From Thalassomonas viridans (GTDB lineage: Bacteria > Pseudomonadota > Gammaproteobacteria > Enterobacterales > Alteromonadaceae), in NCBI RefSeq assembly GCF_000948985.2, contig NZ_CP059733.1, forward strand, positions 2,976,001-3,040,000: a stretch of 64,000 nt of DNA, written 5' to 3'. Below, one piece after another: positions 1 through 64,000 of the stretch. The translations under genes and the position numbers were made by a program. The notes beneath the pieces were generated by a model. It searched no databases. It had not been told where the DNA came from and worked only from the letters and a program-made list of their open reading frames with translations. Position 1 is the stretch's first letter; each line of letters opens with the position of its first letter.

Positions 1-1057
1 CTACTTTGTTAAAGAGGTTGCTTTCCATCAATCCCGAGCAGGAAAAAGTCAATAATGTTCCCCCGGGTTTAAGCAACTGCATCGCCAGCATATTGATATC
101 CTTATAACCGCGGCAGGCGCTGATAAGCTGCGCTTTGGCATCGACAAATTTAGGCGGGTCGAGGATGATCATGTCAAAAGTTTTCTTTTCCGCCCGGTAT
201 TGGCGCAGTAATTTAAACACGTCTTCTTTGATACAAGTGACATTTTTATCCGCCAGGCCGTTTAATTCCAGGTTGCGTTTTGCCATGTCCAGCGCCGTCT
301 GGGAAACATCGACATTGATCACCTCTTTGGCGTCATTGGCGGCGCAATGCAGGGAAAAAGTGCCGGTGTAGGAAAAACAGTTAAGTATGGTTTTATCTTT
401 GGCGTAACGGCCCGCTGCCAGGCGGGAGTCCCGCTGATCCAGGTAAAAGCCGGTTTTGTGGCCGGTGGCAACATCAACATGGATTTTAATGCCGTGCTCT
501 TCGATAATACATTCGGTGCTTTGCTGCGGCTCGGTCAGCCAGCCGGTAACCGGTTCCAGTCCTTCCTTTTTGCGGACATCCACGTCTGATCTCTCGTAAA
601 TATGACAGCCGGGATACAGCTCTTTCAGGCAATCCACCAGGGTATAACGGTGAAAGTCGGCGCCGGCGCTGAGTAACTGACAGACGATCAAGTTGTCATA
701 TTTGTCTATGGTGATGCCGGGCAGGCCGTCGGATTCGCCGGCGATCAGCCGGTAGCCGGTGAGTCCGCCGCGCTCAATGAAATACTCCCGGCGCGACTGG
801 GCCTGGCTAAGTTTACCGAGGAAAAAGGCCCGGTCGATGGCCTGGTTTTCATCGAAGCTCCATACCCGCACCCGGATCTGGGACTCGGGAGAATAGGCGC
901 CTTTGGCCAGCCAGTTGCCTTTGCTGTCAAAGACATCAACCGTTTCACCAAGCATAGGTTTTCCTTTTACCTTATTTACTCCTTTAGAGAAAACCCAGGG
1001 GTGTCTACGTAATAAAGATTTTTCCCGGCCAACATTTAAATAAATTCTTGACGACAT
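1..1057 (-). CDS. rlmI: RlmI, 23S rRNA m5C1962 methyltransferase (3' end cut by window edge)
   Basis: Reading leftward from an ATG at 1057-1055, the frame stays open to base 1, giving about 352 residues of a family usually near 396, so the C-terminus lies outside the window. The N-terminus ([20 protein letters not shown]) is a typical RlmI PUA RNA-binding domain. The methyltransferase part shows the SAM-binding stretch [15 protein letters not shown] and the catalytic ILDPPKF motif. The enzyme methylates C1962 of 23S rRNA in the cytoplasm. It diverges from the acylphosphatase gene. A downstream in-frame ATG at 955 would delete most of the PUA domain, so I prefer the upstream start. Confidence 0.93.
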
Positions 1058-1159
1058 ATGCCTATACTTAACAGTAATAAAAATTGCGCTGATTGTAGAC
1101 AAAGGCCTTTAGTGGCGCAATCAACAATTGTGAAAAGATAACAATAAAGGAAGGGCACA

Positions 1160-1429
1160 ATGAAAGTATGCTTTTCAGTGACTGTCAGCGGTCTCGTACA
1201 AGGCGTGTATTTTCGGGCTTCCAGTCAGCAAGTGGCTATAGACTACGGTCTTAGCGGTTATGCTCGTAACCTTGCTGACGGTAATGTTGAACTCCTTATC
1301 TGTGGTGAACAAACTAATGTCGAAAAAATGCTGCAATGGTTGCAACAAGGGCCGCCGGAAGCCGAAGTGGAAGATATGCGCCAGGAGCAGGTGCAGTGGC
1401 AGGAACACAGTTTTTTTGCCATAGAATAA
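1160..1429 (+). CDS. acyP: Acylphosphatase
   Basis: An 89-residue protein, the usual size for the family. It carries the phosphate-binding loop GLVQGVYFR with the catalytic arginine at residue 19 and the catalytic asparagine at residue 37 in GYARNLADGNVE. It hydrolyses the carboxyl-phosphate bond of acyl phosphates such as acetyl phosphate or 1,3-bisphosphoglycerate. A purine-rich site AGGAAGG lies a few bases before the ATG. It is divergent from rlmI and upstream of the quinone oxidoreductase gene, probably as its own short transcript. Confidence 0.93.
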   Translation: MKVCFSVTVSGLVQGVYFRASSQQVAIDYGLSGYARNLADGNVELLICGEQTNVEKMLQWLQQGPPEAEVEDMRQEQVQWQEHSFFAIE

Positions 1430-1531
1430 AAGAATGCACCTATCCGGGCAGGCAGGAAAATTCAGGTCGGGATTGTCTTTAAGCCGTTCTTTTTCATATA
1501 ATTCGGTAAACTTTATTTGCCGGATAGCCTA

Positions 1532-2503
1532 ATGAAATTTATTGATGTCGATAAAGACAATCAGCTGTTTTTTGCCACAACCGAACCGCCGGCCATTGCC
1601 GCGGATGAATGCCTGGTAACAGTCAAGGCCATAGGGATCAACAGGGCGGACTTGCTGCAAAGGGCAGGTCATTACCCACCGCCTGCCGGAGAGTCAGATA
1701 TCCTTGGTTTGGAAGTATGCGGCGAGATCGCCCTGTGCGGCTCAGGTGTCAGCGACTGGCAAGTCGGCGATAAAGTTTTTGGCCTGGTACCCGGCGGCGG
1801 TTACAGCGAATATGCCCGGGTGAAAGCAGCCCAGTTATTCCAACTGCCTGCCGGTTTTAGTTACAGCCAGGGCGCCGCAACGGCGGAAGTTTTTTTAACC
1901 GCTTTTCAAAGTTTGTTTTCCCTGGCAAAGCTGCAAGCAAATGAATCTGTACTTATCCATGCCGGCGCCAGCGGGGTCGGGACCGCGGCAATCATATTGG
2001 CTAAACATTACGGCTGCGAAGTCACGGTTACTGCCGGTTCGCCGGAAAAACTGGCGGCCTGCCAGGCCCTGGGAGCCGATCACCTGATTAATTATCGCGA
2101 GCAAGATTTCGTGCAATGGAAAAAGGCGCATAAGCCGGGCGGTTTTGATGTTATTCTGGATGTGGTGGCGGGCAGTTATTTAAATAAAAATGTTTCTGTT
2201 GCCGCCCTTGACGGCCGTATCGTTATGCTTGCCATGCTGGGAGGCAGGTACAGTGAATCTCTCGATGTTGCCAAACTGCTGTTAAAGCGTCTGACCCTGA
2301 TGGCTTCTACCCTAAGAAACCGCAGTGATGATTATAAGGCGGAGCTGGTGCGGGACTTTAACCAAGTTTTTGGTGCGGCATTAAACCAGGGGGATATAAA
2401 GCCGGTGATAGATACGATTTATAACTGGCAAGATGCCGAGCTCGCCCATACTCGGATGGCCAATTGTGAAAACATTGGCAAACTGGTGCTTACCCTTAAT
2501 TAG
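1532..2503 (+). CDS. NAD(P)H quinone oxidoreductase, PIG3/Qor-like zinc-less MDR family
   Basis: A 323-residue medium-chain dehydrogenase/reductase. The N-terminal GroES-like fold contains GINRADLLQRAGHYPPPAG, characteristic of the PIG3/QOR branch, and no zinc-ligand cysteines are evident. The Rossmann glycine motif HAGASGVGTAA is near residue 143. It likely reduces quinones with NAD(P)H in the cytosol. A TTG five codons upstream (1517) is an alternative start; the ATG at 1532 matches family N-termini better, although neither has a strong ribosome-binding site. Confidence 0.85.
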   Translation: MKFIDVDKDNQLFFATTEPPAIAADECLVTVKAIGINRADLLQRAGHYPPPAGESDILGLEVCGEIALCGSGVSDWQVGDKVFGLVPGGGYSEYARVKAAQLFQLPAGFSYSQGAATAEVFLTAFQSLFSLAKLQANESVLIHAGASGVGTAAIILAKHYGCEVTVTAGSPEKLAACQALGADHLINYREQDFVQWKKAHKPGGFDVILDVVAGSYLNKNVSVAALDGRIVMLAMLGGRYSESLDVAKLLLKRLTLMASTLRNRSDDYKAELVRDFNQVFGAALNQGDIKPVIDTIYNWQDAELAHTRMANCENIGKLVLTLN

Positions 2504-2624
2504 TAATATATCTTTGGCCGGGCTGATAAAGGTCCGGCATTGCTATAAATAAACAGCGGGCAAGGGGAGTGTATCTTGATTAAAAATGATCTTGAGAGGA
2601 ATAGTATTTTATAGGGAGTATAAT

Positions 2625-2701
<77 letters not shown>

Positions 2702-2770
2702 TCCGGATGCTTCAATTATAGGGTTATAATCGAATAGCCGATAACGTTTTAATTCTGTTATCAGGGAATT

Positions 2771-2847
<77 letters not shown>

Positions 2848-2915
2848 TCCGGATGCTTCAGTTATAGGGTAATAACCGAATAGCCGATAACGTTTTAATT
2901 CTGTTATCAAGGAAT

Positions 2916-2992
<77 letters not shown>

Positions 2993-3060
2993 TCCGGATG
3001 CTTCAGTTATAGGGTAATAACCGAATAGCCGATAACGTTTTAATTCTGTTATCAAGGAAT

Positions 3061-3137
<77 letters not shown>

Positions 3138-3205
3138 TCCGGATGCTTCAGTTATAGGGTAATAACCGAATAGCCGATAACGTTTTAATTCTGTTATCAA
3201 GGAAT

Positions 3206-3282
<77 letters not shown>

Positions 3283-3356
3283 TCCGGTATACTTCTTTAA
3301 TAAGTATCACTTAGTTTTCACTTCACCGATGACTATTAGATAGTATCAATAGGAAT

Positions 3357-3433
<77 letters not shown>

Positions 3434-3451
3434 TCCGTGAAAACGAGGCGT

Positions 3452-3480
3452 ACTATAAGGATAGCCAAAGGAGATTGCAA
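3452..3480 (-). promoter_or_regulatory. Sigma-70 promoter of the tRNA-fMet array
   Basis: On the minus strand, -35 TTGCAA (3480-3475) and -10 TATAGT (3457-3452) are separated by exactly 17 bases and lie just upstream of the first tRNA. The GC-rich stretch after the -10 (acgcctcg) resembles the discriminator of stringently controlled stable-RNA promoters; that regulatory reading is inference. Confidence 0.75.
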
Positions 3481-3763
3481 GGCGTTTTCGCAAAAAAAAT
3501 GACTTTCAGGCAAATTTAAGTGCGAGTGGGTTATTTGTAACCTATTTAAGACGTAAATCTAGGCATTGACGGTTAAGTTAGCTTTATCAGCTGTTGTTTT
3601 ATTAAAGTTTTATTAAAACGGCAAGTCTAGTTGTCTTTGATGACAGTATGATGACAAAGGGGTTTTCTTTATCGGTTTAAATGTTTTCATTTAAGCCGAA
3701 TAGGTTTAAGTCGCTGGTGTCTTTGTTTATAATCGCCGCCACGAATTCGGATGGAAATTAAAC

Positions 3764-5902
3764 ATGTATCATTTTTTAGCCTTAACGTCTGTGGGCATAG
3801 AAGTATTATTAGCAGAAGAAATTAAAGCCCTTGGCGGTGAGCAGGTGGTGCAAAAGCCTGAAGGCGTTTATTTCTCGGCCCCGTTGGCGGTAGGTTATCA
3901 TATTTGTTTATGGACGCGTTTTGCTACCCGGGTGTTGCTGCAGCTGGGGCAGGGAGATGCTGAAAACAAAGATCAGCTCTTTGCCGCGGCAGCGCAAGTG
4001 AACTGGTCTGAAGTTTTTTCCAGCCACAATACCTTTGCCATTGATTTTGTCGGTAAGAGTGAAGCCATACGAAACAGCCAGTTTGGCGGCCTGACGGTAA
4101 AAGATGCCATAGTAGATCATTTTCGCGATTTAAGCGATTACCGCCCGTCGGTGGATAAGTCATCCCCGGATATCCGTATCCAGGCGCGGCTGTTAAAACA
4201 AAAAGTGACTTTCTACCTGGACTTTTCCGGGCGGGGGCTGTTCCAGCGGGGTTACCGAAGAGACAGCGGCGCCGCGCCGTTAAAGGAAAACCTGGCGGCG
4301 GCGATTATCAAACGCTCCGGCTGGCTGGAAGACACCGGTAAGCCGCTGGTGGATCCTATGTGCGGTTCGGGTACTATCCTGATTGAAGCCGTCTCTATGG
4401 CGGCAGGCGAAGCGCCCGGTATCGAAAGGGAACACTGGGGCTTTGAGTCGTGGTTAGATCATGACGACGACGTATGGCAAGAGCAGCTGAGTCAGGCAAT
4501 TGAAAAGTCGAATGAAGGCATCCGCTCACTTGACGTTAAGGTTTATGGTTACGATCTTGACAGCCGGGTATTGAAAACCGCCCAGCAAAACGTACGTAAT
4601 GCCGGCCTGCAGCGTTTTATCGATTTTACCTGCCGTGATGCCAACAAGCTGGTCAACAATTTCGAGCAGCCGGGTACTATTTTGTTTAACCCTCCTTACG
4701 GCGAGCGTATCGGCGAACTGCCCGAGCTGGTGGAAACTTTCGTCACTTTGGGGCAAAAATTTAAAGCCCAGTTTAAAAACTGGCGGGTGGCGATCCTAAC
4801 CGCCAACATAGAATTATTGTCTATGCTGAAACTGGCCAGCTTTAAACGTTATAAACTGAAAAACGGTCCCCTGGACTGCCAGCTTGCCCTGTATACCCTG
4901 GATGACAGGCAGGCGGCAAAAGACGAGCTTAATCCCCAGGGGGACTTTGCCCGGGAAAAATCCGACTTTGCCAACCGCCTGACCAAGAATGTCAAGAACC
5001 TTAAAGGCTGGGTCAAGGCCGAGCAGATAGAATGCTATCGCCTCTATGACGCCGATATTCCCGAATATAATGTCGCTGTCGATATCTATGGCGAATATCT
5101 GGTGATCCACGAATACGCACCGCCTGCAAGCATAGACCCGCAAAAGGCGGCCAAAAGGCTGCAGGAAGTGATTTACTGGGCGCCTAAGGTATTAGATATC
5201 ACCACAGATAAAGTAGTGCTAAAAACCCGTGCCAAACAAAAGGGCGCCAACCAGTACCAAAAAATCGATAAAAGCAGGCAATCCATTGTCGTGCATGAGT
5301 ACGGGGCCAAGTTAAAGGTTAATCTGTGGGATTACCTGGATACCGGCTTGTTCCTGGATCACCGAAAAACCCGGCAGATAGTGGCGAAAAAGGCGAAAAA
5401 CAAATCTGTACTCAATTTATTTGCCTATACCGGCTCGGTTTCTTTGCAGGCGGCCCTGCACGGTGCGGCCTCTGTCACTACCGTGGACATGTCCAATACC
5501 TATCTGAACTGGGCCCAGGACAATTTTGACCTGAATAACCTGTCCGGCCATAAATATCAGTTTGTCCAGGCAGACTGCCTGCAGTGGCTGAAAAAGAACG
5601 AGCAGCAGTTCGATCTGGTGTTTATTGATCCGCCGACCTTTTCCAATTCAAAACGCATGGGAGAGAGCTTCGATGTGCAAAGGGATCATGTTGTCCTGAT
5701 TGAAGATGGCATTAAAGCCCTGGCGCCGGGGGGAGAATTGATCTTCACCAACAATAAACGCAATTTTAAAATGAATTTTGATGCCATGGCAGCGTTAAAT
5801 CTGAAGGTGGTCGCCATGAGTGATAAAACCCGGGATAAAGATTTCCAGCGTAACAAGCATATTCACAACAGCTGGCTGATCACCCGCCAGGATAATGTCT
5901 AA
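3764..5902 (+). CDS. rlmL: RlmKL, bifunctional 23S rRNA m2G2445 / m7G2069 methyltransferase
   Basis: A 712-residue two-enzyme fusion, the normal length for gammaproteobacteria. It has an N-terminal THUMP RNA-binding domain (about 1-155), then the RlmL methyltransferase with VDPMCGSGT near residue 196 and the catalytic NPPYGERIG near 309. The C-terminal RlmK unit shows LFLDHRKTRQ, VLNLFAYTGSVSLQAALHG and FIDPPTF near 621. It methylates G2445 and G2069 of 23S rRNA. The stop overlaps the region just before the glutaredoxin-like gene, suggesting co-transcription. The 3434-3763 upstream region holds the tRNA promoter and presumably the rlmKL promoter. Confidence 0.96.
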   Translation: MYHFLALTSVGIEVLLAEEIKALGGEQVVQKPEGVYFSAPLAVGYHICLWTRFATRVLLQLGQGDAENKDQLFAAAAQVNWSEVFSSHNTFAIDFVGKSEAIRNSQFGGLTVKDAIVDHFRDLSDYRPSVDKSSPDIRIQARLLKQKVTFYLDFSGRGLFQRGYRRDSGAAPLKENLAAAIIKRSGWLEDTGKPLVDPMCGSGTILIEAVSMAAGEAPGIEREHWGFESWLDHDDDVWQEQLSQAIEKSNEGIRSLDVKVYGYDLDSRVLKTAQQNVRNAGLQRFIDFTCRDANKLVNNFEQPGTILFNPPYGERIGELPELVETFVTLGQKFKAQFKNWRVAILTANIELLSMLKLASFKRYKLKNGPLDCQLALYTLDDRQAAKDELNPQGDFAREKSDFANRLTKNVKNLKGWVKAEQIECYRLYDADIPEYNVAVDIYGEYLVIHEYAPPASIDPQKAAKRLQEVIYWAPKVLDITTDKVVLKTRAKQKGANQYQKIDKSRQSIVVHEYGAKLKVNLWDYLDTGLFLDHRKTRQIVAKKAKNKSVLNLFAYTGSVSLQAALHGAASVTTVDMSNTYLNWAQDNFDLNNLSGHKYQFVQADCLQWLKKNEQQFDLVFIDPPTFSNSKRMGESFDVQRDHVVLIEDGIKALAPGGELIFTNNKRNFKMNFDAMAALNLKVVAMSDKTRDKDFQRNKHIHNSWLITRQDNV

Positions 5903-5912
5903 GGGGGATGTA

Positions 5913-6143
5913 ATGAGCCAGGCATTTATTTTATATAGCAGCGAAGGCTGTCATTTATGCGAGCAGGCACTGGAGCTGTGTTATCAGTTGCTAGCGCCGG
6001 CCAGTATCAAGGTGGTGGATATTGTCGATGATGACCGCCTGGTGGAGTTATATGGCGTGTATATCCCGGTATTAGAGCGGTTGGCAGACGGGCAAAAGCT
6101 TTTCTGGCCTTTTACTGCCGAACAAGTAGGCGAGTTAGTATAG
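5913..6143 (+). CDS. Glutaredoxin-like (DUF836) family protein
   Basis: A 76-residue thioredoxin-fold protein. FILYSSEGCHLCEQA places a C-H-L-C redox pair at residues 13-16, and YIPVLERL supplies the cis-proline element. Likely a small thiol-disulfide protein whose partner is unknown. An in-frame ATG at 5895 lies inside the end of rlmKL, but the AAGGGGG just before 5913 supports the later start. It sits between rlmKL and uup with almost no spacing, so the three probably form an operon. Confidence 0.85.
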   Translation: MSQAFILYSSEGCHLCEQALELCYQLLAPASIKVVDIVDDDRLVELYGVYIPVLERLADGQKLFWPFTAEQVGELV

Positions 6144-6146
6144 ATT

Positions 6147-8090
6147 ATGGAATTATTAAGGATCAGCAACGCAGAGCTGGCGTTTGGTGAAGATAAGATA
6201 TTAGATAAGGCAGAGCTGAGCGTACAAACCGGCGAGCGTATCTGTCTGGTGGGGCGCAACGGCGCCGGTAAGTCGTCTTTTTTGAAAGTCCTGATGGGAA
6301 AACAAAATCTTGATGACGGTAAAATCCTGCAGTCGACGACCATGCGCCTGGCGATGCTGGAACAGGATCCGCCCGAGTCCTGCGATTTAAGCGTTTTTGA
6401 CTATGTCGCCCAGGGGGTGGAAAAAAATGCCGATTTGATCAAACGCTACCATGCGTTAGTGCATGATGTTGCCGAAAATCCGTCGGAAGAGAACCTGGAC
6501 AAATTATCAAAAGTCCAGGAGCAACTTGAACTGGCGGATGCCTGGAAAGACGAGCAGCGCATTGAGCAGGTGATGAGCACCTTGTCTTTAAAGAGCGAGG
6601 CCAGGGTAAGCGATCTTTCCGGTGGCTGGCTGCGCAAACTGGCGTTGGCTAAGGCCCTGGTAACGGATCCCGATATTCTATTGCTCGACGAGCCCACCAA
6701 CCATCTGGATATAGAAAGCGTCCTGTGGCTGGAGAAATTCCTAAAAGATTTCGCCGGCACCATTATTTTTATCAGTCACGACCGGGCATTTATCCGTGGT
6801 TTGTCTACCCGTATTCTGGATCTCGACCGGGGAAAACTCACCAGTTACCCGGGAGATTATGATGTTTATATCGAGCAGAAACAGCATGATTTGCAGGTGG
6901 AAGCCCAGCAAAACGCCCTGTTCGACAAGCGTCTGGCGGAAGAGGAAGCCTGGATACGCCAGGGCATCAAGGCCCGCCGGACCCGCAACGAAGGCCGGGT
7001 GAGGGCGCTGGAAAAGTTACGCATCGAGCGGCAGAACCGCCGGGAGATCAAAAACCAGGGGGAAATGAATATTTCCGTCGGCGACAGATCCGGTAAGCTA
7101 GTGTTCGAATGCGAAAACCTGTCGATGTCTTTCGGCGAGAAAACCATTATCCGCAACCTGGATTTGCTGATCAGCCGCGGCGATCGCCTGGCGCTGATCG
7201 GCGCCAACGGCACCGGCAAGTCAACCCTGATCAAGCTGATTATGGAGCAGCTCAAGCCGAGCAGCGGTAAAATGCGCTCCGGGGTAAACCTGGAAATCGC
7301 TTATTTCGATCAGCACAGGGATCAGCTGGATGTCGATAAAACCGTGCAGGACAGTGTTGCCGACGGTAAGCAGGAAGTTACGGTTAATGGCCGCACCCGC
7401 CACGTACTTGGTTATCTGCAGGACTTTCTCTTTAGTCCCAAACGTGCCCGCACGCCGGTTCGGGCCCTGTCCGGCGGCGAGAAAAACCGCCTGCTGCTGG
7501 CCCGTTTGTTTTTGCGTCCCAGTAATTTGCTTATTCTCGATGAGCCCACCAATGATCTCGATATCGAAACCCTGGAGCTGCTTGAAGAAGTGGTGGCCAA
7601 CTATGCCGGTACCGTATTACTGGTGAGCCACGACCGGGATTTTGTAAATAATTGCATTAATACTTGCCTTTACTTTGACGGAAGTGGTGAAATAAAGCAG
7701 ATTGTCGGTGGTTACGACGATGTTGACAGTTATCTGGCGCTAAAAGCACAGCAGCAAAAAGCGCTGGCGGAGCAATATGGCGTCGGTGACAAGAGCAAGA
7801 CAAACGAGCAAAAGAAACAAAAGGCTGATGGTAAGGGCAGTAGCGATGCCAAGGCTAAACCGGCGACAAAGAAAAAATTGTCCTACAAGGAAACCCGGGA
7901 GCTTGAAGCCTTGCCGGATGAGATTGACCGGCTGGAACAATTAATCGACTCGCTGCAAACGCAGATCAACAGTCCCGACTTTTTTAGTCAGGATCCACAG
8001 CAGACCAATAAAATATTGAACCAGCTGGCAGAGAGCGAGTCCAAGCTCGAAGCCGCCTTTGCCAGATGGCAAGAGTTAGACGAATTATAA
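6147..8090 (+). CDS. uup: Uup, ABC-F family ATPase
   Basis: 647 residues with two ABC ATPase domains and no membrane segments. Walker A motifs are GRNGAGKSS (36-44) and GANGTGKST (about 352-360). The signature motifs LSGGWLRKLALA and LSGGEKNRLLLA are both present, as are two LLLDEPTN/LILDEPTN Walker B motifs. A charged C-terminal coiled-coil extension (about 555-647) is typical of Uup, which binds branched DNA or ribosomes and influences transposon excision. It starts three bases after the glutaredoxin-like gene. Confidence 0.95.
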   Translation: MELLRISNAELAFGEDKILDKAELSVQTGERICLVGRNGAGKSSFLKVLMGKQNLDDGKILQSTTMRLAMLEQDPPESCDLSVFDYVAQGVEKNADLIKRYHALVHDVAENPSEENLDKLSKVQEQLELADAWKDEQRIEQVMSTLSLKSEARVSDLSGGWLRKLALAKALVTDPDILLLDEPTNHLDIESVLWLEKFLKDFAGTIIFISHDRAFIRGLSTRILDLDRGKLTSYPGDYDVYIEQKQHDLQVEAQQNALFDKRLAEEEAWIRQGIKARRTRNEGRVRALEKLRIERQNRREIKNQGEMNISVGDRSGKLVFECENLSMSFGEKTIIRNLDLLISRGDRLALIGANGTGKSTLIKLIMEQLKPSSGKMRSGVNLEIAYFDQHRDQLDVDKTVQDSVADGKQEVTVNGRTRHVLGYLQDFLFSPKRARTPVRALSGGEKNRLLLARLFLRPSNLLILDEPTNDLDIETLELLEEVVANYAGTVLLVSHDRDFVNNCINTCLYFDGSGEIKQIVGGYDDVDSYLALKAQQQKALAEQYGVGDKSKTNEQKKQKADGKGSSDAKAKPATKKKLSYKETRELEALPDEIDRLEQLIDSLQTQINSPDFFSQDPQQTNKILNQLAESESKLEAAFARWQELDEL

Positions 8091-8116
8091 CAAGTAAGTG
8101 AGAGCGCAGTAATTAG

Positions 8117-9856
8117 ATGAAAAAATTTGTGAAGTCGATTTTAGCAGCAGGGGTCACCAGTGCATTATGTATCGCCAATGCCAATGCTGCGACTTACCGG
8201 GTAATAGATCTCGGTGAGGTGTCCGGTCTTGAATACACTTTTTCCCAAAAAGAAAATGTTCAGGGGGAAAAGGCACTGGCAGGTTCGAATATTTATAACT
8301 TCCCGGTGCAATACCAATATCTGGATGACGATGACTTTGATGATATCGAAGCTTATGCCGAGCGTACTCATGAAAGCATTATTGACTTGAATGATCTGGA
8401 AGATTTCACGGCGTTAAAAGCCGGTACGCCAACGGCCAATGATCTTGCCTGGGTAAAACTCTGGCTCGGCGCCATTTCTGACAGTAAATACCAGAAAGTG
8501 GGAGACAGTGCGGTTTTAGCCAATATCAACGGCGAAAGCGAGGAAATTATTGTCTTTGATACCACTTTTGCCGATGGCCAGCTTACCCGCTCCACGGAAA
8601 ATACCGTGAGCGGCATCACCAATGAAGGCTGGATCTTCGGTACCGCAACAGCCCCTTACTTGCCGATGGACTTTACCGAAAGTGACGGTGATGAAGTCAC
8701 CCACTGGGTCCGGGATTTTACCCGCCGCGCCTTTTTAACAACGGATAACGGCAGTTCGATTAAAAGCATTTTGCCGCCGGAAGCCAGCTACGGTGGTGAA
8801 TCGGGCATCCTGGACATGAATGACAACCGGGTAGCGGTTGGTTTTGCCAGTACGCAACTTGATGTTAATACCGTTGAAGACTTTATTGAAGACGAATGTG
8901 CCGACCCTGATTATATCGATGATATTCCGGTTGAAGTTTGCCTGCAAAATGCCCGTATCGGCCTGTATCATTTAAGCGCCTACAAATGGGTGCTGGATGA
9001 AAGCGGCGAGGTGATCTCCAGCGAGAACCTGGGCACCTTAGTGACGCCGAATGAGGATGATGAACGTGTCTACCAGGCCAGGGCCCAGGCCATCAACAAT
9101 CACGGGGTGGCGGTAGGTTTTGCCCATGGCTGGGTTGACGAAAATGAAACCGACCCCAGCGAAGGCGAAAGCCGCAGTACCTATGCCGTGGTTTTTAAGG
9201 ACGGCCAGGTAACCGACTTTACCGAAGATCATGGTGAGTATTATGCTTCCCAGGCTTTCGATATCAATGACCAGGGCATCGCCGTTGGTCATGTAACCAC
9301 GATTATCAGCGGCGAGGTAAAGACCAAGTTCTATTATGTCGACACCAATGCCGAAAATATGCAGATGGTTTTTCCTGACGACTACTTTACCGGCTCCGCC
9401 AGTACCGCCAGGGCAATTAATGAAAGCGGCATGATAGTAGGTACGGGGGAAGCAGAAACCCATAATACCAGCACAAGTAACCCGCGGAGAAATCATGCGT
9501 TCTTATATAATATGAACGAAGATAGCTTTACCAATATCAACGACCTTTTACCTTGTGACTCTGCCTACACCATAGTAGAAGCCACAGATATCAACGAAGA
9601 CAATGAAATCTTTGCCTCGGCGGTTGTGAAAAACCAGCGCCGGGACGCCAAAGGGGAGTTGATGCGTGATGCCGACGGTGAAGTCGACGTCGAAGATGTG
9701 GTACGTGCGGTTAAGCTTGTGCCGATTGACGGTGAAGTTGAAGGCTGTAATTCCGTGGTGGAGAAAGTGGAACGTAAGGGAGCCGGTTTTGGTTGGTTAT
9801 CTTTGTTTGCCATGCTGACATTCGGCTTACGCAGAAAACTTAACCTTAAGGGCTAG
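8117..9856 (+). CDS. DUF3466 family exported protein with GlyGly-CTERM-like tail
   Basis: 579 residues. Residues 1-24 are a clear signal peptide ending ANA. The body contains repeated WxxGxA/NDxGxxVG-type modules such as INESGMIVGTGEA, DINDQGIAVGHVT and INNHGVAVGFAHGW, the HAF-like repeats of DUF3466. The C-terminus (about 560-579) is a glycine-containing hydrophobic helix followed by LRRK, resembling GlyGly-CTERM sorting signals cleaved by rhombosortase. Function unknown; probably a surface or outer-membrane-associated acidic protein. The sorting assignment is inference. Confidence 0.85.
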   Translation: MKKFVKSILAAGVTSALCIANANAATYRVIDLGEVSGLEYTFSQKENVQGEKALAGSNIYNFPVQYQYLDDDDFDDIEAYAERTHESIIDLNDLEDFTALKAGTPTANDLAWVKLWLGAISDSKYQKVGDSAVLANINGESEEIIVFDTTFADGQLTRSTENTVSGITNEGWIFGTATAPYLPMDFTESDGDEVTHWVRDFTRRAFLTTDNGSSIKSILPPEASYGGESGILDMNDNRVAVGFASTQLDVNTVEDFIEDECADPDYIDDIPVEVCLQNARIGLYHLSAYKWVLDESGEVISSENLGTLVTPNEDDERVYQARAQAINNHGVAVGFAHGWVDENETDPSEGESRSTYAVVFKDGQVTDFTEDHGEYYASQAFDINDQGIAVGHVTTIISGEVKTKFYYVDTNAENMQMVFPDDYFTGSASTARAINESGMIVGTGEAETHNTSTSNPRRNHAFLYNMNEDSFTNINDLLPCDSAYTIVEATDINEDNEIFASAVVKNQRRDAKGELMRDADGEVDVEDVVRAVKLVPIDGEVEGCNSVVEKVERKGAGFGWLSLFAMLTFGLRRKLNLKG

Positions 9857-9897
9857 TTTATAGGCGGATATATCGCTGAATATAAAACTTGTCGCGA

Positions 9898-9930
9898 TAA
9901 TGCCAGTCAGCTGAACGCTGACTGGCATTA
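9898..9930. terminator. Bidirectional terminator-like hairpin
   Basis: A perfect 13-bp stem (9898-9910 with 9918-9930, 7-base loop) lies between the convergent DUF3466 gene and the minus-strand small gene ending at 9939. No long T-run follows on either side, so it may act by structure alone. Confidence 0.55.
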
Positions 9931-9938
9931 AAACACTA

Positions 9939-10280
9939 CTACTCTTCATCCTCCCGGTTTTCCTGTATCTTTTCCTGTACTTTTTCCTGTTCAATGGCTT
10001 GGGCTTGTTTATTGTGGCTGTAGGCTTCCTTATAGAGATCATCAATTCTCTGGTAATACTCCTTCGCCTGACATTTTAGCCAATAGCTCATATGGCGTAT
10101 GCCTTCGCTGGTTTCCTCGCTGATGCACTCCGGCTCCTGGGCTACGGCGGCGAAAGCGTCACAGAGAAAGGCGCATTCCTGATGGAACTGAGAAAAGTCG
10201 TCGGTCAGGTCGATAAGCGCCGACAGCTGGGCTTTCCTTCTTGCGGCTTCATTTTGCGGAATTGAGGTTGATTCAGACAT
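9939..10280 (-). CDS. Small acidic helical protein, family member A (unknown function)
   Basis: 113 residues from the ATG at 10280, preceded by GGAGGA at good spacing; a longer in-frame start at 10298 is less likely. No family recognised. The core around residues 32-60 reads DDFSQFHQECAFLCDAFAAV then PECISEETSEGI, and the C-terminus is charged and likely coiled-coil. The same core recurs in the gene at 63534-63827, so this is a two-member family in the window. The upstream small gene overlaps its start by eight bases (ATGTCTGA), which implies translational coupling. Confidence 0.72.
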   Translation of the reverse strand: MSESTSIPQNEAARRKAQLSALIDLTDDFSQFHQECAFLCDAFAAVAQEPECISEETSEGIRHMSYWLKCQAKEYYQRIDDLYKEAYSHNKQAQAIEQEKVQEKIQENREDEE

Positions 10281-10479
10281 GAGCTTGTCCTCCTGCAAAG
10301 ATTAATGACAGGTCTTTAGCGATAAAACAGCTGGCGATAAAGTAGCCTATAAAGCCGTGGGATGAATTTTTACCGGCATTACTGGTATTAGCAATGCAGT
10401 GCCGGCGGCGGGGTGGTGTGTTTTTTGTTACAAAAACTTTAACCGAGTGCAACTCTGGCATATCATTAGTTTTAGCCAT
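10273..10479 (-). CDS. Small protein coupled to family member A (unknown function)
   Basis: 68 residues from the ATG at 10479, with AGAGGT a suitable distance upstream. The sequence has a basic N-terminal half (TKNTPPRRRH) and a hydrophobic patch (FIGYFIASCF). Its stop codon overlaps the start of the next gene (ATGTCTGA). No family recognised. The ribosome-binding site and coupled overlap argue for translation, but the protein could be a leader peptide whose only role is coupling. Confidence 0.5.
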   Translation of the reverse strand: MAKTNDMPELHSVKVFVTKNTPPRRRHCIANTSNAGKNSSHGFIGYFIASCFIAKDLSLIFAGGQAHV

Positions 10480-11001
10480 AATCGATACCTCTTACGTATC
10501 AGTTTTGGTTAGCTATCTTCGGGTGTACCAGCACCTGAGGATAGCGCCTTGTTTAGCATTTTGTTTGCTATCATGTTTACCAAGTTATCGGCCGGTAAGT
10601 GGCCGGTGAATGTGCTGTGCTTGAAGTACCTCCTTAGATGAGGTGGGGGACTATTAAGGTATAGTATATGAGGCTGGATCCATCAACAGCAAAAGGGGTT
10701 TATTTTCAAATATTTTCCTAGTTAAGTGTTTGAAAAGGTAGGGTATTTTGTTTTCTCTGTAAGGGCTTGATTTAGAGAGTAAAAAAGGTGATGGTTCAAG
10801 CATATTCGGTAACAGGAAAAATCGTCAGGCGATTGAAGAGATAGTTTAAAGGTATAAAAAAATCCGAAATCTTATTAAGACTTCGGATTTTTATATATTT
10901 GGAGACCCGGTCAAGCGTTTAAGTTTGTGCTTAACTGGCCGCCACTACTCGTTGCGAGCGGGTTCATCTGATATCAGACACAGCAGGTTAATGCTAAATG
11001 A
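10480..11001. other. Intergenic region, 522 bp
   Basis: No convincing gene is visible. It presumably holds the promoter of the leftward small-gene pair, and it contains the fabA terminator at 10856-10890. It is AT-rich in its middle part. Confidence 0.6.
10856..10890 (-). terminator. Rho-independent terminator of fabA
   Basis: A perfect 9-bp stem AAATCCGAA/TTCGGATTT (10860-10868 with 10882-10890) encloses a secondary CTT/AAG pairing. On the minus strand it is followed by seven T residues. It lies downstream of fabA and is the best terminator in the window. Confidence 0.85.
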
Positions 11002-11517
11002 TTAGAAACTGGCAGTGTCTGTGAATAAACCTACCTTTAAGTCTTTTGCGGTATAGATTTCACGGCCGTCAACCAGTACAGAACCGTCGGCGATACCCAT
11101 ATATAACTTACGCTTGATCACACGCTTAAGGGTGATTTTATAGGTAACTTTTTTCGCTGTCGGCAGGATTTGACCGGTGAACTTCACTTCGCCTACCCCC
11201 AGGGCACGGCCACGGCCCGGTCCGCCGGACCAGCCAAGGTAAAAGCCTACCAGCTGCCACATGGCATCCAGACCTAAACATCCTGGCATTACCGGGTCGC
11301 CTTTAAAGTGGCAGTCAAAAAACCAAAGATCCGGGGTAATATCGAGTTCGGCGATGATTTCGCCCTTACCGAATTCGCCGCCGTCGTCATTGATGACATT
11401 GATGCGATCCATCATTAACATGTTGTCGGAAGGTAACTGGCTGTTGCCTTCACCAAACATTTCACCGTTAGCGGTTTTGATCAGATCTTCTTTGCTGTAC
11501 GCACTTTTTTGTTCCAT
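11002..11517 (-). CDS. fabA: FabA, 3-hydroxydecanoyl-ACP dehydratase/isomerase
   Basis: 171 residues, the normal size. The hot-dog fold active site shows [20 protein letters not shown], with catalytic His70 and Asp84 at the same numbers as in E. coli. It dehydrates 3-hydroxyacyl-ACP and isomerises trans-2-decenoyl-ACP to the cis-3 form, the branch point for unsaturated fatty acids in the anaerobic pathway. It is a monocistronic gene with its own terminator. Confidence 0.97.
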
Positions 11518-11669
11518 GAGCTCACTTCAAAATAAGGTAATAATAATTTCAGGCCGCTACTTTAGCGAACGCTTGTACACTAAACAACTCGGAGCAGTGA
11601 AAAAAATTGCAAAAAGTTGAGTTATGCGTAACCATTGTCCGTCTGCAAGCCTGTATAAAGAGAAGAAAA

Positions 11670-11924
11670 ATGACAGAAAAGAAAGCTGCATTAACCAATG
11701 CCGAAAAACAAAAACGTTACCGCGATCGCCAAAAACAAAGCGGTAAGAAAGAAATGCGCGGTTATTTATCCCCCGAAGCGTTAAAGTGTTATCAGCTGAT
11801 TGCCGAACAAACCCAGTGGTCTGACAGTGTGATTTTAAGCAATGCGGTGCGCCTGACCTATGCCGCCTATAAAAACGGACAAATCGCATTATTGAATAAC
11901 TGGTTGAACAAACATGAGTTATAG
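11670..11924 (+). CDS. Small basic protein, possible ribbon-helix-helix DNA-binding protein
   Basis: 84 residues from the ATG at 11670, preceded by AAGAGAAGA; the frame is open upstream to 11607 but that start is less likely. The first part is highly basic (AEKQKRYRDRQKQSGKKEMR), followed by YLSPEALKCYQLIA and a helical segment. This arrangement recalls small RHH-type or replication-control regulators, but no family assignment is secure. It is divergent from fabA. Confidence 0.6.
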   Translation: MTEKKAALTNAEKQKRYRDRQKQSGKKEMRGYLSPEALKCYQLIAEQTQWSDSVILSNAVRLTYAAYKNGQIALLNNWLNKHEL

Positions 11925-12088
11925 CTGTATCAAAGAGTTTATCCGGGCGTTGCATCTGCCGTGGCGGTAAATAATACGCCGAAATAAATGCTGAAATTTG
12001 ATTGTGTTAACCCGGTATTCCCTATATTCTTAACAGTTAGGAATCTAGTAGTAATTTACATCATACATACCTAAAAGGTGCTACCCCG

Positions 12089-12733
12089 TTGATAAATGTT
12101 TTATTAGTTGATGATCATGAATTAGTTCGGACTGGTATCCGCAAAATTCTCGATGAAGTCAAAGGATTGAAAGTTATAGGAGAAACTAAGACGGGAGAAG
12201 AGGCTGTTCAGTTTTGCCGTAAAAACGAGCCTGATGTGGTATTAATGGATATGAATATGCCAGGTATAGGCGGCTTGGAAGCAACCAAGAAGATTATCCG
12301 TTATGCTCCCGATGTTAAAGTGATCGTGCTGACGGTACATACCGAAGATCCCTTTCCGACTAAGGTCATGCAGATAGGTGCCGCCGGTTACCTGACCAAA
12401 GGCACGGGACCGGATGAAATGGTGAATGCCATCCGGGCGGTAAATAGCGGCCAGCGCTATATTCCGGCAGAAATTGCCCAGCAGATGGCGCTGAGCCAGT
12501 TTAAGTCGGTGGAAGAGAATCCGTTTAATGTCTTGTCTGAGCGTGAATTGCAGATCATGTTAATGATCACCCGGGGGGAGAAAGTCCCTCATATCTCAGA
12601 GCAGCTGGCGTTAAGCTCGAAAACCATTAACAGTTACCGTTATCGTATGTTTGAAAAGCTTAATGTCAGCAATGATGTTGAACTTACTCATCTTGCGATA
12701 CGCCACGGCATGTTAAAAACCGAAAAACTCTAA
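12089..12733 (+). CDS. uvrY: UvrY/GacA-type response regulator
   Basis: 214 residues. The receiver domain has the acidic pocket D8-D9, phospho-acceptor Asp54 in VVLMDMNMPG and a conserved Lys in YLTKG. A LuxR-type HTH occupies about 140-205 (LSERELQIMLMITRGEKVPH). The start is TTG, preceded by AAAGGTG, and the N-terminus INVLLVDDHELVRTGIR matches the family exactly. It is the partner of a BarA/GacS sensor kinase and activates Csr/Rsm small RNAs. It is located directly upstream of uvrC, as in E. coli. Confidence 0.95.
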   Translation: MINVLLVDDHELVRTGIRKILDEVKGLKVIGETKTGEEAVQFCRKNEPDVVLMDMNMPGIGGLEATKKIIRYAPDVKVIVLTVHTEDPFPTKVMQIGAAGYLTKGTGPDEMVNAIRAVNSGQRYIPAEIAQQMALSQFKSVEENPFNVLSERELQIMLMITRGEKVPHISEQLALSSKTINSYRYRMFEKLNVSNDVELTHLAIRHGMLKTEKL

Positions 12734-12752
12734 TTTTTTCTGAAGTATCTTA

Positions 12753-14657
12753 GTGTCTGAACAAGTGTCCGGGCAACAGCCGGAGCAAAAACCTGATATG
12801 CAGTCTGATATCAAGTCTGATCCCCAATTTGATGCTAAAGCCTTTTTAGCATCAGTCACCGAGCAGCCCGGCGTTTATCGCATGTACGATAAAGAGCGGC
12901 AGGTGATTTATGTCGGCAAAGCCAAGCAGTTAAAGAAACGTTTGGCCAGCTATTTCCGCAAAGACGTCGGCAGCAATAAAACCCGGGCCCTGGTGGGGCA
13001 AATTCAGGCGATAGATGTTACCGTTACCCACACCGAGGGGGAAGCGCTGATCCTTGAAAATAACTATATCAAGAAGTATCAGCCTAAATATAATATCTTG
13101 TTGCGGGACGATAAATCCTATCCCTATTTGTTGATTAGTGATCATAAGCATCCCAAACTCGGCCTGCACCGTGGCGGCAAACGGGTAAAGGGAGATTATT
13201 TCGGTCCTTTTCCCACGGTGGGCGCCGTGTGGGAGAGCTTGCGCCTGATGCAAAAGCTGTTTCCCATCCGTCAGTGTGAAGACAGCTACTACCGGGCCAG
13301 GAGCCGCCCCTGTCTGCAATATCAGCTGGGACGCTGTTCGGCCCCCTGTGTCGATAAAATCAGCGAGCAGGATTACGGGGAGCAGGTTAAACTGGCGAAG
13401 CTTTTCCTACAGGGAAAAAGCTCTGATGTTATTGATGTGCTGGTGAAACAGATGGAAGCGGCCAGCGCCAGGCTTGAGTTTGAGCAGGCGGCCAAGATAC
13501 GCGATCAAATCGGCACTTTACGTAAAGTACAGCAACAGCAATACGTCAGCGGCGTAGTGGCGGAAATGGATGTGGTAGGACTGGCGCGCTTTAAGTCCCA
13601 GGTGTGCGTGCATCTGCTTTTTGTCCGCGACCATAAAATCCTCGGCAGTAAAAGTTATTTTCCTGCGGTGCCGGGAGAGTCCAGCGACAGCGATATTCTC
13701 CGTGCCTTTGTCGGCCAGCATTACCTGAACCGGGAGATCTCCCAGGGCAATATTCCCAAAGAAATCGTGGTCGGTGAAGATTTTGAGTTAAGCACTGAAA
13801 TTGCCGACCTGTTAACCGAGCAGGCAGGCTATGAGGTGAAAATTGCCACTAAGGTGCGCTCGGAAAGGGCGCAGTATTTAAAACTGGCCCGTACCAACGG
13901 CGAAAACGCCCTGGTAAGCCGCAACAGCCACAAAGAGTCGATGCAGGCACGTTTTGCGGCATTAAATGAGGTTTTCGAATTGCCCGGCGGCATTAACCGC
14001 ATGGAATGTTTCGATATCAGTCATACCATGGGCCAGCAAACCGTGGCTTCGTGCGTGGTTTTTAACCAGGAAGGGCCGCTTAAAAGTGATTACCGCCGTT
14101 ATAATGTTGTCGGCATCACCCCGGGGGATGATTATGCCGCCATGGCCTTTGCCCTGAACAAACGTTATGCCAAGGTCAGCTGTGGCGATAACCTGCCCGA
14201 TATTGTCTTTATCGACGGCGGCAAGGGGCAACTGGCTAAAGCGGAAGACTTCTTTAATGCCCTTATCCAGGACAAGGCCCTGGAGAAATCGCCGTTACTG
14301 GTGGGGGTGGCGAAAGGGGAGTCACGCAAACCCGGCCTGGAAACTTTGATCCTCGGCGGCAGTCACCAGCTGATTTCCTTACCCGGCTCGTCGCCGGCCC
14401 TGCACCTGGTGCAGCATATCAGGGATGAGTCCCACCGCTTTGCCATTACCGGCCACAGGGCAAAACGGCAAAAAGCCAGTAAAAAGTCCACTCTGGAGTC
14501 CATTCCCGGCATAGGCGCCAAAAAACGTCAGGCATTGTTGAAGTATCTCGGCGGCCTGCATGAAGTCAAGCAGGCGGATCGCCAGGCGTTAGAAAAAGTG
14601 CCGGGGATCAGCAAGGCGTTGGCGAAAAATATTTATGATGCATTGCATGACAATTGA
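12753..14657 (+). CDS. uvrC: UvrC, excinuclease ABC subunit C
   Basis: 634 residues from a GTG start. An N-terminal GIY-YIG nuclease domain ([20 protein letters not shown], about 36-110) makes the 3' incision. A UVR motif that binds UvrB follows at about 224-260 ([15 protein letters not shown]), then the RNase H-like 5' nuclease domain (FIDGGKGQL) and C-terminal helix-hairpin-helix motifs ([14 protein letters not shown]). It works with UvrAB in nucleotide excision repair. There is a Gln/Asp-rich N-terminal extension of about 25 residues. Confidence 0.97.
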
Positions 14658-14705
14658 TTAGCAATCTGTGTAAAATGAAAGAAAAAATACTGCACTAAGT
14701 TTTCT

Positions 14706-15296
14706 ATGTGGACAATCCCCAACCAAATCACCTTTTTTAGAATTATATTAATACCCGTATTCCTTATTGTTTTCTATCTACCTGTTTCCTGGCATCATTT
14801 TGGCGCCGCTTTTATCTTCTGGCTCGCGGCCATCAGCGATGCGCTGGACGGCTACCTTGCCCGGCGCTTGAAACAATCAACCGATTTTGGCGCTTTTATT
14901 GATCCCGTGGCCGATAAATTAATGGTGACCTGCGCGTTAGTGGTGATTGTACAGGACTACCACCAGTGGTGGATTTCTATTCCGGCCCTGATCATGGTCG
15001 CCCGTGAAGTCTTTATCAGTGCCTTGCGGGAATTTATGTCTTCGCGCGGTAAAAGGGATGAAGTGGCGGTCTCGACTCTGGGTAAGTATAAAACCGCGGC
15101 ACAGATGCTGGCGCTTATCGGTCTGATCTGGCGTCCCGATTATGATATTCCCCTGATCCTGTTTAATTTCCCCCAGGAATTATTTATGGGTCTTGCTTAT
15201 GTTCTGTATTTTATCGCGACAATTTTAACCTTCTGGTCTATGGTGACCTATTTTCGGGCAGCCTGGGGTGAATTGACGGTGAAAAAACACCCGTAA
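14706..15296 (+). CDS. pgsA: PgsA, CDP-diacylglycerol-glycerol-3-phosphate 3-phosphatidyltransferase
   Basis: 196 residues and several membrane helices. The CDP-alcohol phosphotransferase motif is visible as DALDGYLARRLKQSTDFGAF followed by IDPVADK. It makes phosphatidylglycerol phosphate from CDP-diacylglycerol in the inner membrane. It follows uvrC and precedes the Gly/Cys/Leu tRNA genes, an arrangement shared with E. coli. Confidence 0.96.
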   Translation: MWTIPNQITFFRIILIPVFLIVFYLPVSWHHFGAAFIFWLAAISDALDGYLARRLKQSTDFGAFIDPVADKLMVTCALVVIVQDYHQWWISIPALIMVAREVFISALREFMSSRGKRDEVAVSTLGKYKTAAQMLALIGLIWRPDYDIPLILFNFPQELFMGLAYVLYFIATILTFWSMVTYFRAAWGELTVKKHP

Positions 15297-15370
15297 TTTC
15301 CGTGTTCTAGCCAAAAAAACATCATATTAGCCGCTTTTTAGGCAGTCGAAATAAAATTGAAATTAAATTG

Positions 15371-15398
15371 TTGACTCGCGAATATTTCACTGTAGAAT
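15371..15398 (+). promoter_or_regulatory. Sigma-70 promoter of the Gly/Cys/Leu tRNA array
   Basis: -35 TTGACT (15371-15376) and -10 TAGAAT (15393-15398) with a 16-base spacer, followed by a GC-rich gcgttccc discriminator. The leader then holds a short hairpin, GTTGAC paired with GTCAAC, before the first tRNA at 15433. Confidence 0.75.
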
Positions 15399-15432
15399 GC
15401 GTTCCCAGTTGACAGGGAGTCAACGGAACAAA

Positions 15433-15508
15433 GCGGCTGTAGCTCAGTTGGTAGAGCATCACGTTGCCAACGTGAATGTCACGAGTTCGAGTCTCGTTAG
15501 CCGCTCCA
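15433..15508 (+). tRNA. tRNA-Gly (GCC) 1
   Basis: 76 bases with encoded CCA. Anticodon GCC in the CGTTGCCAACG arm. First gene of the array. Confidence 0.97.
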
Positions 15509-15565
15509 ACTTCTCTTTTTAGGGAAGGATTCAGGGAATACTACTCATCCCAGTGTTGATGAAAC

Positions 15566-15639
15566 GGCGGGTTGGCAGAATGGCTATGCAGCGGATTGCA
15601 AATCCGTGGATCTCGGTTCGACTCCGGGACCCGCCTCCA
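15566..15639 (+). tRNA. tRNA-Cys (GCA) 1
   Basis: 74 bases with CCA. Anticodon GCA in GGATTGCAAATCC; the acceptor stem GGCGGGT pairs with ACCCGCC. Confidence 0.97.
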
Positions 15640-15643
15640 TTTT

Positions 15644-15730
15644 GCCCGGGTGGTGGAATTGGTAGACACAAGGGATTTAAAATCCCTCGCTGGTAACAGC
15701 GTGCCGGTTCAAGTCCGGCCCCGGGTACCA
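15644..15730 (+). tRNA. tRNA-Leu (TAA) 1
   Basis: 87 bases with CCA and a long class II variable arm. Anticodon TAA in GGGATTTAAAATCCC. It begins four bases after tRNA-Cys. Confidence 0.97.
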
Positions 15731-15792
15731 TTTCATCTTCCAGGTTGAGAGTATAAAAGCCAAATAGCATTTGGCGTCAGATAAAATTTATT

Positions 15793-15868
15793 GCGGCTGT
15801 AGCTCAGTTGGTAGAGCATCACGTTGCCAACGTGAATGTCACGAGTTCGAGTCTCGTTAGCCGCTCCA
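15793..15868 (+). tRNA. tRNA-Gly (GCC) 2
   Basis: Identical to tRNA-Gly 1. Followed by a spacer that recurs after the 16089-16107 remnant. Confidence 0.97.
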
Positions 15869-15910
15869 AGTTTTATATTAAGTCTTATCCCTTGAAGGGT
15901 ATAGCAATAA

Positions 15911-15986
15911 GCGGCTGTAGCTCAGTTGGTAGAGCATCACGTTGCCAACGTGAATGTCACGAGTTCGAGTCTCGTTAGCCGCTCCA
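15911..15986 (+). tRNA. tRNA-Gly (GCC) 3
   Basis: Identical 76-base copy with CCA. Confidence 0.97.
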
Positions 15987-16088
15987 ATTTTTTGTGTTCT
16001 TCCTATACGAAGGGCACGGTGAGCAAGGTAAAGGTAACTGCTTGAGTGTTGCGAGGCAAACAAATGTCAACTCTCCACCTAAGTACGC

Positions 16089-16107
16089 AGTCTCGTTAGC
16101 CGCTCCA
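16089..16107 (+). pseudogene. 3' remnant of tRNA-Gly
   Basis: The 19 bases AGTCTCGTTAGCCGCTCCA match the T-arm/acceptor 3' end of tRNA-Gly exactly; the 5' three quarters are missing and replaced by unrelated sequence (15987-16088). The spacer after it matches the spacer after tRNA-Gly 2, so a full gene once stood here or a 3'-end duplication was left by a recombination event. Confidence 0.8.
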
Positions 16108-16147
16108 ATTTTTTTAAGTCTTTATCCTTGAAAGGGTATAGCAATAT

Positions 16148-16223
16148 GCGGCTGTAGCTCAGTTGGTAGAGCATCACGTTGCCAACGTGAATGTCACGAG
16201 TTCGAGTCTCGTTAGCCGCTCCA
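16148..16223 (+). tRNA. tRNA-Gly (GCC) 4
   Basis: Identical 76-base copy. It opens the first of three Gly-Leu doublets. Confidence 0.97.
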
Positions 16224-16282
16224 AATTTTTAATTGTTTTGCTGCTTGTTCGTTAATGAAACGATAGGTGAGGTGAAAGCTTT

Positions 16283-16369
16283 GCCCGGGTGGTGGAATTG
16301 GTAGACACAAGGGATTTAAAATCCCTCGCTGGTAACAGCGTGCCGGTTCAAGTCCGGCCCCGGGTACCA
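16283..16369 (+). tRNA. tRNA-Leu (TAA) 2
   Basis: 87 bases with CCA, identical to copy 1, second half of a Gly-Leu doublet. Confidence 0.97.
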
Positions 16370-16424
16370 TTTTCATTATTGAGTAAGAGCGAGATAAAAA
16401 TTAGAAAATAAGTAGTTCTACTAT

Positions 16425-16500
16425 GCGGCTGTAGCTCAGTTGGTAGAGCATCACGTTGCCAACGTGAATGTCACGAGTTCGAGTCTCGTTAGCCGCTCCA
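16425..16500 (+). tRNA. tRNA-Gly (GCC) 5
   Basis: Identical 76-base copy with CCA. Confidence 0.97.
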
Positions 16501-16557
16501 TTTTCTAATAACCAGTTTACTACCTTTCGTCTGAATGACGATCTGGCAAGTGAAGTT

Positions 16558-16644
16558 GCCCGGGTGGTGGAATTGGTAGACACAAGGGATTTAAAATCCC
16601 TCGCTGGTAACAGCGTGCCGGTTCAAGTCCGGCCCCGGGTACCA
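16558..16644 (+). tRNA. tRNA-Leu (TAA) 3
   Basis: 87 bases with CCA, identical to the other Leu copies. Confidence 0.97.
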
Positions 16645-16694
16645 TTTTAACGTTAGCTAATCGTTAAGATGGTATTAAAACTGATGAACAAAAT

Positions 16695-16770
16695 GCGGCT
16701 GTAGCTCAGTTGGTAGAGCATCACGTTGCCAACGTGAATGTCACGAGTTCGAGTCTCGTTAGCCGCTCCA
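16695..16770 (+). tRNA. tRNA-Gly (GCC) 6
   Basis: Identical 76-base copy with CCA. Confidence 0.97.
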
Positions 16771-16819
16771 ATTTTTTTACTACTCGGCGTTGGTGAAACG
16801 CAGGTAAAGTGAAAGCTTT

Positions 16820-16906
16820 GCCCGGGTGGTGGAATTGGTAGACACAAGGGATTTAAAATCCCTCGCTGGTAACAGCGTGCCGGTTCAAGTCCGGCCCCGG
16901 GTACCA
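16820..16906 (+). tRNA. tRNA-Leu (TAA) 4
   Basis: 87 bases with CCA. The gtgaaagcttt spacer just before it also precedes tRNA-Leu 2, a trace of block duplication. Confidence 0.97.
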
Positions 16907-16971
16907 TTTTCACTGACGTGTTAAGCGAGTTAAGTGAAATGTTGGACTGGGATTCAGTAAAAACCTGTAAA

Positions 16972-17047
16972 GCGGCTGTAGCTCAGTTGGTAGAGCATCA
17001 CGTTGCCAACGTGAATGTCACGAGTTCGAGTCTCGTTAGCCGCTCCA
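16972..17047 (+). tRNA. tRNA-Gly (GCC) 7
   Basis: Identical 76-base copy with CCA. Confidence 0.97.
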
Positions 17048-17088
17048 TTTTCACCAGGTGAATGCAACAGGTAATATTGGCTTATAAA

Positions 17089-17162
17089 GGCGGGTTGGCA
17101 GAATGGCTATGCAGCGGATTGCAAATCCGTGGATCTCGGTTCGACTCCGGGACCCGCCTCCA
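17089..17162 (+). tRNA. tRNA-Cys (GCA) 2
   Basis: Identical to tRNA-Cys 1, 74 bases with CCA. Confidence 0.97.
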
Positions 17163-17186
17163 TTCTTGAGTAAATCAAATTTCTAT

Positions 17187-17262
17187 GCGGCTGTAGCTCA
17201 GTTGGTAGAGCATCACGTTGCCAACGTGAATGTCACGAGTTCGAGTCTCGTTAGCCGCTCCA
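17187..17262 (+). tRNA. tRNA-Gly (GCC) 8
   Basis: Last tRNA of the array, followed at once by a T-rich stretch (atttttcttttc) that may end transcription. Confidence 0.97.
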
Positions 17263-17559
17263 TTTTTCTTTTCTTGTTATTAATTTTCCTCTAAGTGTTC
17301 AACATTACTTTGAGTTTTCAGTATCGCCATGACTATTTGGGCAATGGAACCTGTAATACCGGCACTTATCATGCGTAAAACCTTGTTGTTAAGGGATAGT
17401 TTGATCTGGCGCATAAGCTTGTCAGAAATATTTGTATAAAAAGCCAACAAAATTATAGACTTTGTTTATACCTTGGCCGTAAACGGCGGCAGTGCAGCCG
17501 GTTATGGTTAAACTGCTTAAGATTACTTTTTAATTGACGGAAAAATTAAGTGAGGAAGC

Positions 17560-17997
17560 ATGGATAAACATTTATATCTGGTGGGCATAGACGGCAGCGA
17601 ATGGTCTGAGCGGGCAACGCAAAGAGCGGTTAACCTGGCAAAAAGCAATGGCAGCCGGGTGAAGCTTGTATATGTTCTTGACTGGTCAAGAATGCAGCCG
17701 ATTGTGGCTGAAGGTTTTGTTACCCCGTCGGTAAATACTCAGGACGAGGAGGCCTATGTCGAAAAGAATGTCCTGGCGCCTTTGCTGGAAACATATGCCG
17801 GTACCGGGGTCAATATCGACAGTGAAATGCGGTGGGGTGATCCGGTAGAAGTCCTGCGTGAGCAAGTGAAAGCCGATCATGCCAATATGTTGTTCCTTGG
17901 CAGGCGTGGCCGCTCGCGTATTACCGATTTGTTATTGGGCAGTGTCGCCAATAAGCTTGCCCATTGTGTTGGCATTCCTATCGTGTTGGTGCCTTAG
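17560..17997 (+). CDS. Universal stress protein, UspA family
   Basis: 145 residues, one Usp domain. The N-terminus LVGIDGSEWSERA and the C-terminal ATP-binding motif GRRGRSRITDLLLGSVANKL (G-X2-G-X9-G-S) are classic for nucleotide-binding Usp proteins. GTGAGGAAG precedes the ATG. It is monocistronic; a GGCCGGTCC/GGACCGGCC hairpin with a tetraloop (18016-18037) follows. The exact stress role cannot be read from sequence. Confidence 0.92.
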   Translation: MDKHLYLVGIDGSEWSERATQRAVNLAKSNGSRVKLVYVLDWSRMQPIVAEGFVTPSVNTQDEEAYVEKNVLAPLLETYAGTGVNIDSEMRWGDPVEVLREQVKADHANMLFLGRRGRSRITDLLLGSVANKLAHCVGIPIVLVP

Positions 17998-18015
17998 AGC
18001 AGCAATCGATTTTTG

Positions 18016-18037
18016 GGCCGGTCCGGCGGGACCGGCC
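18016..18037 (+). terminator. Terminator-like hairpin after the usp gene
   Basis: A 9-bp perfect GC-rich stem with a 4-base loop, 18 bases past the stop. The following tract is only weakly T-rich. Confidence 0.5.
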
Positions 18038-18204
18038 TGACACTTGTTTCCCGTCTGGTTATTTGCCCCTTTGGCTTTATGAAAGTGAAGCCCGATTCCT
18101 GCAAAAACAGCCGGCCGGGCAGGGATTTTTTTGCCTGAAAGGCTTTACGATATAGGCTTGTATTGATTAAAGTATTGATACTTTATGGCAAGATCAGCAA
18201 TAAA

Positions 18205-18453
18205 ATGGACTTTGAGCGAATCAAACGGGCAATTAAAGATTGCCCTGAATATCAGGTAACCCGGGAAGATAAGAGCAGAATTTATTTTCACCGCGAGAGT
18301 AAACGTTTTGCCGTGTGTGAAAACGGCACTTATTTTAATATTTATCATCTGACCGCCTGTGGGGTATTTTTACCTGGCCCGAAAAGCGGGGATTCCATAC
18401 AGGCCATAGAGAGTTTTGTCGGTAAAACCTTTAGTTCCTGCCAAGACGGTTAA
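18205..18453 (+). CDS. Hypothetical protein, 82 residues
   Basis: Starts at the ATG at 18205 (MDFERIKRAIKDCPEYQV); the frame is open back to a TTG at 18163 but that extension looks unlikely. It is a compact, mixed-charge protein with two cysteines in the second half and no signal peptide. No family recognised. It lies between the usp gene and the convergent type VI locus. Confidence 0.5.
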   Translation: MDFERIKRAIKDCPEYQVTREDKSRIYFHRESKRFAVCENGTYFNIYHLTACGVFLPGPKSGDSIQAIESFVGKTFSSCQDG

Positions 18454-18481
18454 TTTTTCCAATCAGTAAATAAATCCCCCG

Positions 18482-19264
18482 TTATTCTTTAGGTTTATTG
18501 TTTTTGTCCCGGGTAAAGCGGTTAAGCTCGTCTTGTAACCGGGGACTGAAAACCGCTTCCTGCCAGTGGCTTCCCTTGGTTAATGCCTGAATAAGTTCGG
18601 CTCTCTGGGGGCTTGTTTCCAGATCTGAAGATTCATAGAAGCGGGTGTCTTTGAGGTTGGCATCAGTGAAGTTGGTTTTGCTGAGCTTGGCATAACGCAG
18701 ATCGGCATGTATCAAAACAGCCGAAGACAAATTGGCGCCGGTTAAATCTGCATCACTAAAGTCAGCGCTTGACAGATTACTTTTAGGCAAGTTAATGCCT
18801 TTAAGCCGGGCCCGGGCCAGATTTGCTCCGGATAAATCTATACCGGCCAGATAAATCCTGGGATTATCTTTGCTGATCAGCCGGGCATTATATAAGAACA
18901 GGAGCATTTGCCCCTTACGTTCGCCATCAAGCTGGGGGGCGGTGGAAGCCGTCAGTGCCGTAGCTGCCTGTACCGCAACCGGATGATAACCTGTGTCGTT
19001 GAGGCCGCCGTTGATCATCAAGTCGGTAATAGAGCGCCGGTAGTTGTTGAGAATATTGATATAGTTACGTTCATCTTCAATCGCTCTCTGTTCTTTGATG
19101 CGCCGGCTTTCAAGCTGGTTTTGCCGGTCGATACGTGCTTCTTCAATCTTGTTCTGTTGTGTGATCTGGCTTTGGTTGAGCAGATAACCGCCGATAAGCA
19201 AGGCCATAGGTATAAACAAGAGTCCCATCCAGTCCCATAAGGTTTTATTTTTCAGCGAATCCAT
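18482..19264 (-). CDS. Membrane-anchored pentapeptide-repeat protein (T6SS locus)
   Basis: 260 residues. There is one N-terminal membrane helix (about 12-30), then a coiled-coil stretch rich in E/R/Q (35-70). From about 140 to 205 it has pentapeptide repeats A(D/N)LXX, for example LSGANLARARLKG and LSSADFSDADLTGAN, which fold as a right-handed quadrilateral beta-helix. It is the last gene of the leftward type VI operon, 29 bases after tssH. Its role may be structural or immunity-like; this is not known from sequence. Confidence 0.75.
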   Translation of the reverse strand: MDSLKNKTLWDWMGLLFIPMALLIGGYLLNQSQITQQNKIEEARIDRQNQLESRRIKEQRAIEDERNYINILNNYRRSITDLMINGGLNDTGYHPVAVQAATALTASTAPQLDGERKGQMLLFLYNARLISKDNPRIYLAGIDLSGANLARARLKGINLPKSNLSSADFSDADLTGANLSSAVLIHADLRYAKLSKTNFTDANLKDTRFYESSDLETSPQRAELIQALTKGSHWQEAVFSPRLQDELNRFTRDKNNKPKE

Positions 19265-19293
19265 TTTATTGCCTGTCTCTTGTCTGTGAGTGA

Positions 19294-22038
19294 TTATTGA
19301 TAGCGATAAACAAACTCGTTATTTTTGGCCTGCACCGAAATGCTTTTCACGGTTTTTCCTTCCAGCAGGCTATTCAGGTAATGGCGGCTGATGGCCGGCA
19401 GCAGCGAATTGGTGAGGATAGCATCTATCATGCGCCCGCCGCTTTCAAGCTCGGCGCAGCGGGAAACAATCAAGTCGATCACTTTATCATCATAGTTAAA
19501 GGGCAGCTGATGCTCCAGCTGCACCCGGTTTTGGATGCGATCCAGCTGCAAGCGGGTGATGGCCGTCAGCATTTGCCGGGATAAGGGATAAAAGGGGATG
19601 GTCACCAGCCGTCCCAGCAGGGCAGCGGGAAAGACCTCAAGCAGGGGCGGACGCAGTGCCTGGCTTATCTCCTGAGGTTCCGGCATCAGGGCCGGATCCC
19701 GGCACAGGTGGCTGATAAGTTCACTGCCGACATTGGAGGTGAGCAAAATCAGGGTATTTTTAAAATCAATTAGCCGGCCTTCGCTGTCTTCCATGATACC
19801 TTTGTCGAAGACCTGAAAAAAAATCTCGTGTACGTCCGGGTGGGCCTTTTCAACTTCATCCAGCAACACCACAGAATAAGGCTTTCTGCGTACCGCTTCG
19901 GTGAGTATGCCGCCTTCGCCGTAACCGACATAACCCGGCGGGGCGCCTTTGAGGGTGGAAACGGTATGGGCTTCCTGAAATTCGCTCATATTAATGGTGA
20001 TCAGGTTATGCTCGCCGCCATACATGGCTTCTGCCAGCCCCAGGGCGGTTTCGGTCTTGCCGACTCCCGAAGGGCCGCACAGCAGAAAAACGCCGACCGG
20101 TTTGTCGGGGTTATCCAGCCCGGCCCTAGCGGTTTGAATACGTTTGCTGATCATTTCCATGGCATGGTCTTGTCCTATTACCCGGCGGGCGAGGACTTCA
20201 CTGAGCCTGAGCACATTTTCCACTTCATCTTTGATCATTTTCCCCACAGGTATGCCGGTCCAGTCGGCCACGACAGAGGCCACCGCCTGATGATCCACCG
20301 CGGGCAGGACCAGGGGATCTTCCTTTTGCAGTTTCTGTAAGTTTTTTTGTGCCAACGCCAGTTTTTTGGCGACATCTTTTTGCTTCGGTGTCTTGTCGGG
20401 GCTCTTGTCGGGGAGCTTGGCTTGCTGTTTTTGCCTTGTCTCTGATGAGCTTTCATTCCCTTCCGGGCTTGGTTGCATTTGTTCCAGCTCCTGTTTATAA
20501 GTCGCTATTTCCTCCAGCAGATCGATTTCTTGTTGCCAGCGTTTGTTTAATTTTTCGGCCCGTTTGCTTTGCTGCGCCAATGTTTTTTCCAGCGCCGTCA
20601 ATTTTTTATTATGCGGGCGTCCGAGCCGGGTTTCAGCGGTTAAGATCCTTTGTTCGACCTTAAGCTGTTCTATGTTACGCTGACAGTCTTCCAGCGGCGG
20701 CGGAGTGGCGTGCTGGCTGATGGCGACCCGGGCACAGGCGGTATCGAGCAAACTGACCGCCTTATCCGGCAGCTGGCGGGCGCTGATATAGCGGGCGGAC
20801 AGTTTTACAGCCCCTTCAACAGCTTCATCGAGAATGTCCACTTTATGATGGTCCTTAAGCGTTGACGTGAGGTTTCGCAGCATGAAAATGGCTTTTGTTT
20901 CGTCCGGCTCGGCGACTTTTACCACCTGAAAGCGCCGGGTCAGGGCGGGATCTTTTTCAATGTGCTTTTTATATTCCGCCCAGGTCGTCGCGGCTATGGT
21001 TTTTAATGCTCCCCGGGCCAGGGCGGGTTTTAGCAAGTTGGCGGCATCCGAGGTGCCTGCGCTGCCGCCGGCGCCTATCAGGGTATGGGCTTCATCGATA
21101 AATAATATGACAGGTTTGGGGGAGGCCTGGACTTCTGATATCACCTGTTTGAGCCTGTGTTCGAATTCCCCTTTCATGCTGGCGCCCGCCTGCAACAAAC
21201 CGATATCGAGTAATTTCAGCCTGACCCCTAGCAGCTTGGGGGGAACATCTCCCTTAATCAGTCTGTGGGCAAAACCTTCCACGACCGCCGTTTTCCCGAC
21301 ACCGGCTTCACCGGTTAATATCGGATTGTTTTGGCGGCGCCTCATCAGGATATCGATCAGCTGGCGGATCTCTTCATCCCGGCCGACGATGGGATCCAGC
21401 TCCCCCTGCTTGGCCTGTTCGGTTAAGTCGGTGGTGAAGCGGTCAAGGACTTGCTGTTGCCCCGTTTTGTCGGTCGAATCTGCGGGCAGGGCGCTGCTGG
21501 CTTCCCCCGGCAGGCTTTCCTGTGGCGGCTGCAGCGCAGTGTCATTGGCGGATAAATCTTGCTCGCATGAGTCCCGGATGATATTTTCCAGGTCATCGCT
21601 TAAGGACTCGGCATTGATAGCGGTAAATTGCGGGGAAATTGTGCCAAGTATGCGTTTCAGCTCAGGGGTTTTAAGCATAGCCACCAGCAAGGTTCCGGTG
21701 CGGATATGTGTTTTTTGATAAACCAGGCTGCTATAAACCCAGCCCCTTTCTATGGCCAGTTCGAGAAAGTGGGAAAAGTCGACAATGCTGCTGGCGCCGC
21801 GGGGCAGTTGATCTAATGACAAGTTCAGCTCTTTGAGCAGGGTGTCAGGGTCGAGCCGGTAATGCTTGAGAATGCGGTGTAAGTCCGAGTCTGTCAGCAG
21901 CAGGATCTGGTGCAGCCAATGACTGAGCTCTACATAAGGGTTTCCCCGTAATTTGCAAAAAACCGTTGCGCCTTCAACGGCTTTAAATGCCAGTGAATTG
22001 AGCTTGCCAAATAAAGAGATTCTGCTGATTTCTGCCAT
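19294..22038 (-). CDS. tssH: TssH (ClpV), type VI sheath-recycling AAA+ ATPase
   Basis: 914 residues, a ClpB-like double AAA+ ATPase. An N-terminal Clp-N domain is followed by Walker A GEAGVGKTA near 243 with IDEAHTLIG, a central coiled-coil insertion, and a second Walker A GPSGVGKTE near 653 with LLDEVEKAHPDVHEIF. ClpV disassembles the contracted TssBC sheath. The middle region contains a Lys/Gln/Ser-rich linker (about 515-560) longer than expected. It follows tssG in the same operon. Confidence 0.93.
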   Translation of the reverse strand: MAEISRISLFGKLNSLAFKAVEGATVFCKLRGNPYVELSHWLHQILLLTDSDLHRILKHYRLDPDTLLKELNLSLDQLPRGASSIVDFSHFLELAIERGWVYSSLVYQKTHIRTGTLLVAMLKTPELKRILGTISPQFTAINAESLSDDLENIIRDSCEQDLSANDTALQPPQESLPGEASSALPADSTDKTGQQQVLDRFTTDLTEQAKQGELDPIVGRDEEIRQLIDILMRRRQNNPILTGEAGVGKTAVVEGFAHRLIKGDVPPKLLGVRLKLLDIGLLQAGASMKGEFEHRLKQVISEVQASPKPVILFIDEAHTLIGAGGSAGTSDAANLLKPALARGALKTIAATTWAEYKKHIEKDPALTRRFQVVKVAEPDETKAIFMLRNLTSTLKDHHKVDILDEAVEGAVKLSARYISARQLPDKAVSLLDTACARVAISQHATPPPLEDCQRNIEQLKVEQRILTAETRLGRPHNKKLTALEKTLAQQSKRAEKLNKRWQQEIDLLEEIATYKQELEQMQPSPEGNESSSETRQKQQAKLPDKSPDKTPKQKDVAKKLALAQKNLQKLQKEDPLVLPAVDHQAVASVVADWTGIPVGKMIKDEVENVLRLSEVLARRVIGQDHAMEMISKRIQTARAGLDNPDKPVGVFLLCGPSGVGKTETALGLAEAMYGGEHNLITINMSEFQEAHTVSTLKGAPPGYVGYGEGGILTEAVRRKPYSVVLLDEVEKAHPDVHEIFFQVFDKGIMEDSEGRLIDFKNTLILLTSNVGSELISHLCRDPALMPEPQEISQALRPPLLEVFPAALLGRLVTIPFYPLSRQMLTAITRLQLDRIQNRVQLEHQLPFNYDDKVIDLIVSRCAELESGGRMIDAILTNSLLPAISRHYLNSLLEGKTVKSISVQAKNNEFVYRYQ

Positions 22039-22056
22039 TGCCTTGCTCCGGTGGGT

Positions 22057-23067
22057 TTAACTCCGTTGTAGTAAGTATGATTTTTGCTGAGCTGTTTCAG
22101 GCCGTACCCGGCTTGATTTATCGCCTAGCCAGCTGTTGTAGCCCAGCCGGCAGCCGGCTTTCAGACGACTTGACAGCGTTTGTCCCGGGGTGAGCTTTAA
22201 TTGCACCCGCACCGTCATTTCCCTGGGCAGCAGGGCATTGAGCAGGTTGCGCAGCTGGTGATATTCACTTCCCCCGGGTAAAAAAGTTAAATATTGGTTC
22301 AAGCTCAGCCGGGACAGGCTGACACAGATCTTATTCAGGCGGTCAAAAACCCGCTGACCGTTAATGGCGTTTTTAGCCAGGCAGCTGTTGTTTTTCCCCA
22401 GCAGACTGAGATCTCTGCTATCTATGGTTAACCATTGCCCCAGCATGGGCAAAAGGGAGACGTTTATTGCCAATTGCCGGTCGAGTATCTGTTCGATAAC
22501 CGCCAGGCTGGTGTTTTTACCGCTTAATAAACCGCAATAGAATAAGGCGGTATTATCCCTTTGGTCAGCCGGAGCTTTATAGCGGGATAAAGCATTGATA
22601 TGTGAATGGAATTCGTTATTGGCGTTTTTATCGAAATGCAGACTTGCCTGCCCGGTTTTCCAGGCCCGGTAATACAGGGATAACAGCCTGTGATGGAAAA
22701 TGTCGGCAAACTCACACAAGGTCGGGTCTTTTTTGGCGGTTTTTCGCTGCAGCGCATATTCGCTCAGGTGGGTGGGTAATGGGCCGTTGCAGCCAAACAG
22801 TCCCCAGTAGCTGTTTTTTATTTTATATAAGTGTTTGTGGGGATGTTTGTTTATCTCGTTGATGGCGGAAGGGAAAAAAGCCAGCAAAGGGCTTTGCCCC
22901 AGGCGTACGGGATCATCCCTCGGGGTTTTGGAAAAGCCCAGGCCGGGATAGTGGGGCGTGAGCCTGTCAATGGCCCGCAACAAGGCAAACAGCTCATAAG
23001 CCAGGTAGGACTCTTGTTCAAGCAGCTGTTTTATAAACTCGTTTTCATTCCCATGCGTACCGGCCAA
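22057..23067 (-). CDS. tssG: TssG, type VI baseplate subunit
   Basis: 336 residues. LRAIDRLTPHYPGLGFSK and a segment around RLGQSPLLAFFPSAI are typical of the TssG (DUF1305/VasB) family. The start is TTG with AGGAG eight bases upstream. The gene overlaps the end of tssF by 37 bases. TssG forms the baseplate wedge with TssF and TssE in the cytoplasm. Confidence 0.9.
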   Translation of the reverse strand: MAGTHGNENEFIKQLLEQESYLAYELFALLRAIDRLTPHYPGLGFSKTPRDDPVRLGQSPLLAFFPSAINEINKHPHKHLYKIKNSYWGLFGCNGPLPTHLSEYALQRKTAKKDPTLCEFADIFHHRLLSLYYRAWKTGQASLHFDKNANNEFHSHINALSRYKAPADQRDNTALFYCGLLSGKNTSLAVIEQILDRQLAINVSLLPMLGQWLTIDSRDLSLLGKNNSCLAKNAINGQRVFDRLNKICVSLSRLSLNQYLTFLPGGSEYHQLRNLLNALLPREMTVRVQLKLTPGQTLSSRLKAGCRLGYNSWLGDKSSRVRPETAQQKSYLLQRS

Positions 23068-24899
23068 GTATATATCTCCTTGTTGTCTGTAGTGCTCAGG
23101 GTCAGTTGGGTGAAGGAGTTGATACTGACCAGGCGGGCAAAGAATTGCTCCAATACCAAAGCCAGTAAAAAGACGCCGCTTCCTTCAAAGCTGGCTTCAT
23201 CCAGCACCAGCTCTATGGCCAGCCCCCGGGCAAAGCAGATGGGACCGGGCAGGGGAATGCGGCGTGTGGCCGGCGTAAAGTTAACGGCGCTGATCCCTTC
23301 GATTTGCCGGGCGGCAGCAACATCATTTTTGTCGGCAAACAGGCTCATCAGCTGTTTAAGCGCTGAGGTGACGGCCTGCGGTTCTTTGTTGTCAAAACCC
23401 AGGTAGTTAAAGCTTAACTGGCTGATAATTTCCCAGTTCATATCGCCGCCGGCTATCGGCGGGGCGGGACGGGTAGGCCCTTCCAGGCAGCGGATCCGCT
23501 GGCAGGGCAGGCTGATATCCAGGCTGAAATCCGTATCCCCCTTGCCGACAGGCATCAGTATGGGCAGATCCCGGTTGGAGCAAAGCGCTGTGACTGCCAG
23601 CTGGCTCAGGGGCGGGGAAGCGCCGGCATGTTGCTGTTCGACGATATCGATATAGGTTTCCGTGCCTATGTAACTGCTGCGCCCGCGGTAGTTTTTCTGT
23701 TTGGCGGTTAACTTACGGGCTTTTCTTTTGACGGCAAAGTAATTGCCGCTGCTGCCCCGGGGATTGCTGCTGTAAAAAGGGGAAAAATGTGTCTGTTGCT
23801 GCACTCCGGCACTGAAACCGCTCAGGGTCTCGATATCGCATATTTCATAGTCGCAGGGCCTGAGTTTGTCGGCCACGACATGATATTCGCTTTGTCCCTC
23901 GCAAATCTTGATGCGATCGGTTTTACGGCTGAACAGGTTGATGGCCGGTACGCAAAACAAGGAAAAATTATCGGCAGTGATGAGGTTTTCCAGCCTGGGC
24001 TCCTCCCTGGACAACAGTAGCAGCAATTGCACCTGGTGTCCTTTAATGCGCTGTAATATGGGTCTCAGGCCGGCTAAGGTCAGGAATAAAAAACGTTTGG
24101 GAAATAAAAAGTATTCCCGCAGCAGACGGAAACCGTCGAAATAACGCGGGTTGTAGGGCATCAGTGCCTTGTCCCGGGTTAGCTGGGTGCACTCCAGCGT
24201 TACCGGCTGCGAATGCGTTTGCCAGCCGGCTTTGTCGCTTTCCCTGAAGTTTAGCCGGTCAAAACCTGTATATAATAACGCAAACAGGTGCATGGGCAGG
24301 GCTTCCGGGCCGCGTAAGTAGAGTTCCAGCCGATCCGCGTCAATGTCCGCCAGGCGGTGAAGGGGGTCGCAAGTTAACGTCAGCTCTATGGCCGCATAAT
24401 GCCTGGGCGCATCTCCTTGCCCTGTGTCCAGGGCAGATACCGACTGGGCATTGAGGTATTCGGCCCGGGAAATGGTCAACGGGTATAGGGTAAAGGCCTG
24501 TACGGTTTTGTATTCACAGCTGGTTTGTTCTCCTTTGCTTAATCCGCCGCTAAGGGAAGTGCCCCGGGCAACCGCCATACCTGCCAGCAGGCTGCCTTCT
24601 TCCCGGTCCGGCTCAAACTGGCAGATGGCCATGGAAGGAGTCGGCATTAGAAATGTGGGAAATAAATGGTTCAGCAGGTTTTCGGTGAAGTGGGGGAATT
24701 GCTCCCCCAGCTGTAATTGTATTTTGGCCGTTAAAAACGCGAAGCCCTCTAACAGCCTCTCTACATAGGGATCTGCACAGTCAAAACCTTCCAGGCCAAG
24801 GCGGGCGGCCACTTTCGGGTATTCCTGCGCAAACTCCGCCGCCGTTTCACGGATAAATTTCAGCTCTTGATTATATAAATCAAGCAAACGGGGATCCAT
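23031..24899 (-). CDS. tssF: TssF, type VI baseplate subunit
   Basis: 622 residues. The N-terminus LLDLYNQELKFIRETAAEFA and VERLLEGFAFLTAKIQLQL are hallmark TssF (DUF879/VasA) sequence. It is a major baseplate wedge component contacting TssG and TssK. Its ATG follows the tssE stop codon without a gap, so the genes are translationally linked. Confidence 0.94.
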   Translation of the reverse strand: MDPRLLDLYNQELKFIRETAAEFAQEYPKVAARLGLEGFDCADPYVERLLEGFAFLTAKIQLQLGEQFPHFTENLLNHLFPTFLMPTPSMAICQFEPDREEGSLLAGMAVARGTSLSGGLSKGEQTSCEYKTVQAFTLYPLTISRAEYLNAQSVSALDTGQGDAPRHYAAIELTLTCDPLHRLADIDADRLELYLRGPEALPMHLFALLYTGFDRLNFRESDKAGWQTHSQPVTLECTQLTRDKALMPYNPRYFDGFRLLREYFLFPKRFLFLTLAGLRPILQRIKGHQVQLLLLLSREEPRLENLITADNFSLFCVPAINLFSRKTDRIKICEGQSEYHVVADKLRPCDYEICDIETLSGFSAGVQQQTHFSPFYSSNPRGSSGNYFAVKRKARKLTAKQKNYRGRSSYIGTETYIDIVEQQHAGASPPLSQLAVTALCSNRDLPILMPVGKGDTDFSLDISLPCQRIRCLEGPTRPAPPIAGGDMNWEIISQLSFNYLGFDNKEPQAVTSALKQLMSLFADKNDVAAARQIEGISAVNFTPATRRIPLPGPICFARGLAIELVLDEASFEGSGVFLLALVLEQFFARLVSINSFTQLTLSTTDNKEIYTWPVRMGMKTSL

Positions 24900-25406
24900 T
24901 TATGCCATCCTTTGGCCTTTAAAGGAAAAAGCGCCGTTTTCCAGATCCATTTCGGTTTCGAGATAGAGCTGCAGCGGCATTGGCTGGGCCCACATATCGG
25001 CGCTCAGTTCAAAGGCGAGGGCGTTGACATTGGCCTGCTCCGGATTGAGCCGGACGGATAACCTTATGGTATTGGCGAGCAGCCTGGGTTCAAATTGCCT
25101 GATGGCCTTGAGTAGCTCATGTTCCAGTTTCTCCCGGCGTAGGGAAGTGCTGCTGATGCCGGTTAATTCACTGATGCCGTAATTGAGCACGGAGGAGGCT
25201 ATTTCGGGATAGCGCCCGGGGGCCAGCTGAGGCATTAAATTACGTGTGTTCAATAGCCAGGAAAGATCCCTTTGCACCGAGCTTTTTAATGCCCTGACCG
25301 ACATAATACGCTTTTCTCCCGGCTCGGTGCTTTGCTCCGGGGCATCATCGGTCAGCCGGTCAAGCAAGGAGGGCTGCAATCTTTCCTGCGGGCTGAGCTC
25401 AGGCAT
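24900..25406 (-). CDS. tssE: TssE, type VI baseplate gp25-like lysozyme-fold protein
   Basis: 168 residues from the ATG at 25406 with GGAG upstream; a TTG at 25430 would add eight residues. It has a gp25/GPW-type domain (SVLNYGISELTGIS, LEHELLKAIRQFEPRL, then LRVRLN-like SVRLNPEQA). TssE connects the baseplate to the sheath. The typical N-terminal LLDRL motif is present. Confidence 0.92.
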   Translation of the reverse strand: MPELSPQERLQPSLLDRLTDDAPEQSTEPGEKRIMSVRALKSSVQRDLSWLLNTRNLMPQLAPGRYPEIASSVLNYGISELTGISSTSLRREKLEHELLKAIRQFEPRLLANTIRLSVRLNPEQANVNALAFELSADMWAQPMPLQLYLETEMDLENGAFSFKGQRMA

Positions 25407-25514
25407 AAAGGCTTTCTCCGACAACAGCAATGACTATTGTGTGCCTGTGTTGCTTTAACCCGGGCTCAATGTCCACCGGCCGGGCCCCTGAAGTTGCCTG
25501 CTGATATCACTTGC

Positions 25515-25997
25515 CTATGCGCTAACATTTTTGGGAATATTCCAGGCAAATTCTTTTGCGGCTTCTCCCGAGCCGTCTTTTTTCTGTTTGGAATACTCGA
25601 ATTTGACTTCGGCAAAGTTTATGGAGATGTTTTCCGTCAACCTGTCTTCACCGCCCGAGCCGCCGGTGGAGATAGAGCTCACCAGACAATCGGTAAAGGT
25701 CATAATGATGTATTCCAGCGGGGTTTTACCCGCTTTCCTGACGGTGAGTTTGGCATTGGGAATATGTTCACCCGAAGCGCAGCGTAGCATCAGGGCATGG
25801 GAGGCGTTGTCGATATATTTGGTAAAGGAGATATCCTCGACATTGACTTTCCCTGCGCCGCCCCCTTCACCCAAATGCATGGTGCCGCTTTGGGACATGC
25901 CCCAGCTCCAGGACAATATATCGATTTCCCCGCCGTGGGAGTCGTCTATAGATTCCCCCTCGATACCATCGAGTTTTAGAAAGATGTCAACAGCCAT
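25515..25997 (-). CDS. hcp: Hcp (TssD), type VI tube protein
   Basis: 160 residues. MAVDIFLKLDGIEGESID and the HGGEIDILSWSWGMSQSG stretch are diagnostic of Hcp1-type tube proteins. Hexameric rings stack to form the expelled inner tube. AGGAG stands seven bases before the ATG, consistent with high expression. A 108-base gap separates it from tssE. Confidence 0.96.
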   Translation of the reverse strand: MAVDIFLKLDGIEGESIDDSHGGEIDILSWSWGMSQSGTMHLGEGGGAGKVNVEDISFTKYIDNASHALMLRCASGEHIPNAKLTVRKAGKTPLEYIIMTFTDCLVSSISTGGSGGEDRLTENISINFAEVKFEYSKQKKDGSGEAAKEFAWNIPKNVSA

Positions 25998-26026
25998 GAG
26001 TTTTCTCCTGTATTAATCGTTGTCGG

Positions 26027-27517
26027 TCAGCCTTGCTTAACCGACGGTAATTTAGAGACCAGCCTTAAGGAAGCCGTCAGTCCTTCAAGCTGGTAATGGG
26101 GCCTGAGATAAAACTTGGCATTGTAATATCCCGGACTGCCTTCGATTTCTTCAACGGTGACGTCGGCTGCGGCCAGGGGTTTCCTGGCTTTGGTTTCTTC
26201 GCTTGAGTTTGCCGGATCGCCGTCCACATACTGCAATATCCAGCTTTGCAGCCAGCGCTGCATGTCTTCGCGCTCTTTAAAGGAGCCGATCTTGTCCCTG
26301 ACGATACACTTGAGGTAATGGGCAAAACGGCAGGAGGCGAACAGATAAGGCAGTCTGGCGGCTAAAGCGGCATTGGCGGTGGCATCGGGATCGTCATATT
26401 CAATGGGTTTTTGTATGGTTTGGGCGCCGATAAAGGCCGCAAGATCGGTATTTTTTTTATGGATAAGCGGCATCATGCCGATTTTGGACAGCTCCGCCTC
26501 GCGCCGGTCACTGATAGCGATTTCTGTCGGGCACTTCATATCGACACCGCCGTCATCACTGGGAAAGGTGTGCACCGGCAAGCCTTCGACTGAGCCACCT
26601 GATTCTATGCCGCGGATCCGGGAGCACCAGCCGTAGACTTTAAAGGAACGGTTAATATTTACCGCCATAGAAAAGGCGGCATTCATCCAGGTGTATTTGC
26701 TTGAATCGGCCCCGGAGGTCTCTTCTTCATAATCAAAGGCCTCCAGCGGTTCGGTATCGGCCCCGTAGGGCAATCTGGCCAGCACTCTCGGCATGGTCAG
26801 GGCGATGTATTTGGCATCGTCAGACTCGCGTAAAGCATTATAAGGGGCGTAATCCGGGGTTGACATGATCTTGGTCAGGTCCCTGGGGTTGGTTAGCTCG
26901 GACCAGGTATCCATTTGCAGCATTTTCGGCGATGCCGCGCTGATAAAAGGGGCATGGCAGGCGGCGCTGACCTTGGCGATATTGGCCAGCATTTTGACAT
27001 CGCCCGGGCTGTTATCAAAATAATAATCTCCCACCAGGCAGCCGTAGGGCTCGCCGCCGAACTGGCCGTATTCTTCTTCATAGAGTTTTTTAAATACCGG
27101 GCTTTGATCCCAGGCGGTACCGGCAAATTTTTTCAGGTTTTTGCCCAGTTCCTGCTTGTTGACATTCATCACCCGGATTTTGAGAAATTCGTCGGTTTCC
27201 GTGTTATTGATCAGGTAATGCAGCCCGCGCCAGGTGCCTTCGAGTTTTTGCAGGTCCTGGTGATGCATGACCGCATCGAGCTGGGTTTTCATTTTTTCAT
27301 CCAGGGCGGCGATAATGGCTTCTATCGAGTGCACCGTATCTTCACTGATCAGTTGGGTGTCCTTGAGGGCATATTGCGCCAGGGTTTGTACGGCATTTTC
27401 GACTTCTTCCCTGGCCCGTTCGGATTTAGGTTTGAACTCTTTTTGCAATAACTGGGAAAAAGTATCCGAAGTCAGGACTTCGCCTTCCCCCTGCACCGAT
27501 TCTTGTGGATCAGTCAT
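26027..27517 (-). CDS. tssC: TssC, type VI sheath large subunit
   Basis: 496 residues, usual length. It contains the VipB/EvpB/ImpD signatures, for example HHQDLQKLEGTWRGLHYLI and CPTEIAISDRREAELSKIG. The chosen ATG (27517) overlaps the tssB stop in ATGACTGA and has AGAGGA upstream; an in-frame ATG seven codons earlier lies inside tssB. TssC assembles with TssB into the contractile sheath. Confidence 0.96.
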   Translation of the reverse strand: MTDPQESVQGEGEVLTSDTFSQLLQKEFKPKSERAREEVENAVQTLAQYALKDTQLISEDTVHSIEAIIAALDEKMKTQLDAVMHHQDLQKLEGTWRGLHYLINNTETDEFLKIRVMNVNKQELGKNLKKFAGTAWDQSPVFKKLYEEEYGQFGGEPYGCLVGDYYFDNSPGDVKMLANIAKVSAACHAPFISAASPKMLQMDTWSELTNPRDLTKIMSTPDYAPYNALRESDDAKYIALTMPRVLARLPYGADTEPLEAFDYEEETSGADSSKYTWMNAAFSMAVNINRSFKVYGWCSRIRGIESGGSVEGLPVHTFPSDDGGVDMKCPTEIAISDRREAELSKIGMMPLIHKKNTDLAAFIGAQTIQKPIEYDDPDATANAALAARLPYLFASCRFAHYLKCIVRDKIGSFKEREDMQRWLQSWILQYVDGDPANSSEETKARKPLAAADVTVEEIEGSPGYYNAKFYLRPHYQLEGLTASLRLVSKLPSVKQG

Positions 27518-28028
27518 CTTGGTTTTCCTCTTGTGCATCTGCTTTCGGCGCTGAAATCAAGGCCTGCAGCAGGGCCGGATCGGCAATGGCCTTTTGGATC
27601 AGCTCTTCTGCGCCTTCTTTACCGTCCATATAGGTGATCAGGTTGGCCAGTTGCTGGCGGGCCTTGAGCAAATCTTTAAGGCCGTCGACCTGTGCGGCCA
27701 CCGCCGCCGGTGAAAAATCATCCATGCTTTCAAAAGACACATCGACACTGAGCTCGCCTTCGCCTGTCATGGTATTGGGAACACGAAAAGCCACCCGGGG
27801 TTTGACCGACTTTAATCTGTCATCGAAATTGTCGACATCAATTTCCAGGGCTTTGCGTTCGGAGATGGCTGGCAGCTCCTGTTCCGGTTTGCCGCTTAAG
27901 TCTGCTAAGACCCCCATCACAAAAGGGATCTGTACTTTCTTTTCGGCGCCGTAGAGTTCCACGTCATATTCGATTTGCACCCGGGGGGCCCGGTTTCTAC
28001 CAATAAATTTTTGACCGCTGTTTGACAC
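27510..28028 (-). CDS. tssB: TssB, type VI sheath small subunit
   Basis: 172 residues from a GTG start with AGGAG seven bases upstream. It shows the VipA/ImpB signatures RAPRVQIEYDVELYGAEKK, LPFVMGVLADLSG-like PFVMGVLADLSG and DNFDDRLKSVKPRVAF. It forms the sheath with TssC and carries the ClpV-recognised surface. The order tssA-B-C is the common type VI arrangement. Confidence 0.95.
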   Translation of the reverse strand: MSNSGQKFIGRNRAPRVQIEYDVELYGAEKKVQIPFVMGVLADLSGKPEQELPAISERKALEIDVDNFDDRLKSVKPRVAFRVPNTMTGEGELSVDVSFESMDDFSPAAVAAQVDGLKDLLKARQQLANLITYMDGKEGAEELIQKAIADPALLQALISAPKADAQEENQDD

Positions 28029-28039
28029 CTGTTTTCTCC

Positions 28040-29059
28040 TCAATCTTGCTCGGTTATGCCGGTGAGGGCTTTGACCTGATCGGCACCATTGGGGGCGAGA
28101 TCATTCATTATTTGCATAAAGTCTTTATTAATCAGTGTTTTTGCTCTTTTCAACAGTAAAGGGACCGGACTGGACGGTTCGTGTTGTTTGAAGTAGTCGC
28201 AGATGTTGTCTATGGCCTGTTCGACATCGGCCCGCGAAGTGATTTGTCCGTTTTTGCCTGCCGGCGATCCGGAAGCTGTGTGTCCGGAGACTTGTTCCGG
28301 GGCTGTGGCCGTTTTATCCGTATCGGCAGGCGCAGGATTAAGCTCTGCGTATTTGCCCAGCTGGCGGGTTATTTTCTCCAGTACTGCGATTACTTCGTCA
28401 AAACCGGGACATTGCCCCTGGGGATCCTGGCGGGCGAAACTGGTTGCCAGGGCGTTTAACTGTCCGGGGCAGGCGCTTACCCGCTCAAACAGCTGCAATA
28501 AAACGGCCTGGTCTGTATCTTTGAATATTGCCCGTACCTGACTTTCATTCAGCTCCCCCGGTGCGTCAGCTTCTGCCGTTTCAAGGGCTTCGAGATCTTT
28601 TAGGCACAGGGGGCCAAACATGCCGGATTTCGCCAGCCGGATATTTTTTAACGGCGTGATAACTTTGCTGATATCGTTCAGGTTTGCCAGTGCCGACAAC
28701 CTTTCGGTGGCATCCCCGTTATCCAGGGCGGGAAACAAACTTTCCCAGTGCTCATCGAGTAACTCATTTACCGCGGTTAAACATTCGCTGAATTTGTCCA
28801 GGCCGCCACGGCTAAGGGCACACTGGCACAGCAACACGATAAGGTTGAGGTCTTTGCTTTGCGTTAAAAATGTTGCGGCGGTTTTTTCTATTGCGGCCCA
28901 GTCGGGGGGAGTGGCGGGCAGGGTATTGCTGCCGTCAAAACGTTCCGGCTGGCCTTCGGCCTGAAAATATAGCGCTTCTAATGCCGGATCATCTTCGAGG
29001 CTTTTGCCACAGGGAGAATCATGACTGATTATTGCTGTAATTACCTGGTAGTAATTCAT
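28040..29059 (-). CDS. tssA: TssA, type VI cap/baseplate-associated protein
   Basis: 339 residues from the ATG at 29059 (a TTG at 29071 is possible). The ImpA N-terminal domain is recognisable (DWAAIEKTAATFLTQSKDL, LLDEHWESLFPALDNGD). A short C-terminal domain (SPVPLLLKRAKTLINKDF, IMNDLAP) matches the class whose C-terminus guides sheath polymerisation. It is the first gene of the leftward operon, facing the kinase gene across a 424-bp region that presumably holds both promoters. Confidence 0.9.
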   Translation of the reverse strand: MNYYQVITAIISHDSPCGKSLEDDPALEALYFQAEGQPERFDGSNTLPATPPDWAAIEKTAATFLTQSKDLNLIVLLCQCALSRGGLDKFSECLTAVNELLDEHWESLFPALDNGDATERLSALANLNDISKVITPLKNIRLAKSGMFGPLCLKDLEALETAEADAPGELNESQVRAIFKDTDQAVLLQLFERVSACPGQLNALATSFARQDPQGQCPGFDEVIAVLEKITRQLGKYAELNPAPADTDKTATAPEQVSGHTASGSPAGKNGQITSRADVEQAIDNICDYFKQHEPSSPVPLLLKRAKTLINKDFMQIMNDLAPNGADQVKALTGITEQD

Positions 29060-29483
29060 GCCGCGCGCCAACGTGATTAATGATCAACACTATTTGTCAC
29101 TGAGCCGACAGAGATAGTGTGACGGTACACCCGATGGGCACCTTGACGCCTGCTTAAAGGGCATCGAAAAGCCCATAGATCGGAGTAAGCATAGTTCAAA
29201 TATAGCACAATGCAATAAGGGGGGAGCCGAAGAAATGGTTGAATTTAAATTGATTTGACCAGAAACTGGGCAGGCTAAAATCTAGCTGCTATATTTTACG
29301 GGCTAACGGGGGGAAAAGTCTTTTTCTCAAGTTTCCTAAAGGGCTGTCGGCCATGGCGGGAATAATAATCGGGGCAGATTTATGCGGGCTTAAGTCGCCG
29401 GTTTTTAAAGGGAATTTCTTTGGCAATTTATTGATGAATCTTTTTCGAATAAGGAGCTATCGCTAACTGGCAAAGGTAAAATT
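29060..29483. other. Divergent intergenic region of the type VI locus, 424 bp
   Basis: No gene visible. It must contain the promoters for the leftward tssA operon and the rightward kinase-vgrG operon. A GG-N10-GC arrangement near 29136 loosely resembles a sigma-54 site but lacks the conserved TTGCA core, so no promoter is called. Confidence 0.5.
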
Positions 29484-32400
29484 ATGTCGGAAATTGCAAT
29501 ACCCGGCTATGAAATAATGGAATTGCTAGGGAAGGGGGGCATGGCGTCCGTCTATAAGGCGAGACATATTAACCTCGACCGTGAAGTCGCTTTAAAAATA
29601 ATGGATGAAAGCTTAAATGCTGATCAAAATTTCAGCGAGCGTTTTGTCCGCGAAGCCAAAATCTCTGCAAAACTCATGCATCCGAATATTATTCAGGTGT
29701 ATGACGTCGGCCATATAAACGGCCACAACTTCTTATCCATGGAATACATTTGCGGCGGCGATCTGGCCGGCATTATCCATAACGACCTGGATCTTAAGCT
29801 GGTTCACCAGTGCATAGGGGAAATGGCCCTTGCCCTGGACTTTTCCCACAGTAAAGGGGTGATCCATCGAGATATCAAACCCAGCAATATTTTGCTGCGT
29901 GAGAATGGCAGTTTTGCCCTGGCCGATTTTGGCATTGCCCGCCGTGAAGACTCCCAGACCAGCATGACTATTACCGGTAGCGTGATGGGCACCCCTAAAT
30001 ATATGAGTCCGGAGCAGGCGATGGGCTATGAGCTCGACGGCCGCTCTGACTTATACAGCCTGGGGGTGGTTTTTTATGAAATGCTTACTAAAAAAGTGCC
30101 CTATGAAGCCAGCTCATCCGTCGGCACCGCGATTAAACATTTAAATGATGCCATTCCGTCACTGCCAAAAGAGTTTGCACGTTATCAGACATTTTTAAAC
30201 ACAGTAATGGCAAAAAAGCCGGAAGACAGATATGCCACAGGGTTCGCCATGTATCAGGCTCTCGGGGCCCTGGCCGGGAAAGAGCACCAGGATACCGTTG
30301 TTTACTCCCGTACCGAACTAAACCGTGCCTTAAGCGAACGGCAAAAGGGCAGCCGTCAGTCAAGTTTCACCGGCGTGAAGGCGCTTGTACAGGAAAAAGC
30401 TGGTGCTTATGCCGGCCAGCTCAGCCGTTTTGCCGGCAGCTTTTATGGGATGATCAGGGAAAAAGTGCGTCGCTTACCCGTAAATAAAATCAAGGGTTAT
30501 GCGGGGCGTTTAATAACCGGGGGAATAAAATGGCTGGGACAAATAGCCGACCGTGGGAAAGCCTTCTATGCCCGCTATAAGCAGATGCCGGCATTTTCCC
30601 GCTGGAAAAATGTTTTGCTGGCAGGGCTGGCAGCGGTTTTTGTCACCTGGATGTTGTTGTTGCCCTTTATCGGCGGCGACCGACAACAGCCTGAATTTAT
30701 TGCCGCTCAACAGCAGCAGCTTAACCAGGCGGAGCAAGCCTTAAGTCGCCAGGAATATGTGCAGGCGGCGCAGCTTTTTGCCGGGGTATTGCAAAATGAC
30801 AGCAGCAATGTCGAGGCCGGTAAAGGTCTGGAACAAAGCATCAAAGGGATAGAGGCGTTATTTTCGCGGTCGGTAGAAAACAAGCAGGCAGCAGAGGCAA
30901 AAGTGCTGTTACAGGCTTTAAGGGAGCTGGATGCCGATAACCGCAACCTGGCGGCTTTTACCGGACAGCTTAATACCCTGGAAGCTCAGATAAAGGGTCA
31001 GGAAGCCAGCCGGGAGAGAATTAAAGAGCTGATTGCAGATATTAATGCCGGCCTGAAAGGGGATCAACTCACCACAGAGCAAATTAACAGCCTGCTGCTA
31101 ACACAGCAGCAACTGGAAAACTTACAGCCGGAAAATCAGCAGGTACAAAGCCTTAAAATGGTGATTTTTTTTAAAGCAGTCGACAGCGCCAAGTTGTATC
31201 TGCAAAACCAGGGGGCGGAACAGGCAAAACAGCTTATGGCGGTTGCGGTAAAACTGGCGCCGGATCATCCCAGTGTCCGCTCTCTTAAGGCCAGTATTGA
31301 CAATTATGCCGGTGACCGGGAGCTGGTACAAAAAGAGCGTACGCATAAGGCAGAACAGGTTAAACGCTATCTGGCACAGGCAAAAGCGGCGGCCGGGCAA
31401 CAAAATTATTATGCCGAAGCCGGTCTTAGCGCTTATTTCCTTTATACCATGGCGCTTAAACTTCATCCGGGCCATGCTGAAGCCACCGAGGCAATGAATG
31501 CGGTACTTGCTGCCGTAGAGCAGCAGGCAAACGATGCGCTCAAGCGATCGGATATAGCAGGCGCCCGCCAGGCGATCTATCAACTCTCCCGTATGACCGG
31601 GCAGCAGGAGCGGGTAGCTGTGCTAAATTCTGCCCTTAAAGTAAAGATGGACCAGGCAGGAAGGACGCAGATGGCGCAGGTGCAGTTAACAGGTTTGCTG
31701 GCCCAGGGGGAAAGCCATCTGCAGCATTATCCCCTTAACCTTAACCGGCTTAGCTCAGCCCTGGCGGCTTACCGGAAAGTGCTGCTGCAGCAACCGTTCG
31801 AAGCTCAGGCCCTTGAGGGCTACCGGCGTTTAAGCGAGTTATTTCTTACCTTTGCCCAGGAGCGCAGTGCCGGTGAAAACTACCCTGTGGTCCTGACGGC
31901 ACTGGAGCAGGCGATCACCTTAAACCCCGATAATCCGCTGGCGGTTGATTTGTTTAATCAGGCACAAGGTGAGATCGCAGAAAAAGAGAGATTGCTGACC
32001 ATAAGGCAACTTTTGACCGAAGCGCAGGGGGCCAGTGAAAAAGAGCAGTGGCTTGAGGCGACCCTGGCTTATGCCCGCCTGCTGCAAATATCTCCCGGAC
32101 ATGAAACGGCTGAGCCGGAATTTCATCAGGCAAAAAATCAGCTGTTTGATTTGCTGGCTAAAGATATCAGCCGCAACCGCCTGACCCTGACGCGGAAAAA
32201 GCTGGTGTCCCTGACTCCTTATCTTGAAAAAGATCCCGCTTTTATCGGTTTATACAAAGAACTTGAGTTTGCCCGGGCAAAGTGGGATGAAAACCAGGCC
32301 AGGCTGAAGGCTTCTATTCCTGATAAACTCCAGAAAGCCCGAGCGCTGGTGAAAACCGGCAATCTTACCTTGCCCTGGAATAACAGCGCCCATTATTTTT

Positions 32401-32624
32401 ATCAGCAGGTGCTGGCGATAGACGCAGAAAATGCCGAAGCGAAAAAAGGGCTGGACAGGATCTATAAACAGCTGGCCAGTATGGCGGACAGCTACCTGAA
32501 CCAGGGGGAGCTGAAAAAAGCCCGGGGGTTTTATAATCGCCTGGCTAAACTGGCTCCCTCCAGGCCTGAACTGGCAGTGTTAAAGTCTAAAATGGCATTG
32601 CTGGAGAAAAGCTCCAATAATTAA
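29484..32624 (+). CDS. PpkA-like membrane Ser/Thr protein kinase with TPR-rich C-terminus
   Basis: 1046 residues. The kinase domain (about 8-270) has the Gly loop GKGGMASVYKA, catalytic Lys38 in VALKIM, HRD at 128-130 in HRDIKPSNILL and DFG in LADFGIARRE; all key residues are intact. A basic linker leads to one membrane helix (about 376-396). The roughly 640-residue periplasmic part consists of alpha-helical, TPR-like repeats (LNQAEQALSRQEYVQAAQLF and similar). Type VI loci often carry PpkA/PppA/Fha signalling, but no phosphatase or FHA protein is seen here. Post-translational control of secretion is an inference from context. Confidence 0.9.
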   Translation: MSEIAIPGYEIMELLGKGGMASVYKARHINLDREVALKIMDESLNADQNFSERFVREAKISAKLMHPNIIQVYDVGHINGHNFLSMEYICGGDLAGIIHNDLDLKLVHQCIGEMALALDFSHSKGVIHRDIKPSNILLRENGSFALADFGIARREDSQTSMTITGSVMGTPKYMSPEQAMGYELDGRSDLYSLGVVFYEMLTKKVPYEASSSVGTAIKHLNDAIPSLPKEFARYQTFLNTVMAKKPEDRYATGFAMYQALGALAGKEHQDTVVYSRTELNRALSERQKGSRQSSFTGVKALVQEKAGAYAGQLSRFAGSFYGMIREKVRRLPVNKIKGYAGRLITGGIKWLGQIADRGKAFYARYKQMPAFSRWKNVLLAGLAAVFVTWMLLLPFIGGDRQQPEFIAAQQQQLNQAEQALSRQEYVQAAQLFAGVLQNDSSNVEAGKGLEQSIKGIEALFSRSVENKQAAEAKVLLQALRELDADNRNLAAFTGQLNTLEAQIKGQEASRERIKELIADINAGLKGDQLTTEQINSLLLTQQQLENLQPENQQVQSLKMVIFFKAVDSAKLYLQNQGAEQAKQLMAVAVKLAPDHPSVRSLKASIDNYAGDRELVQKERTHKAEQVKRYLAQAKAAAGQQNYYAEAGLSAYFLYTMALKLHPGHAEATEAMNAVLAAVEQQANDALKRSDIAGARQAIYQLSRMTGQQERVAVLNSALKVKMDQAGRTQMAQVQLTGLLAQGESHLQHYPLNLNRLSSALAAYRKVLLQQPFEAQALEGYRRLSELFLTFAQERSAGENYPVVLTALEQAITLNPDNPLAVDLFNQAQGEIAEKERLLTIRQLLTEAQGASEKEQWLEATLAYARLLQISPGHETAEPEFHQAKNQLFDLLAKDISRNRLTLTRKKLVSLTPYLEKDPAFIGLYKELEFARAKWDENQARLKASIPDKLQKARALVKTGNLTLPWNNSAHYFYQQVLAIDAENAEAKKGLDRIYKQLASMADSYLNQGELKKARGFYNRLAKLAPSRPELAVLKSKMALLEKSSNN

Positions 32625-32677
32625 AGTCAAAGAGTCCGGGGATACTCCGGCGAGTCCAGTGTAAAAAGGACAGGTAT

Positions 32678-34726
32678 TTGGCCACTCAAAGCAAGCGGCA
32701 GTTTGCCATCAACACCCCCTTGGGGCCTGATAAACTTCTCTTGTATAAACTAAAGGGAGTTGAAGCCCTGTCGGTACCTTTTTATTACCAATTGGAGCTC
32801 TTTAGCGAAGATAACAGTATCAATAGCGATGAATTGCTGGCGAAAAGCCTGGCCGTGTCTGTCGAGGTTGCCGGTGGTGCTCCCAGGTTTATTAATGGCT
32901 ATGTCACGGAGTTTTATCAAATGGAGCCATACCTGGATCAATTCAGGTATTTTGCTGAAATTCGCCCCTGGTTCTGGCTTTTGACCTTAAGTGAAAACTG
33001 CCGTATTTTCCAAAAGCAAAGTTATCCCGAGATTGTCAAAACCGTTTTTGAAGAGCTGGGATTTTGTGATGTTGAAGATCGCCTGACAGCCTCATATCCG
33101 GCCCAGGAGTATGTGGTACAGTTCAATGAAAGCGATTTTAATTTTGTCTCGCGCATATTAGCCCAGGAAGGGATCTTCTATTTTTTTAAACACAGCGACA
33201 ACAGCCATATTCTGGTGCTGGCGGATGACAATACCTCGCTGGAGAAAATCGGCGATATTCATTATCGTGCGAGCGAATATCGCCGCCAGCAGCGCCAAAG
33301 CGCCTTTATCGAACAATGGCAGCAGCAGAAAAAAGTGTGCAGCGGCGGCATCCGCAGAACCGATTACGACTATCACTCGCCGGCAAAAAACCTTGAAACC
33401 CTGGCCAGTGCTCCCGCCTTGCCGTCTTTATCGGGATTTGAGCGTTTTCGCTATCCGGGGAAATATCAGCAAAGATCTTTAGGAGATAACTACACCCGTT
33501 TGCTGATGGAAGGGGAAAATAAGCGTTTTGAAACTGTCTCCGGCTTCAGTAATCACAGGCTGCTTGCCGCCGGCAGTGTTTTCAATTTGACCGAGTACTT
33601 CAGGGAGCGGCAGAACCGCGATTATCTTGCGGTCTCGGCAGCCTTATCCATAGCAAACGATGATTTTAAAGCCGACAGCGGGGACGATGATGAAGAGGTT
33701 TATCGTTGTGAATTTACGGCGATCCCGGCCGATACGACTTTCCGCCCGGATAATAAAGCCAAAAAACCTGTGATGTACGGCCCGCAAACGGCGGTGGTGG
33801 TGGGAAAAAGCGGAGAAGAAATCTGGACCGATGAATTGGGACGGGTGAAGGTGCAGTTTCACTGGGACCGCCAGGGAACAAGGGATGAAAACAGCTCTTG
33901 CTGGATTCGGGTGTCCCAGGTGCATGCCGGCAGCGGTTTTGGCGGCATAGATGTGCCCCGCATCGGAGAAGAAGTTATTGTTGAATTTCTCGGCGGGGAT
34001 CCCGACCGGCCCATTATTACCGGCAGGGTTTATAACGGTAAAAATAAAAGCCCGAACCCTTTGCCGGCAACGGCCATGGTCAGTGGCCTGAAATCCCGCA
34101 GTACCCCAAAAGGTAGTGGTGACAACAGTTTGATGTTTGATGACAGCAAAGACAATGAACTGATTTTATTGCATGGCCAGCATGATATGGAAAAAAATAT
34201 CGACCATGATGAAACTGTGGCTATAGGTAATGACCGCAGTGAAAACGTTGGCCATGACGAAACCATCACTATCGGTAACAACCGCAGCGAATCTGTGGGC
34301 AAAGATGAAAGTGTCGGTATCGGGGAAAACCGCAGCCTGAGTGTTGGCAAAGACAATAATGAAAATATTGATAAAAATGAAACCATCACTATAGGAGCCA
34401 ACCGCAGTTTAACCGTAGGTAAAAACCTGACGGAAAACGTGGAGAAGGATAAATCGGTCACCGTCTCTGGGGAAGTCTCTCAAAGTTATGAAAAAAGCCA
34501 GCGATTGACTGTCGGTAAGGATTACCTGCAGCAGGTGGAGAAAAAAATCGCGATCTCTGTCGGCGATGAAGTGACAGTGATCACCGGGGATGCGAAAATT
34601 TCGATGAAAAAAAACGGCGATATTACCGTTAAAGGTAAAAATATCACCCTGGATGCCAGTGGTAAGGTCAATATCAAGGCAGGGGGTAATATTATTATTA
34701 AAGGCGCTAAAATTACGCAAAACTAG
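32678..34726 (+). CDS. vgrG: VgrG (TssI), type VI spike protein
   Basis: 682 residues from a TTG start with AAGGA upstream. It has the phage gp27/gp5-like fold (LKGVEALSVPFYYQLEL, ARILAQEGIFYFF-like segment), the OB-fold core (WTDELGRVKVQFHWDRQG, WIRVSQVHAGSGFGG) and a C-terminal repetitive beta-helix (about 500-680) with repeats such as ETITIGNNRSESVGKDE. There is no extra effector domain after the helix, so the effector is probably loaded non-covalently. The TAG stop lies in the left end of a MITE-like insertion. Confidence 0.95.
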   Translation: MATQSKRQFAINTPLGPDKLLLYKLKGVEALSVPFYYQLELFSEDNSINSDELLAKSLAVSVEVAGGAPRFINGYVTEFYQMEPYLDQFRYFAEIRPWFWLLTLSENCRIFQKQSYPEIVKTVFEELGFCDVEDRLTASYPAQEYVVQFNESDFNFVSRILAQEGIFYFFKHSDNSHILVLADDNTSLEKIGDIHYRASEYRRQQRQSAFIEQWQQQKKVCSGGIRRTDYDYHSPAKNLETLASAPALPSLSGFERFRYPGKYQQRSLGDNYTRLLMEGENKRFETVSGFSNHRLLAAGSVFNLTEYFRERQNRDYLAVSAALSIANDDFKADSGDDDEEVYRCEFTAIPADTTFRPDNKAKKPVMYGPQTAVVVGKSGEEIWTDELGRVKVQFHWDRQGTRDENSSCWIRVSQVHAGSGFGGIDVPRIGEEVIVEFLGGDPDRPIITGRVYNGKNKSPNPLPATAMVSGLKSRSTPKGSGDNSLMFDDSKDNELILLHGQHDMEKNIDHDETVAIGNDRSENVGHDETITIGNNRSESVGKDESVGIGENRSLSVGKDNNENIDKNETITIGANRSLTVGKNLTENVEKDKSVTVSGEVSQSYEKSQRLTVGKDYLQQVEKKIAISVGDEVTVITGDAKISMKKNGDITVKGKNITLDASGKVNIKAGGNIIIKGAKITQN

Positions 34727-34899
34727 GGCCTGTTTATCTTTAGAGGGGATGGAGATTTTTGAGCGGTTTTTGCCTGTACTTAGTAAAGAGTCAAGGCAGA
34801 AAAATGGACGTGTAGTTGTTCTACATGACATTTTTCTAACGCCGATAGGGGTAAAAACAGCCAAAAAGATCATTCACGGCCAAAGATAAACAGGCCCTA
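34724..34899. mobile_element. 176-bp MITE-like element with 18-bp perfect terminal inverted repeats
   Basis: Left end TAGGGCCTGTTTATCTTT (34724-34741) and right end AAAGATAAACAGGCCCTA (34882-34899) are perfect inverted repeats. The outermost TA on each side can be read as a TA target duplication, the pattern of IS630/mariner-type transposition. No transposase is encoded. Deleting the element and one TA joins vgrG to TAA, restoring a stop codon at the same place. Confidence 0.8.
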
Positions 34900-34941
34900 A
34901 TTAACCAGGGCGTTATTACCCGTTAATATCCGGAGGTAAAG

Positions 34942-35430
34942 ATGCAAGAGCTGATAAATGACAAAGGGCACAAGCAATCGATACAAGGAGTTGTTATCGG
35001 CGTTTTGGTGGGCTTTTCAGAGGACGGCGCCCCTTTGGTGGTTTACGGTGAAAATCCGACCGAAGTGCCGGTATCCGCCCAGAGCACTGTGCTGCTGGAA
35101 CATCAACATTTGGGGAAAAAGCTGGCGTTATTGTTCAGCAGTGGCGATCCGCTTAAGCCTGTGATCATAGGTCCTTTGCTTGAACCTGAACAGCTTAAGC
35201 TGAAGCAGGCATTAAAGCAGCAAGAGCCGGGCCGGGAGCATAAGCCGGTAGAATTGGTTCTTGACGGTAAACGTCTGGTCTTAACGGCGGAAAACGAGCT
35301 GGTACTAAAATGCGGTGAAGCCAGCGTTACCCTGAAAAAAAATGGCAAAATTCTTGTCAGCGGTACTAACCTTTTGAGCCGGGCCCGGTTTGCCAACCGC
35401 ATTAAAGGCGGTTCAGTACAGATAAACTGA
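34942..35430 (+). CDS. DUF6484 domain protein linked to VgrG
   Basis: 162 residues. The N-terminal IQGVVIGVLVGFSEDGAPLV and LVLDGKRLVLTAENELVLKC segments match the DUF6484 type often found next to vgrG. The second part (ASVTLKKNGKILVSGTNLLS) resembles the DUF2345-type beta-helix strand pattern. It probably acts as an adaptor or spike-associated protein. CCGGAGGTAA precedes the ATG. The distance from vgrG was increased by the MITE. Confidence 0.75.
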   Translation: MQELINDKGHKQSIQGVVIGVLVGFSEDGAPLVVYGENPTEVPVSAQSTVLLEHQHLGKKLALLFSSGDPLKPVIIGPLLEPEQLKLKQALKQQEPGREHKPVELVLDGKRLVLTAENELVLKCGEASVTLKKNGKILVSGTNLLSRARFANRIKGGSVQIN

Positions 35431-35559
35431 TGCCTTACTATGTTAAGCGTTGCGCTCTAACAGCTATATTTACTCGGGCATCACGGTGAACAGGGAGGGA
35501 GAAACCTGGCTTTATGCAGCAGTAAGGAGATTCAGGAAGCCGGGCATTGATCTTCAGGT

Positions 35560-35883
35560 TTACACTATCAGCTCGGGCAATTTATTGGGCACGCCGTTGA
35601 ATTTATCGGCATCTTCCGGTGCGGGAATAACTTCGGTGATCACTGGCCATATTTCACTAAGCTCTTCATTTAATTTTAAAAACTGTTCTTGCCCCTGTGG
35701 CAGGGCTTCTTCCTGAAAGATGGCTTCGGCAGGACATTCCGGTACACACAGCTCGCAATCAATACAGACATTGGGGTTGATGGCTAAAAAGTTAGGTCCC
35801 TGATGAAAGGCATCCACAGGACATACCGCCACACAGTCGGTATATTTACACTTTATACAATTATCAGTTACTACAAATGCCAT
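35560..35883 (-). CDS. fdxA: FdxA, 7Fe ferredoxin ([3Fe-4S][4Fe-4S])
   Basis: 107 residues from the ATG at 35883 with GGAG upstream. The first cluster motif is [18 protein letters not shown] and the second [16 protein letters not shown]. This is the Azotobacter-type FdxA architecture with a long C-terminal extension. It is a soluble electron carrier; the partner is not evident. Confidence 0.94.
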
Positions 35884-36284
35884 GATTTTCTCCGCCAATT
35901 CTGCCTTTTAAGCGGCAAGTTACCCGCTAGCCGCTTAGGCGGCGAGATCATACCCTTTATCGGGGTAATTTCAATGCCTGTGATGAAATTATTCATGATG
36001 GTTGATCGCCTGGCGGGTGAAAAGTGTTTCCGCAACCGGCACTTTTGCAGTAGAATGCGCCTGAATCCCCGCTGTTAACCTATTCGTTAGGAAATTCGCC
36101 AGGAAATCGCCGGCTGTATTGGCGCTCTGCCTGCCTTGAGTGATACCGCAAAACAGGCTTTTAATATCAGTTTAGCCGGTAAAAACGGCCGGGTGGATTC
36201 GTTTAAATGAAGCTGAAAAATGCCCGGCAAAGGCTTGTCTGTTCAGCCCGGCATAGAAAAGATTTACATAACTGGAATTCCCGG

Positions 36285-37889
36285 ATGATACGAATATCGA
36301 ATATCAAACTCCCTTTAGATCACAGCCAGGAAGCGCTGGATGAACAGGTTTTGTCCTGCCTGCAAATCAGTCCGGAGCAAGTGGTAAAAACAACGGTTTT
36401 TCGCCGCGGTATAGATGCCAGGAATAAAAAAGCGATTTTCCTGATGTATACCCTGGATGTTGAAACCAGGCTGGATGAGGAGTTGTTGGCAAAATTTGAC
36501 CGGGATCCCAATATCAGGAAAACGCCGGATATGGCGTACAAGTACGTGGCCCGGGCGAGCGAAGATCTTAAAGAACGCCCCGTAGTGGTAGGTTTTGGTC
36601 CCTGCGGCATCTTTATTGGCTTGATCCTGGCGGAAATGGGTTACAAACCTATCATTCTCGACCGGGGCAAGGCCGTGCGTGAGCGTACTAAAGATACTTT
36701 TGGCTTCTGGCGTAAAAAACAGCTTAATACCGAGTCTAACGTACAATACGGTGAAGGCGGCGCCGGTACCTTCTCCGACGGTAAGCTCTCGACCCAGATC
36801 AAGGATAAAAAGCACTACAGCCGCAAAGTACTGAATGAATTTGTTGACGCCGGTGCGCCTGAGGAAATCCTTTATGTCAGCAAACCCCATATCGGGACTT
36901 TTAAGCTGGTGTCCATGGTGGAAAAAATGCGCGCCAAAATTATCGAACTTGGCGGTGAAATCCGCTTTGGCGCCCGGGTGGATGACCTGCACCTGGAGCA
37001 GGGACAGGTGACCGGCCTGACCCTGGCTGACGGCACGCAGATCAAATCCAGGCATATCGCTTTTGCCATAGGCCACAGCGCCCGCGATACTTTCCGGATG
37101 CTCCATGATAAAGGTGTCTATATCGAAGCTAAACCTTTCTCTGTCGGTTTTAGGGTCGAACACAGGCAATCTTTGATTGATAAGGCTTATTACGGTGAGT
37201 TTGCCGGTCATCCCACCTTAGGGGCCGCCGATTATAAACTGGTGCACCATTGCAGCAATGGCCGCTCCGTGTATAGTTTCTGTATGTGCCCGGGAGGCAC
37301 TGTGGTAGCGGCAACATCGGAAGAAAACCGCGTGGTGACCAATGGCATGAGTCAATATTCCCGTAACGAGATGAATGCCAACAGTGCCATAGTGGTGGGC
37401 ATAGATCCGTCAGATTATCCGGGCCATCCGCTGGCAGGGATAGATTTTCAGCGCGAGCTGGAAAGTGCCGCTTTTAAACTGGGTGGTGAAACCTATGACG
37501 CACCGGCGCAGCTGGTGGGGGATTTCCTTCAGGGCAAGCCGTCCGAGTCTTTGGGGGAGGTCGAACCTTCCTATAAGCCGGGGATCAAATTAACGGATCT
37601 GTCGGGAGTTTTACCGGAATACTGCATTGAGGCCATCCGTGAAGCCCTGCCGGCATTTAACCGTAAAATTAAAGGTTTTGCCATGGATGAAGCCACTTTG
37701 ACCGGGGTGGAAACCCGGACTTCGTCACCGATTTGTATCAAACGGGACGATAGCCTGCAAAGCCTGAATACCCGCGGACTTTTCCCTGCCGGGGAAGGGG
37801 CCGGTTATGCCGGCGGCATTATGTCTGCCGCCATTGACGGTATCAAGGTGGCAGAGGCCATGGCTTTAGCGATCAACGAAGCGAAATAA
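36285..37889 (+). CDS. FAD-dependent oxidoreductase, COG2509-type
   Basis: 534 residues from the ATG at 36285 (MIRISNIKLPL); the frame is open 26 codons further upstream. The N-terminal 80 residues form a separate domain, followed by a Rossmann motif VVVGFGPCGIFIGLILAEMG and NVQYGEGGAGTFSDGKL. The C-terminus has GLFPAGEGAGYAGGIMSAA, the FAD-contacting signature of the family. This large uncharacterised group of flavoproteins is conserved in gammaproteobacteria; the substrate is unknown. Confidence 0.9.
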   Translation: MIRISNIKLPLDHSQEALDEQVLSCLQISPEQVVKTTVFRRGIDARNKKAIFLMYTLDVETRLDEELLAKFDRDPNIRKTPDMAYKYVARASEDLKERPVVVGFGPCGIFIGLILAEMGYKPIILDRGKAVRERTKDTFGFWRKKQLNTESNVQYGEGGAGTFSDGKLSTQIKDKKHYSRKVLNEFVDAGAPEEILYVSKPHIGTFKLVSMVEKMRAKIIELGGEIRFGARVDDLHLEQGQVTGLTLADGTQIKSRHIAFAIGHSARDTFRMLHDKGVYIEAKPFSVGFRVEHRQSLIDKAYYGEFAGHPTLGAADYKLVHHCSNGRSVYSFCMCPGGTVVAATSEENRVVTNGMSQYSRNEMNANSAIVVGIDPSDYPGHPLAGIDFQRELESAAFKLGGETYDAPAQLVGDFLQGKPSESLGEVEPSYKPGIKLTDLSGVLPEYCIEAIREALPAFNRKIKGFAMDEATLTGVETRTSSPICIKRDDSLQSLNTRGLFPAGEGAGYAGGIMSAAIDGIKVAEAMALAINEAK

Positions 37890-38369
37890 TTTATTGCTTA
37901 TGCCGACATTGCCAGTTGCCGGTTAATCGCCTGCACCTGGTTATCTCTTCTGGCGCACGTTTTTGGCATGTGCGCCTTATCTCCCTCGCTTAGTGGTGTA
38001 TGGCACGCTGTTTTTCATGTCCGTGTTGTGAACTACCTTACCGACAGTTTTCAATGAAATAAAACCGGCCAAGCATAAAACTATCCCCGCCAGAATTAGG
38101 GGCTTAGGCTAAGATTTATTCTGTCCTGTGATGAAAAACGGCTAGAATTATAGGGCCGGAGCCGTTTGCCGGCGGCAATTTTTAAGGCAGGCTTGGCTTT
38201 ATGCTAGCCGGAGCAAACCGGCAGCAGTTAAGGCCGTACGCCTTATCAATTTTTCACAGGAAAATAATATTTATAGGAAACAGTGATTTAATTAATGAGT
38301 CTGGAGATTTTTTTCTCTATACTCAGGACTCCTTTGATCCGGAGTCTCACTTTATTTGATGTGGCTTTT
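37890..38369. other. Intergenic region, 480 bp
   Basis: Nothing gene-like is supported apart from a possible upstream extension of the NrtS-like frame from an ATG at 38295. The last 100 bases are AT-rich and may hold the promoter of the transporter gene. Confidence 0.4.
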
Positions 38370-38618
38370 ATGAAAACATCTGGCAGTACCTTTACACATT
38401 GGCTTCATTTAGCGACAAGAGGCAAGGTGGTAAAACGTTCTTTAAAAGTCGCGTCGATTGTAGGCACTATTTTAGTGATGATAAACCAGCTGGATGTTTT
38501 CCTTTCGGGACAATTGGCCGTGGGTAATTATATCCAAATACTCTTGACCTATTGTGTTCCTTATTGTGTCTCTACTTATGCCAGTGTTGATACTATGATG
38601 AACTTGGAAAACAAATAA
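38370..38618 (+). CDS. nrtS: NrtS-like nitrate/nitrite transporter
   Basis: 82 residues from the ATG at 38370. Two membrane helices and the strings KRSLKVASIVGTIL, LFLSG-like VFLSGQL and YCVPYCVSTYAS fit the small NrtS family of marine bacteria, whose members move nitrate and nitrite. An in-frame ATG at 38295 would add 25 residues with a hydrophobic start; neither has a clear ribosome-binding site, so the start is uncertain. The neighbouring gene encodes a soluble chemoreceptor. Confidence 0.72.
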   Translation: MKTSGSTFTHWLHLATRGKVVKRSLKVASIVGTILVMINQLDVFLSGQLAVGNYIQILLTYCVPYCVSTYASVDTMMNLENK

Positions 38619-38647
38619 CTCAACTCATGAATATATAAGGCTTTCGA

Positions 38648-39547
38648 ATGTTTAATCTATTTAACAGCAATAAAATTCCCGCCGATCAGGTTTTGATCGC
38701 GAAAGATGAATTAGCCGACTTGATGGCCAAAGTGCAGTTAGTTGAGCAACTTGAGCAAAGCGGTGCGTTAGATATGGCCCGGCAGATCACGGATAATGCC
38801 GTAAAGGTCAATCAGGCCTCGTCTAACCGCCTGGCGCAAGTTGAAGATAATTATCAGTTGATCCAATCCTTTATCGAACAGTCTGAAGGTATCGAGCAAA
38901 CCTCCCATGATTCTTTCAAATCTGCCAAGGATACTGCCGAAACCTCTGAAAACGGCATTAAACAGCTTGAAGAGCTCAGCCAGAATGTGATGACCTCGGC
39001 GCAGTATATTCGTGAATTTACCGAGTTGCTGGTGAGCTTGGATGAAAACAACAAAAATATCGGCCAGTTGGTGGAGTCCATTAAAGGGATCGCCGACCAA
39101 ACCAATTTGCTGGCATTGAATGCGGCGATTGAAGCCGCCCGTGCCGGGGAGCATGGCCGGGGCTTTGCCGTGGTGGCAGATGAGGTACGTTCACTGGCCA
39201 ACACCGCCAACCAGTCTGCGGACCAAATTCAGAATGAAATGAAAAATATCATGGATATTTCGGCATCTATTATCGACAAGCAAAAGCAGGTTTCGGGCAT
39301 TATTGATGCCAGTGTCGATATTGCCGGTACTACCATGGAAAACCTGCAGTCGCTGGTGAGTCTGTCAACGTCGAGCTCTAAGCTGGTGGAGTCGACGATA
39401 ACCCAGCTGCAGCATCAGTTAAGTGACTCGGAAACCATTAAAGATAATATGCAGCAGCTGATCGAGGATACCCGTAATGCCCTTAACGGCTCTTCAGAAA
39501 ATGCCGAGCTGGGAGAAGAATTGGTCAGGCAGTTAATGATCAAGTGA
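38648..39547 (+). CDS. Soluble methyl-accepting chemotaxis protein
   Basis: 299 residues with no membrane segment. A short N-terminal helical region (1-70) leads into a long coiled coil whose hairpin tip is [20 protein letters not shown] followed by [17 protein letters not shown], the CheA/CheW contact. No recognisable ligand domain is present, so the signal sensed is unknown. It begins 29 bases after the NrtS-like gene with AAGG upstream and could share its transcript. Confidence 0.88.
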
Positions 39548-39622
39548 TCAGCCCTTGTGCAGGTGTTGCGTCTGCCGGTGCCTGCTTAGCTTGATATGCT
39601 TTTAGGTTATGAAGGTGCTCAG

Positions 39623-39655
39623 CGGTAATGTCAGGGGCTTGTCCTGACATTACCG
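39623..39655. terminator. Bidirectional terminator-like hairpin
   Basis: A perfect 13-bp stem (39623-39635 with 39643-39655) and a 7-base loop lie between the convergent chemoreceptor and DUF2235 genes. There is no long T-run. Confidence 0.55.
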
Positions 39656-39686
39656 GTATTAAGCCTATTACGAGCGAGTGACAAAA

Positions 39687-40943
39687 TTATGCGGCAAAAG
39701 TCAGGCCGTAAATATTGTCTTTTTTCCAGGCGCAGGAGGCCTGGGTTTTGGCAAATTTTGCCGAGCTTATGGTGATGTTATCTAATTTATCCAGTTCATT
39801 GTCACACTGTACCCTGGCGCCGCCTAATGGGGAATAATCCAGTATTTTACAGGGAGTTGGCTGTTGATCTATTTGGATTTCCCCGGTGAGTTGGTTGGTG
39901 ACTATACGGGAGAAATGCCGCCGTTCGTCGCTGCGGGAAAAAGACCAGCTTTCGTGTAAATTCACCGGCTGGTAGTCTTCCACTTTCTTTATCCGTTCAA
40001 GCACGCTTTCATGGACAGAGACATTGATCGCAGGATAATCCAGCTCTCCCTCCAGTGAGCGGACTTCCGGTTTGCCGCCGAGGCGATCCATTAACCGGTA
40101 AGGCAGGCTATAAGAGTCATGCAGGCGGCCGCAGACATTGGCATCAACTTTTGATTTGTCTTTAAGGTAGTTTTGATCAAAGTCCAGGCCAGATAAGGCC
40201 ACTTTTTGGATCATCCACAACAGGCTCAGATCCGATAAACCTGACTCTTCAAAGCCGCCGCCGATGTCATTATGGGAGCCGGCAAACCATACCTGCTCGA
40301 CCGTTTGTCCCGCGTGGCCGTTTCCGGTCCATAAAGCAGGTTTAAAGCCGGGCCTTCTTTCATCAATTGCCAGCGCCTGATAGGCGTTTTTAATTTCCGG
40401 GGTGACCCGGGTGTCATAAAAACCGACCCAGGGTTTGGTTAATTGTCCCAGTAAAGGCAGGGGCGTGCCCTGGGCTCCCACCGAATCCCATACCGCCATA
40501 ACCTCAATCTCAGGTCTCGGATAGTGAGAATAACGCTGGTATTCACGTTTATGGGGCTCTGTGCGGTAATATTTATAGGCCTGGGGCAGGGCGTGCAGTT
40601 CATCTTTGGGTAAGAGCCCTATGGTGTGTAACATACCGGCCAGGGCCCGTACCGTATAGGCTCCGCGGCTGAAACCGAAGCAGTAAATATCATCACCTTC
40701 CTGGTAGTTGTGGGCGATAAAGCGATAGGCGTTGATAACATTTTGCGCTATGCCTCTGCCAAATATGCCTGTCATGCGGCCATAGGTGCTTTGGCTGCCT
40801 TGATCATAAAAAACCACCTGGTGTTTGCCATCCTTGCCATAGGGGGTGAGGGAGCGGGCGATTTTGACGACATTGGTGGGTTTATCCGGGGTATTCCAGG
40901 CAGCGTCACAGCAGATCACGATTCGCTTGTTTTGTATTTTCAT
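39687..40943 (-). CDS. DUF2235 alpha/beta hydrolase (Tle1-like phospholipase family)
   Basis: 418 residues from the ATG at 40943 with GGAG seven bases upstream (an adjacent ATG at 40946 is equivalent). N-terminal RIVICCDAAWNTPDKPTNV and the nucleophile elbow YCFGFSRGAYTVRALAGML (GXSXG) define the DUF2235 family, which includes type VI phospholipase effectors of the Tle1 group. No signal peptide. It lies about 4.3 kb from the DUF6484 gene, outside the visible operon, so effector status is only suggested. A C-terminal beta-rich region (about 320-418) follows. Confidence 0.85.
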   Translation of the reverse strand: MKIQNKRIVICCDAAWNTPDKPTNVVKIARSLTPYGKDGKHQVVFYDQGSQSTYGRMTGIFGRGIAQNVINAYRFIAHNYQEGDDIYCFGFSRGAYTVRALAGMLHTIGLLPKDELHALPQAYKYYRTEPHKREYQRYSHYPRPEIEVMAVWDSVGAQGTPLPLLGQLTKPWVGFYDTRVTPEIKNAYQALAIDERRPGFKPALWTGNGHAGQTVEQVWFAGSHNDIGGGFEESGLSDLSLLWMIQKVALSGLDFDQNYLKDKSKVDANVCGRLHDSYSLPYRLMDRLGGKPEVRSLEGELDYPAINVSVHESVLERIKKVEDYQPVNLHESWSFSRSDERRHFSRIVTNQLTGEIQIDQQPTPCKILDYSPLGGARVQCDNELDKLDNITISSAKFAKTQASCAWKKDNIYGLTFAA

Positions 40944-41182
40944 CATACATCTCCAAAAGGCAAATGTTTGCAAGGGGAGAGGGCACTAACATCTGGAGCT
41001 GAAGCCTTGCAGGTGTCATGAAATTATAGTTGAAATACGCGTAAATGCTGGCGGGAAATCCGGGCGAAACCTTTCCCCTGCGCGGCCGGACAACCGCTTT
41101 GGCCGGGGGAAGGTTTACTGCTTTTTGGCAAAGCAGGGGGCTATCAGTTAAGGATTTGATATTCCGTTTTTTTATATGACGT

Positions 41183-41722
41183 CTATCTGGCTTTAACCTG
41201 ATAATAAACGGCTTCCATGTCCCCTAAGGGATCTTTGTGCAGCTCCTTTTTTTGGAAGCTCATGCCGAGTTTTTTCATGATATTAATGGAGCCGGCATTC
41301 TTTTCCATGGCGACGGCGCTAAAGTATTTGACGTCTGTTTGTTCGGATAGCGCCTGGATTATGCTGCGGGCGGCTTCTGTTGCATAACCCCGGCCCCAGG
41401 CTTTTTGTTTGAAACGCCAGCCCAGCTCCAGGTTGTCGTGCTGCGGATGATCGGTAAAAAACTCCATCGGGCGTACCAACACCCAGCCGATAAATTCACC
41501 GGTTGCTGTGATCTCTACCTTCCACAGGCCCCACCCCTGCTGTTCGTTGGTGTAACTTTGCATGCGGGGAACATAAATTTCCTTGATTTCTTCCATGCTG
41601 GTGATTTTACCGCCATTGATATAGCGCATGACCTCGACGTCCTGATCGAGTTCAAATAATAATTGGGCATCGTCGCTGGTCATTAATGCGAAACTGAGAC
41701 GTTGTGAGTTATTTACTTTCAT
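41183..41722 (-). CDS. GNAT family N-acetyltransferase (RimJ/RimL-like)
   Basis: 179 residues, single GNAT domain: WKVEITATGEFIGWVLVRP, then the acetyl-CoA loop LGWRFKQKAWGRGYATEAA (Q/R-X2-G-X-G/A pattern) and SINIMKKLGMSFQKKE. This pattern is typical of the RimJ/RimL/SpeG-like acetyltransferase_3 group. The substrate cannot be inferred. Confidence 0.88.
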   Translation of the reverse strand: MKVNNSQRLSFALMTSDDAQLLFELDQDVEVMRYINGGKITSMEEIKEIYVPRMQSYTNEQQGWGLWKVEITATGEFIGWVLVRPMEFFTDHPQHDNLELGWRFKQKAWGRGYATEAARSIIQALSEQTDVKYFSAVAMEKNAGSINIMKKLGMSFQKKELHKDPLGDMEAVYYQVKAR

Positions 41723-42100
41723 CTTGGGTTTATCACTTCATTTTTATTTGTTACGGCAAGGGCGGATAAAGGTGCGGCAGTTAGTGTATAACGAGATTTG
41801 GCGCCAGCGAAAGGCTCTTTTCTTTATTTTTCGTTACAGGATAATACCGTGGGTTAATGGGATGACGGCGAGGTGCTTTCTTTCCCTTATCATTTTTGTT
41901 CGAAGCGCAGGTTTATAGAGCCCTTAACAAGAAACCAGCCAACCGCGCTAAGATCAAGAAAAATATGTCTTATTTTATTTGTATTTATAATGTTTCTCCT
42001 GGTATCAGATCAATAAATCTGCTTTTTAGCCCCTTTTCGTCTCGCCGCTATCTGTGATATAATTGTCAGCTATCTGTTGTTATCTAATTGAAAAGAAGCT
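41723..42100. other. Intergenic region with extended -10 promoter near 42058
   Basis: 378 bases without a supported gene. An extended -10 element TGaTATAAT (42055-42063) lies 38 bases before the next small gene; no good -35 is seen, which fits the extended -10 type. Confidence 0.45.
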
Positions 42101-42295
42101 ATGCGAATTAAATTAACTTGCGATATTTTTGGTGGTGCGGAAGACGGCTGCGTAAAAGGTAAAGAGTTTGATGCCGTTCTGGTTGGTCCAAGATCAACGA
42201 CGGTTGAGATTATCGGGGACTCAGGTCGTCCACACAGGGCTTTTCATTATGAATATGAAGTGGTCACTGAAGAGCAGGGTGCTCAAGCCAGTTAA
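42101..42295 (+). CDS. Small hypothetical protein, 64 residues
   Basis: MRIKLTCDIFGGAEDGCVKG begins a compact acidic protein; AAAAGAAGC precedes the ATG and an extended -10 promoter lies upstream. Two cysteines, no signal peptide, no family recognised. The gene is monocistronic. Confidence 0.6.
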   Translation: MRIKLTCDIFGGAEDGCVKGKEFDAVLVGPRSTTVEIIGDSGRPHRAFHYEYEVVTEEQGAQAS

Positions 42296-42635
42296 TCCAT
42301 GTTTATGCACCGGGTCCGGTTGTTTGCCAGGCCCGGCGTATCTTCCCCTTATCAGCTTTCCTGCTGATTGTTATTTCAGTTTTCCGGTTGTCATTAGCCG
42401 TATTTCACTTCCCTGAAGCTTGTTAAACACATTATATTTGTCGAAAAGTTTGCTTAGGCGGGCGTTTGAGTGTTTGGCGTCATAAAGGCTCACTTAAACC
42501 TTGTTTGCTTTAAGGTCAGGGAGCGCACCTGTTTATCCCGGTATCTTCAGGAGATACCGGGATGTCGTTACCGCCGGCAACAACCTGGGCAAAAGGCCTT
42601 GATGGCTTTAGTGCTGTTGCGGGCGGTGGGCAAGA
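42296..42635. other. Intergenic region with long hairpin
   Basis: No gene is supported. It contains an 11-bp perfect stem ATCCCGGTATC/GATACCGGGAT (42535-42545 with 42553-42563, 7-base loop) 73 bases past the cobA stop. This may end the leftward heme d1 operon, though no T-run follows. Confidence 0.5.
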
Positions 42636-43481
42636 TCAGGCATATTTTACCTGTTTGTCGGTACCAAGATGTGCGGCATACTCTTGTGCCGACAAAAAGC
42701 CGGGAATGCTGACCGCTTCACTGGTTAGCTCGTTGACGACATCGCCGATAATGATCAGGGTCGGCGGGGTGATTTTGTGTTTTTGTGCAAGCTGCGGCAG
42801 GGTTTTTAATATCCCGCGGTAGACTTCCTGATCTTCCCGGGTGCCTTTGCGGATCAGGGCTACCGGGGTATCGGATCTTCTGCCGTGCTTGATCAGCTGC
42901 TCGGTGATCACGGGCAAGGTATTGATGCCCATATAAAACACTATGGTCTGGCTGTCGCAGGCCAGGCTTTGCCAGGGCAGGTTCAGCTGACCGTTATTTT
43001 GCATATGGCCGGTGATAAAGGTGCAGCCCTGGGCCACGCCGCGGTGGGTGAGGGGAATGCCGGCATAAGTGGTGCAGCCGGATGCCGCGGTGATCCCGGG
43101 ACAGGTGTGGCAGCTGATACCGTTTTCCAGCAAAAACTGCGCCTCTTCGCCGCCGCGGCCGAAGATAAAGGGATCGCCGCCCTTAAGCCGCAATACCCGT
43201 TTGCCCTGCCTGGCAAGGTCGAGCAGCAGCTCGTTGATTTTATCCTGGGGCACGCAGTGTTTGGCCTGCTCCTTACCGACATAGAACTTTTCGATATGTT
43301 CGGGTAAGAGCGCCATGATTTCATCGCTGACCAGGCGATCGTATACGGTAACTTCCGCCTGCTCAATAAATCTCAGGGCTCTCAGGGTGAGTAATTCGGG
43401 ATCGCCGGGACCCGAGCCTACCAGGGCAACTTCCCCGCCGTTAAAAGGGGTTTGGCTGATTTTGTTACTGACTAAATTCAT
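42636..43481 (-). CDS. cobA: Uroporphyrinogen-III C-methyltransferase (CobA/NirE)
   Basis: 281 residues from the ATG at 43481 (a GTG at 43490 is possible). VALVGSGPGDPELLTLRALR and YDRLVSDEIMALLP begin the SUMT fold, with the SAM loop LRLKGGDPFIFGRGGEE and the AYAGIPLTHRGVA-type segment. It makes precorrin-2 from uroporphyrinogen III. As the last gene of the nir biosynthetic operon it fills the role of NirE, feeding the siroheme branch used for heme d1. Confidence 0.93.
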   Translation of the reverse strand: MNLVSNKISQTPFNGGEVALVGSGPGDPELLTLRALRFIEQAEVTVYDRLVSDEIMALLPEHIEKFYVGKEQAKHCVPQDKINELLLDLARQGKRVLRLKGGDPFIFGRGGEEAQFLLENGISCHTCPGITAASGCTTYAGIPLTHRGVAQGCTFITGHMQNNGQLNLPWQSLACDSQTIVFYMGINTLPVITEQLIKHGRRSDTPVALIRKGTREDQEVYRGILKTLPQLAQKHKITPPTLIIIGDVVNELTSEAVSIPGFLSAQEYAAHLGTDKQVKYA

Positions 43482-43499
43482 CTTGCTCACACTCGCTTT

Positions 43500-44696
43500 T
43501 TATAGTTGTACTACAGGGATTTGCTCATCGCCCAGGGTTTTGCCCGCCAGGCCTATTTCCAGGTCTTCCAGGTAACAGCCGGGATCTTCCGCCCAGGGAT
43601 CCCGGGTCTGGGCAAAGGCCCGGGTGCGGGTATTGCCGCCGCAGATATTCAGGTAGCGGCAGCGGGCGCAGCGGCCTTTTACCGGCCTCGGGCTCTGGCG
43701 AAAGCCCAGCATTAACGGGTCTTGGGTGTTTTTCCAGATATCGGAGAACTTCCCGGTTTTAACATTACCCAGCGCATGATCCCACCAATAGGTGTCCGGG
43801 TGGATAGTGCCGGTATTGTCGATATTGGCGACATTGACGCCGGAGGCATTGCCGCCCCACTGGATCAGTTTTTGCCTTAAGTTTTCCACCCGCTGCGGAT
43901 GGCTGTCGCCGAATTTTTTCTGCGCCCATTGCAGCAGGAAGGGGCCGTCGGCATCGTTATTGCCGGTAACGAAGTCGCTGTCTATGCCTTGCTCGATATG
44001 CGACCAGGCCCGTTCAAACAGGACTTCCATGGCGTCTTTGGTCATTTTGAACATGGCATCGTTTTCCGCGCTGCGTTTACCGCGTCCGGAATAATTCAGG
44101 TGGGACAGGTAAAATTTATCCACGCCTTTCTCTTCCATGATATCGAGCAGCGCCGGCAGATCGCCGTAGTTGTCTTTGGTCAGGCATAAACGCATGCCTA
44201 CCTTGATGCCGGCCTGTTTGCACAGTTCGATTGCTTTCATCGAACTCTTATAGCTGCCGATTTGCCGGCGGAAATGATCGTGGAAGCTTTCCAGGCCGTC
44301 GATGCTGATGCCGACATATTGATAGTCCGCCGCTTTGATGGCGTCTATATTGCTCTCATTGATTAAAGTGCCGTTGGTGGACAGGGCCAGGTAAAAGCCC
44401 TTGCTTTTGGCATAGGCGCTGATTTCAAAAATATCCGGGCGCATCAGCGGTTCGCCGCCGGAGAGGATAAGTACAGGCACCTGGGCCACTTTTAAGTCTT
44501 CTATGGTGGCCTTGATTTGTTCGGTGGAAAGTTCATCTTTAAAATCTATGTCTAAAGAGGTGGAATAACAGTGGCGGCAGCTTAAATTGCAGCGGCGGAT
44601 CAGGTTCCAGATCACCACGGGGCCCGGCATGTTGCGTTTCGGGCCTACCGGCATATCATGGGTTAAGGTTTTCAGTAGCTGGGAAATTCTGAACAT
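43500..44696 (-). CDS. nirJ: NirJ, heme d1 biosynthesis radical SAM protein
   Basis: 398 residues. The radical SAM cluster C36-X3-C40-X2-C43 is in CNLSCRHCY, followed by LILSGGEPLMRPDIFEI. A C-terminal cysteine-rich region (CARCRYLNICGGNTRTRA) binds a second cluster. NirJ removes the propionate side chains of the didecarboxysiroheme intermediate to form the d1 keto groups. AGGAG precedes the ATG. It sits between nirH and cobA. Confidence 0.95.
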   Translation of the reverse strand: MFRISQLLKTLTHDMPVGPKRNMPGPVVIWNLIRRCNLSCRHCYSTSLDIDFKDELSTEQIKATIEDLKVAQVPVLILSGGEPLMRPDIFEISAYAKSKGFYLALSTNGTLINESNIDAIKAADYQYVGISIDGLESFHDHFRRQIGSYKSSMKAIELCKQAGIKVGMRLCLTKDNYGDLPALLDIMEEKGVDKFYLSHLNYSGRGKRSAENDAMFKMTKDAMEVLFERAWSHIEQGIDSDFVTGNNDADGPFLLQWAQKKFGDSHPQRVENLRQKLIQWGGNASGVNVANIDNTGTIHPDTYWWDHALGNVKTGKFSDIWKNTQDPLMLGFRQSPRPVKGRCARCRYLNICGGNTRTRAFAQTRDPWAEDPGCYLEDLEIGLAGKTLGDEQIPVVQL

Positions 44697-44708
44697 AATT
44701 AATCTCCT

Positions 44709-45305
44709 TTATTCTTGCAGGCCGTTTGTGGCGGAGTTAGCCTGCTTTTTCAGCCGTAAACCGGTTTTTTTCAGGATACGGGTGCTGGTGAGCATATCGT
44801 TGCTTTTTAAGCCCTTGTCTGTCCGGGTTTGCAGTACCTCGGCCAGGAGCTGCTTGATTTGCGCCCGGTACTGTTCAATGTCGCTTTCACTGCGGCCATG
44901 CACCATGGCAAACAGGTTATAATTCCAGTGGGGCAGGTGCCTGGGCCTGAGGTAGCAGTGGCTGACAAAGTCGAGTTTGCCCACCGCCTCGCCAAATTCC
45001 CGGGCGACGTCGTCTCTGACATCCCATACCGTCATGCCGTTAAAGCAATAGCCTAATTTATAATGGTTGGGCACGGCCGCGATACGGCGGATCACCCCCC
45101 GGGCCAGCAAATCCCGGGTCATGGCCAATACCTGGTCAACAGGAATATCAAGCTGCTGCGCCAGGGCATGATAAGGCCGGGACACCAGCGGCAAGCCGTT
45201 TTGTGTTAATAAAACATATTGGCGCTCCAGCGGCGAAAGCTCCCGGGATTCTTGTTTCGGCCGCTCTGGCGACTGGGCATCAGATCGGCAAATAGAGTCC
45301 GACAT
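44709..45305 (-). CDS. nirH: NirH, siroheme decarboxylase subunit
   Basis: 198 residues from the ATG at 45305 with GGAGGA six bases upstream; it overlaps the end of nirG. Lrp/AsnC-like wHTH plus ferredoxin-like domain: LISRPYHALA-type LVSRPYHALAQQLDI, VIRRIAAVPNHYKLGYCFNG, CYLRPRHLPHWNYNLFAMVH. The RRxAAxxNHxxLGY block marks the NirH/NirL branch. With NirD, NirL and NirG it decarboxylates siroheme to 12,18-didecarboxysiroheme. Confidence 0.9.
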   Translation of the reverse strand: MSDSICRSDAQSPERPKQESRELSPLERQYVLLTQNGLPLVSRPYHALAQQLDIPVDQVLAMTRDLLARGVIRRIAAVPNHYKLGYCFNGMTVWDVRDDVAREFGEAVGKLDFVSHCYLRPRHLPHWNYNLFAMVHGRSESDIEQYRAQIKQLLAEVLQTRTDKGLKSNDMLTSTRILKKTGLRLKKQANSATNGLQE

Positions 45306-45783
45306 AGAATTCCTCCAGTTTCGGGACATTTAATACTTCAATCCCGGTTTTTGCTTCTATCTGTTCAATCACAGTGGCTATTTCCGTTTCGCTTTCCGTG
45401 GCGATGACAAACCACATGTTCAGCCGGTGATTGCGCTGGTAATTGTGTGCGATTTGCTCAAAGCCGTTGACGACTTCACACACATGGTCAAATTCCGCTG
45501 CCGGAACCGCCATAGCGGCCAGGGTAAAGGCGCCGCCAAGGCAGGCGGCATCGTACATAGGGCCAAAGCGGGACAAGACTCCCTGCGCCAGCAGGGTATT
45601 GAGGCGGGAAAGCACCTCCTGCTCCGTGGTATTAAGGGCCTCGGCAATACTGGCAAAGGGGGCTTCGTTTACCGGCAGGCCGCGCTGCAATAAATTGATC
45701 AGGGCCTTATCTAAAGGATCAAAAGTGACGGCTTGCGTGTCAGGTCCGTTATGCGGCCGGCTTTTTTCTTTAAGCTCTGTCAT
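45280..45783 (-). CDS. nirG: NirG, siroheme decarboxylase subunit
   Basis: 167 residues from the ATG at 45783, overlapping the nirL end; AGAGGA lies upstream. Diagnostic strings are LINLLQRGLPVNEAPFASIA, RFGPMYDAACLGGAFTLAAM and AHNYQRNHRLNMWFVIATES, the NirD/NirG type with the G-P-M-Y-D segment of NirG. It is a partner subunit in siroheme decarboxylation. Confidence 0.88.
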   Translation of the reverse strand: MTELKEKSRPHNGPDTQAVTFDPLDKALINLLQRGLPVNEAPFASIAEALNTTEQEVLSRLNTLLAQGVLSRFGPMYDAACLGGAFTLAAMAVPAAEFDHVCEVVNGFEQIAHNYQRNHRLNMWFVIATESETEIATVIEQIEAKTGIEVLNVPKLEEFYVGLYLPI

Positions 45784-46354
45784 CGGCTGTTTTCCTCTGG
45801 CTATATCTTGCCCCTTGCTGCTTAAAGGCTTTGTAACTAAAAAGCACATCCTTATTGACGTGTTCCAGAGCCAGCTCCCGGGTCAGCAGGTTAATCTGTT
45901 CCAGCACGGCACTCCTGTCTTTGCCGTGGATCATGCAAAACAGGTTGTAGTGCCAGTGAGGCAGGCGGCGCGGGCGCTGGTAACATAAAGAGACTTCCGG
46001 GCGTGCCGCCAGCTGTCCGGCGATGTGCTCCATATCTGTGTCTTTAATGTCCCACACCACCATGGCATTGGCCCGGTAGCCCAGTTGCCTGTGTTTAACC
46101 ACCAGGCCGAGGCGGCGGATCAGGCTCTGCTCTTGCCATTGCTTTATTTGCGTCATAATCTGCGCTTCGCCGGTTGCCAGCCGGGCGGCAATTTCCCGGT
46201 AGGGGTGGGGACTCAGGGGCAGGCCCTGCTCCAGGTAAACCCGCAATTGCCTTTGCTGTTCTTGGGTTAAACTTGCCTCGGGAGCACCCGGGGGCATGGG
46301 TAAAGTGCTCTGAACCGGGCCTGGTTGTGTTTCTGTCAGGTTTGCTTGCATCAT
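45770..46354 (-). CDS. nirL: NirL, siroheme decarboxylase subunit
   Basis: 194 residues beginning MM (either ATG is possible). IRRLGLVVKHRQLGYRANAM and CYQRPRRLPHWHYNLFCMIH identify the NirL/NirH branch. It carries about 30 extra N-terminal residues rich in Pro and Gln. The stop of nirD is one base upstream of its start. Confidence 0.88.
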   Translation of the reverse strand: MMQANLTETQPGPVQSTLPMPPGAPEASLTQEQQRQLRVYLEQGLPLSPHPYREIAARLATGEAQIMTQIKQWQEQSLIRRLGLVVKHRQLGYRANAMVVWDIKDTDMEHIAGQLAARPEVSLCYQRPRRLPHWHYNLFCMIHGKDRSAVLEQINLLTRELALEHVNKDVLFSYKAFKQQGARYSQRKTADDRA

Positions 46355-46355
46355 A

Positions 46356-46838
46356 TTAATTCACCCGGGTTATTTGCGGCGCCGGTTCAAAGTCGATTTG
46401 AAACGACAGGTCGATATGAAACGCCTTTTCCATCGGCAACACCAGCACCTCTAAACCTGTTAATTCTTCAATGCGGGTTAACACCCGGTTTAAGGTAAAG
46501 TCGTCGGCGGCGGTTACCACAAACCAGAGGTTATAGTCATGCTCGCGGGCATAGTTATGGTTCACCTGGTCAAAGTTGTTGATGATGCCGGCGACATAAT
46601 CGAGATCTGCTTCCGGCACCGCCAGGGCAGCCAGGGTGCTGGCGCCGGCTTTTTTATGATCGAATACCGCGCCGAGGCGGGAGAGGATATCCGCCTGCTC
46701 CAGCTCTTTCAGCGCCGCCAGGACTTCGGCCTCGGTGCTGCCGAGCTCTTCGGCCAGCCGGGCATAAGGGGAGGACTCCAGGGGAAAGCCTCTCTGGCAA
46801 CGGTTGATCAATTGTTGCTGTAATAAAGACAGATTCAT
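46356..46838 (-). CDS. nirD: NirD, siroheme decarboxylase subunit
   Basis: 160 residues from the ATG at 46838 (a GTG at 46844 is possible). INRCQRGFPLESSPYARLAE, ILSRLGAVFDHKKAGASTLA and NHNYAREHDYNLWFVVTAAD are typical NirD sequence. Its start overlaps the nirF stop. NirD and NirL are separate genes here, as in Pseudomonas aeruginosa, and not fused as in some other denitrifiers. Confidence 0.9.
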   Translation of the reverse strand: MNLSLLQQQLINRCQRGFPLESSPYARLAEELGSTEAEVLAALKELEQADILSRLGAVFDHKKAGASTLAALAVPEADLDYVAGIINNFDQVNHNYAREHDYNLWFVVTAADDFTLNRVLTRIEELTGLEVLVLPMEKAFHIDLSFQIDFEPAPQITRVN

Positions 46839-46840
46839 GA

Positions 46841-48082
46841 TCACAGCCCTATCTGGTGGGCACGGTTGGTAAAGAAAATACCGCTGGGGCTTTTCGCTGC
46901 CATGGTACTGATCAGTTTCTGGGTCCGGGTGTCGTAAACCTGGACCTGGTTATTGTCCCGTACCGACATCCATACATGTTCGCCTCTGGGAGTAAATTCC
47001 ATATGCAGCACCGCAGGCCCGGGTTTGAGGCTGCTGACCTGCTCAAAGGTCTCGGTATTGTAGACTTCTATGGTGTCGTTCCTCGGGAAAGCGAAGTTCA
47101 CCCAGATCTGGCGGTTGTCCGGCTGTGCCATCACGAAAATCGGCTGGCCGTGGACATCGATTTCTGCTACCTGCTGCCAGGTTTTTAAATCCACCACTAA
47201 GACCTTGTGCTGTCCCACGGCCGGGACGAAGGCAAAGTCCCGGGTCATGGCCCAGCCTTCCAGGTGCGGCATTTTATAAACCGGCAGTTTTTTATCGCCT
47301 TTGCCGTAATCCTTTAATACCCGGCGCACGTCTTTTTCTGGGTGCCATAAATCCAGCATCGCCATGCCGTCTTCCCCGAACAGGCCGGCAATGTAATAGC
47401 GGCCGTCGGGACTCATCAGGGCGTCGTAGGGGAATAAGCCGATATCCTGATATTTGGTCAGTTTCAGCTCGGGGCCGGACATATCCGCTATCCAGATTTC
47501 ATGGCTGTCAAATAAGCTGAAAACAAACTTATGGCCGGGGGCATCCACCAAACCGACCACCTTAGATCGTACCGGCGTGCCGTCTTTATTTTTCGGCTTA
47601 GTGGTTAAGACCGTGGCGGGGATTTCCGCCACCAGCTCCAGGGTTTCGCTGTTGAAGATTTTTACCCCGCCCGGGGTATAGTTGGAAACCGCCACCAGTT
47701 TGCCGTCCTGGCTGATGGCGCCGCCTATGCTGTTGCCCGATTGCAGGATACGTTTGTCTATGCTGTCGGTGAGCAGATCTACCTTGGTCAGGCCGCCGTC
47801 GCGGCCAAAAACATAGGCGTAACGTTCGTCACGGGAAAAAACTATCGAGGCGTGGGATAAGTCCCCCAGGCCGTCGATTTCGCTGAGGGCGGTATTATTG
47901 CTGTGATTGACGATTTTCACCTGGCCGGTGGCGCGCTCGATCAAGACCCCGAGGTCTCCGGTGGCGCGCAGGTTTTGCGCAGGCACCATAGTATGCTGGC
48001 TGCAGCCCTGTATGGCTAAGGCCGAAGTGAATACCAGGGCACAGGCTACTTTCTTTTTTACTGCGTTGATGTTAATGCTCAT
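46841..48082 (-). CDS. nirF: NirF, heme d1 biosynthesis lipoprotein
   Basis: 413 residues. A lipoprotein signal ends LAIQGC with the lipidated Cys27, placing the protein on the periplasmic side of a membrane. The remainder is an eight-bladed beta-propeller like the NirS d1 domain (GDLGVLIERATGQVKIVNHS, HMEFTPRGEHVWMSVRDNN). NirF takes part in the last periplasmic steps and binds d1 intermediates. It begins one base after the nirC stop. Confidence 0.94.
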   Translation of the reverse strand: MSININAVKKKVACALVFTSALAIQGCSQHTMVPAQNLRATGDLGVLIERATGQVKIVNHSNNTALSEIDGLGDLSHASIVFSRDERYAYVFGRDGGLTKVDLLTDSIDKRILQSGNSIGGAISQDGKLVAVSNYTPGGVKIFNSETLELVAEIPATVLTTKPKNKDGTPVRSKVVGLVDAPGHKFVFSLFDSHEIWIADMSGPELKLTKYQDIGLFPYDALMSPDGRYYIAGLFGEDGMAMLDLWHPEKDVRRVLKDYGKGDKKLPVYKMPHLEGWAMTRDFAFVPAVGQHKVLVVDLKTWQQVAEIDVHGQPIFVMAQPDNRQIWVNFAFPRNDTIEVYNTETFEQVSSLKPGPAVLHMEFTPRGEHVWMSVRDNNQVQVYDTRTQKLISTMAAKSPSGIFFTNRAHQIGL

Positions 48083-48463
48083 TTATTTTTCTGCCTTGTT
48101 AGTGATGTCGGCGTGAATTCCGTGCTTGAGTTGCTGGCTTAACCACAAGGTTTCCTGTTCGGTTAAAATCTCCTGCCAGGGAGGCATGGCGGTGCCGGGG
48201 CGTCCGAAAAGTATGGTGTTGTTGATCAGGGCCAGGGGTTTTTGCTCCAGCTCCTGCGGCAACAACGCCGGCCCCAGGCCGCCTTTAAGGGTCATGCCGT
48301 GACAGGAACCGCAGTCCTGTTTGAGTAAATGCAGCAGCTCCTGCTGGCGTTCCGGCGTAGGTTCCTGTGCCTGGACCGAAGCACAGAAGAGGTTGAACAG
48401 GGAGGCAAACATCAGGCTTACCAGTGAACTGATGGGGAACAAAGGAGTTAATTGACTATTCAC
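48083..48463 (-). CDS. nirC: NirC-like c-type cytochrome
   Basis: 126 residues from a GTG start with GGGAT upstream. A signal peptide (to about residue 33, SVQAQ) is followed by one heme motif CGSCHG (about 51-56) and a Met ligand candidate in GRPGTAMPPW. This small cytochrome is the usual first gene of the nir accessory operon and can donate electrons to NirS or NirN. An FNR/DNR-like box lies about 110 bases upstream. Confidence 0.88.
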   Translation of the reverse strand: MNSQLTPLFPISSLVSLMFASLFNLFCASVQAQEPTPERQQELLHLLKQDCGSCHGMTLKGGLGPALLPQELEQKPLALINNTILFGRPGTAMPPWQEILTEQETLWLSQQLKHGIHADITNKAEK

Positions 48464-48570
48464 GTTTATCCCTACTTTTCGTGGTGTTAAATTCTAGACC
48501 TAAGGTATCAGGGATAAATATTGCGTTTATTGTCGGGGATCATGCTTTTGAACCGGCACGGCTAAATTGC

Positions 48571-48584
48571 TTGATTTAAATCAG
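48571..48584 (-). promoter_or_regulatory. FNR/DNR-like box upstream of nirC operon
   Basis: TTGATttaaATCAG matches the TTGAT-N4-ATCAA palindrome at nine of ten positions. It lies about 110 bases before the nirC start, on the operon's upstream side, implying anaerobic or NO-responsive activation. Confidence 0.75.
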
Positions 48585-48737
48585 GCTTTGGCTGTTTTTT
48601 TGTTTTTGCTGATGTTTTTCGTCGTTGAATCGGCAGGAAAGAAAGGCTTTCGGCGAGTAATTACAGGATACAGGACGGAAAATTTTTTTCAACAAAGCCG
48701 CCTGCTTTGGTGCGGGCGGCAAGGCACTAACCGGTAA

Positions 48738-49388
48738 TTAAACCTCCAGGGCCAGTTTCCCGACGATTAGGCTATCAATGTTATCCCTGGCGCCGTTCTT
48801 GGCCCTGGCGGCGCTTTCATCTCCCATGGCAACCCCTTGTACCGGCACCAGGCTGATATCTGTGATGCCGATAAAGTTTAGAATATGCTTGAGGTAAGGG
48901 CTCTGGAAGTCCATGGGAACAGCATGCTCTTGCTGGAAATCCATGCCGGCGCTGGCAATGATCACCGCCTGTTTACCGGTAAGCAGTCCTTGCGGGCCAT
49001 TTTCGCTGTAGCTAAAGGTGAGTCCCATACGGCAAATCTGATCTACATAGCTTTTTAGCAGGGAAGTGATCGAAAAATTATGCATGGCGGAAGCGAATAT
49101 CAGGATATCTGCATCTTTGAGTTCCTGGATCAGTTCAAGAGACGGCTGCACCAGTTGCTGTTGGGCATGGGTTAACTGCTCCGCCGGCGTATAAAACGCC
49201 TGTAGCATAGGGCCGTCAAGTACCGGGGGCGGTGTTTGTGCCAGGTCGCGAATAGTAAATGTATAGTTTTGCTCACTACCACTAAGCTGCTGTTGCAGGT
49301 AAGCGGCAATTTCGTTTGAGATTGAATGTTCTCCTGCCGGGCTGGATTTGATAATCAGGACTTTTTGGGCTGTGGTTTGTGTGGTCAT
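48738..49388 (-). CDS. azoR: FMN-dependent NADH-azoreductase
   Basis: 216 residues from the ATG at 49388 with AAGG upstream; the frame is open 25 codons further. Flavodoxin-like fold: VLIIKSSPAGEHSISNEIAA, FASAMHNFSITSLLKSYVDQ and FSYSENGPQGLLTGKQAVII match AzoR. It is a quinone/azo-compound reductase. It is divergent from a LysR regulator that probably controls it. Confidence 0.93.
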   Translation of the reverse strand: MTTQTTAQKVLIIKSSPAGEHSISNEIAAYLQQQLSGSEQNYTFTIRDLAQTPPPVLDGPMLQAFYTPAEQLTHAQQQLVQPSLELIQELKDADILIFASAMHNFSITSLLKSYVDQICRMGLTFSYSENGPQGLLTGKQAVIIASAGMDFQQEHAVPMDFQSPYLKHILNFIGITDISLVPVQGVAMGDESAARAKNGARDNIDSLIVGKLALEV

Positions 49389-49531
49389 CGGGTTACCTTC
49401 ATCTGTCTGTTTTGGCGGCATGATAGCGGTAGGTGAAGACGGGAAACACAGGCGCTCAAACAAATCACATTTGTCTTTATGACAAAAATAACTAAAAATA
49501 AGCGCAGTTTTAAGTTGGTTTTGGAGCTATT

Positions 49532-50458
49532 GTGGATAAAATTCGCGCTTTACAGTATTTCAAGCGGGCTGCCGAGCTGAACAGTTTTAGCCTGGCCGCC
49601 AAGGAATTTGACGTACCGCCGTCGTCGGTTTCCAGACGGGTGAAAGATCTCGAACAGGTGCTGGGCTTTGAGCTGCTCAAGCGCAGCACCCGCCATGTCA
49701 GCACTACAGAGCTGGGACAGGTGTATTACCAGATGATCACCGAAGTGCTGCAAAAGCTTAACGAGGCGGACGAGCTGGTTTCGCACCGTATGGGGGTGAT
49801 AGAAGGCAAAATCAGGATCAGTGCCTTGCCGGGGTATGGCGCCAGAGTGCTTGCCCCGGTACTGCGCCGGTTTCGTCAGCAATATCCGGGGATCACCCTG
49901 GAGTTAAACTATTCGGACCAGGTGGTGCTGTTAGGGCAGGATGCGGTGGATATTGCCATACGGGTCGGCGCGGTGGTCGAAGAGCGGGTTATCGCCAGGC
50001 ATTTGACTCGCAGCAGCTTTAAGCTGGTGGCAACGCCGGAATTACTGGCACAGTTACAGGCAACTTACGGCAAGGAAAAGCTTGGCTTTGAGGAACTGAA
50101 AACCTGTCCCTGCATACAAATCCGCAGTCCCAGGGGGCTGATAGACTGGTGGCAGCAAGAGGATGATGACTGGCAGAAAATTCCTATTAGCCCTGTGCTG
50201 ACTTGTAACGACAGCGAAACCATCTTAGATGCAGTGCTGGCGGGTGAGGGGCTGTTAATCAGTGCTTTGTGGGAGGTTCAGGAGGCGTTGGCGTCCGGAG
50301 AGCTGGTGGAAGTGCCGACGGAAAAACCTGTCAGTTACGGTAAAATACCGGAGGTAGATTTGTTTATCCTGTACCAGCAGGGCAAATACCAGATTCCGAA
50401 AATCAAACATTGTGTGGATTTTCTTATCAGGCACTTAGGGGATAAGCCGCCGGTTTGA
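49532..50458 (+). CDS. LysR family transcriptional regulator
   Basis: 308 residues from a GTG start with GGAG seven bases upstream. The N-terminal winged HTH is FKRAAELNSFSLAAKEFDVP then SSVSRRVKDLEQVLGFELL. The C-terminus is a two-lobe periplasmic-binding-protein-like effector domain (about 90-300, RISALPGYGARVLAPVLRRF). It is of the subgroup commonly divergent from oxidoreductases; the shared 143-bp gap with azoR supports local control. Confidence 0.92.
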   Translation: MDKIRALQYFKRAAELNSFSLAAKEFDVPPSSVSRRVKDLEQVLGFELLKRSTRHVSTTELGQVYYQMITEVLQKLNEADELVSHRMGVIEGKIRISALPGYGARVLAPVLRRFRQQYPGITLELNYSDQVVLLGQDAVDIAIRVGAVVEERVIARHLTRSSFKLVATPELLAQLQATYGKEKLGFEELKTCPCIQIRSPRGLIDWWQQEDDDWQKIPISPVLTCNDSETILDAVLAGEGLLISALWEVQEALASGELVEVPTEKPVSYGKIPEVDLFILYQQGKYQIPKIKHCVDFLIRHLGDKPPV

Positions 50459-50594
50459 TGCCTGTTGCCACTGCTGGCATTTCAGGTAAAACCGGCGAAA
50501 ATAAAAAATTCACAACGCCCGACGGCCTGGTTGTCTTGGTTGGGTGAACAAGCAGCAACACGTTGTGAATAAAGCCTTTATTGGCGTTGAAAAA

Positions 50595-51161
50595 TTAGTG
50601 TACGCCGTTATTTTTCAAGTAGCTGCTGTAATGTTTATCGGTGCCGTTGATATGGTTGATCAGCCATGCCTGTAAAAAGCCGCTGATTTCATCCAGTGCC
50701 TGGTGTCCCTGCCGGTTGTATTTTTCTACAAACATTTCCACTTCCTTGATCATGGCCTGGTGCTGTTGTTTATGGGCATCAAAGTCCGGGTAGTCAAAAC
50801 TTTCCATCAACTTTTCTTCGCGGGCAAAGTGGTACTTGGTGTAATCGATTAAATCGTTCAGGGCCTGGCGCTCGTAAACTTCACTCATGGCGTAATCGTA
50901 AGCCGTGGTGAACTGGTTTAGCAGGGCGATAAGTTTCTTGTGGTCGTTGTCCAGGCTCTCGATGCCGACGCTGTATTCCTCTTTCCAGGGAATGGTATTT
51001 TCCTTATGAGTACGTTTGTAAATCATCGGCATCATCAGCAAGACCCCGATCAGGATCCAGGACACCGGATTGTTAAAGCCAAACAAGAAGCCAAGAAATA
51101 TTGCAACGATTAGAAGTCCAATAATTGCGGCGTATATCAGCGATTTAGAGTGGCTGGTCAT
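50595..51161 (-). CDS. Membrane-anchored bacteriohemerythrin
   Basis: 188 residues. Two N-terminal membrane helices (about 8-28 and 31-48) are followed by a hemerythrin domain with the iron-ligand pattern SLDNDHKKLI, YHFAREEKLM, FDAHKQQHQAMI and INHINGTDKHY. It binds O2 or possibly NO at a diiron site. Its location between the two nir transcription units, beside an FNR/DNR-like site, suggests an NO- or O2-handling role during nitrite respiration. Confidence 0.9.
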   Translation of the reverse strand: MTSHSKSLIYAAIIGLLIVAIFLGFLFGFNNPVSWILIGVLLMMPMIYKRTHKENTIPWKEEYSVGIESLDNDHKKLIALLNQFTTAYDYAMSEVYERQALNDLIDYTKYHFAREEKLMESFDYPDFDAHKQQHQAMIKEVEMFVEKYNRQGHQALDEISGFLQAWLINHINGTDKHYSSYLKNNGVH

Positions 51162-51245
51162 ATTATTTTTCCTGCTCAGTAAAAGGTTCTTTCTTTGCCA
51201 TGGTAAACCTAAATTTGGTTAAAGAGAGGTTAATAAGTTTGTTTT

Positions 51246-51259
51246 TTGCGCCAGATCAA
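51246..51259. promoter_or_regulatory. FNR/DNR-like half-conserved box
   Basis: TTGCGccagATCAA has a perfect right half-site and a partly matching left one. It lies 85 bases upstream of the leftward hemerythrin gene. Confidence 0.5.
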
Positions 51260-51294
51260 ATTCTTTTTTAAATAAAAACGCATTTTTTTAAAGC

Positions 51295-51308
51295 TTGATC
51301 TGAGTCAG
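51295..51308 (+). promoter_or_regulatory. FNR/DNR-like box upstream of nirS
   Basis: TTGATctgaGTCAG matches TTGAT-N4-GTCAA-type sites with one terminal mismatch, about 296 bases before the nirS ATG. The long distance implies either a long 5' leader or a role for the hemerythrin promoter as well. Confidence 0.6.
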
Positions 51309-51603
51309 GTTTTCAAAGTGAATTTTGCCTGATAGTGGCCGCCATCAAGGCGAAGGTCTAAGGAGAAAATCAGGCAAGAAAACTCGTTAATGAACACATT
51401 CACTTAGGGTGAATGATTAAAGCAGGCATCCATGTACGGGCAGCTTGAGAGCAAGAATGGTGTTAGCTGCTGGTATTGAAATTATCGAGGGGGATTATTG
51501 AGTGAATAAGGTTTATAACCGAAATGATCGCTGCGGTAACCGGATGTTTGGAAAATTTGTGAGCATGTAAATTTAATTGAAAATACTATCTGGAGTGTTA
51601 CCG

Positions 51604-53232
51604 ATGAAAAAAATAAAATACGGTCTGTCAGTACTCGGACTTGCAGTGGGTATGGCCACTGGCGGTGTTAGTATGTCTGTTACTGCGGCTAAACCTACCT
51701 TATCTGAAGAAGACTTCAAAAAAGCTGAGCTGCATTATTTTCAGCGTTGTGCCGGTTGTCACGGTGTTACCCGTAAGGGGGCAACAGGTAAAAACCTCGA
51801 ACCTGAAAATATGCTGAAAAAAGGGCAGAAACGCCTGGAAAAAATCATTAGCTTAGGCACAGAAGGGGGCATGAATAACTTTGATGACCTCTTAAGCAAA
51901 AAGGAAATTGCCAACTTAGCCACCTTTATTCAAATGGAACCGCCGGTGCCGCCGGAAATGACCCTGAGCCAGATGCGTGAGCATACCAAGGAATATGTGG
52001 CGCCGAAAGATTACCCAACCAAGCCCAAGCATAACCGCAACTGGCAGAACTTCTTTGTGGTAATCGAGCGTGATGCCGGTAAAGCTGCGATTGTTGATGG
52101 TGATACTAAAGAAATCATCGCCCATATCAATACCGGTTATGCGGTACACGTAATCAAAGGTACCGAGCATCATAAAAAAGATCATGTCGATGATGTCGGC
52201 CGTTTCTGGTATACCATAGGCCGTGACGGTAAAGTCAACAAGATCGATTTATGGCAAACTCCTGACAAGATGTTAGTGGCTGAAACCAAAATGGCTTATG
52301 ACGCCCGTGATATCGCGGTATCTGGTGACGGCAAATACGTGATTGCCGGCGGTTACTGGCCTTCGCATTTCGTTATTATGGATGCGGTAACCCTGAACCC
52401 GTTAAAAGTGGTTTCTACCCGCGGTTACAACACCAAAGGCGATTACGTTAACGAAGCCCGTGTAGCGGCGATTTACACCACGCCTAACGAGTCTACCTTT
52501 ATGGTTGCGGTTAAAGAGCTGGGTCAGATGTGGCAGGTGGACTACACCGACATCGACAACCTGCGTATCGACCATATCGATTCGTCAGAATTCCTGCATG
52601 ACGGTTTCTTCGACCCCAGCGGCCGTTACTTCCAGATTGCGGCGAACGCCTCGAACAAAATGGTGGTGGTTGACACCAAGACCCGTAAGCTAGAGTCCAT
52701 GATCGATGTTGATTCTCTGCCTCACCCTGGCCCAGGCGCTAACTGGATTGACGAAGAGTGTGGTCCTGTAGGCGGTACTACCCACTTAGGAACCGGCCTG
52801 GTTTCTGTATGGGGTAACGATCCGATCGGCCACCCGGACAAAGCCTGGAAACTTTGTTATGAAGTGGAAACCGACGGCCCCGGCGCCTTTATCCGTACCC
52901 ACGAAACTTCCCAGTACGTTTGGGCGGATCAGCTGAAACATCCTGAGCCGGAAATTCAGCAATCGGTACAGGTTTTCGACAAGAAAACCCATGAGATTGT
53001 GAAAACTATCCGGGTAACGGAAGAGCCGGGCAAAGCGGCCCTGCACATGGAGTTCAACGATGATGGCTCTGAGGTTTGGGTGTCGGTATGGAACCGTAAA
53101 GACGCCAAGAACCCAAGCGGTGAAATCGTGGTATATGATGCCAAGACGCTTAAAGAGAAGCATCGCATTAAAGGCCTGACCACACCAACAGGTAAATTTA
53201 ATGTTTACAACCGTATCCATCATAAAACCTAA
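51604..53232 (+). CDS. nirS: NirS, cytochrome cd1 nitrite reductase
   Basis: 542 residues from the ATG at 51604 with GGAG upstream. Signal peptide to about residue 28; the heme c site is CAGCH at 49-53. The C-terminal eight-bladed d1 propeller includes the active-site histidine region LPHPGPGANWIDEECG and the terminal GKFNVYNRIHH. It reduces nitrite to NO in the periplasm. It is followed by a hairpin and a NirT-like gene and divergent from the heme d1 operon over 3 kb. Confidence 0.97.
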   Translation: MKKIKYGLSVLGLAVGMATGGVSMSVTAAKPTLSEEDFKKAELHYFQRCAGCHGVTRKGATGKNLEPENMLKKGQKRLEKIISLGTEGGMNNFDDLLSKKEIANLATFIQMEPPVPPEMTLSQMREHTKEYVAPKDYPTKPKHNRNWQNFFVVIERDAGKAAIVDGDTKEIIAHINTGYAVHVIKGTEHHKKDHVDDVGRFWYTIGRDGKVNKIDLWQTPDKMLVAETKMAYDARDIAVSGDGKYVIAGGYWPSHFVIMDAVTLNPLKVVSTRGYNTKGDYVNEARVAAIYTTPNESTFMVAVKELGQMWQVDYTDIDNLRIDHIDSSEFLHDGFFDPSGRYFQIAANASNKMVVVDTKTRKLESMIDVDSLPHPGPGANWIDEECGPVGGTTHLGTGLVSVWGNDPIGHPDKAWKLCYEVETDGPGAFIRTHETSQYVWADQLKHPEPEIQQSVQVFDKKTHEIVKTIRVTEEPGKAALHMEFNDDGSEVWVSVWNRKDAKNPSGEIVVYDAKTLKEKHRIKGLTTPTGKFNVYNRIHHKT

Positions 53233-53259
53233 CCTTTCCCGGTAAAGGCAAATGAAGTT

Positions 53260-53284
53260 GCGGACATGGGCGAGCCATGTCCGC
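53260..53284 (+). terminator. Hairpin between nirS and nirT
   Basis: Perfect 10-bp stem GCGGACATGG/CCATGTCCGC (53260-53269 with 53275-53284), 5-base loop, then cgtcttttc. It could attenuate readthrough or protect the nirS message 3' end, giving more NirS than NirT. It also argues that the downstream gene starts at 53312 and not inside the hairpin at 53252. Confidence 0.7.
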
Positions 53285-53311
53285 CGTCTTTTCATAAGAA
53301 CGAGTTACATT

Positions 53312-55108
53312 ATGGTTTTAAAAACATTTAGCAAACCTGGCTTCTGGTCCCGTCGCCTGATGCTAGGTACAACCGTTGCCGGTGCTGTGGTCTTTTTTGT
53401 GGTAGGTATCATCTTTTGGGGTGGATTTAACACGGCCATGGAGGCGACCAATAATTTAGAATTCTGTATCGGTTGCCACGAAATGGAATCAACTGTTTAT
53501 CAGGAATATACGCCTAGTATCCATTACTCCAACCGAACCGGCGTCCGGGCCGGCTGTCCTGATTGCCACGTACCCGACCCCTGGATCCACAAAATGGTCC
53601 GTAAAATCCAGGCCTCCAAAGAACTCTTTCATTGGATGCTGGGCACATACGACACCAAAGAAAAATTCGACGCCCACAGGATAACCATGGCGAAAAGCGT
53701 GTGGCAGACCATGAAAGACACCGACTCCAGGGAATGCCGTAACTGCCATAATCTCGAATCCATGAACCCCGAATTCCAAAAGCCCAGAGCGAGAAAGCAG
53801 CATTTAAATGCCTTTGAAACCGGCCAGACTTGTATCGATTGCCATAAGGGCATAGCGCATCATAACGTTCGGGATCAATTAACCGATGAGGAGCTTGAAG
53901 CCCTGGAAGCGCCTAATCCTGACTTTATTCGCGAAATCCCGCAAATGTATAAAGAAGGCCTGGCCCGGGTGAAAGAAAAAGAAGCAGCCCAGGCCCAAGC
54001 CGAGAAAGCCGAGGCAGAAAGAGCTAAAGCCGAAGTGCAGAAGAAAATTGATATGGCGGTAGCGGCGGCGCTGGCTGACGCATCAGGAACACCTGCGGTA
54101 GGCAACGGCGGGCAAAGCACTGCGGCAACTAGCCAAACGCCAAGCAACATTAATGTTGACTGGGGCAAGTCTTCAGCAAGAGATATTGAGGTATTCTATC
54201 CGGGCACGGCGTCTATCGAGTGGATACTGGGTAGAAACCACGGCGGCAAACGCGCCTTTAGCAAAGGCGATCGTTGTGTAGAGTGCCACGAAGAAGAAAT
54301 TGCCGACATCGGCCAGAATATCGTCTCAGGTGAGAGTGAAAAAGAACTTGAACCTAACCTTATTCCGGGTAAACGCGGCAGCATCAAGGTGAGCATAGAT
54401 GCCACCCATGACGGGGAAAACCTGTACTTGCGCTTTAGCTGGCCTGACGGCGAACATACCCCGGCGCCTTTTGTTGACGGCGGAAAAATGGACCCGGAAA
54501 ATGCCATGAAACTGGCCTTTATGCTGTCAACCGATGACGTGGAATATGCCGACCGTGCCGGTTGTTGGGGCACTTGTCATGCTGACGCCAATACCATGCC
54601 GTTTGCACCGGAAAACAAAGTATTGCTTGGCTCGGAATTAGCCGGCAGATTGAACTTTGACACCGGGGTGAGCAAATACCTTAAAGAAACCCGTACTAAG
54701 CTGGAACTTAAAGGCCGCAGAGGCAAAGCACTGGGAGGCTGGGACAAGTTGAAACCTCAGGCCGATATCGATGCAGCCCAAAACGCCAACCAGTTTATGG
54801 ATCTTGTTCGCTATAAGTCCGGCAGCAAGGCGGTTGAAGACGGACAGATTCTGGCTGAGCGTACCATGCACGGCGGGCAGGGCAGTGAAGTTGAAGCGAC
54901 CCTTAACGGCGGTATCTGGTCTGTAGTGGTTAAACGTAAACTGGTTTCAGACAAGCCGGGAGACGTGAACATAGAACCGGGCAAACTTTATAACTTCGGC
55001 TTTGCCATTCATGATGACTACACCAGTGCGCGTTATCACCATGTTTCTTTCGGTTATAAAATTGGCCTGGACAACAGTGATGCCGAGATTAACGCTATTA
55101 AGCAATAG
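53312..55108 (+). CDS. nirT: NirT-type tetraheme quinol dehydrogenase fused to a C-terminal heme-binding domain
   Basis: 598 residues. There is one N-terminal membrane anchor (about 16-37). A NapC/NirT domain carries four CXXCH sites at about 52, 82, 142 and 174. It passes electrons from quinol to periplasmic acceptors such as NirS. An Ala/Glu/Lys-rich coiled linker (about 215-255) connects to a C-terminal region (about 285-598) with a fifth CXXCH (CVECH, 322) and an unusual C-X3-C-H (CWGTCH, 418), resembling the ethylbenzene-dehydrogenase-related heme domain. Ordinary NirT proteins are near 200 residues, so this is a fusion. Confidence 0.88.
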   Translation: MVLKTFSKPGFWSRRLMLGTTVAGAVVFFVVGIIFWGGFNTAMEATNNLEFCIGCHEMESTVYQEYTPSIHYSNRTGVRAGCPDCHVPDPWIHKMVRKIQASKELFHWMLGTYDTKEKFDAHRITMAKSVWQTMKDTDSRECRNCHNLESMNPEFQKPRARKQHLNAFETGQTCIDCHKGIAHHNVRDQLTDEELEALEAPNPDFIREIPQMYKEGLARVKEKEAAQAQAEKAEAERAKAEVQKKIDMAVAAALADASGTPAVGNGGQSTAATSQTPSNINVDWGKSSARDIEVFYPGTASIEWILGRNHGGKRAFSKGDRCVECHEEEIADIGQNIVSGESEKELEPNLIPGKRGSIKVSIDATHDGENLYLRFSWPDGEHTPAPFVDGGKMDPENAMKLAFMLSTDDVEYADRAGCWGTCHADANTMPFAPENKVLLGSELAGRLNFDTGVSKYLKETRTKLELKGRRGKALGGWDKLKPQADIDAAQNANQFMDLVRYKSGSKAVEDGQILAERTMHGGQGSEVEATLNGGIWSVVVKRKLVSDKPGDVNIEPGKLYNFGFAIHDDYTSARYHHVSFGYKIGLDNSDAEINAIKQ

Positions 55109-55138
55109 CTAGTATGCTGTAGCAAAACGTGTTGATGT

Positions 55139-55164
55139 AAAAGCCCTGGCAACAGGGCTTTTTT
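55139..55164 (+). terminator. Rho-independent terminator after nirT
   Basis: Stem AAAAGCCCTG/CAGGGCTTTT with a 4-base loop ends in six T residues, 30 bases past the stop codon. Confidence 0.88.
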
Positions 55165-55590
55165 ATGCCTGGAGATTGCCGTTTGGGTGATAAATCTGAT
55201 GGTCTGGCACTGTGGCATGTTGATAATGACAAAGTGCGAGGTCTTGCTTATGGCGTGATACATGAATTTTTGTTTCCTTCTGTTGCCAAAACCCTGGCCA
55301 CTTCCCTTACTGTAATTCCCTTTTATTTGCCGTAACGCTTGGTAAAGGCATGATGAGAGGCAAAAGTACCTAAGCCAGATCAATGAATTGTTAAATGATT
55401 GATTAGTGCAGCCCGCCTATGACTCAGGTCAAAGTAGCCTTACTTGCAGTAATGGTATGTTAACCGGCACACAATACTGAAAAATACCGGCTTGTGATTA
55501 AGCAACCGGGTTTTGTAGATGTGAGTGGTGATAAGCAAGTAAAGCTTGTTGATGAAGAAGTACAAACAGCTGAGTATTTAAGGTTGGCCA
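55165..55590. other. Intergenic region upstream of nirN, with FNR/DNR-like box
   Basis: No gene is supported. ATGACtcagGTCAA at 55419-55432 resembles a TTGAC-N4-GTCAA FNR/DNR palindrome with one mismatch, about 160 bases before the nirN ATG. This suggests nirN has its own low-oxygen promoter after the nirT terminator. Confidence 0.55.
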
Positions 55591-57195
55591 ATGAAAATAA
55601 AACGATCGATTTGTAAGATAACAGGTTTTACACTTGCCTTAGTATCCTTAACCATCTCTGCCGCACAAGCAGGCACGTCGAAAGACAATAAGGCTGGCGA
55701 AAAGCTTTATGTCGAACATTGTCAGGCATGCCATGGCGTTGGCCGTTTAGGCGCTATGGGACCGGCGTTATTTCCTGAAAACCTGTCCCGCCTGAGAAAA
55801 AATAAAGCGGTTAAAGTGATTGAAAATGGCCGGGCCGCCACACAAATGCCTGCTTTTAATAAAACCTTAACGCAGGCGGAAATAGCCAGTTTAACGGATT
55901 ATATCTATACTCCGGCAAAAGAATTGCCCCAGTGGAGCCTGGCGGATATTAAGGCTACGAACATCCAGCACTTTGATCAAAGTAAGTTACCTGACAAGCC
56001 GCAGTTTGATGCGGATTTAATGAATTTATTCATTGTGGTTGAATTAGGCGATCACAGCGCCACCTTGCTTAACGGCGACACTTTTGAGCCCATTACCCGC
56101 TTTAAAACCCGTTTCGCCTTGCACGGCGGGCCAAAATATTCGCCCGATGGCCGTTTTGTCTATTTCGCCTCGCGTGACGGCTGGATCAGCAAATATGACA
56201 TTTACAATATGAAAACGGTTAGTGAAGTCAGGGCAGGGATTAATACCCGTAATTTAGCCGTGTCGAGTGACGGTAAATATGCCATTGTTGGTAACTACCT
56301 GCCTCATAATGTCGTGATTTTAGACACGAAAGACTTATCGCCCATCGAAATGATCGAAACAAAAAGCAGCGAAGGTGTCAGCTCCCGTGTCAGCGCCGTA
56401 TACAACGCACCGCCGCGCCATAGTTTTATCGTCGCCCTTAAAGACGTTAAAGAAGTATGGGAAATTCCCTACAGCGATAAAGGTGGCGTTGATGTCTACA
56501 AAGGCTGGGCGCACGATTACAGAAAAGACGGCGGCGAAGGAAAAGTTGAGAACTGGAAAAGCGAAGACAGGTTTCCGGTACGCCGAATTAAAACCCAGGA
56601 TTACTTAGACGACTTTTTCTTTGACCCCGAATATATCAACCTGATAGGTACAGCACGCAACAGCCACAATGGCCAGGTTATCAACATAGATACCAAGAAA
56701 AAAGTGGCCACCATTGAGCTTACCGGCATGCCTCATTTGGGCTCAGGCATTACCTGGGATTATCAGGGGAAAGAAGTTTTTGCTTCTCCAAATATAAAGG
56801 AAGGCAAAGTTACCGTAATTGAAATGGAGAACTGGCAGGTTATCAAGGAAATAAAAACTGAGGGGCCAGGCTTCTTTATGCGTAGCCACAGTAAATCACC
56901 TTACGCCTGGGCTGATGTGTTTTTTGGCCCAAATAAAGAAAAAGTGCATATTATCAAAAAAGACACATTAGAAATCGTTAAAACCATAGCGCCGGCGCCG
57001 GGTAAGACCGCTGCGCATGTTGAATTTACTAAAGACGGAAAATATGTTTTATTGAGTGTTTGGGATAATGACGGTGCGGTAATTGTTTACGATGCCAATA
57101 CGTTAGAGGAAGTAAAGCGTCTGCCGATGAAAAAACCTTCAGGGAAGTATAACGTGTACAACAAAATTAATTATGAGCGGGGCACAAGCCATTAA
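55591..57195 (+). CDS. nirN: NirN, dihydro-heme d1 dehydrogenase
   Basis: 534 residues. Signal peptide to about Ala27; heme c site CQACH at 44-48; cd1-like propeller resembling NirS (HVEFTKDGKYVLLSVWDNDG, GKYNVYNKINYE). Shorter loops and divergence from NirS, with NirS already present, indicate NirN, which oxidises dihydro-heme d1 and hands d1 to NirS in the periplasm. Its stop codon overlaps that of the convergent integron integrase. Confidence 0.88.
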   Translation: MKIKRSICKITGFTLALVSLTISAAQAGTSKDNKAGEKLYVEHCQACHGVGRLGAMGPALFPENLSRLRKNKAVKVIENGRAATQMPAFNKTLTQAEIASLTDYIYTPAKELPQWSLADIKATNIQHFDQSKLPDKPQFDADLMNLFIVVELGDHSATLLNGDTFEPITRFKTRFALHGGPKYSPDGRFVYFASRDGWISKYDIYNMKTVSEVRAGINTRNLAVSSDGKYAIVGNYLPHNVVILDTKDLSPIEMIETKSSEGVSSRVSAVYNAPPRHSFIVALKDVKEVWEIPYSDKGGVDVYKGWAHDYRKDGGEGKVENWKSEDRFPVRRIKTQDYLDDFFFDPEYINLIGTARNSHNGQVINIDTKKKVATIELTGMPHLGSGITWDYQGKEVFASPNIKEGKVTVIEMENWQVIKEIKTEGPGFFMRSHSKSPYAWADVFFGPNKEKVHIIKKDTLEIVKTIAPAPGKTAAHVEFTKDGKYVLLSVWDNDGAVIVYDANTLEEVKRLPMKKPSGKYNVYNKINYERGTSH

Positions 57196-58148
57196 AGCAA
57201 ATCCATGGGGCTAACAGTTCCTGCATAATGTTGCCCTAAAACATGCGTATAGATTTGCGTGGTGCGGAGATCATTATGCCCCAGTAATTCTTGTACTGTA
57301 CGGATATCCCGGCCCTGAAGTAATAGCTGGGTTACAAAAGAATGCCTAAAGGTATGGCAGTTAACTTTTTTATTGATTGCCGACTTTTTTACGGCAGGTT
57401 GTAAAGCCTTTCTGATACCGGTGTCGTGAAGATGGTGGCGACATAACTCTCCAGTGAGTGGGTGAGGGCACAAACTTGAAGAAGGAAAAATGAACATCCA
57501 GCCTGGCGAGCGAAATGCGTTGGGGTATTTTTTACTTAGTGCATTAGGTAGTGATGGACCTATTCCTAGCTGGTTGTCTCTTTGCTGAAGGGCTATAGCT
57601 TGCTCTATGTAACCAGAAAGGGGAGCTGCACACGATTGGGCTAAGAGTGTTTGTCGGTCTTTATTCGCTTTACCGTCTCTAACTGTAAGGGAAAGAGTTT
57701 GCAGGTTGATGTCTTGAACTCTTAATCGCAAACATTCATTTACTCTTAAACCACTACCGTAAAGCATTTTGATAACGAGTTTGGCTTTACCCGACATATG
57801 TAACAGAATACGGCGGACTTCATCACTTGATAGTACTACGGGCAGTTGTCTTTGTTTAGTAGCAAGAGTAAAGTTTAACTCACCAAGCTCTATTCTCATG
57901 ACTTGATGGTAAAGAAATACTAAGGCGTTGAGGGCTACTTTTTGAGTATTTACAGCTGCATGGCCGTTGGTTACCAACCAGCTGAGAAAGTTTTTTACTT
58001 CTGCAGGCCCCATTTCAGATGGGTGTTTTTTATTATTAAATAGAATAAATCTTTTGATCCAATATAGATAACTCTTTTCCGTACGGATACTGTACCCTCT
58101 AAGCCTTATTTCAGCTCTGACAGACTCAAGAAATGGACTGGGTGCCAT
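57192..58148 (-). CDS. intI: IntI, integron integrase (tyrosine recombinase)
   Basis: 318 residues from the ATG at 58148 with GGAG upstream (a GTG at 58163 is possible). SAM-like N-terminal domain; catalytic residues are seen in YGSGLRVNECLRLR (Arg), CHTFRHSF (His/Arg), LGHNDLRTTQIYTHVL (His and the Tyr nucleophile). The extra segment between the Arg and CHTFRHSF, with GWMFIFPSSSLC then HHLHDTGIRKALQPAV, is the IntI-specific insertion absent from XerCD. It catalyses attI x attC recombination. LexA-like control is suggested by the upstream box. Confidence 0.95.
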   Translation of the reverse strand: MAPSPFLESVRAEIRLRGYSIRTEKSYLYWIKRFILFNNKKHPSEMGPAEVKNFLSWLVTNGHAAVNTQKVALNALVFLYHQVMRIELGELNFTLATKQRQLPVVLSSDEVRRILLHMSGKAKLVIKMLYGSGLRVNECLRLRVQDINLQTLSLTVRDGKANKDRQTLLAQSCAAPLSGYIEQAIALQQRDNQLGIGPSLPNALSKKYPNAFRSPGWMFIFPSSSLCPHPLTGELCRHHLHDTGIRKALQPAVKKSAINKKVNCHTFRHSFVTQLLLQGRDIRTVQELLGHNDLRTTQIYTHVLGQHYAGTVSPMDLL

Positions 58149-58166
58149 AGGATTAAGCTCCACAAC

Positions 58167-58204
58167 TTATGTATTCCTATACAGTATTATTGGTTTACTG
58201 TAAA
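58167..58204 (-). promoter_or_regulatory. intI promoter overlapped by a LexA-like box
   Basis: On the minus strand, -35 TTTACA (58204-58199) and -10 TATAGG (58181-58176) have a 17-base spacer. TTATGTATTCCTATACAGTA (58167-58186, plus strand) fits the CTGT-N8-ACAG LexA box with one mismatch in the core and covers the -10. SOS control of intI is known in other integrons. Confidence 0.65.
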
Positions 58205-58389
58205 AATCAAGCTCGTTTTTTCTCAGAGTTTTCTCGTTTTTTACTGTGATTCATGAAAATATCAATATACTCAATTGGTTAGCTTTTCTACTTGGAAATA
58301 CGAGGAATAAGGGACGGAGATATGAGGAATGCTCGTTTCCCTTAAGATATAAAGTAGAGGGGGAGCCTAATATATTGTAATATAATCGA

Positions 58390-58418
58390 TTATGATTGTT
58401 TTTATTGTGTGGTATAAT
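58390..58418 (+). promoter_or_regulatory. Candidate cassette promoter Pc
   Basis: Perfect -10 TATAAT (58413-58418) with an extended TGg element and a weak -35 TTATGA at 17 bases, pointing to the first cassette. It lies just before the attI junction. Confidence 0.6.
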
Positions 58419-58455
58419 GTGCAAAACGCGCATGCCGGATATACAAATGTTAGCC
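58400..58455 (+). other. Putative attI site and first cassette junction
   Basis: GTTAGCC at 58449-58455 is the same R' core found at the ends of attC1 (GTTAGCC) and nearly of attC2 (GTTAGCT). Its position between intI and the first cassette gene marks the G/TT crossover at 58449/58450. The left limit of attI is not defined by sequence alone. Confidence 0.6.
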
Positions 58456-58480
58456 ATCTTTAAAATTCGGAGAGTTCTTA

Positions 58481-58957
58481 ATGACTATTTCAGAAATATT
58501 TCTCGAAAAAGGTTTATTGGCTGTAATTCTTAGTGTATTTACATTTGTTTTAGCACGTGTACTGGAAAGGTACAAAAGGGATCAAGCTGTTTTTACTGAG
58601 CTGGCAAAGCTACGTTCTAAATCTTTAGTCGAAGCTTTCAATTTGTTATCTGAGTACGAATCCAAAGTTCATGGAACTCTCGTTCATGTAGTTAAAAAAG
58701 AAACTGAACTAGCTAAAGAAATGAATGGAGTTGCCCAAGAGCTACATGCACAATTAATTCACATGGTTGACGCAAACAGATTTTTACTCGGTGAGGAACT
58801 TTATAAACTTTGTATTGAATTCTCAAATCTTCAAACCAGTAAACTCAAAGCGGTTGATATTAGCAATTTGGACAAATTAAAAAGTATTGATCTTGAAATA
58901 TCAAGAATAAGAGTGCAAGTACAAAGATATTTGCCTGGTTTTAAAGTTCCAGAGTAA
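58481..58957 (+). CDS. Integron cassette 1: membrane-anchored helical protein of unknown function
   Basis: 158 residues. One N-terminal membrane helix (about 10-26, GLLAVILSVFTFVLARVL) is followed by a long, mostly helical cytoplasmic part (KRDQAVFTELAKLRSKSL and on). Composition is AT-rich relative to the core genes. GGAG precedes the ATG by nine bases, within the cassette. The stop lies just before the attC left half at 58960. No family recognised. Confidence 0.8.
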   Translation: MTISEIFLEKGLLAVILSVFTFVLARVLERYKRDQAVFTELAKLRSKSLVEAFNLLSEYESKVHGTLVHVVKKETELAKEMNGVAQELHAQLIHMVDANRFLLGEELYKLCIEFSNLQTSKLKAVDISNLDKLKSIDLEISRIRVQVQRYLPGFKVPE

Positions 58958-58964
58958 ATGGCTA

Positions 58965-60886
58965 ATCGGGTAAGGGCTGGTATCTAGCCAGCCCTCCCCA
59001 CAACACCCTGCATGCGGGTCCGCACAGGGCGTTTCATTTAGGATAGTGAAGCGCAATCCAACCATCACGCAATGAGTAAAGCCCCTCGGATTTCAGATAC
59101 GCTAACGATAGCGCCTGGTTGATCCCCGGAGTTTTCGCACTACGCCATGGCCCTTTGCTGGTAATGCCACACGCAACGGCAGCTTGTACCTGCACGCCCA
59201 GTTTCATCAAGTTTCTTACTTTAGTCCTCGGCTTGCGCCATTGGCGCCAATAGGCCATCCTGACCCTGCGCCTGATCCAGTGATCTAAATCGACACAGAG
59301 CTGGTAAGCATTGGCGATACCAAAGTAGTTTATCCAGCCACGTAGATATTGACTGAGCTTGAATAACTGATAGCGCATCGATACGCCCCAGTTGCGGTTC
59401 GTTAATTTCCGGACACGTTGCTTGAATGCATGCAGTGTTTTCGGATGCCATTGAATGCGCCCTCGCTGGAAGGTAAATCCCAGGAATTTACATTGGCTGG
59501 CTTTAACGACTTGGCTTTTGGTGGTATTCACCACCAGTTTTAGACGCTTTTCAAGGAACTGACTGATACTGCGCAGTACCCGCTCACCGGCCCGCTGACT
59601 TTTTACCAGAATAGTAAAGTCATCGGCATACCGGGCAAACGGATGTCCTCGTTTCTCAAGTTCTTTATCCAAAGGATCGAGCATGATGTTTGCCAGTAAA
59701 GGGGATAATGGTCTTCCTTGTGGCACACCTCCTCTACTTTCCCTGTAAAGCTGGTTATCGATAACCCCAGCTCGCAAGTAACGTTTAATCAATCTAAGCA
59801 ACGCCTTATCCCTGACGCGGTAGCCAAGGAGAGTCATTAATCGGTCATGATTAACGCGGTCAAAGAACTTAGACAGGTCAACATCAACCGTAATACGGCG
59901 TCCCGTTTTGATGATGCTTTGTACCTGTTTAACCGCCTGTTGCTCATTTCGATAAGGTCTAAACCCGAAGCTGTTATTCGAGAACTGCGGATCAAAGATG
60001 GGCGTGAGTACTTGGGCAATAGCTTGTTGAATCACGCGGTCGACAACGGTTGGAATACCCAGTTGGCGTTTACCACCATCGGGTTTATCTATTTCAGCAC
60101 GTCTAACCGGTGAGGGTTGATAGCATCCTGCCTTTACTTCACTAGCAACGTGCTCCCATTTACCTGATTTTGCCCAAGCGGGGAACTCATCGATGGTCAT
60201 GCCATCAATGCCAGCAGCCCCCTTATTGGCTCGAACGCGTTGCCAGGCCTGCTGTAAGTTTGCAGGTTGCAGCACACGCTCAAGTAGATTGTCACCAAAG
60301 GCTGGTTGCATCTCATGACGCTGACTCACATCAACACCGGTCGGCGCATGTGTTTTCAGATATGACAAGACTCCTCCTTTATACTAAATGTTCAGGCCTT
60401 CACCGTGTCCCAACCATTACGATGGGCGTTGGGCTACTATGCCGTCTGCTGACTTCTGCTTAATCACTCAGCCCGTTGCCGGACTAAGCGCTATCGGTTT
60501 TCATCTGTTTCGCTCTCCAAGCCCGATGAACTTCCTGGAGCCAAGGCATTTGTATACCAGCGCCTCACTGGTTTTCTGCCGATCGCTTGTTAAGCAGATC
60601 TCCCCAGATAAGGACATGAACTTTCCCTGCACAACTGCATCATTTACGGTGGCCGTTAGATCACATGGCTTTGTTGTCTTGTGCCAACTCGCCTCCAGCC
60701 TACGCCTCATATGATGTTCTTGTTCATCAGCTCGCAGTTTTGCTAGCGGCTTCCTCCAGACCATACCTCGCGGATAAGCCCTTGCCATTCGCTAGTAGTT
60801 AGCGTTTAATAACAATCAGTTAAATAAACGGTGATCTTCCTACAGAGGACTTTCACCTCATTAGTTCATGCCCATGCTGGGCGTAC
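58965..60886 (-). mobile_element. Group IIC-attC intron, 1922 bp, inserted in attC of cassette 1
   Basis: On the minus strand the element begins GTACGCCCAGCATGGGCATG (60886 leftward), one base from the usual GTGCG start, and ends TTACCCGAT at 58965. Near the 3' end, CGCCCTGTGCGGACCCGC then ATGCAGGGTG forms domain V and GGGCTGG/CCAGCCC forms domain VI. 5' exon CTTGT and 3' exon TAGCC flank it, the known target in attC bottom strands. Bases 60369-60886 are the non-coding domains I-III. Confidence 0.88.
59034..60368 (-). CDS. Group II intron-encoded reverse transcriptase/maturase
   Basis: 444 residues from a TTG start close to GGAGGA. RT blocks include AGIDGMTIDEFPAWAK, the catalytic VDVDLSKFFDRVNHDRLM and FARYADDFTIL (YADD). 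The C-terminal maturase (GIIM) domain covers about 345-420 (RGWINYFGIANAYQLCVDLD, WIRRRVRMAYWRQWRK). No HNH endonuclease domain is present, as usual for group IIC. It splices the intron RNA and reverse-transcribes it after insertion. It is encoded within domain IV. Confidence 0.95.
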   Translation of the reverse strand: MSYLKTHAPTGVDVSQRHEMQPAFGDNLLERVLQPANLQQAWQRVRANKGAAGIDGMTIDEFPAWAKSGKWEHVASEVKAGCYQPSPVRRAEIDKPDGGKRQLGIPTVVDRVIQQAIAQVLTPIFDPQFSNNSFGFRPYRNEQQAVKQVQSIIKTGRRITVDVDLSKFFDRVNHDRLMTLLGYRVRDKALLRLIKRYLRAGVIDNQLYRESRGGVPQGRPLSPLLANIMLDPLDKELEKRGHPFARYADDFTILVKSQRAGERVLRSISQFLEKRLKLVVNTTKSQVVKASQCKFLGFTFQRGRIQWHPKTLHAFKQRVRKLTNRNWGVSMRYQLFKLSQYLRGWINYFGIANAYQLCVDLDHWIRRRVRMAYWRQWRKPRTKVRNLMKLGVQVQAAVACGITSKGPWRSAKTPGINQALSLAYLKSEGLYSLRDGWIALHYPK

Positions 60887-60953
60887 ACAAGTCACTACAC
60901 TCAGAAATTTTACTCGCTGCGCTCCTAAAATTCTGGTGAGTGAGGCGTTAGCC
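60887..60953 (+). other. attC1, right part (left five bases at 58960-58964)
   Basis: Imperfect palindrome CTCAGAAATTTTA/TAAAATTCTGGTGAG followed by R' GTTAGCC (60947-60953). Joining GGCTA (58960-58964) to ACAAG (60887 on) across the intron gives R'' GGCTAAC, the exact complement of R'. The full site would be 72 bases. Confidence 0.8.
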
Positions 60954-60986
60954 TACAGAGTTACCCACAAACAAAAGGATTAGCAT

Positions 60987-61892
60987 ATGGATGCAAAGGA
61001 TAGAGTCAAACTTGGCTTAAATGTAATTATCAAAAAAAAGCCATATTTAGCAGGTCTTGTATCTTCATTAACAGGGAAGGATTGTTCTACTGAAGATGCT
61101 TTTGTCTTAGAAAATAATCAAGATGTCCTACCTTTTATTTCAACTTTTTTACCTCGTTTAGATACACCAGAATCTAGTGATTTAAAAAGTGTACTTTCTG
61201 AGTTAATCAAGAAAAAAACGGATGGAAAAACAATATTTTTGATCTGTGGCGCAAGTGCAGCCGGAAAAGACACCTTAGCATCTTTAGTTAAAGAGAATCT
61301 TTATGACAAAAATGAAAATACTGAGTATTTATATTGTACAAAATATACGACGAGAGAACGAAGAGCAAATGAAGGGCTTGATGAATATAGCAAAAAACTG
61401 GAGCCTAGTGGTAACTATGTTTATTGTAAAACACTAGAGGAAATGAATTCATTTGAAGTTGATTTAGAATATAGTTTGTATGGCTGTCACTATAGCCTAT
61501 GTAAAAAAGATCTATCTTCGTCAGAAGCTTCACATCAGCATTTAGCATGCATATATGGAAAGCTTGAAAACATAGCGAAAATCAAACAAGAGTTGTTTGA
61601 TAAATACAATAGAATACCCTTTTCAATTCTGATTAAAGCACCGATTGAATCGCACAGTCATCGAATCAATGGTAGACATACTATGTCGAAATCGGAAAAA
61701 TCAGATCGTGTAAGGGAAATGGAAAGACAATCTAGATTCATCAAATCAAAAGGGCATGAGTTTGAAGCAAATTTTGATTTGGTTGTAAATAATGGAAATG
61801 ATGAACGCTTATCAGATAATGCAAATTTAATAACAGAGTTTATTCACGAGTCTATTTTGTGGGCTAACAAGGCATTAAAGCCGGATTCGTAA
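60987..61892 (+). CDS. Integron cassette 2: guanylate-kinase-like P-loop protein
   Basis: 301 residues. An N-terminal stretch of about 75 residues has no known fold. Walker A is GASAAGKDT at 88-96, followed by YCTKYTTRERRANEG, the GMP-binding TTR-x-x-R segment of guanylate kinases, then a substrate loop around YSLYGCHYSL and a late basic helix. It may be a nucleotide or small-molecule kinase. AAGGA precedes the ATG. The last codons (ANKALKPDS) lie inside attC2, as often in cassettes. Confidence 0.8.
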   Translation: MDAKDRVKLGLNVIIKKKPYLAGLVSSLTGKDCSTEDAFVLENNQDVLPFISTFLPRLDTPESSDLKSVLSELIKKKTDGKTIFLICGASAAGKDTLASLVKENLYDKNENTEYLYCTKYTTRERRANEGLDEYSKKLEPSGNYVYCKTLEEMNSFEVDLEYSLYGCHYSLCKKDLSSSEASHQHLACIYGKLENIAKIKQELFDKYNRIPFSILIKAPIESHSHRINGRHTMSKSEKSDRVREMERQSRFIKSKGHEFEANFDLVVNNGNDERLSDNANLITEFIHESILWANKALKPDS

Positions 61893-61962
61893 TAGTTTGC
61901 TCGGTTCCGCTTCGCTTCACATTCTAGCAAACTATTACAAACCGCTTAATGCGACGTTAGCT
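61862..61962 (+). other. attC2 recombination site
   Basis: R'' GGCTAAC (61862-61868) and R' GTTAGCT (61956-61962) flank L-box pairing GCATTAA/TTAATGC and a perfect 11-bp stem AATAGTTTGCT/AGCAAACTATT. Length 101 bases. It closes cassette 2. Confidence 0.85.
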
Positions 61963-61974
61963 TAAAGGAAGGAT

Positions 61975-62952
61975 ATGACGAAGTTTTTATATAAATATAT
62001 GCCTCTAAGAGAAGAGTTTTTCGATAACTTCATGATTAGAGCCACCCCAGTTATGGCATTAAATGACCCATTTGAAGGCTTTTTTAATGAAAAACAAATA
62101 GAAGATGCCGATCATCAACAAAGAGAATATTATCGTGCTCTAGGAAAAAATGTGTATGAGAAGCACGATGGAATGATCGAAGATTTGATGGGGACTGTGC
62201 AAGAAGACTTCTTTGATTTAGGTATTCTTTCTTTTACTGAAGACCATAATAACCCTCTTATGTGGGCACATTACGCTAACGATCATAAAGGAGTTGTCGT
62301 TGAGTTTAACTTGTGTGAGCCTTTGTTTGATGACTCAATACAATATCTTAATGACAAGAGAAATAGATTCGGTAAGAATTATTTAGGTGATGTTTTTGAA
62401 TTCCCTGAAAAAGTTGCATATCGTAGGCAACTTCCATCATTTGATAGACCGGAGTTATCTGCACCAGATTCAGAGCATGAGTATCATTGGATAAAGTTTA
62501 ATCGAGAAATTTTATTTACTAAATCCGAAGATTGGATTTATGAGAAAGAGCATCGTTCGATTGTTCAACTGCATGATGCAGATTCAATAATTTGCCAAGA
62601 AAACAAATATATACGCAAAGTATGTTCTTCTGACAAGTCTATAGAGGTTGTCACGCTTGACAATGATAAAATTCAAGTTATTTATCCAAAAGAGTATGAA
62701 ATGCATGAAGATATGGGAGATGAGAGTATAAAGAAAGAAGTATACTTTTTGTCTAAGGATTACAGTGAACCAGCAATACACTTGTTTAGACTTAACCCTG
62801 ATGCAATTAGCCGTATCTATTTTGGGTGTAAGTCTCCCTGTGGTGGACTAGCTGCCTCAATAAAGGAAAGTGGTAAGCTTAAAAAACTGGATGGGCTATA
62901 TAAAATGGAGCATAGTAAAAAATACTATCATCTTGATTCAGTGAAAATTTAA
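61975..62952 (+). CDS. Integron cassette 3: DUF2971 domain protein
   Basis: 325 residues. N-terminal LYKYMPLREEFFDNFMIRAT and LNDPFEGFF, then ILSFTEDHNNPLMWAHYAND and GVVVEFN, and a W-x-Y-E-x-E-H-R motif (SEDWIYEKEHRSI) define DUF2971, common in accessory and defence-associated regions but functionally uncharacterised. AAAGGAAGG precedes the ATG. Composition is AT-rich. Confidence 0.85.
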   Translation: MTKFLYKYMPLREEFFDNFMIRATPVMALNDPFEGFFNEKQIEDADHQQREYYRALGKNVYEKHDGMIEDLMGTVQEDFFDLGILSFTEDHNNPLMWAHYANDHKGVVVEFNLCEPLFDDSIQYLNDKRNRFGKNYLGDVFEFPEKVAYRRQLPSFDRPELSAPDSEHEYHWIKFNREILFTKSEDWIYEKEHRSIVQLHDADSIICQENKYIRKVCSSDKSIEVVTLDNDKIQVIYPKEYEMHEDMGDESIKKEVYFLSKDYSEPAIHLFRLNPDAISRIYFGCKSPCGGLAASIKESGKLKKLDGLYKMEHSKKYYHLDSVKI

Positions 62953-63013
62953 GCTAACAAATAACAAATAAGGATAGGTGTCGCGCAGCCGACACCTTAT
63001 CAGGTTGTTGAAC
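62952..63013 (+). other. attC3, terminal cassette site
   Basis: R'' AGCTAAC (62952-62958) and a degenerate R' GTTGAAC (63007-63013, fits GTTRRRY) enclose a stem AGGTGTCG/CGACACCT. Length 62 bases. The mismatch between R boxes is typical of the last site in an array. Confidence 0.65.
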
Positions 63014-63533
63014 AAGCCCGATCCCTCTGCTTATATAGTAAAAAAACTCAAGTTGATTTTTGGTTGTGGTAGTATTTCGGCTATTCTGCTCTTTTCTTAA
63101 GGCGAGTTGTTGCCTGCCGTGGGCGGCATGATGATTAACCTGCTGTATCATAAGTTTTTCCCTCCTGTATTTTTACTCAACCCTTATTCGGAGCTTCGTA
63201 GCCCTATGATCGTCGTCGCACAATACCGATAAAGTTCATAGATTGACGGCAGCAAGGACAAGGGCAGAGGGTTTTGGCTTACTCCGGTGGTGCTGCGCTA
63301 ATGTGAACATGCAGCAGCAACTGGATACGTTTGAGCAATGCTTTTTGGTTAGGGCAGGCAAAGCCGTAATCCCGGCAGCGATGAAAGTGCCAAATAATCT
63401 TAAGGAGCTGTATGTTTGTTTTCATAACCGCAAACCGTTCTAACAAGTGACTATGGCGCCAATTCCTAATTTTTAACGCATTTTAGCTGTACAGGGCGGG
63501 TCAATACGGCAAGAAATCGCCCGCCCTTTTGCT
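63014..63533. other. Intergenic region with a possible gene fragment
   Basis: No intact gene is supported. A 43-codon open stretch after a stop (63101-63232; LLPAVGGMMINLLYHKFF) looks like the tail of a larger protein, perhaps of EcsC type, but has no start. A 66-codon frame at 63243-63443 has no convincing ribosome-binding site. Confidence 0.35.
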
Positions 63534-63827
63534 TTATTCGTCCTCGCTATTCAGGTTTACTTTGAGGGCACGCAGGCCCTGGTGGATCCCGTCGATTTGA
63601 TCCCGGTAGGTTCTGATTTGTATTTTCAGCTTGTAACACACATACCATATGCCTTCACTGGTTTCCGGCGTGATGCAAGCGGGGTCGTGCGCCACTGCGG
63701 CGAAAGCATCACAAAGGAAGGAACATTCGTCACTGAATTTATTAAAGTCATCGCACAGTTCCAGGCTCTCGCTTGCCAGTTGGGATCTTTTGGTTTCAAA
63801 TTCCCGGAGTCTTGTTAATTCAGACAT
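63534..63827 (-). CDS. Small acidic helical protein, family member B (unknown function)
   Basis: 97 residues from the ATG at 63827 with GGAGG upstream. The core DDFNKFSDECSFLCDAFAAV followed by PACITPETSEGI matches member A at 9939-10280 almost residue for residue; the tails differ. The frame upstream ends in the same ATGTCTGA overlap and is open to the window edge (ends NTGGRYHV), so a coupled small gene probably precedes it as at 10 kb. Confidence 0.7.
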   Translation of the reverse strand: MSELTRLREFETKRSQLASESLELCDDFNKFSDECSFLCDAFAAVAHDPACITPETSEGIWYVCYKLKIQIRTYRDQIDGIHQGLRALKVNLNSEDE

Positions 63828-64000
63828 GATACCGGCCTCCTGTATTCGTTGAGTCATTTAAGCTGGTTAACAACGTACAGCCGCAGGAAAAAGTGCTGCC
63901 GGTGGTGTTGGCGGCGTTAACTGCCGGCGGTTGTTGATGTTTAGGAATGAGCCCAAGTATAAGCCCAGGTAGGGGGACAGGTATATTTTCTGTTAAATAA

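What the first reader, a model, noticed from the sequence alone, without database searches (positions are those of the whole stretch)
58960..60953. Group IIC intron splits an attC site and its removal restores a perfect attC
Excising 58965-60886 joins GGCTA to ACAAG, giving R'' GGCTAAC opposite R' GTTAGCC. Exact boundaries (5' exon CTTGT, 3' exon TAGCC) follow from this. The intron starts GTACG, not the usual GTGCG; that third-position change could affect splicing.
Basis: partly seen in the sequence, partly recalled or inferred. Interest (0 to 1): 0.72.

Follow-up and report, generated by a model that had tools for sequence, protein, structure and literature searches.

The report
Integron-targeting self-splicing intron in a cassette
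A complete mobile self-splicing intron has landed inside the recombination site of the first gene cassette of a small chromosomal integron; this is a textbook behaviour of a known intron family, and the 'odd' first letters that caught the eye are normal for that family.

Summary
Window 58965-60886 (minus strand) is a full-length, apparently intact group IIC-attC intron that interrupts the attC of the first cassette beside an intact integron integrase. Joining the flanks gives a 72-nt attC that folds end to end. Four uninterrupted relatives of this attC, one in the same genome, read straight through the junction. Restoring attC alone leaves the boundary open by one base; relatives inserted one base upstream settle it. 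The worry about GTACG is not supported: 75 of 83 distinct 5' ends, the window's included, begin GTACG, so it is the normal start of this lineage. EBS1 (ACAAG) pairs fully with IBS1 (CUUGU), and a bulged A lies 7 nt from the 3' end. I found nothing outside the described group IIC-attC family: a new member of a known kind. One side result may merit a short note: in 4 relatives EBS1 changes together with the flank, in 3 of them with a one-base shift of the insertion point, and these 3 do not group together in the protein tree.

The parts
57192..58163 (-). intI: integron integrase, 323 aa, open frame
   Evidence: TIGR02249 387.4 bits (cut-off 265), PF00589 and PF13495; only match over the cut-off in the genome; 44-45% identical to the best match in each of three congeneric genomes
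58449..58455 (+). GTTAGCC at the attI/cassette 1 junction (start of cassette 1)
   Evidence: complementary to the R'' box of cassette 1's own attC
58481..58957 (+). cassette 1 ORF, 158 aa, unknown function
   Evidence: no relative in the 97 other genomes searched
58960..58964 (+). GGCTA: 5 of 7 bases of the R'' box of attC1, cut off by the intron (on the minus strand the 3' exon TAGCC; its first T would be IBS3)
58965..60886 (-). group IIC-attC intron, 1922 nt, GTACG...CCGAT
   Evidence: Rfam; boundaries by attC1 restoration, natural empty sites and CTTG|GTACG relatives
58965..59034 (-). domains V and VI, model end exactly at the 3' splice site
   Evidence: RF00029 45.4 bits; -41.3 kcal/mol, z -5.53
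58971..58971 (-). bulged A in domain VI, 7 nt from the 3' end: likely branch point
   Evidence: fold; coordinate; role recalled from group II biochemistry
59034..60368 (-). intron-encoded protein, 444 aa: reverse transcriptase (YADD) and maturase domain; no endonuclease domain among the Pfam hits
   Evidence: PF00078 141.9 bits, PF08388 68.5 bits, TIGR04416 405.4 bits, GsI-IIC RT 6ar1 E 6e-132
60395..60490 (-). ribozyme segment matching group-II-D1D4-1
   Evidence: RF01998 66.9 bits
60613..60777 (-). domain I segment matching group-II-D1D4-3
   Evidence: RF02001 134.7 bits
60678..60682 (-). EBS1 (5'-ACAAG-3', intron nt 205-209)
   Evidence: changes together with the flank in L037, L054, L058, L060
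60887..60891 (-). IBS1 (5'-CUUGU-3' on the minus strand), the end of the 5' exon
   Evidence: five Watson-Crick pairs with EBS1
60887..60953 (+). remaining 67 nt of attC1 (last 2 bases of R'', L'', L', R' GTTAGCC at 60947-60953)
   Evidence: uninterrupted relatives in G000, G002, G070, G019
60987..61892 (+). cassette 2 ORF, 301 aa, weakly like guanylate kinase / P-loop proteins
   Evidence: TIGR03263 E 6.2e-05, 22.7 bits, far below its cut-off of 160.45; PF24883 20.8 bits, below its cut-off; no relative in the 97 other genomes searched
61862..61962 (+). attC2, uninterrupted
   Evidence: bottom strand -23.1 kcal/mol, z -5.79; 33 similar sites read in 17 of 19 loci of relatives (from the matches)
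61975..62952 (+). cassette 3 ORF, 325 aa, DUF2971
   Evidence: PF11185 35.8 bits; PADLOC candidate PDC-S31 E 3e-25

Best explanation
A group IIC-attC (class C-attC) mobile intron reverse-spliced into the bottom strand of attC1, the recombination site of the first cassette in a small chromosomal integron. It recognised the folded attC hairpin plus CUUGU/U through EBS1 (ACAAG; EBS3 is recalled and was not located), and its reverse transcriptase copied it into the chromosome. The intron now lies antisense to the cassettes. It cuts R'' after its fifth base and puts 1,922 bp between R'' and the rest of attC1, so attC1 should no longer work for IntI. Inference: cassette 1, the intron and cassette 2 are therefore locked together and could leave only as one unit through attI and attC2. 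Splicing from a minus-strand transcript would rejoin CUUGU-UAGCC in RNA but would not repair the DNA site. Shown: anatomy, insertion point, open protein frame, EBS1-IBS1 complementarity, empty relatives. Inferred: activity, the target-recognition steps, loss of attC1 function and the locking of cassettes.
For: Rfam domains with the domain V/VI model ending exactly at 58965. Open RT/maturase frame. The protein falls in a 45-row branch (100/99 support) of the 84-row tree together with the 7 plasmid IEPs that were put in. TTGT before and T after the intron at 37 of 42 distinct sites with both ends. EBS1 ACAAG pairs 5/5 with CUUGU. The four matches to attC1 that begin exactly at 60887 in the (capped) listing run without an insert through the junction, 4 of 4. 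Integrase frame open. In a congeneric genome (G001) a 90% identical intron sits between other flanks. Published description of IIC-attC introns: bottom strand, antisense to cassettes, TTGT/T (PMC7923331, passages), and S.ma.I2 splitting a first cassette gene from its attC (PMC8876359, passages).
Against: No RNA data; splicing and mobility are not shown. The R-box inverted repeat is not above chance across the 42 sites at 6/7 or better. A consensus scan found no plus-strand sigma-70-like promoter in 58100-61100, so an outward promoter as told of S.ma.I2 was not seen; the scan found fewer sites (2) than its shuffles (mean 5.5) and is weak. No other genome searched carries cassette 1 at all (0 of 97), so the empty sites are sister attCs, not the same cassette.
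Confidence: 0.95

Rival explanations
1. A group IIC intron of the ordinary, terminator-targeting kind that happened to hit this hairpin by chance.
For: IIC introns insert mostly at terminator motifs, a smaller fraction at attC (PMC4424553, passages), and attC is a hairpin. Not every close relative sits in an attC-like junction: L027 reads CTTGT|TGTAA.
Against: The IEP groups with the plasmid-array IEPs, apart from 39 rows of other, largely Bacillota introns. The junction is TTGT|T and the R'', L'', L', R' order is complete.
Confidence: 0.03
2. The intron is a dead relic: GTACG or another change prevents splicing.
For: Its start differs from the general consensus GUGYG (PMC4424553, passages). 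Two fragments of related introns lie elsewhere in the same genome, so decay occurs there.
Against: GTACG is the start in 75 of 83 distinct 5' ends. Frame, YADD motif, domain V/VI and EBS1 are intact.
Confidence: 0.15
3. The boundary is 58966-60887 (intron UGUACG...CCCGA), one base off.
For: Gives the same joined attC.
Against: Relatives with CTTG directly before GTACG and TTAG after CGAT (L054, L058, L060) cannot have an intron that begins UGUACG. The Rfam model ends at 58965.
Confidence: 0.02

Closest known systems
[quoted passage not shown]
   Same: Splits the first cassette gene from its attC; class C-attC intron
   Different: Here a chromosomal integron of an unnamed bacterium (probably a marine gammaproteobacterium, inferred from its relatives) with cassettes of unknown function; no plus-strand promoter seen by consensus scan. 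Its sequence was not compared
IIC-attC introns in plasmids of Citrobacter, Klebsiella, Enterobacter, Vibrio and Aeromonas (L009, L156-L161)
   Same: GTACG start, CCGAT end, T after the intron; EBS1 ACAAG in L156-L161; antisense to the resistance cassettes in L156-L161
   Different: 72.4-79.5% DNA identity over the match; the L158 flank ends ACTGT instead of TTGT
Introns of Paraglaciecola sp. MB-3u-78 and Alteromonas aestuariivivens (L026-L028, L053)
   Same: 81-83% identical IEP, same ends; among the nearest rows in the tree
   Different: Other insertion sites; L027 and L053 have 3' flanks TGTAA and TATAA
GsI-IIC RT (PDB 6ar1) and other, non-attC IIC introns
   Same: RT/maturase, E 6e-132 over residues 28-439
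   Different: Recalled: terminator-targeting. In 23 of 39 non-attC loci with a readable start, 18 have G at position 3 and 5 have A (my count)

Membership tests
group IIC-attC (class C-attC) introns | Group II ribozyme domains including domain V/VI at the 3' end | tested here: met
group IIC-attC (class C-attC) introns | IEP with RT and maturase X domain, no endonuclease, phylogenetically with the integron-borne IEPs | tested here: met
group IIC-attC (class C-attC) introns | Insertion in the bottom strand of attC, antisense to cassettes | tested here: met
group IIC-attC (class C-attC) introns | Junction TTGT/T (IBS1/IBS3) | tested here: met
   CTTGT|TAGCC; definition from PMC7923331 passages
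group IIC-attC (class C-attC) introns | EBS1 complementary to IBS1; hairpin in place of IBS2 | tested here: inconclusive
   EBS1 met and hairpin present; absence of EBS2 pairing and the place of EBS3 were not tested
group IIC-attC (class C-attC) introns | Splicing and retromobility | not testable with these tools
   needs RNA
general group II boundary rule 5'-GUGYG...AY-3' (PMC4424553, passages) | 5' end GUGYG | tested here: not met
   GUACG here; shared by 75 of 83 distinct 5' ends, so a property of the lineage
general group II boundary rule 5'-GUGYG...AY-3' (PMC4424553, passages) | 3' end AY | tested here: met
   ...CCGAU
integron | intI gene with TIGR02249 score over the cut-off | tested here: met
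integron | attC sites with R''/R' and foldable L boxes | tested here: met
   attC1 (joined) and attC2; the third site, read as 62946-63035, did not fold convincingly
integron | attI and Pc promoter | not tested
   only the GTTAGCC junction at 58449 was seen

The most novel reading that the evidence does not exclude
IIC-attC introns can change where in attC they land by small changes of EBS1. The usual ACAAG reads (C)TTGT|T. In three relatives that do not group together in the tree, EBS1 reads CAAGC or CAAGG and the intron sits one base upstream (CTTG|TT); in one, ACCAG goes with TTGGT. The window intron shows the usual register: the R''-L'' stretch ACAAG of attC1 is identical to EBS1, and this identity sets the insertion point.
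Probability: 0.6. Interest if true: 0.35.

Novelty: new member of a known kind. Interest (0 to 1): 0.2.

Why it matters
It adds one clean, full-length case in a chromosomal integron whose boundary is backed by natural empty sites. It also removes a false alarm: GUACG is the normal 5' end of IIC-attC introns, so annotation that expects GUGYG may miss or misplace them. If attC1 is dead, the intron has joined two cassettes into one unit, which bears on how introns shape cassette arrays.

Tried and rejected
Compensation of A3 through the hairpin loop before the TCTG.AGGAA motif of domain I: the loop is GCGA or GTGA in introns with A3 as well as in those with G3, so no coupling is seen there. The true epsilon' partner was not identified and coupling was not tested otherwise.

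R''/R' inverted repeat as a general test for attC targets over 42 sites: not decisive. In arrays R' beyond GTT belongs to the next cassette (recalled), which weakens this test.

A strict RYYYAAC/GTTRRRY scan of 80 kb (G000:C1:3035000-3114999) missed attC2, whose boxes here are GGCTAAC/GTTAGCT; I did not use its 10 hits.

Looking for the same cassettes without the intron: neither ORF has a relative in the 97 other genomes searched. Promoter scan: no plus-strand site. Results against the EBS1 reading: L191 has TTGGT with EBS1 ACAAG; L158, L188, L193 and the rearranged L141 copy pair at 3, 4, 3 and 0 of 5 positions, and L058 at 4 of 5. L186 has CTTG before GTACG, but its 3' flank reads TATG, which does not fit a simple shift, and its EBS1 could not be read.

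Full report
What is there. Window 57192-58163 (minus) encodes an integron integrase in an open frame, the only match in the genome over the TIGR02249 cut-off. Rightwards follow three cassettes. GTTAGC boxes at 58449, 60947 and 61956 and their partners GGCTA (58960), GGCTAAC (61862) and GCTAAC (62953, within AAGCTAAC) mark the borders. Each cassette's R'' box is complementary to its own first bases, as expected of cassettes that once circularised (that rule is recalled). Cassette ORFs are 158, 301 and 325 aa. Between the first five bases of R'' and the rest of the first attC lies 58965-60886.

The insert. Read on the minus strand it starts GTACG and ends CCGAT. Rfam finds group-II-D1D4-3 (134.7 bits), D1D4-1 (66.9) and Intron_gpII (45.4), the last ending exactly at 58965. 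Domains V and VI fold as two hairpins (-41.3 kcal/mol, z -5.53) with a bulged A seven bases from the 3' end. The 444-aa ORF carries RVT_1 and GIIM and no other Pfam hit, scores 405.4 bits with TIGR04416, and matches GsI-IIC RT over residues 28-439. The window's protein lies in a 45-row branch (100/99) that holds the 7 plasmid IEPs and leaves out 39 rows of other introns, largely Bacillota. The DNA search finds one full copy in the genome, a 5' fragment at C1:3076809 and a 3' fragment at C1:1639798.

The insertion point. Joining the flanks gives a 72-nt attC whose bottom strand folds end to end (z -4.24); the interrupted remainder loses the R helix. Matches in the same genome (92%), G002 (94%), G070 (84%) and G019 (80%) begin exactly at 60887 and are preceded by TA without an insert: 4 of 4 inspected, from a match list that one search had cut. 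Two further matches, in G003 (89%) and G052 (88%), run from intron sequence through to the end of this attC, so related attCs have been hit elsewhere. Because A stands after both ends on the plus strand, excising 58966-60887 would give the same attC. L054, L058 and L060 have CTTG|GTACG and CGAT|TTAG, which only fits an intron that begins with G and ends with T; this fixes 58965-60886.

GTACG. With a pattern that allowed A or G at position 3, the IIC-attC introns caught all had A there (GTACG, or ATACG in L116/L153 and L154). Of 39 other loci (L063-L105 without L064, L068, L082 and L095), 23 gave a start: 15 GTGCG, 3 GTGTG and 5 GTACG, with four of the 15 from one species (my count from its rows). 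With a probe taken from the window intron's first 60 bases, which favours similar starts, 75 of 83 distinct 5' ends (window included) were GTACG, 2 GTACA, 2 ATACG, and one each TAACG, GAACG, GTAGG and GTGCG. The six copies in plasmid resistance-gene arrays (L156-L161) are among the 75. So the third-position A is ordinary here. I found no partner loop that changes with it.

Target recognition. The domain I loop GGCACAAGACAAC gives EBS1 ACAAG (60678-60682), fully complementary to CUUGU. Of 60 introns with a readable loop (24 of the 83 had none by the automatic reading; L058 was then added by hand), 51 are TTGT with ACAAG; CTTG goes with CAAGC or CAAGG in 3, and TGGT with ACCAG in 1; ACGAG with TTGT keeps pairing through a wobble (1); the other 4 pair incompletely. 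L191, read apart, is TTGGT with ACAAG, against the reading. Many of the 51 are near-copies, so the information lies in the few that differ. The three shifted introns do not form one group in the tree: at least 2 changes, counted against the labelled rows only, and the label is not clustered (shuffles as low in 95 of 500). Two of the three have long branches, and a shifted ancestor with later returns is not excluded. Literature searches on IIC-attC introns gave listings in which I saw no title or abstract start on this shift. The most relevant papers (Quiroga and Centron 2009; Leon and Roy 2009) were seen only as references, so it may well be in print.

What it does. The published behaviour of the family covers this case: bottom-strand attC insertion, antisense orientation, TTGT/T (PMC7923331, passages), and S.ma.I2 splitting a first cassette gene from its attC, disturbing transcription from Pc and bringing an outward promoter (PMC8876359, passages). 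Class C-attC introns have also been told of in Shewanella genomes (PMC10011109, passages). Here a consensus scan shows no plus-strand promoter in 58100-61100. That attC1 is dead and that cassettes 1 and 2 now travel together is inference from the loss of the R helix.

Verdict. Real, well placed, and a new member of a known kind. Interest is low apart from the EBS1 side result.

Noticed in passing
L037, L054, L058, L060: EBS1 of IIC-attC introns changes together with the 5' flank, in three of them with a one-base shift of the insertion point (CTTG|TT). L120, L186 and L192 also have CTTG before GTACG but no readable EBS1, and L186's 3' flank does not fit a simple shift.
   Followed up: partly
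G000:C1:3076809-3076959 and G000:C1:1639798-1639883 (in L006, L007): Two remnants of related introns: one matching intron nt 13-164, the other only the 3' end.
   Followed up: partly
L136 (G000:C1:1684568-1684631): An attC-like site 92% identical to the remainder of attC1, about 1.35 Mb from the integron; whether an array surrounds it was not checked.
   Followed up: partly
window 61975-62952: Cassette 3 protein is DUF2971 and matches PADLOC candidate defence models PDC-S31 (E 3e-25), so it may be a phage-defence cassette.
   Followed up: no
window 2625-3433 and 15433-17262: Repeated tRNA arrays: six tRNA-Met (cat) in a row, and fourteen genes of tRNA-Gly, -Leu and -Cys.
   Followed up: no
G000:C1 706707, 1720091, 2903651, 3364554, 3483372: Other reverse transcriptases: four with 509-aa frames, in two pairs with equal scores, and a 46% identical one of 438 aa at 3483372; probably other group II introns.
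   Followed up: no
L009 (Citrobacter plasmid pLNU-11): Three IIC-attC intron 5' ends and two 3' ends within 9.1 kb.
   Followed up: no
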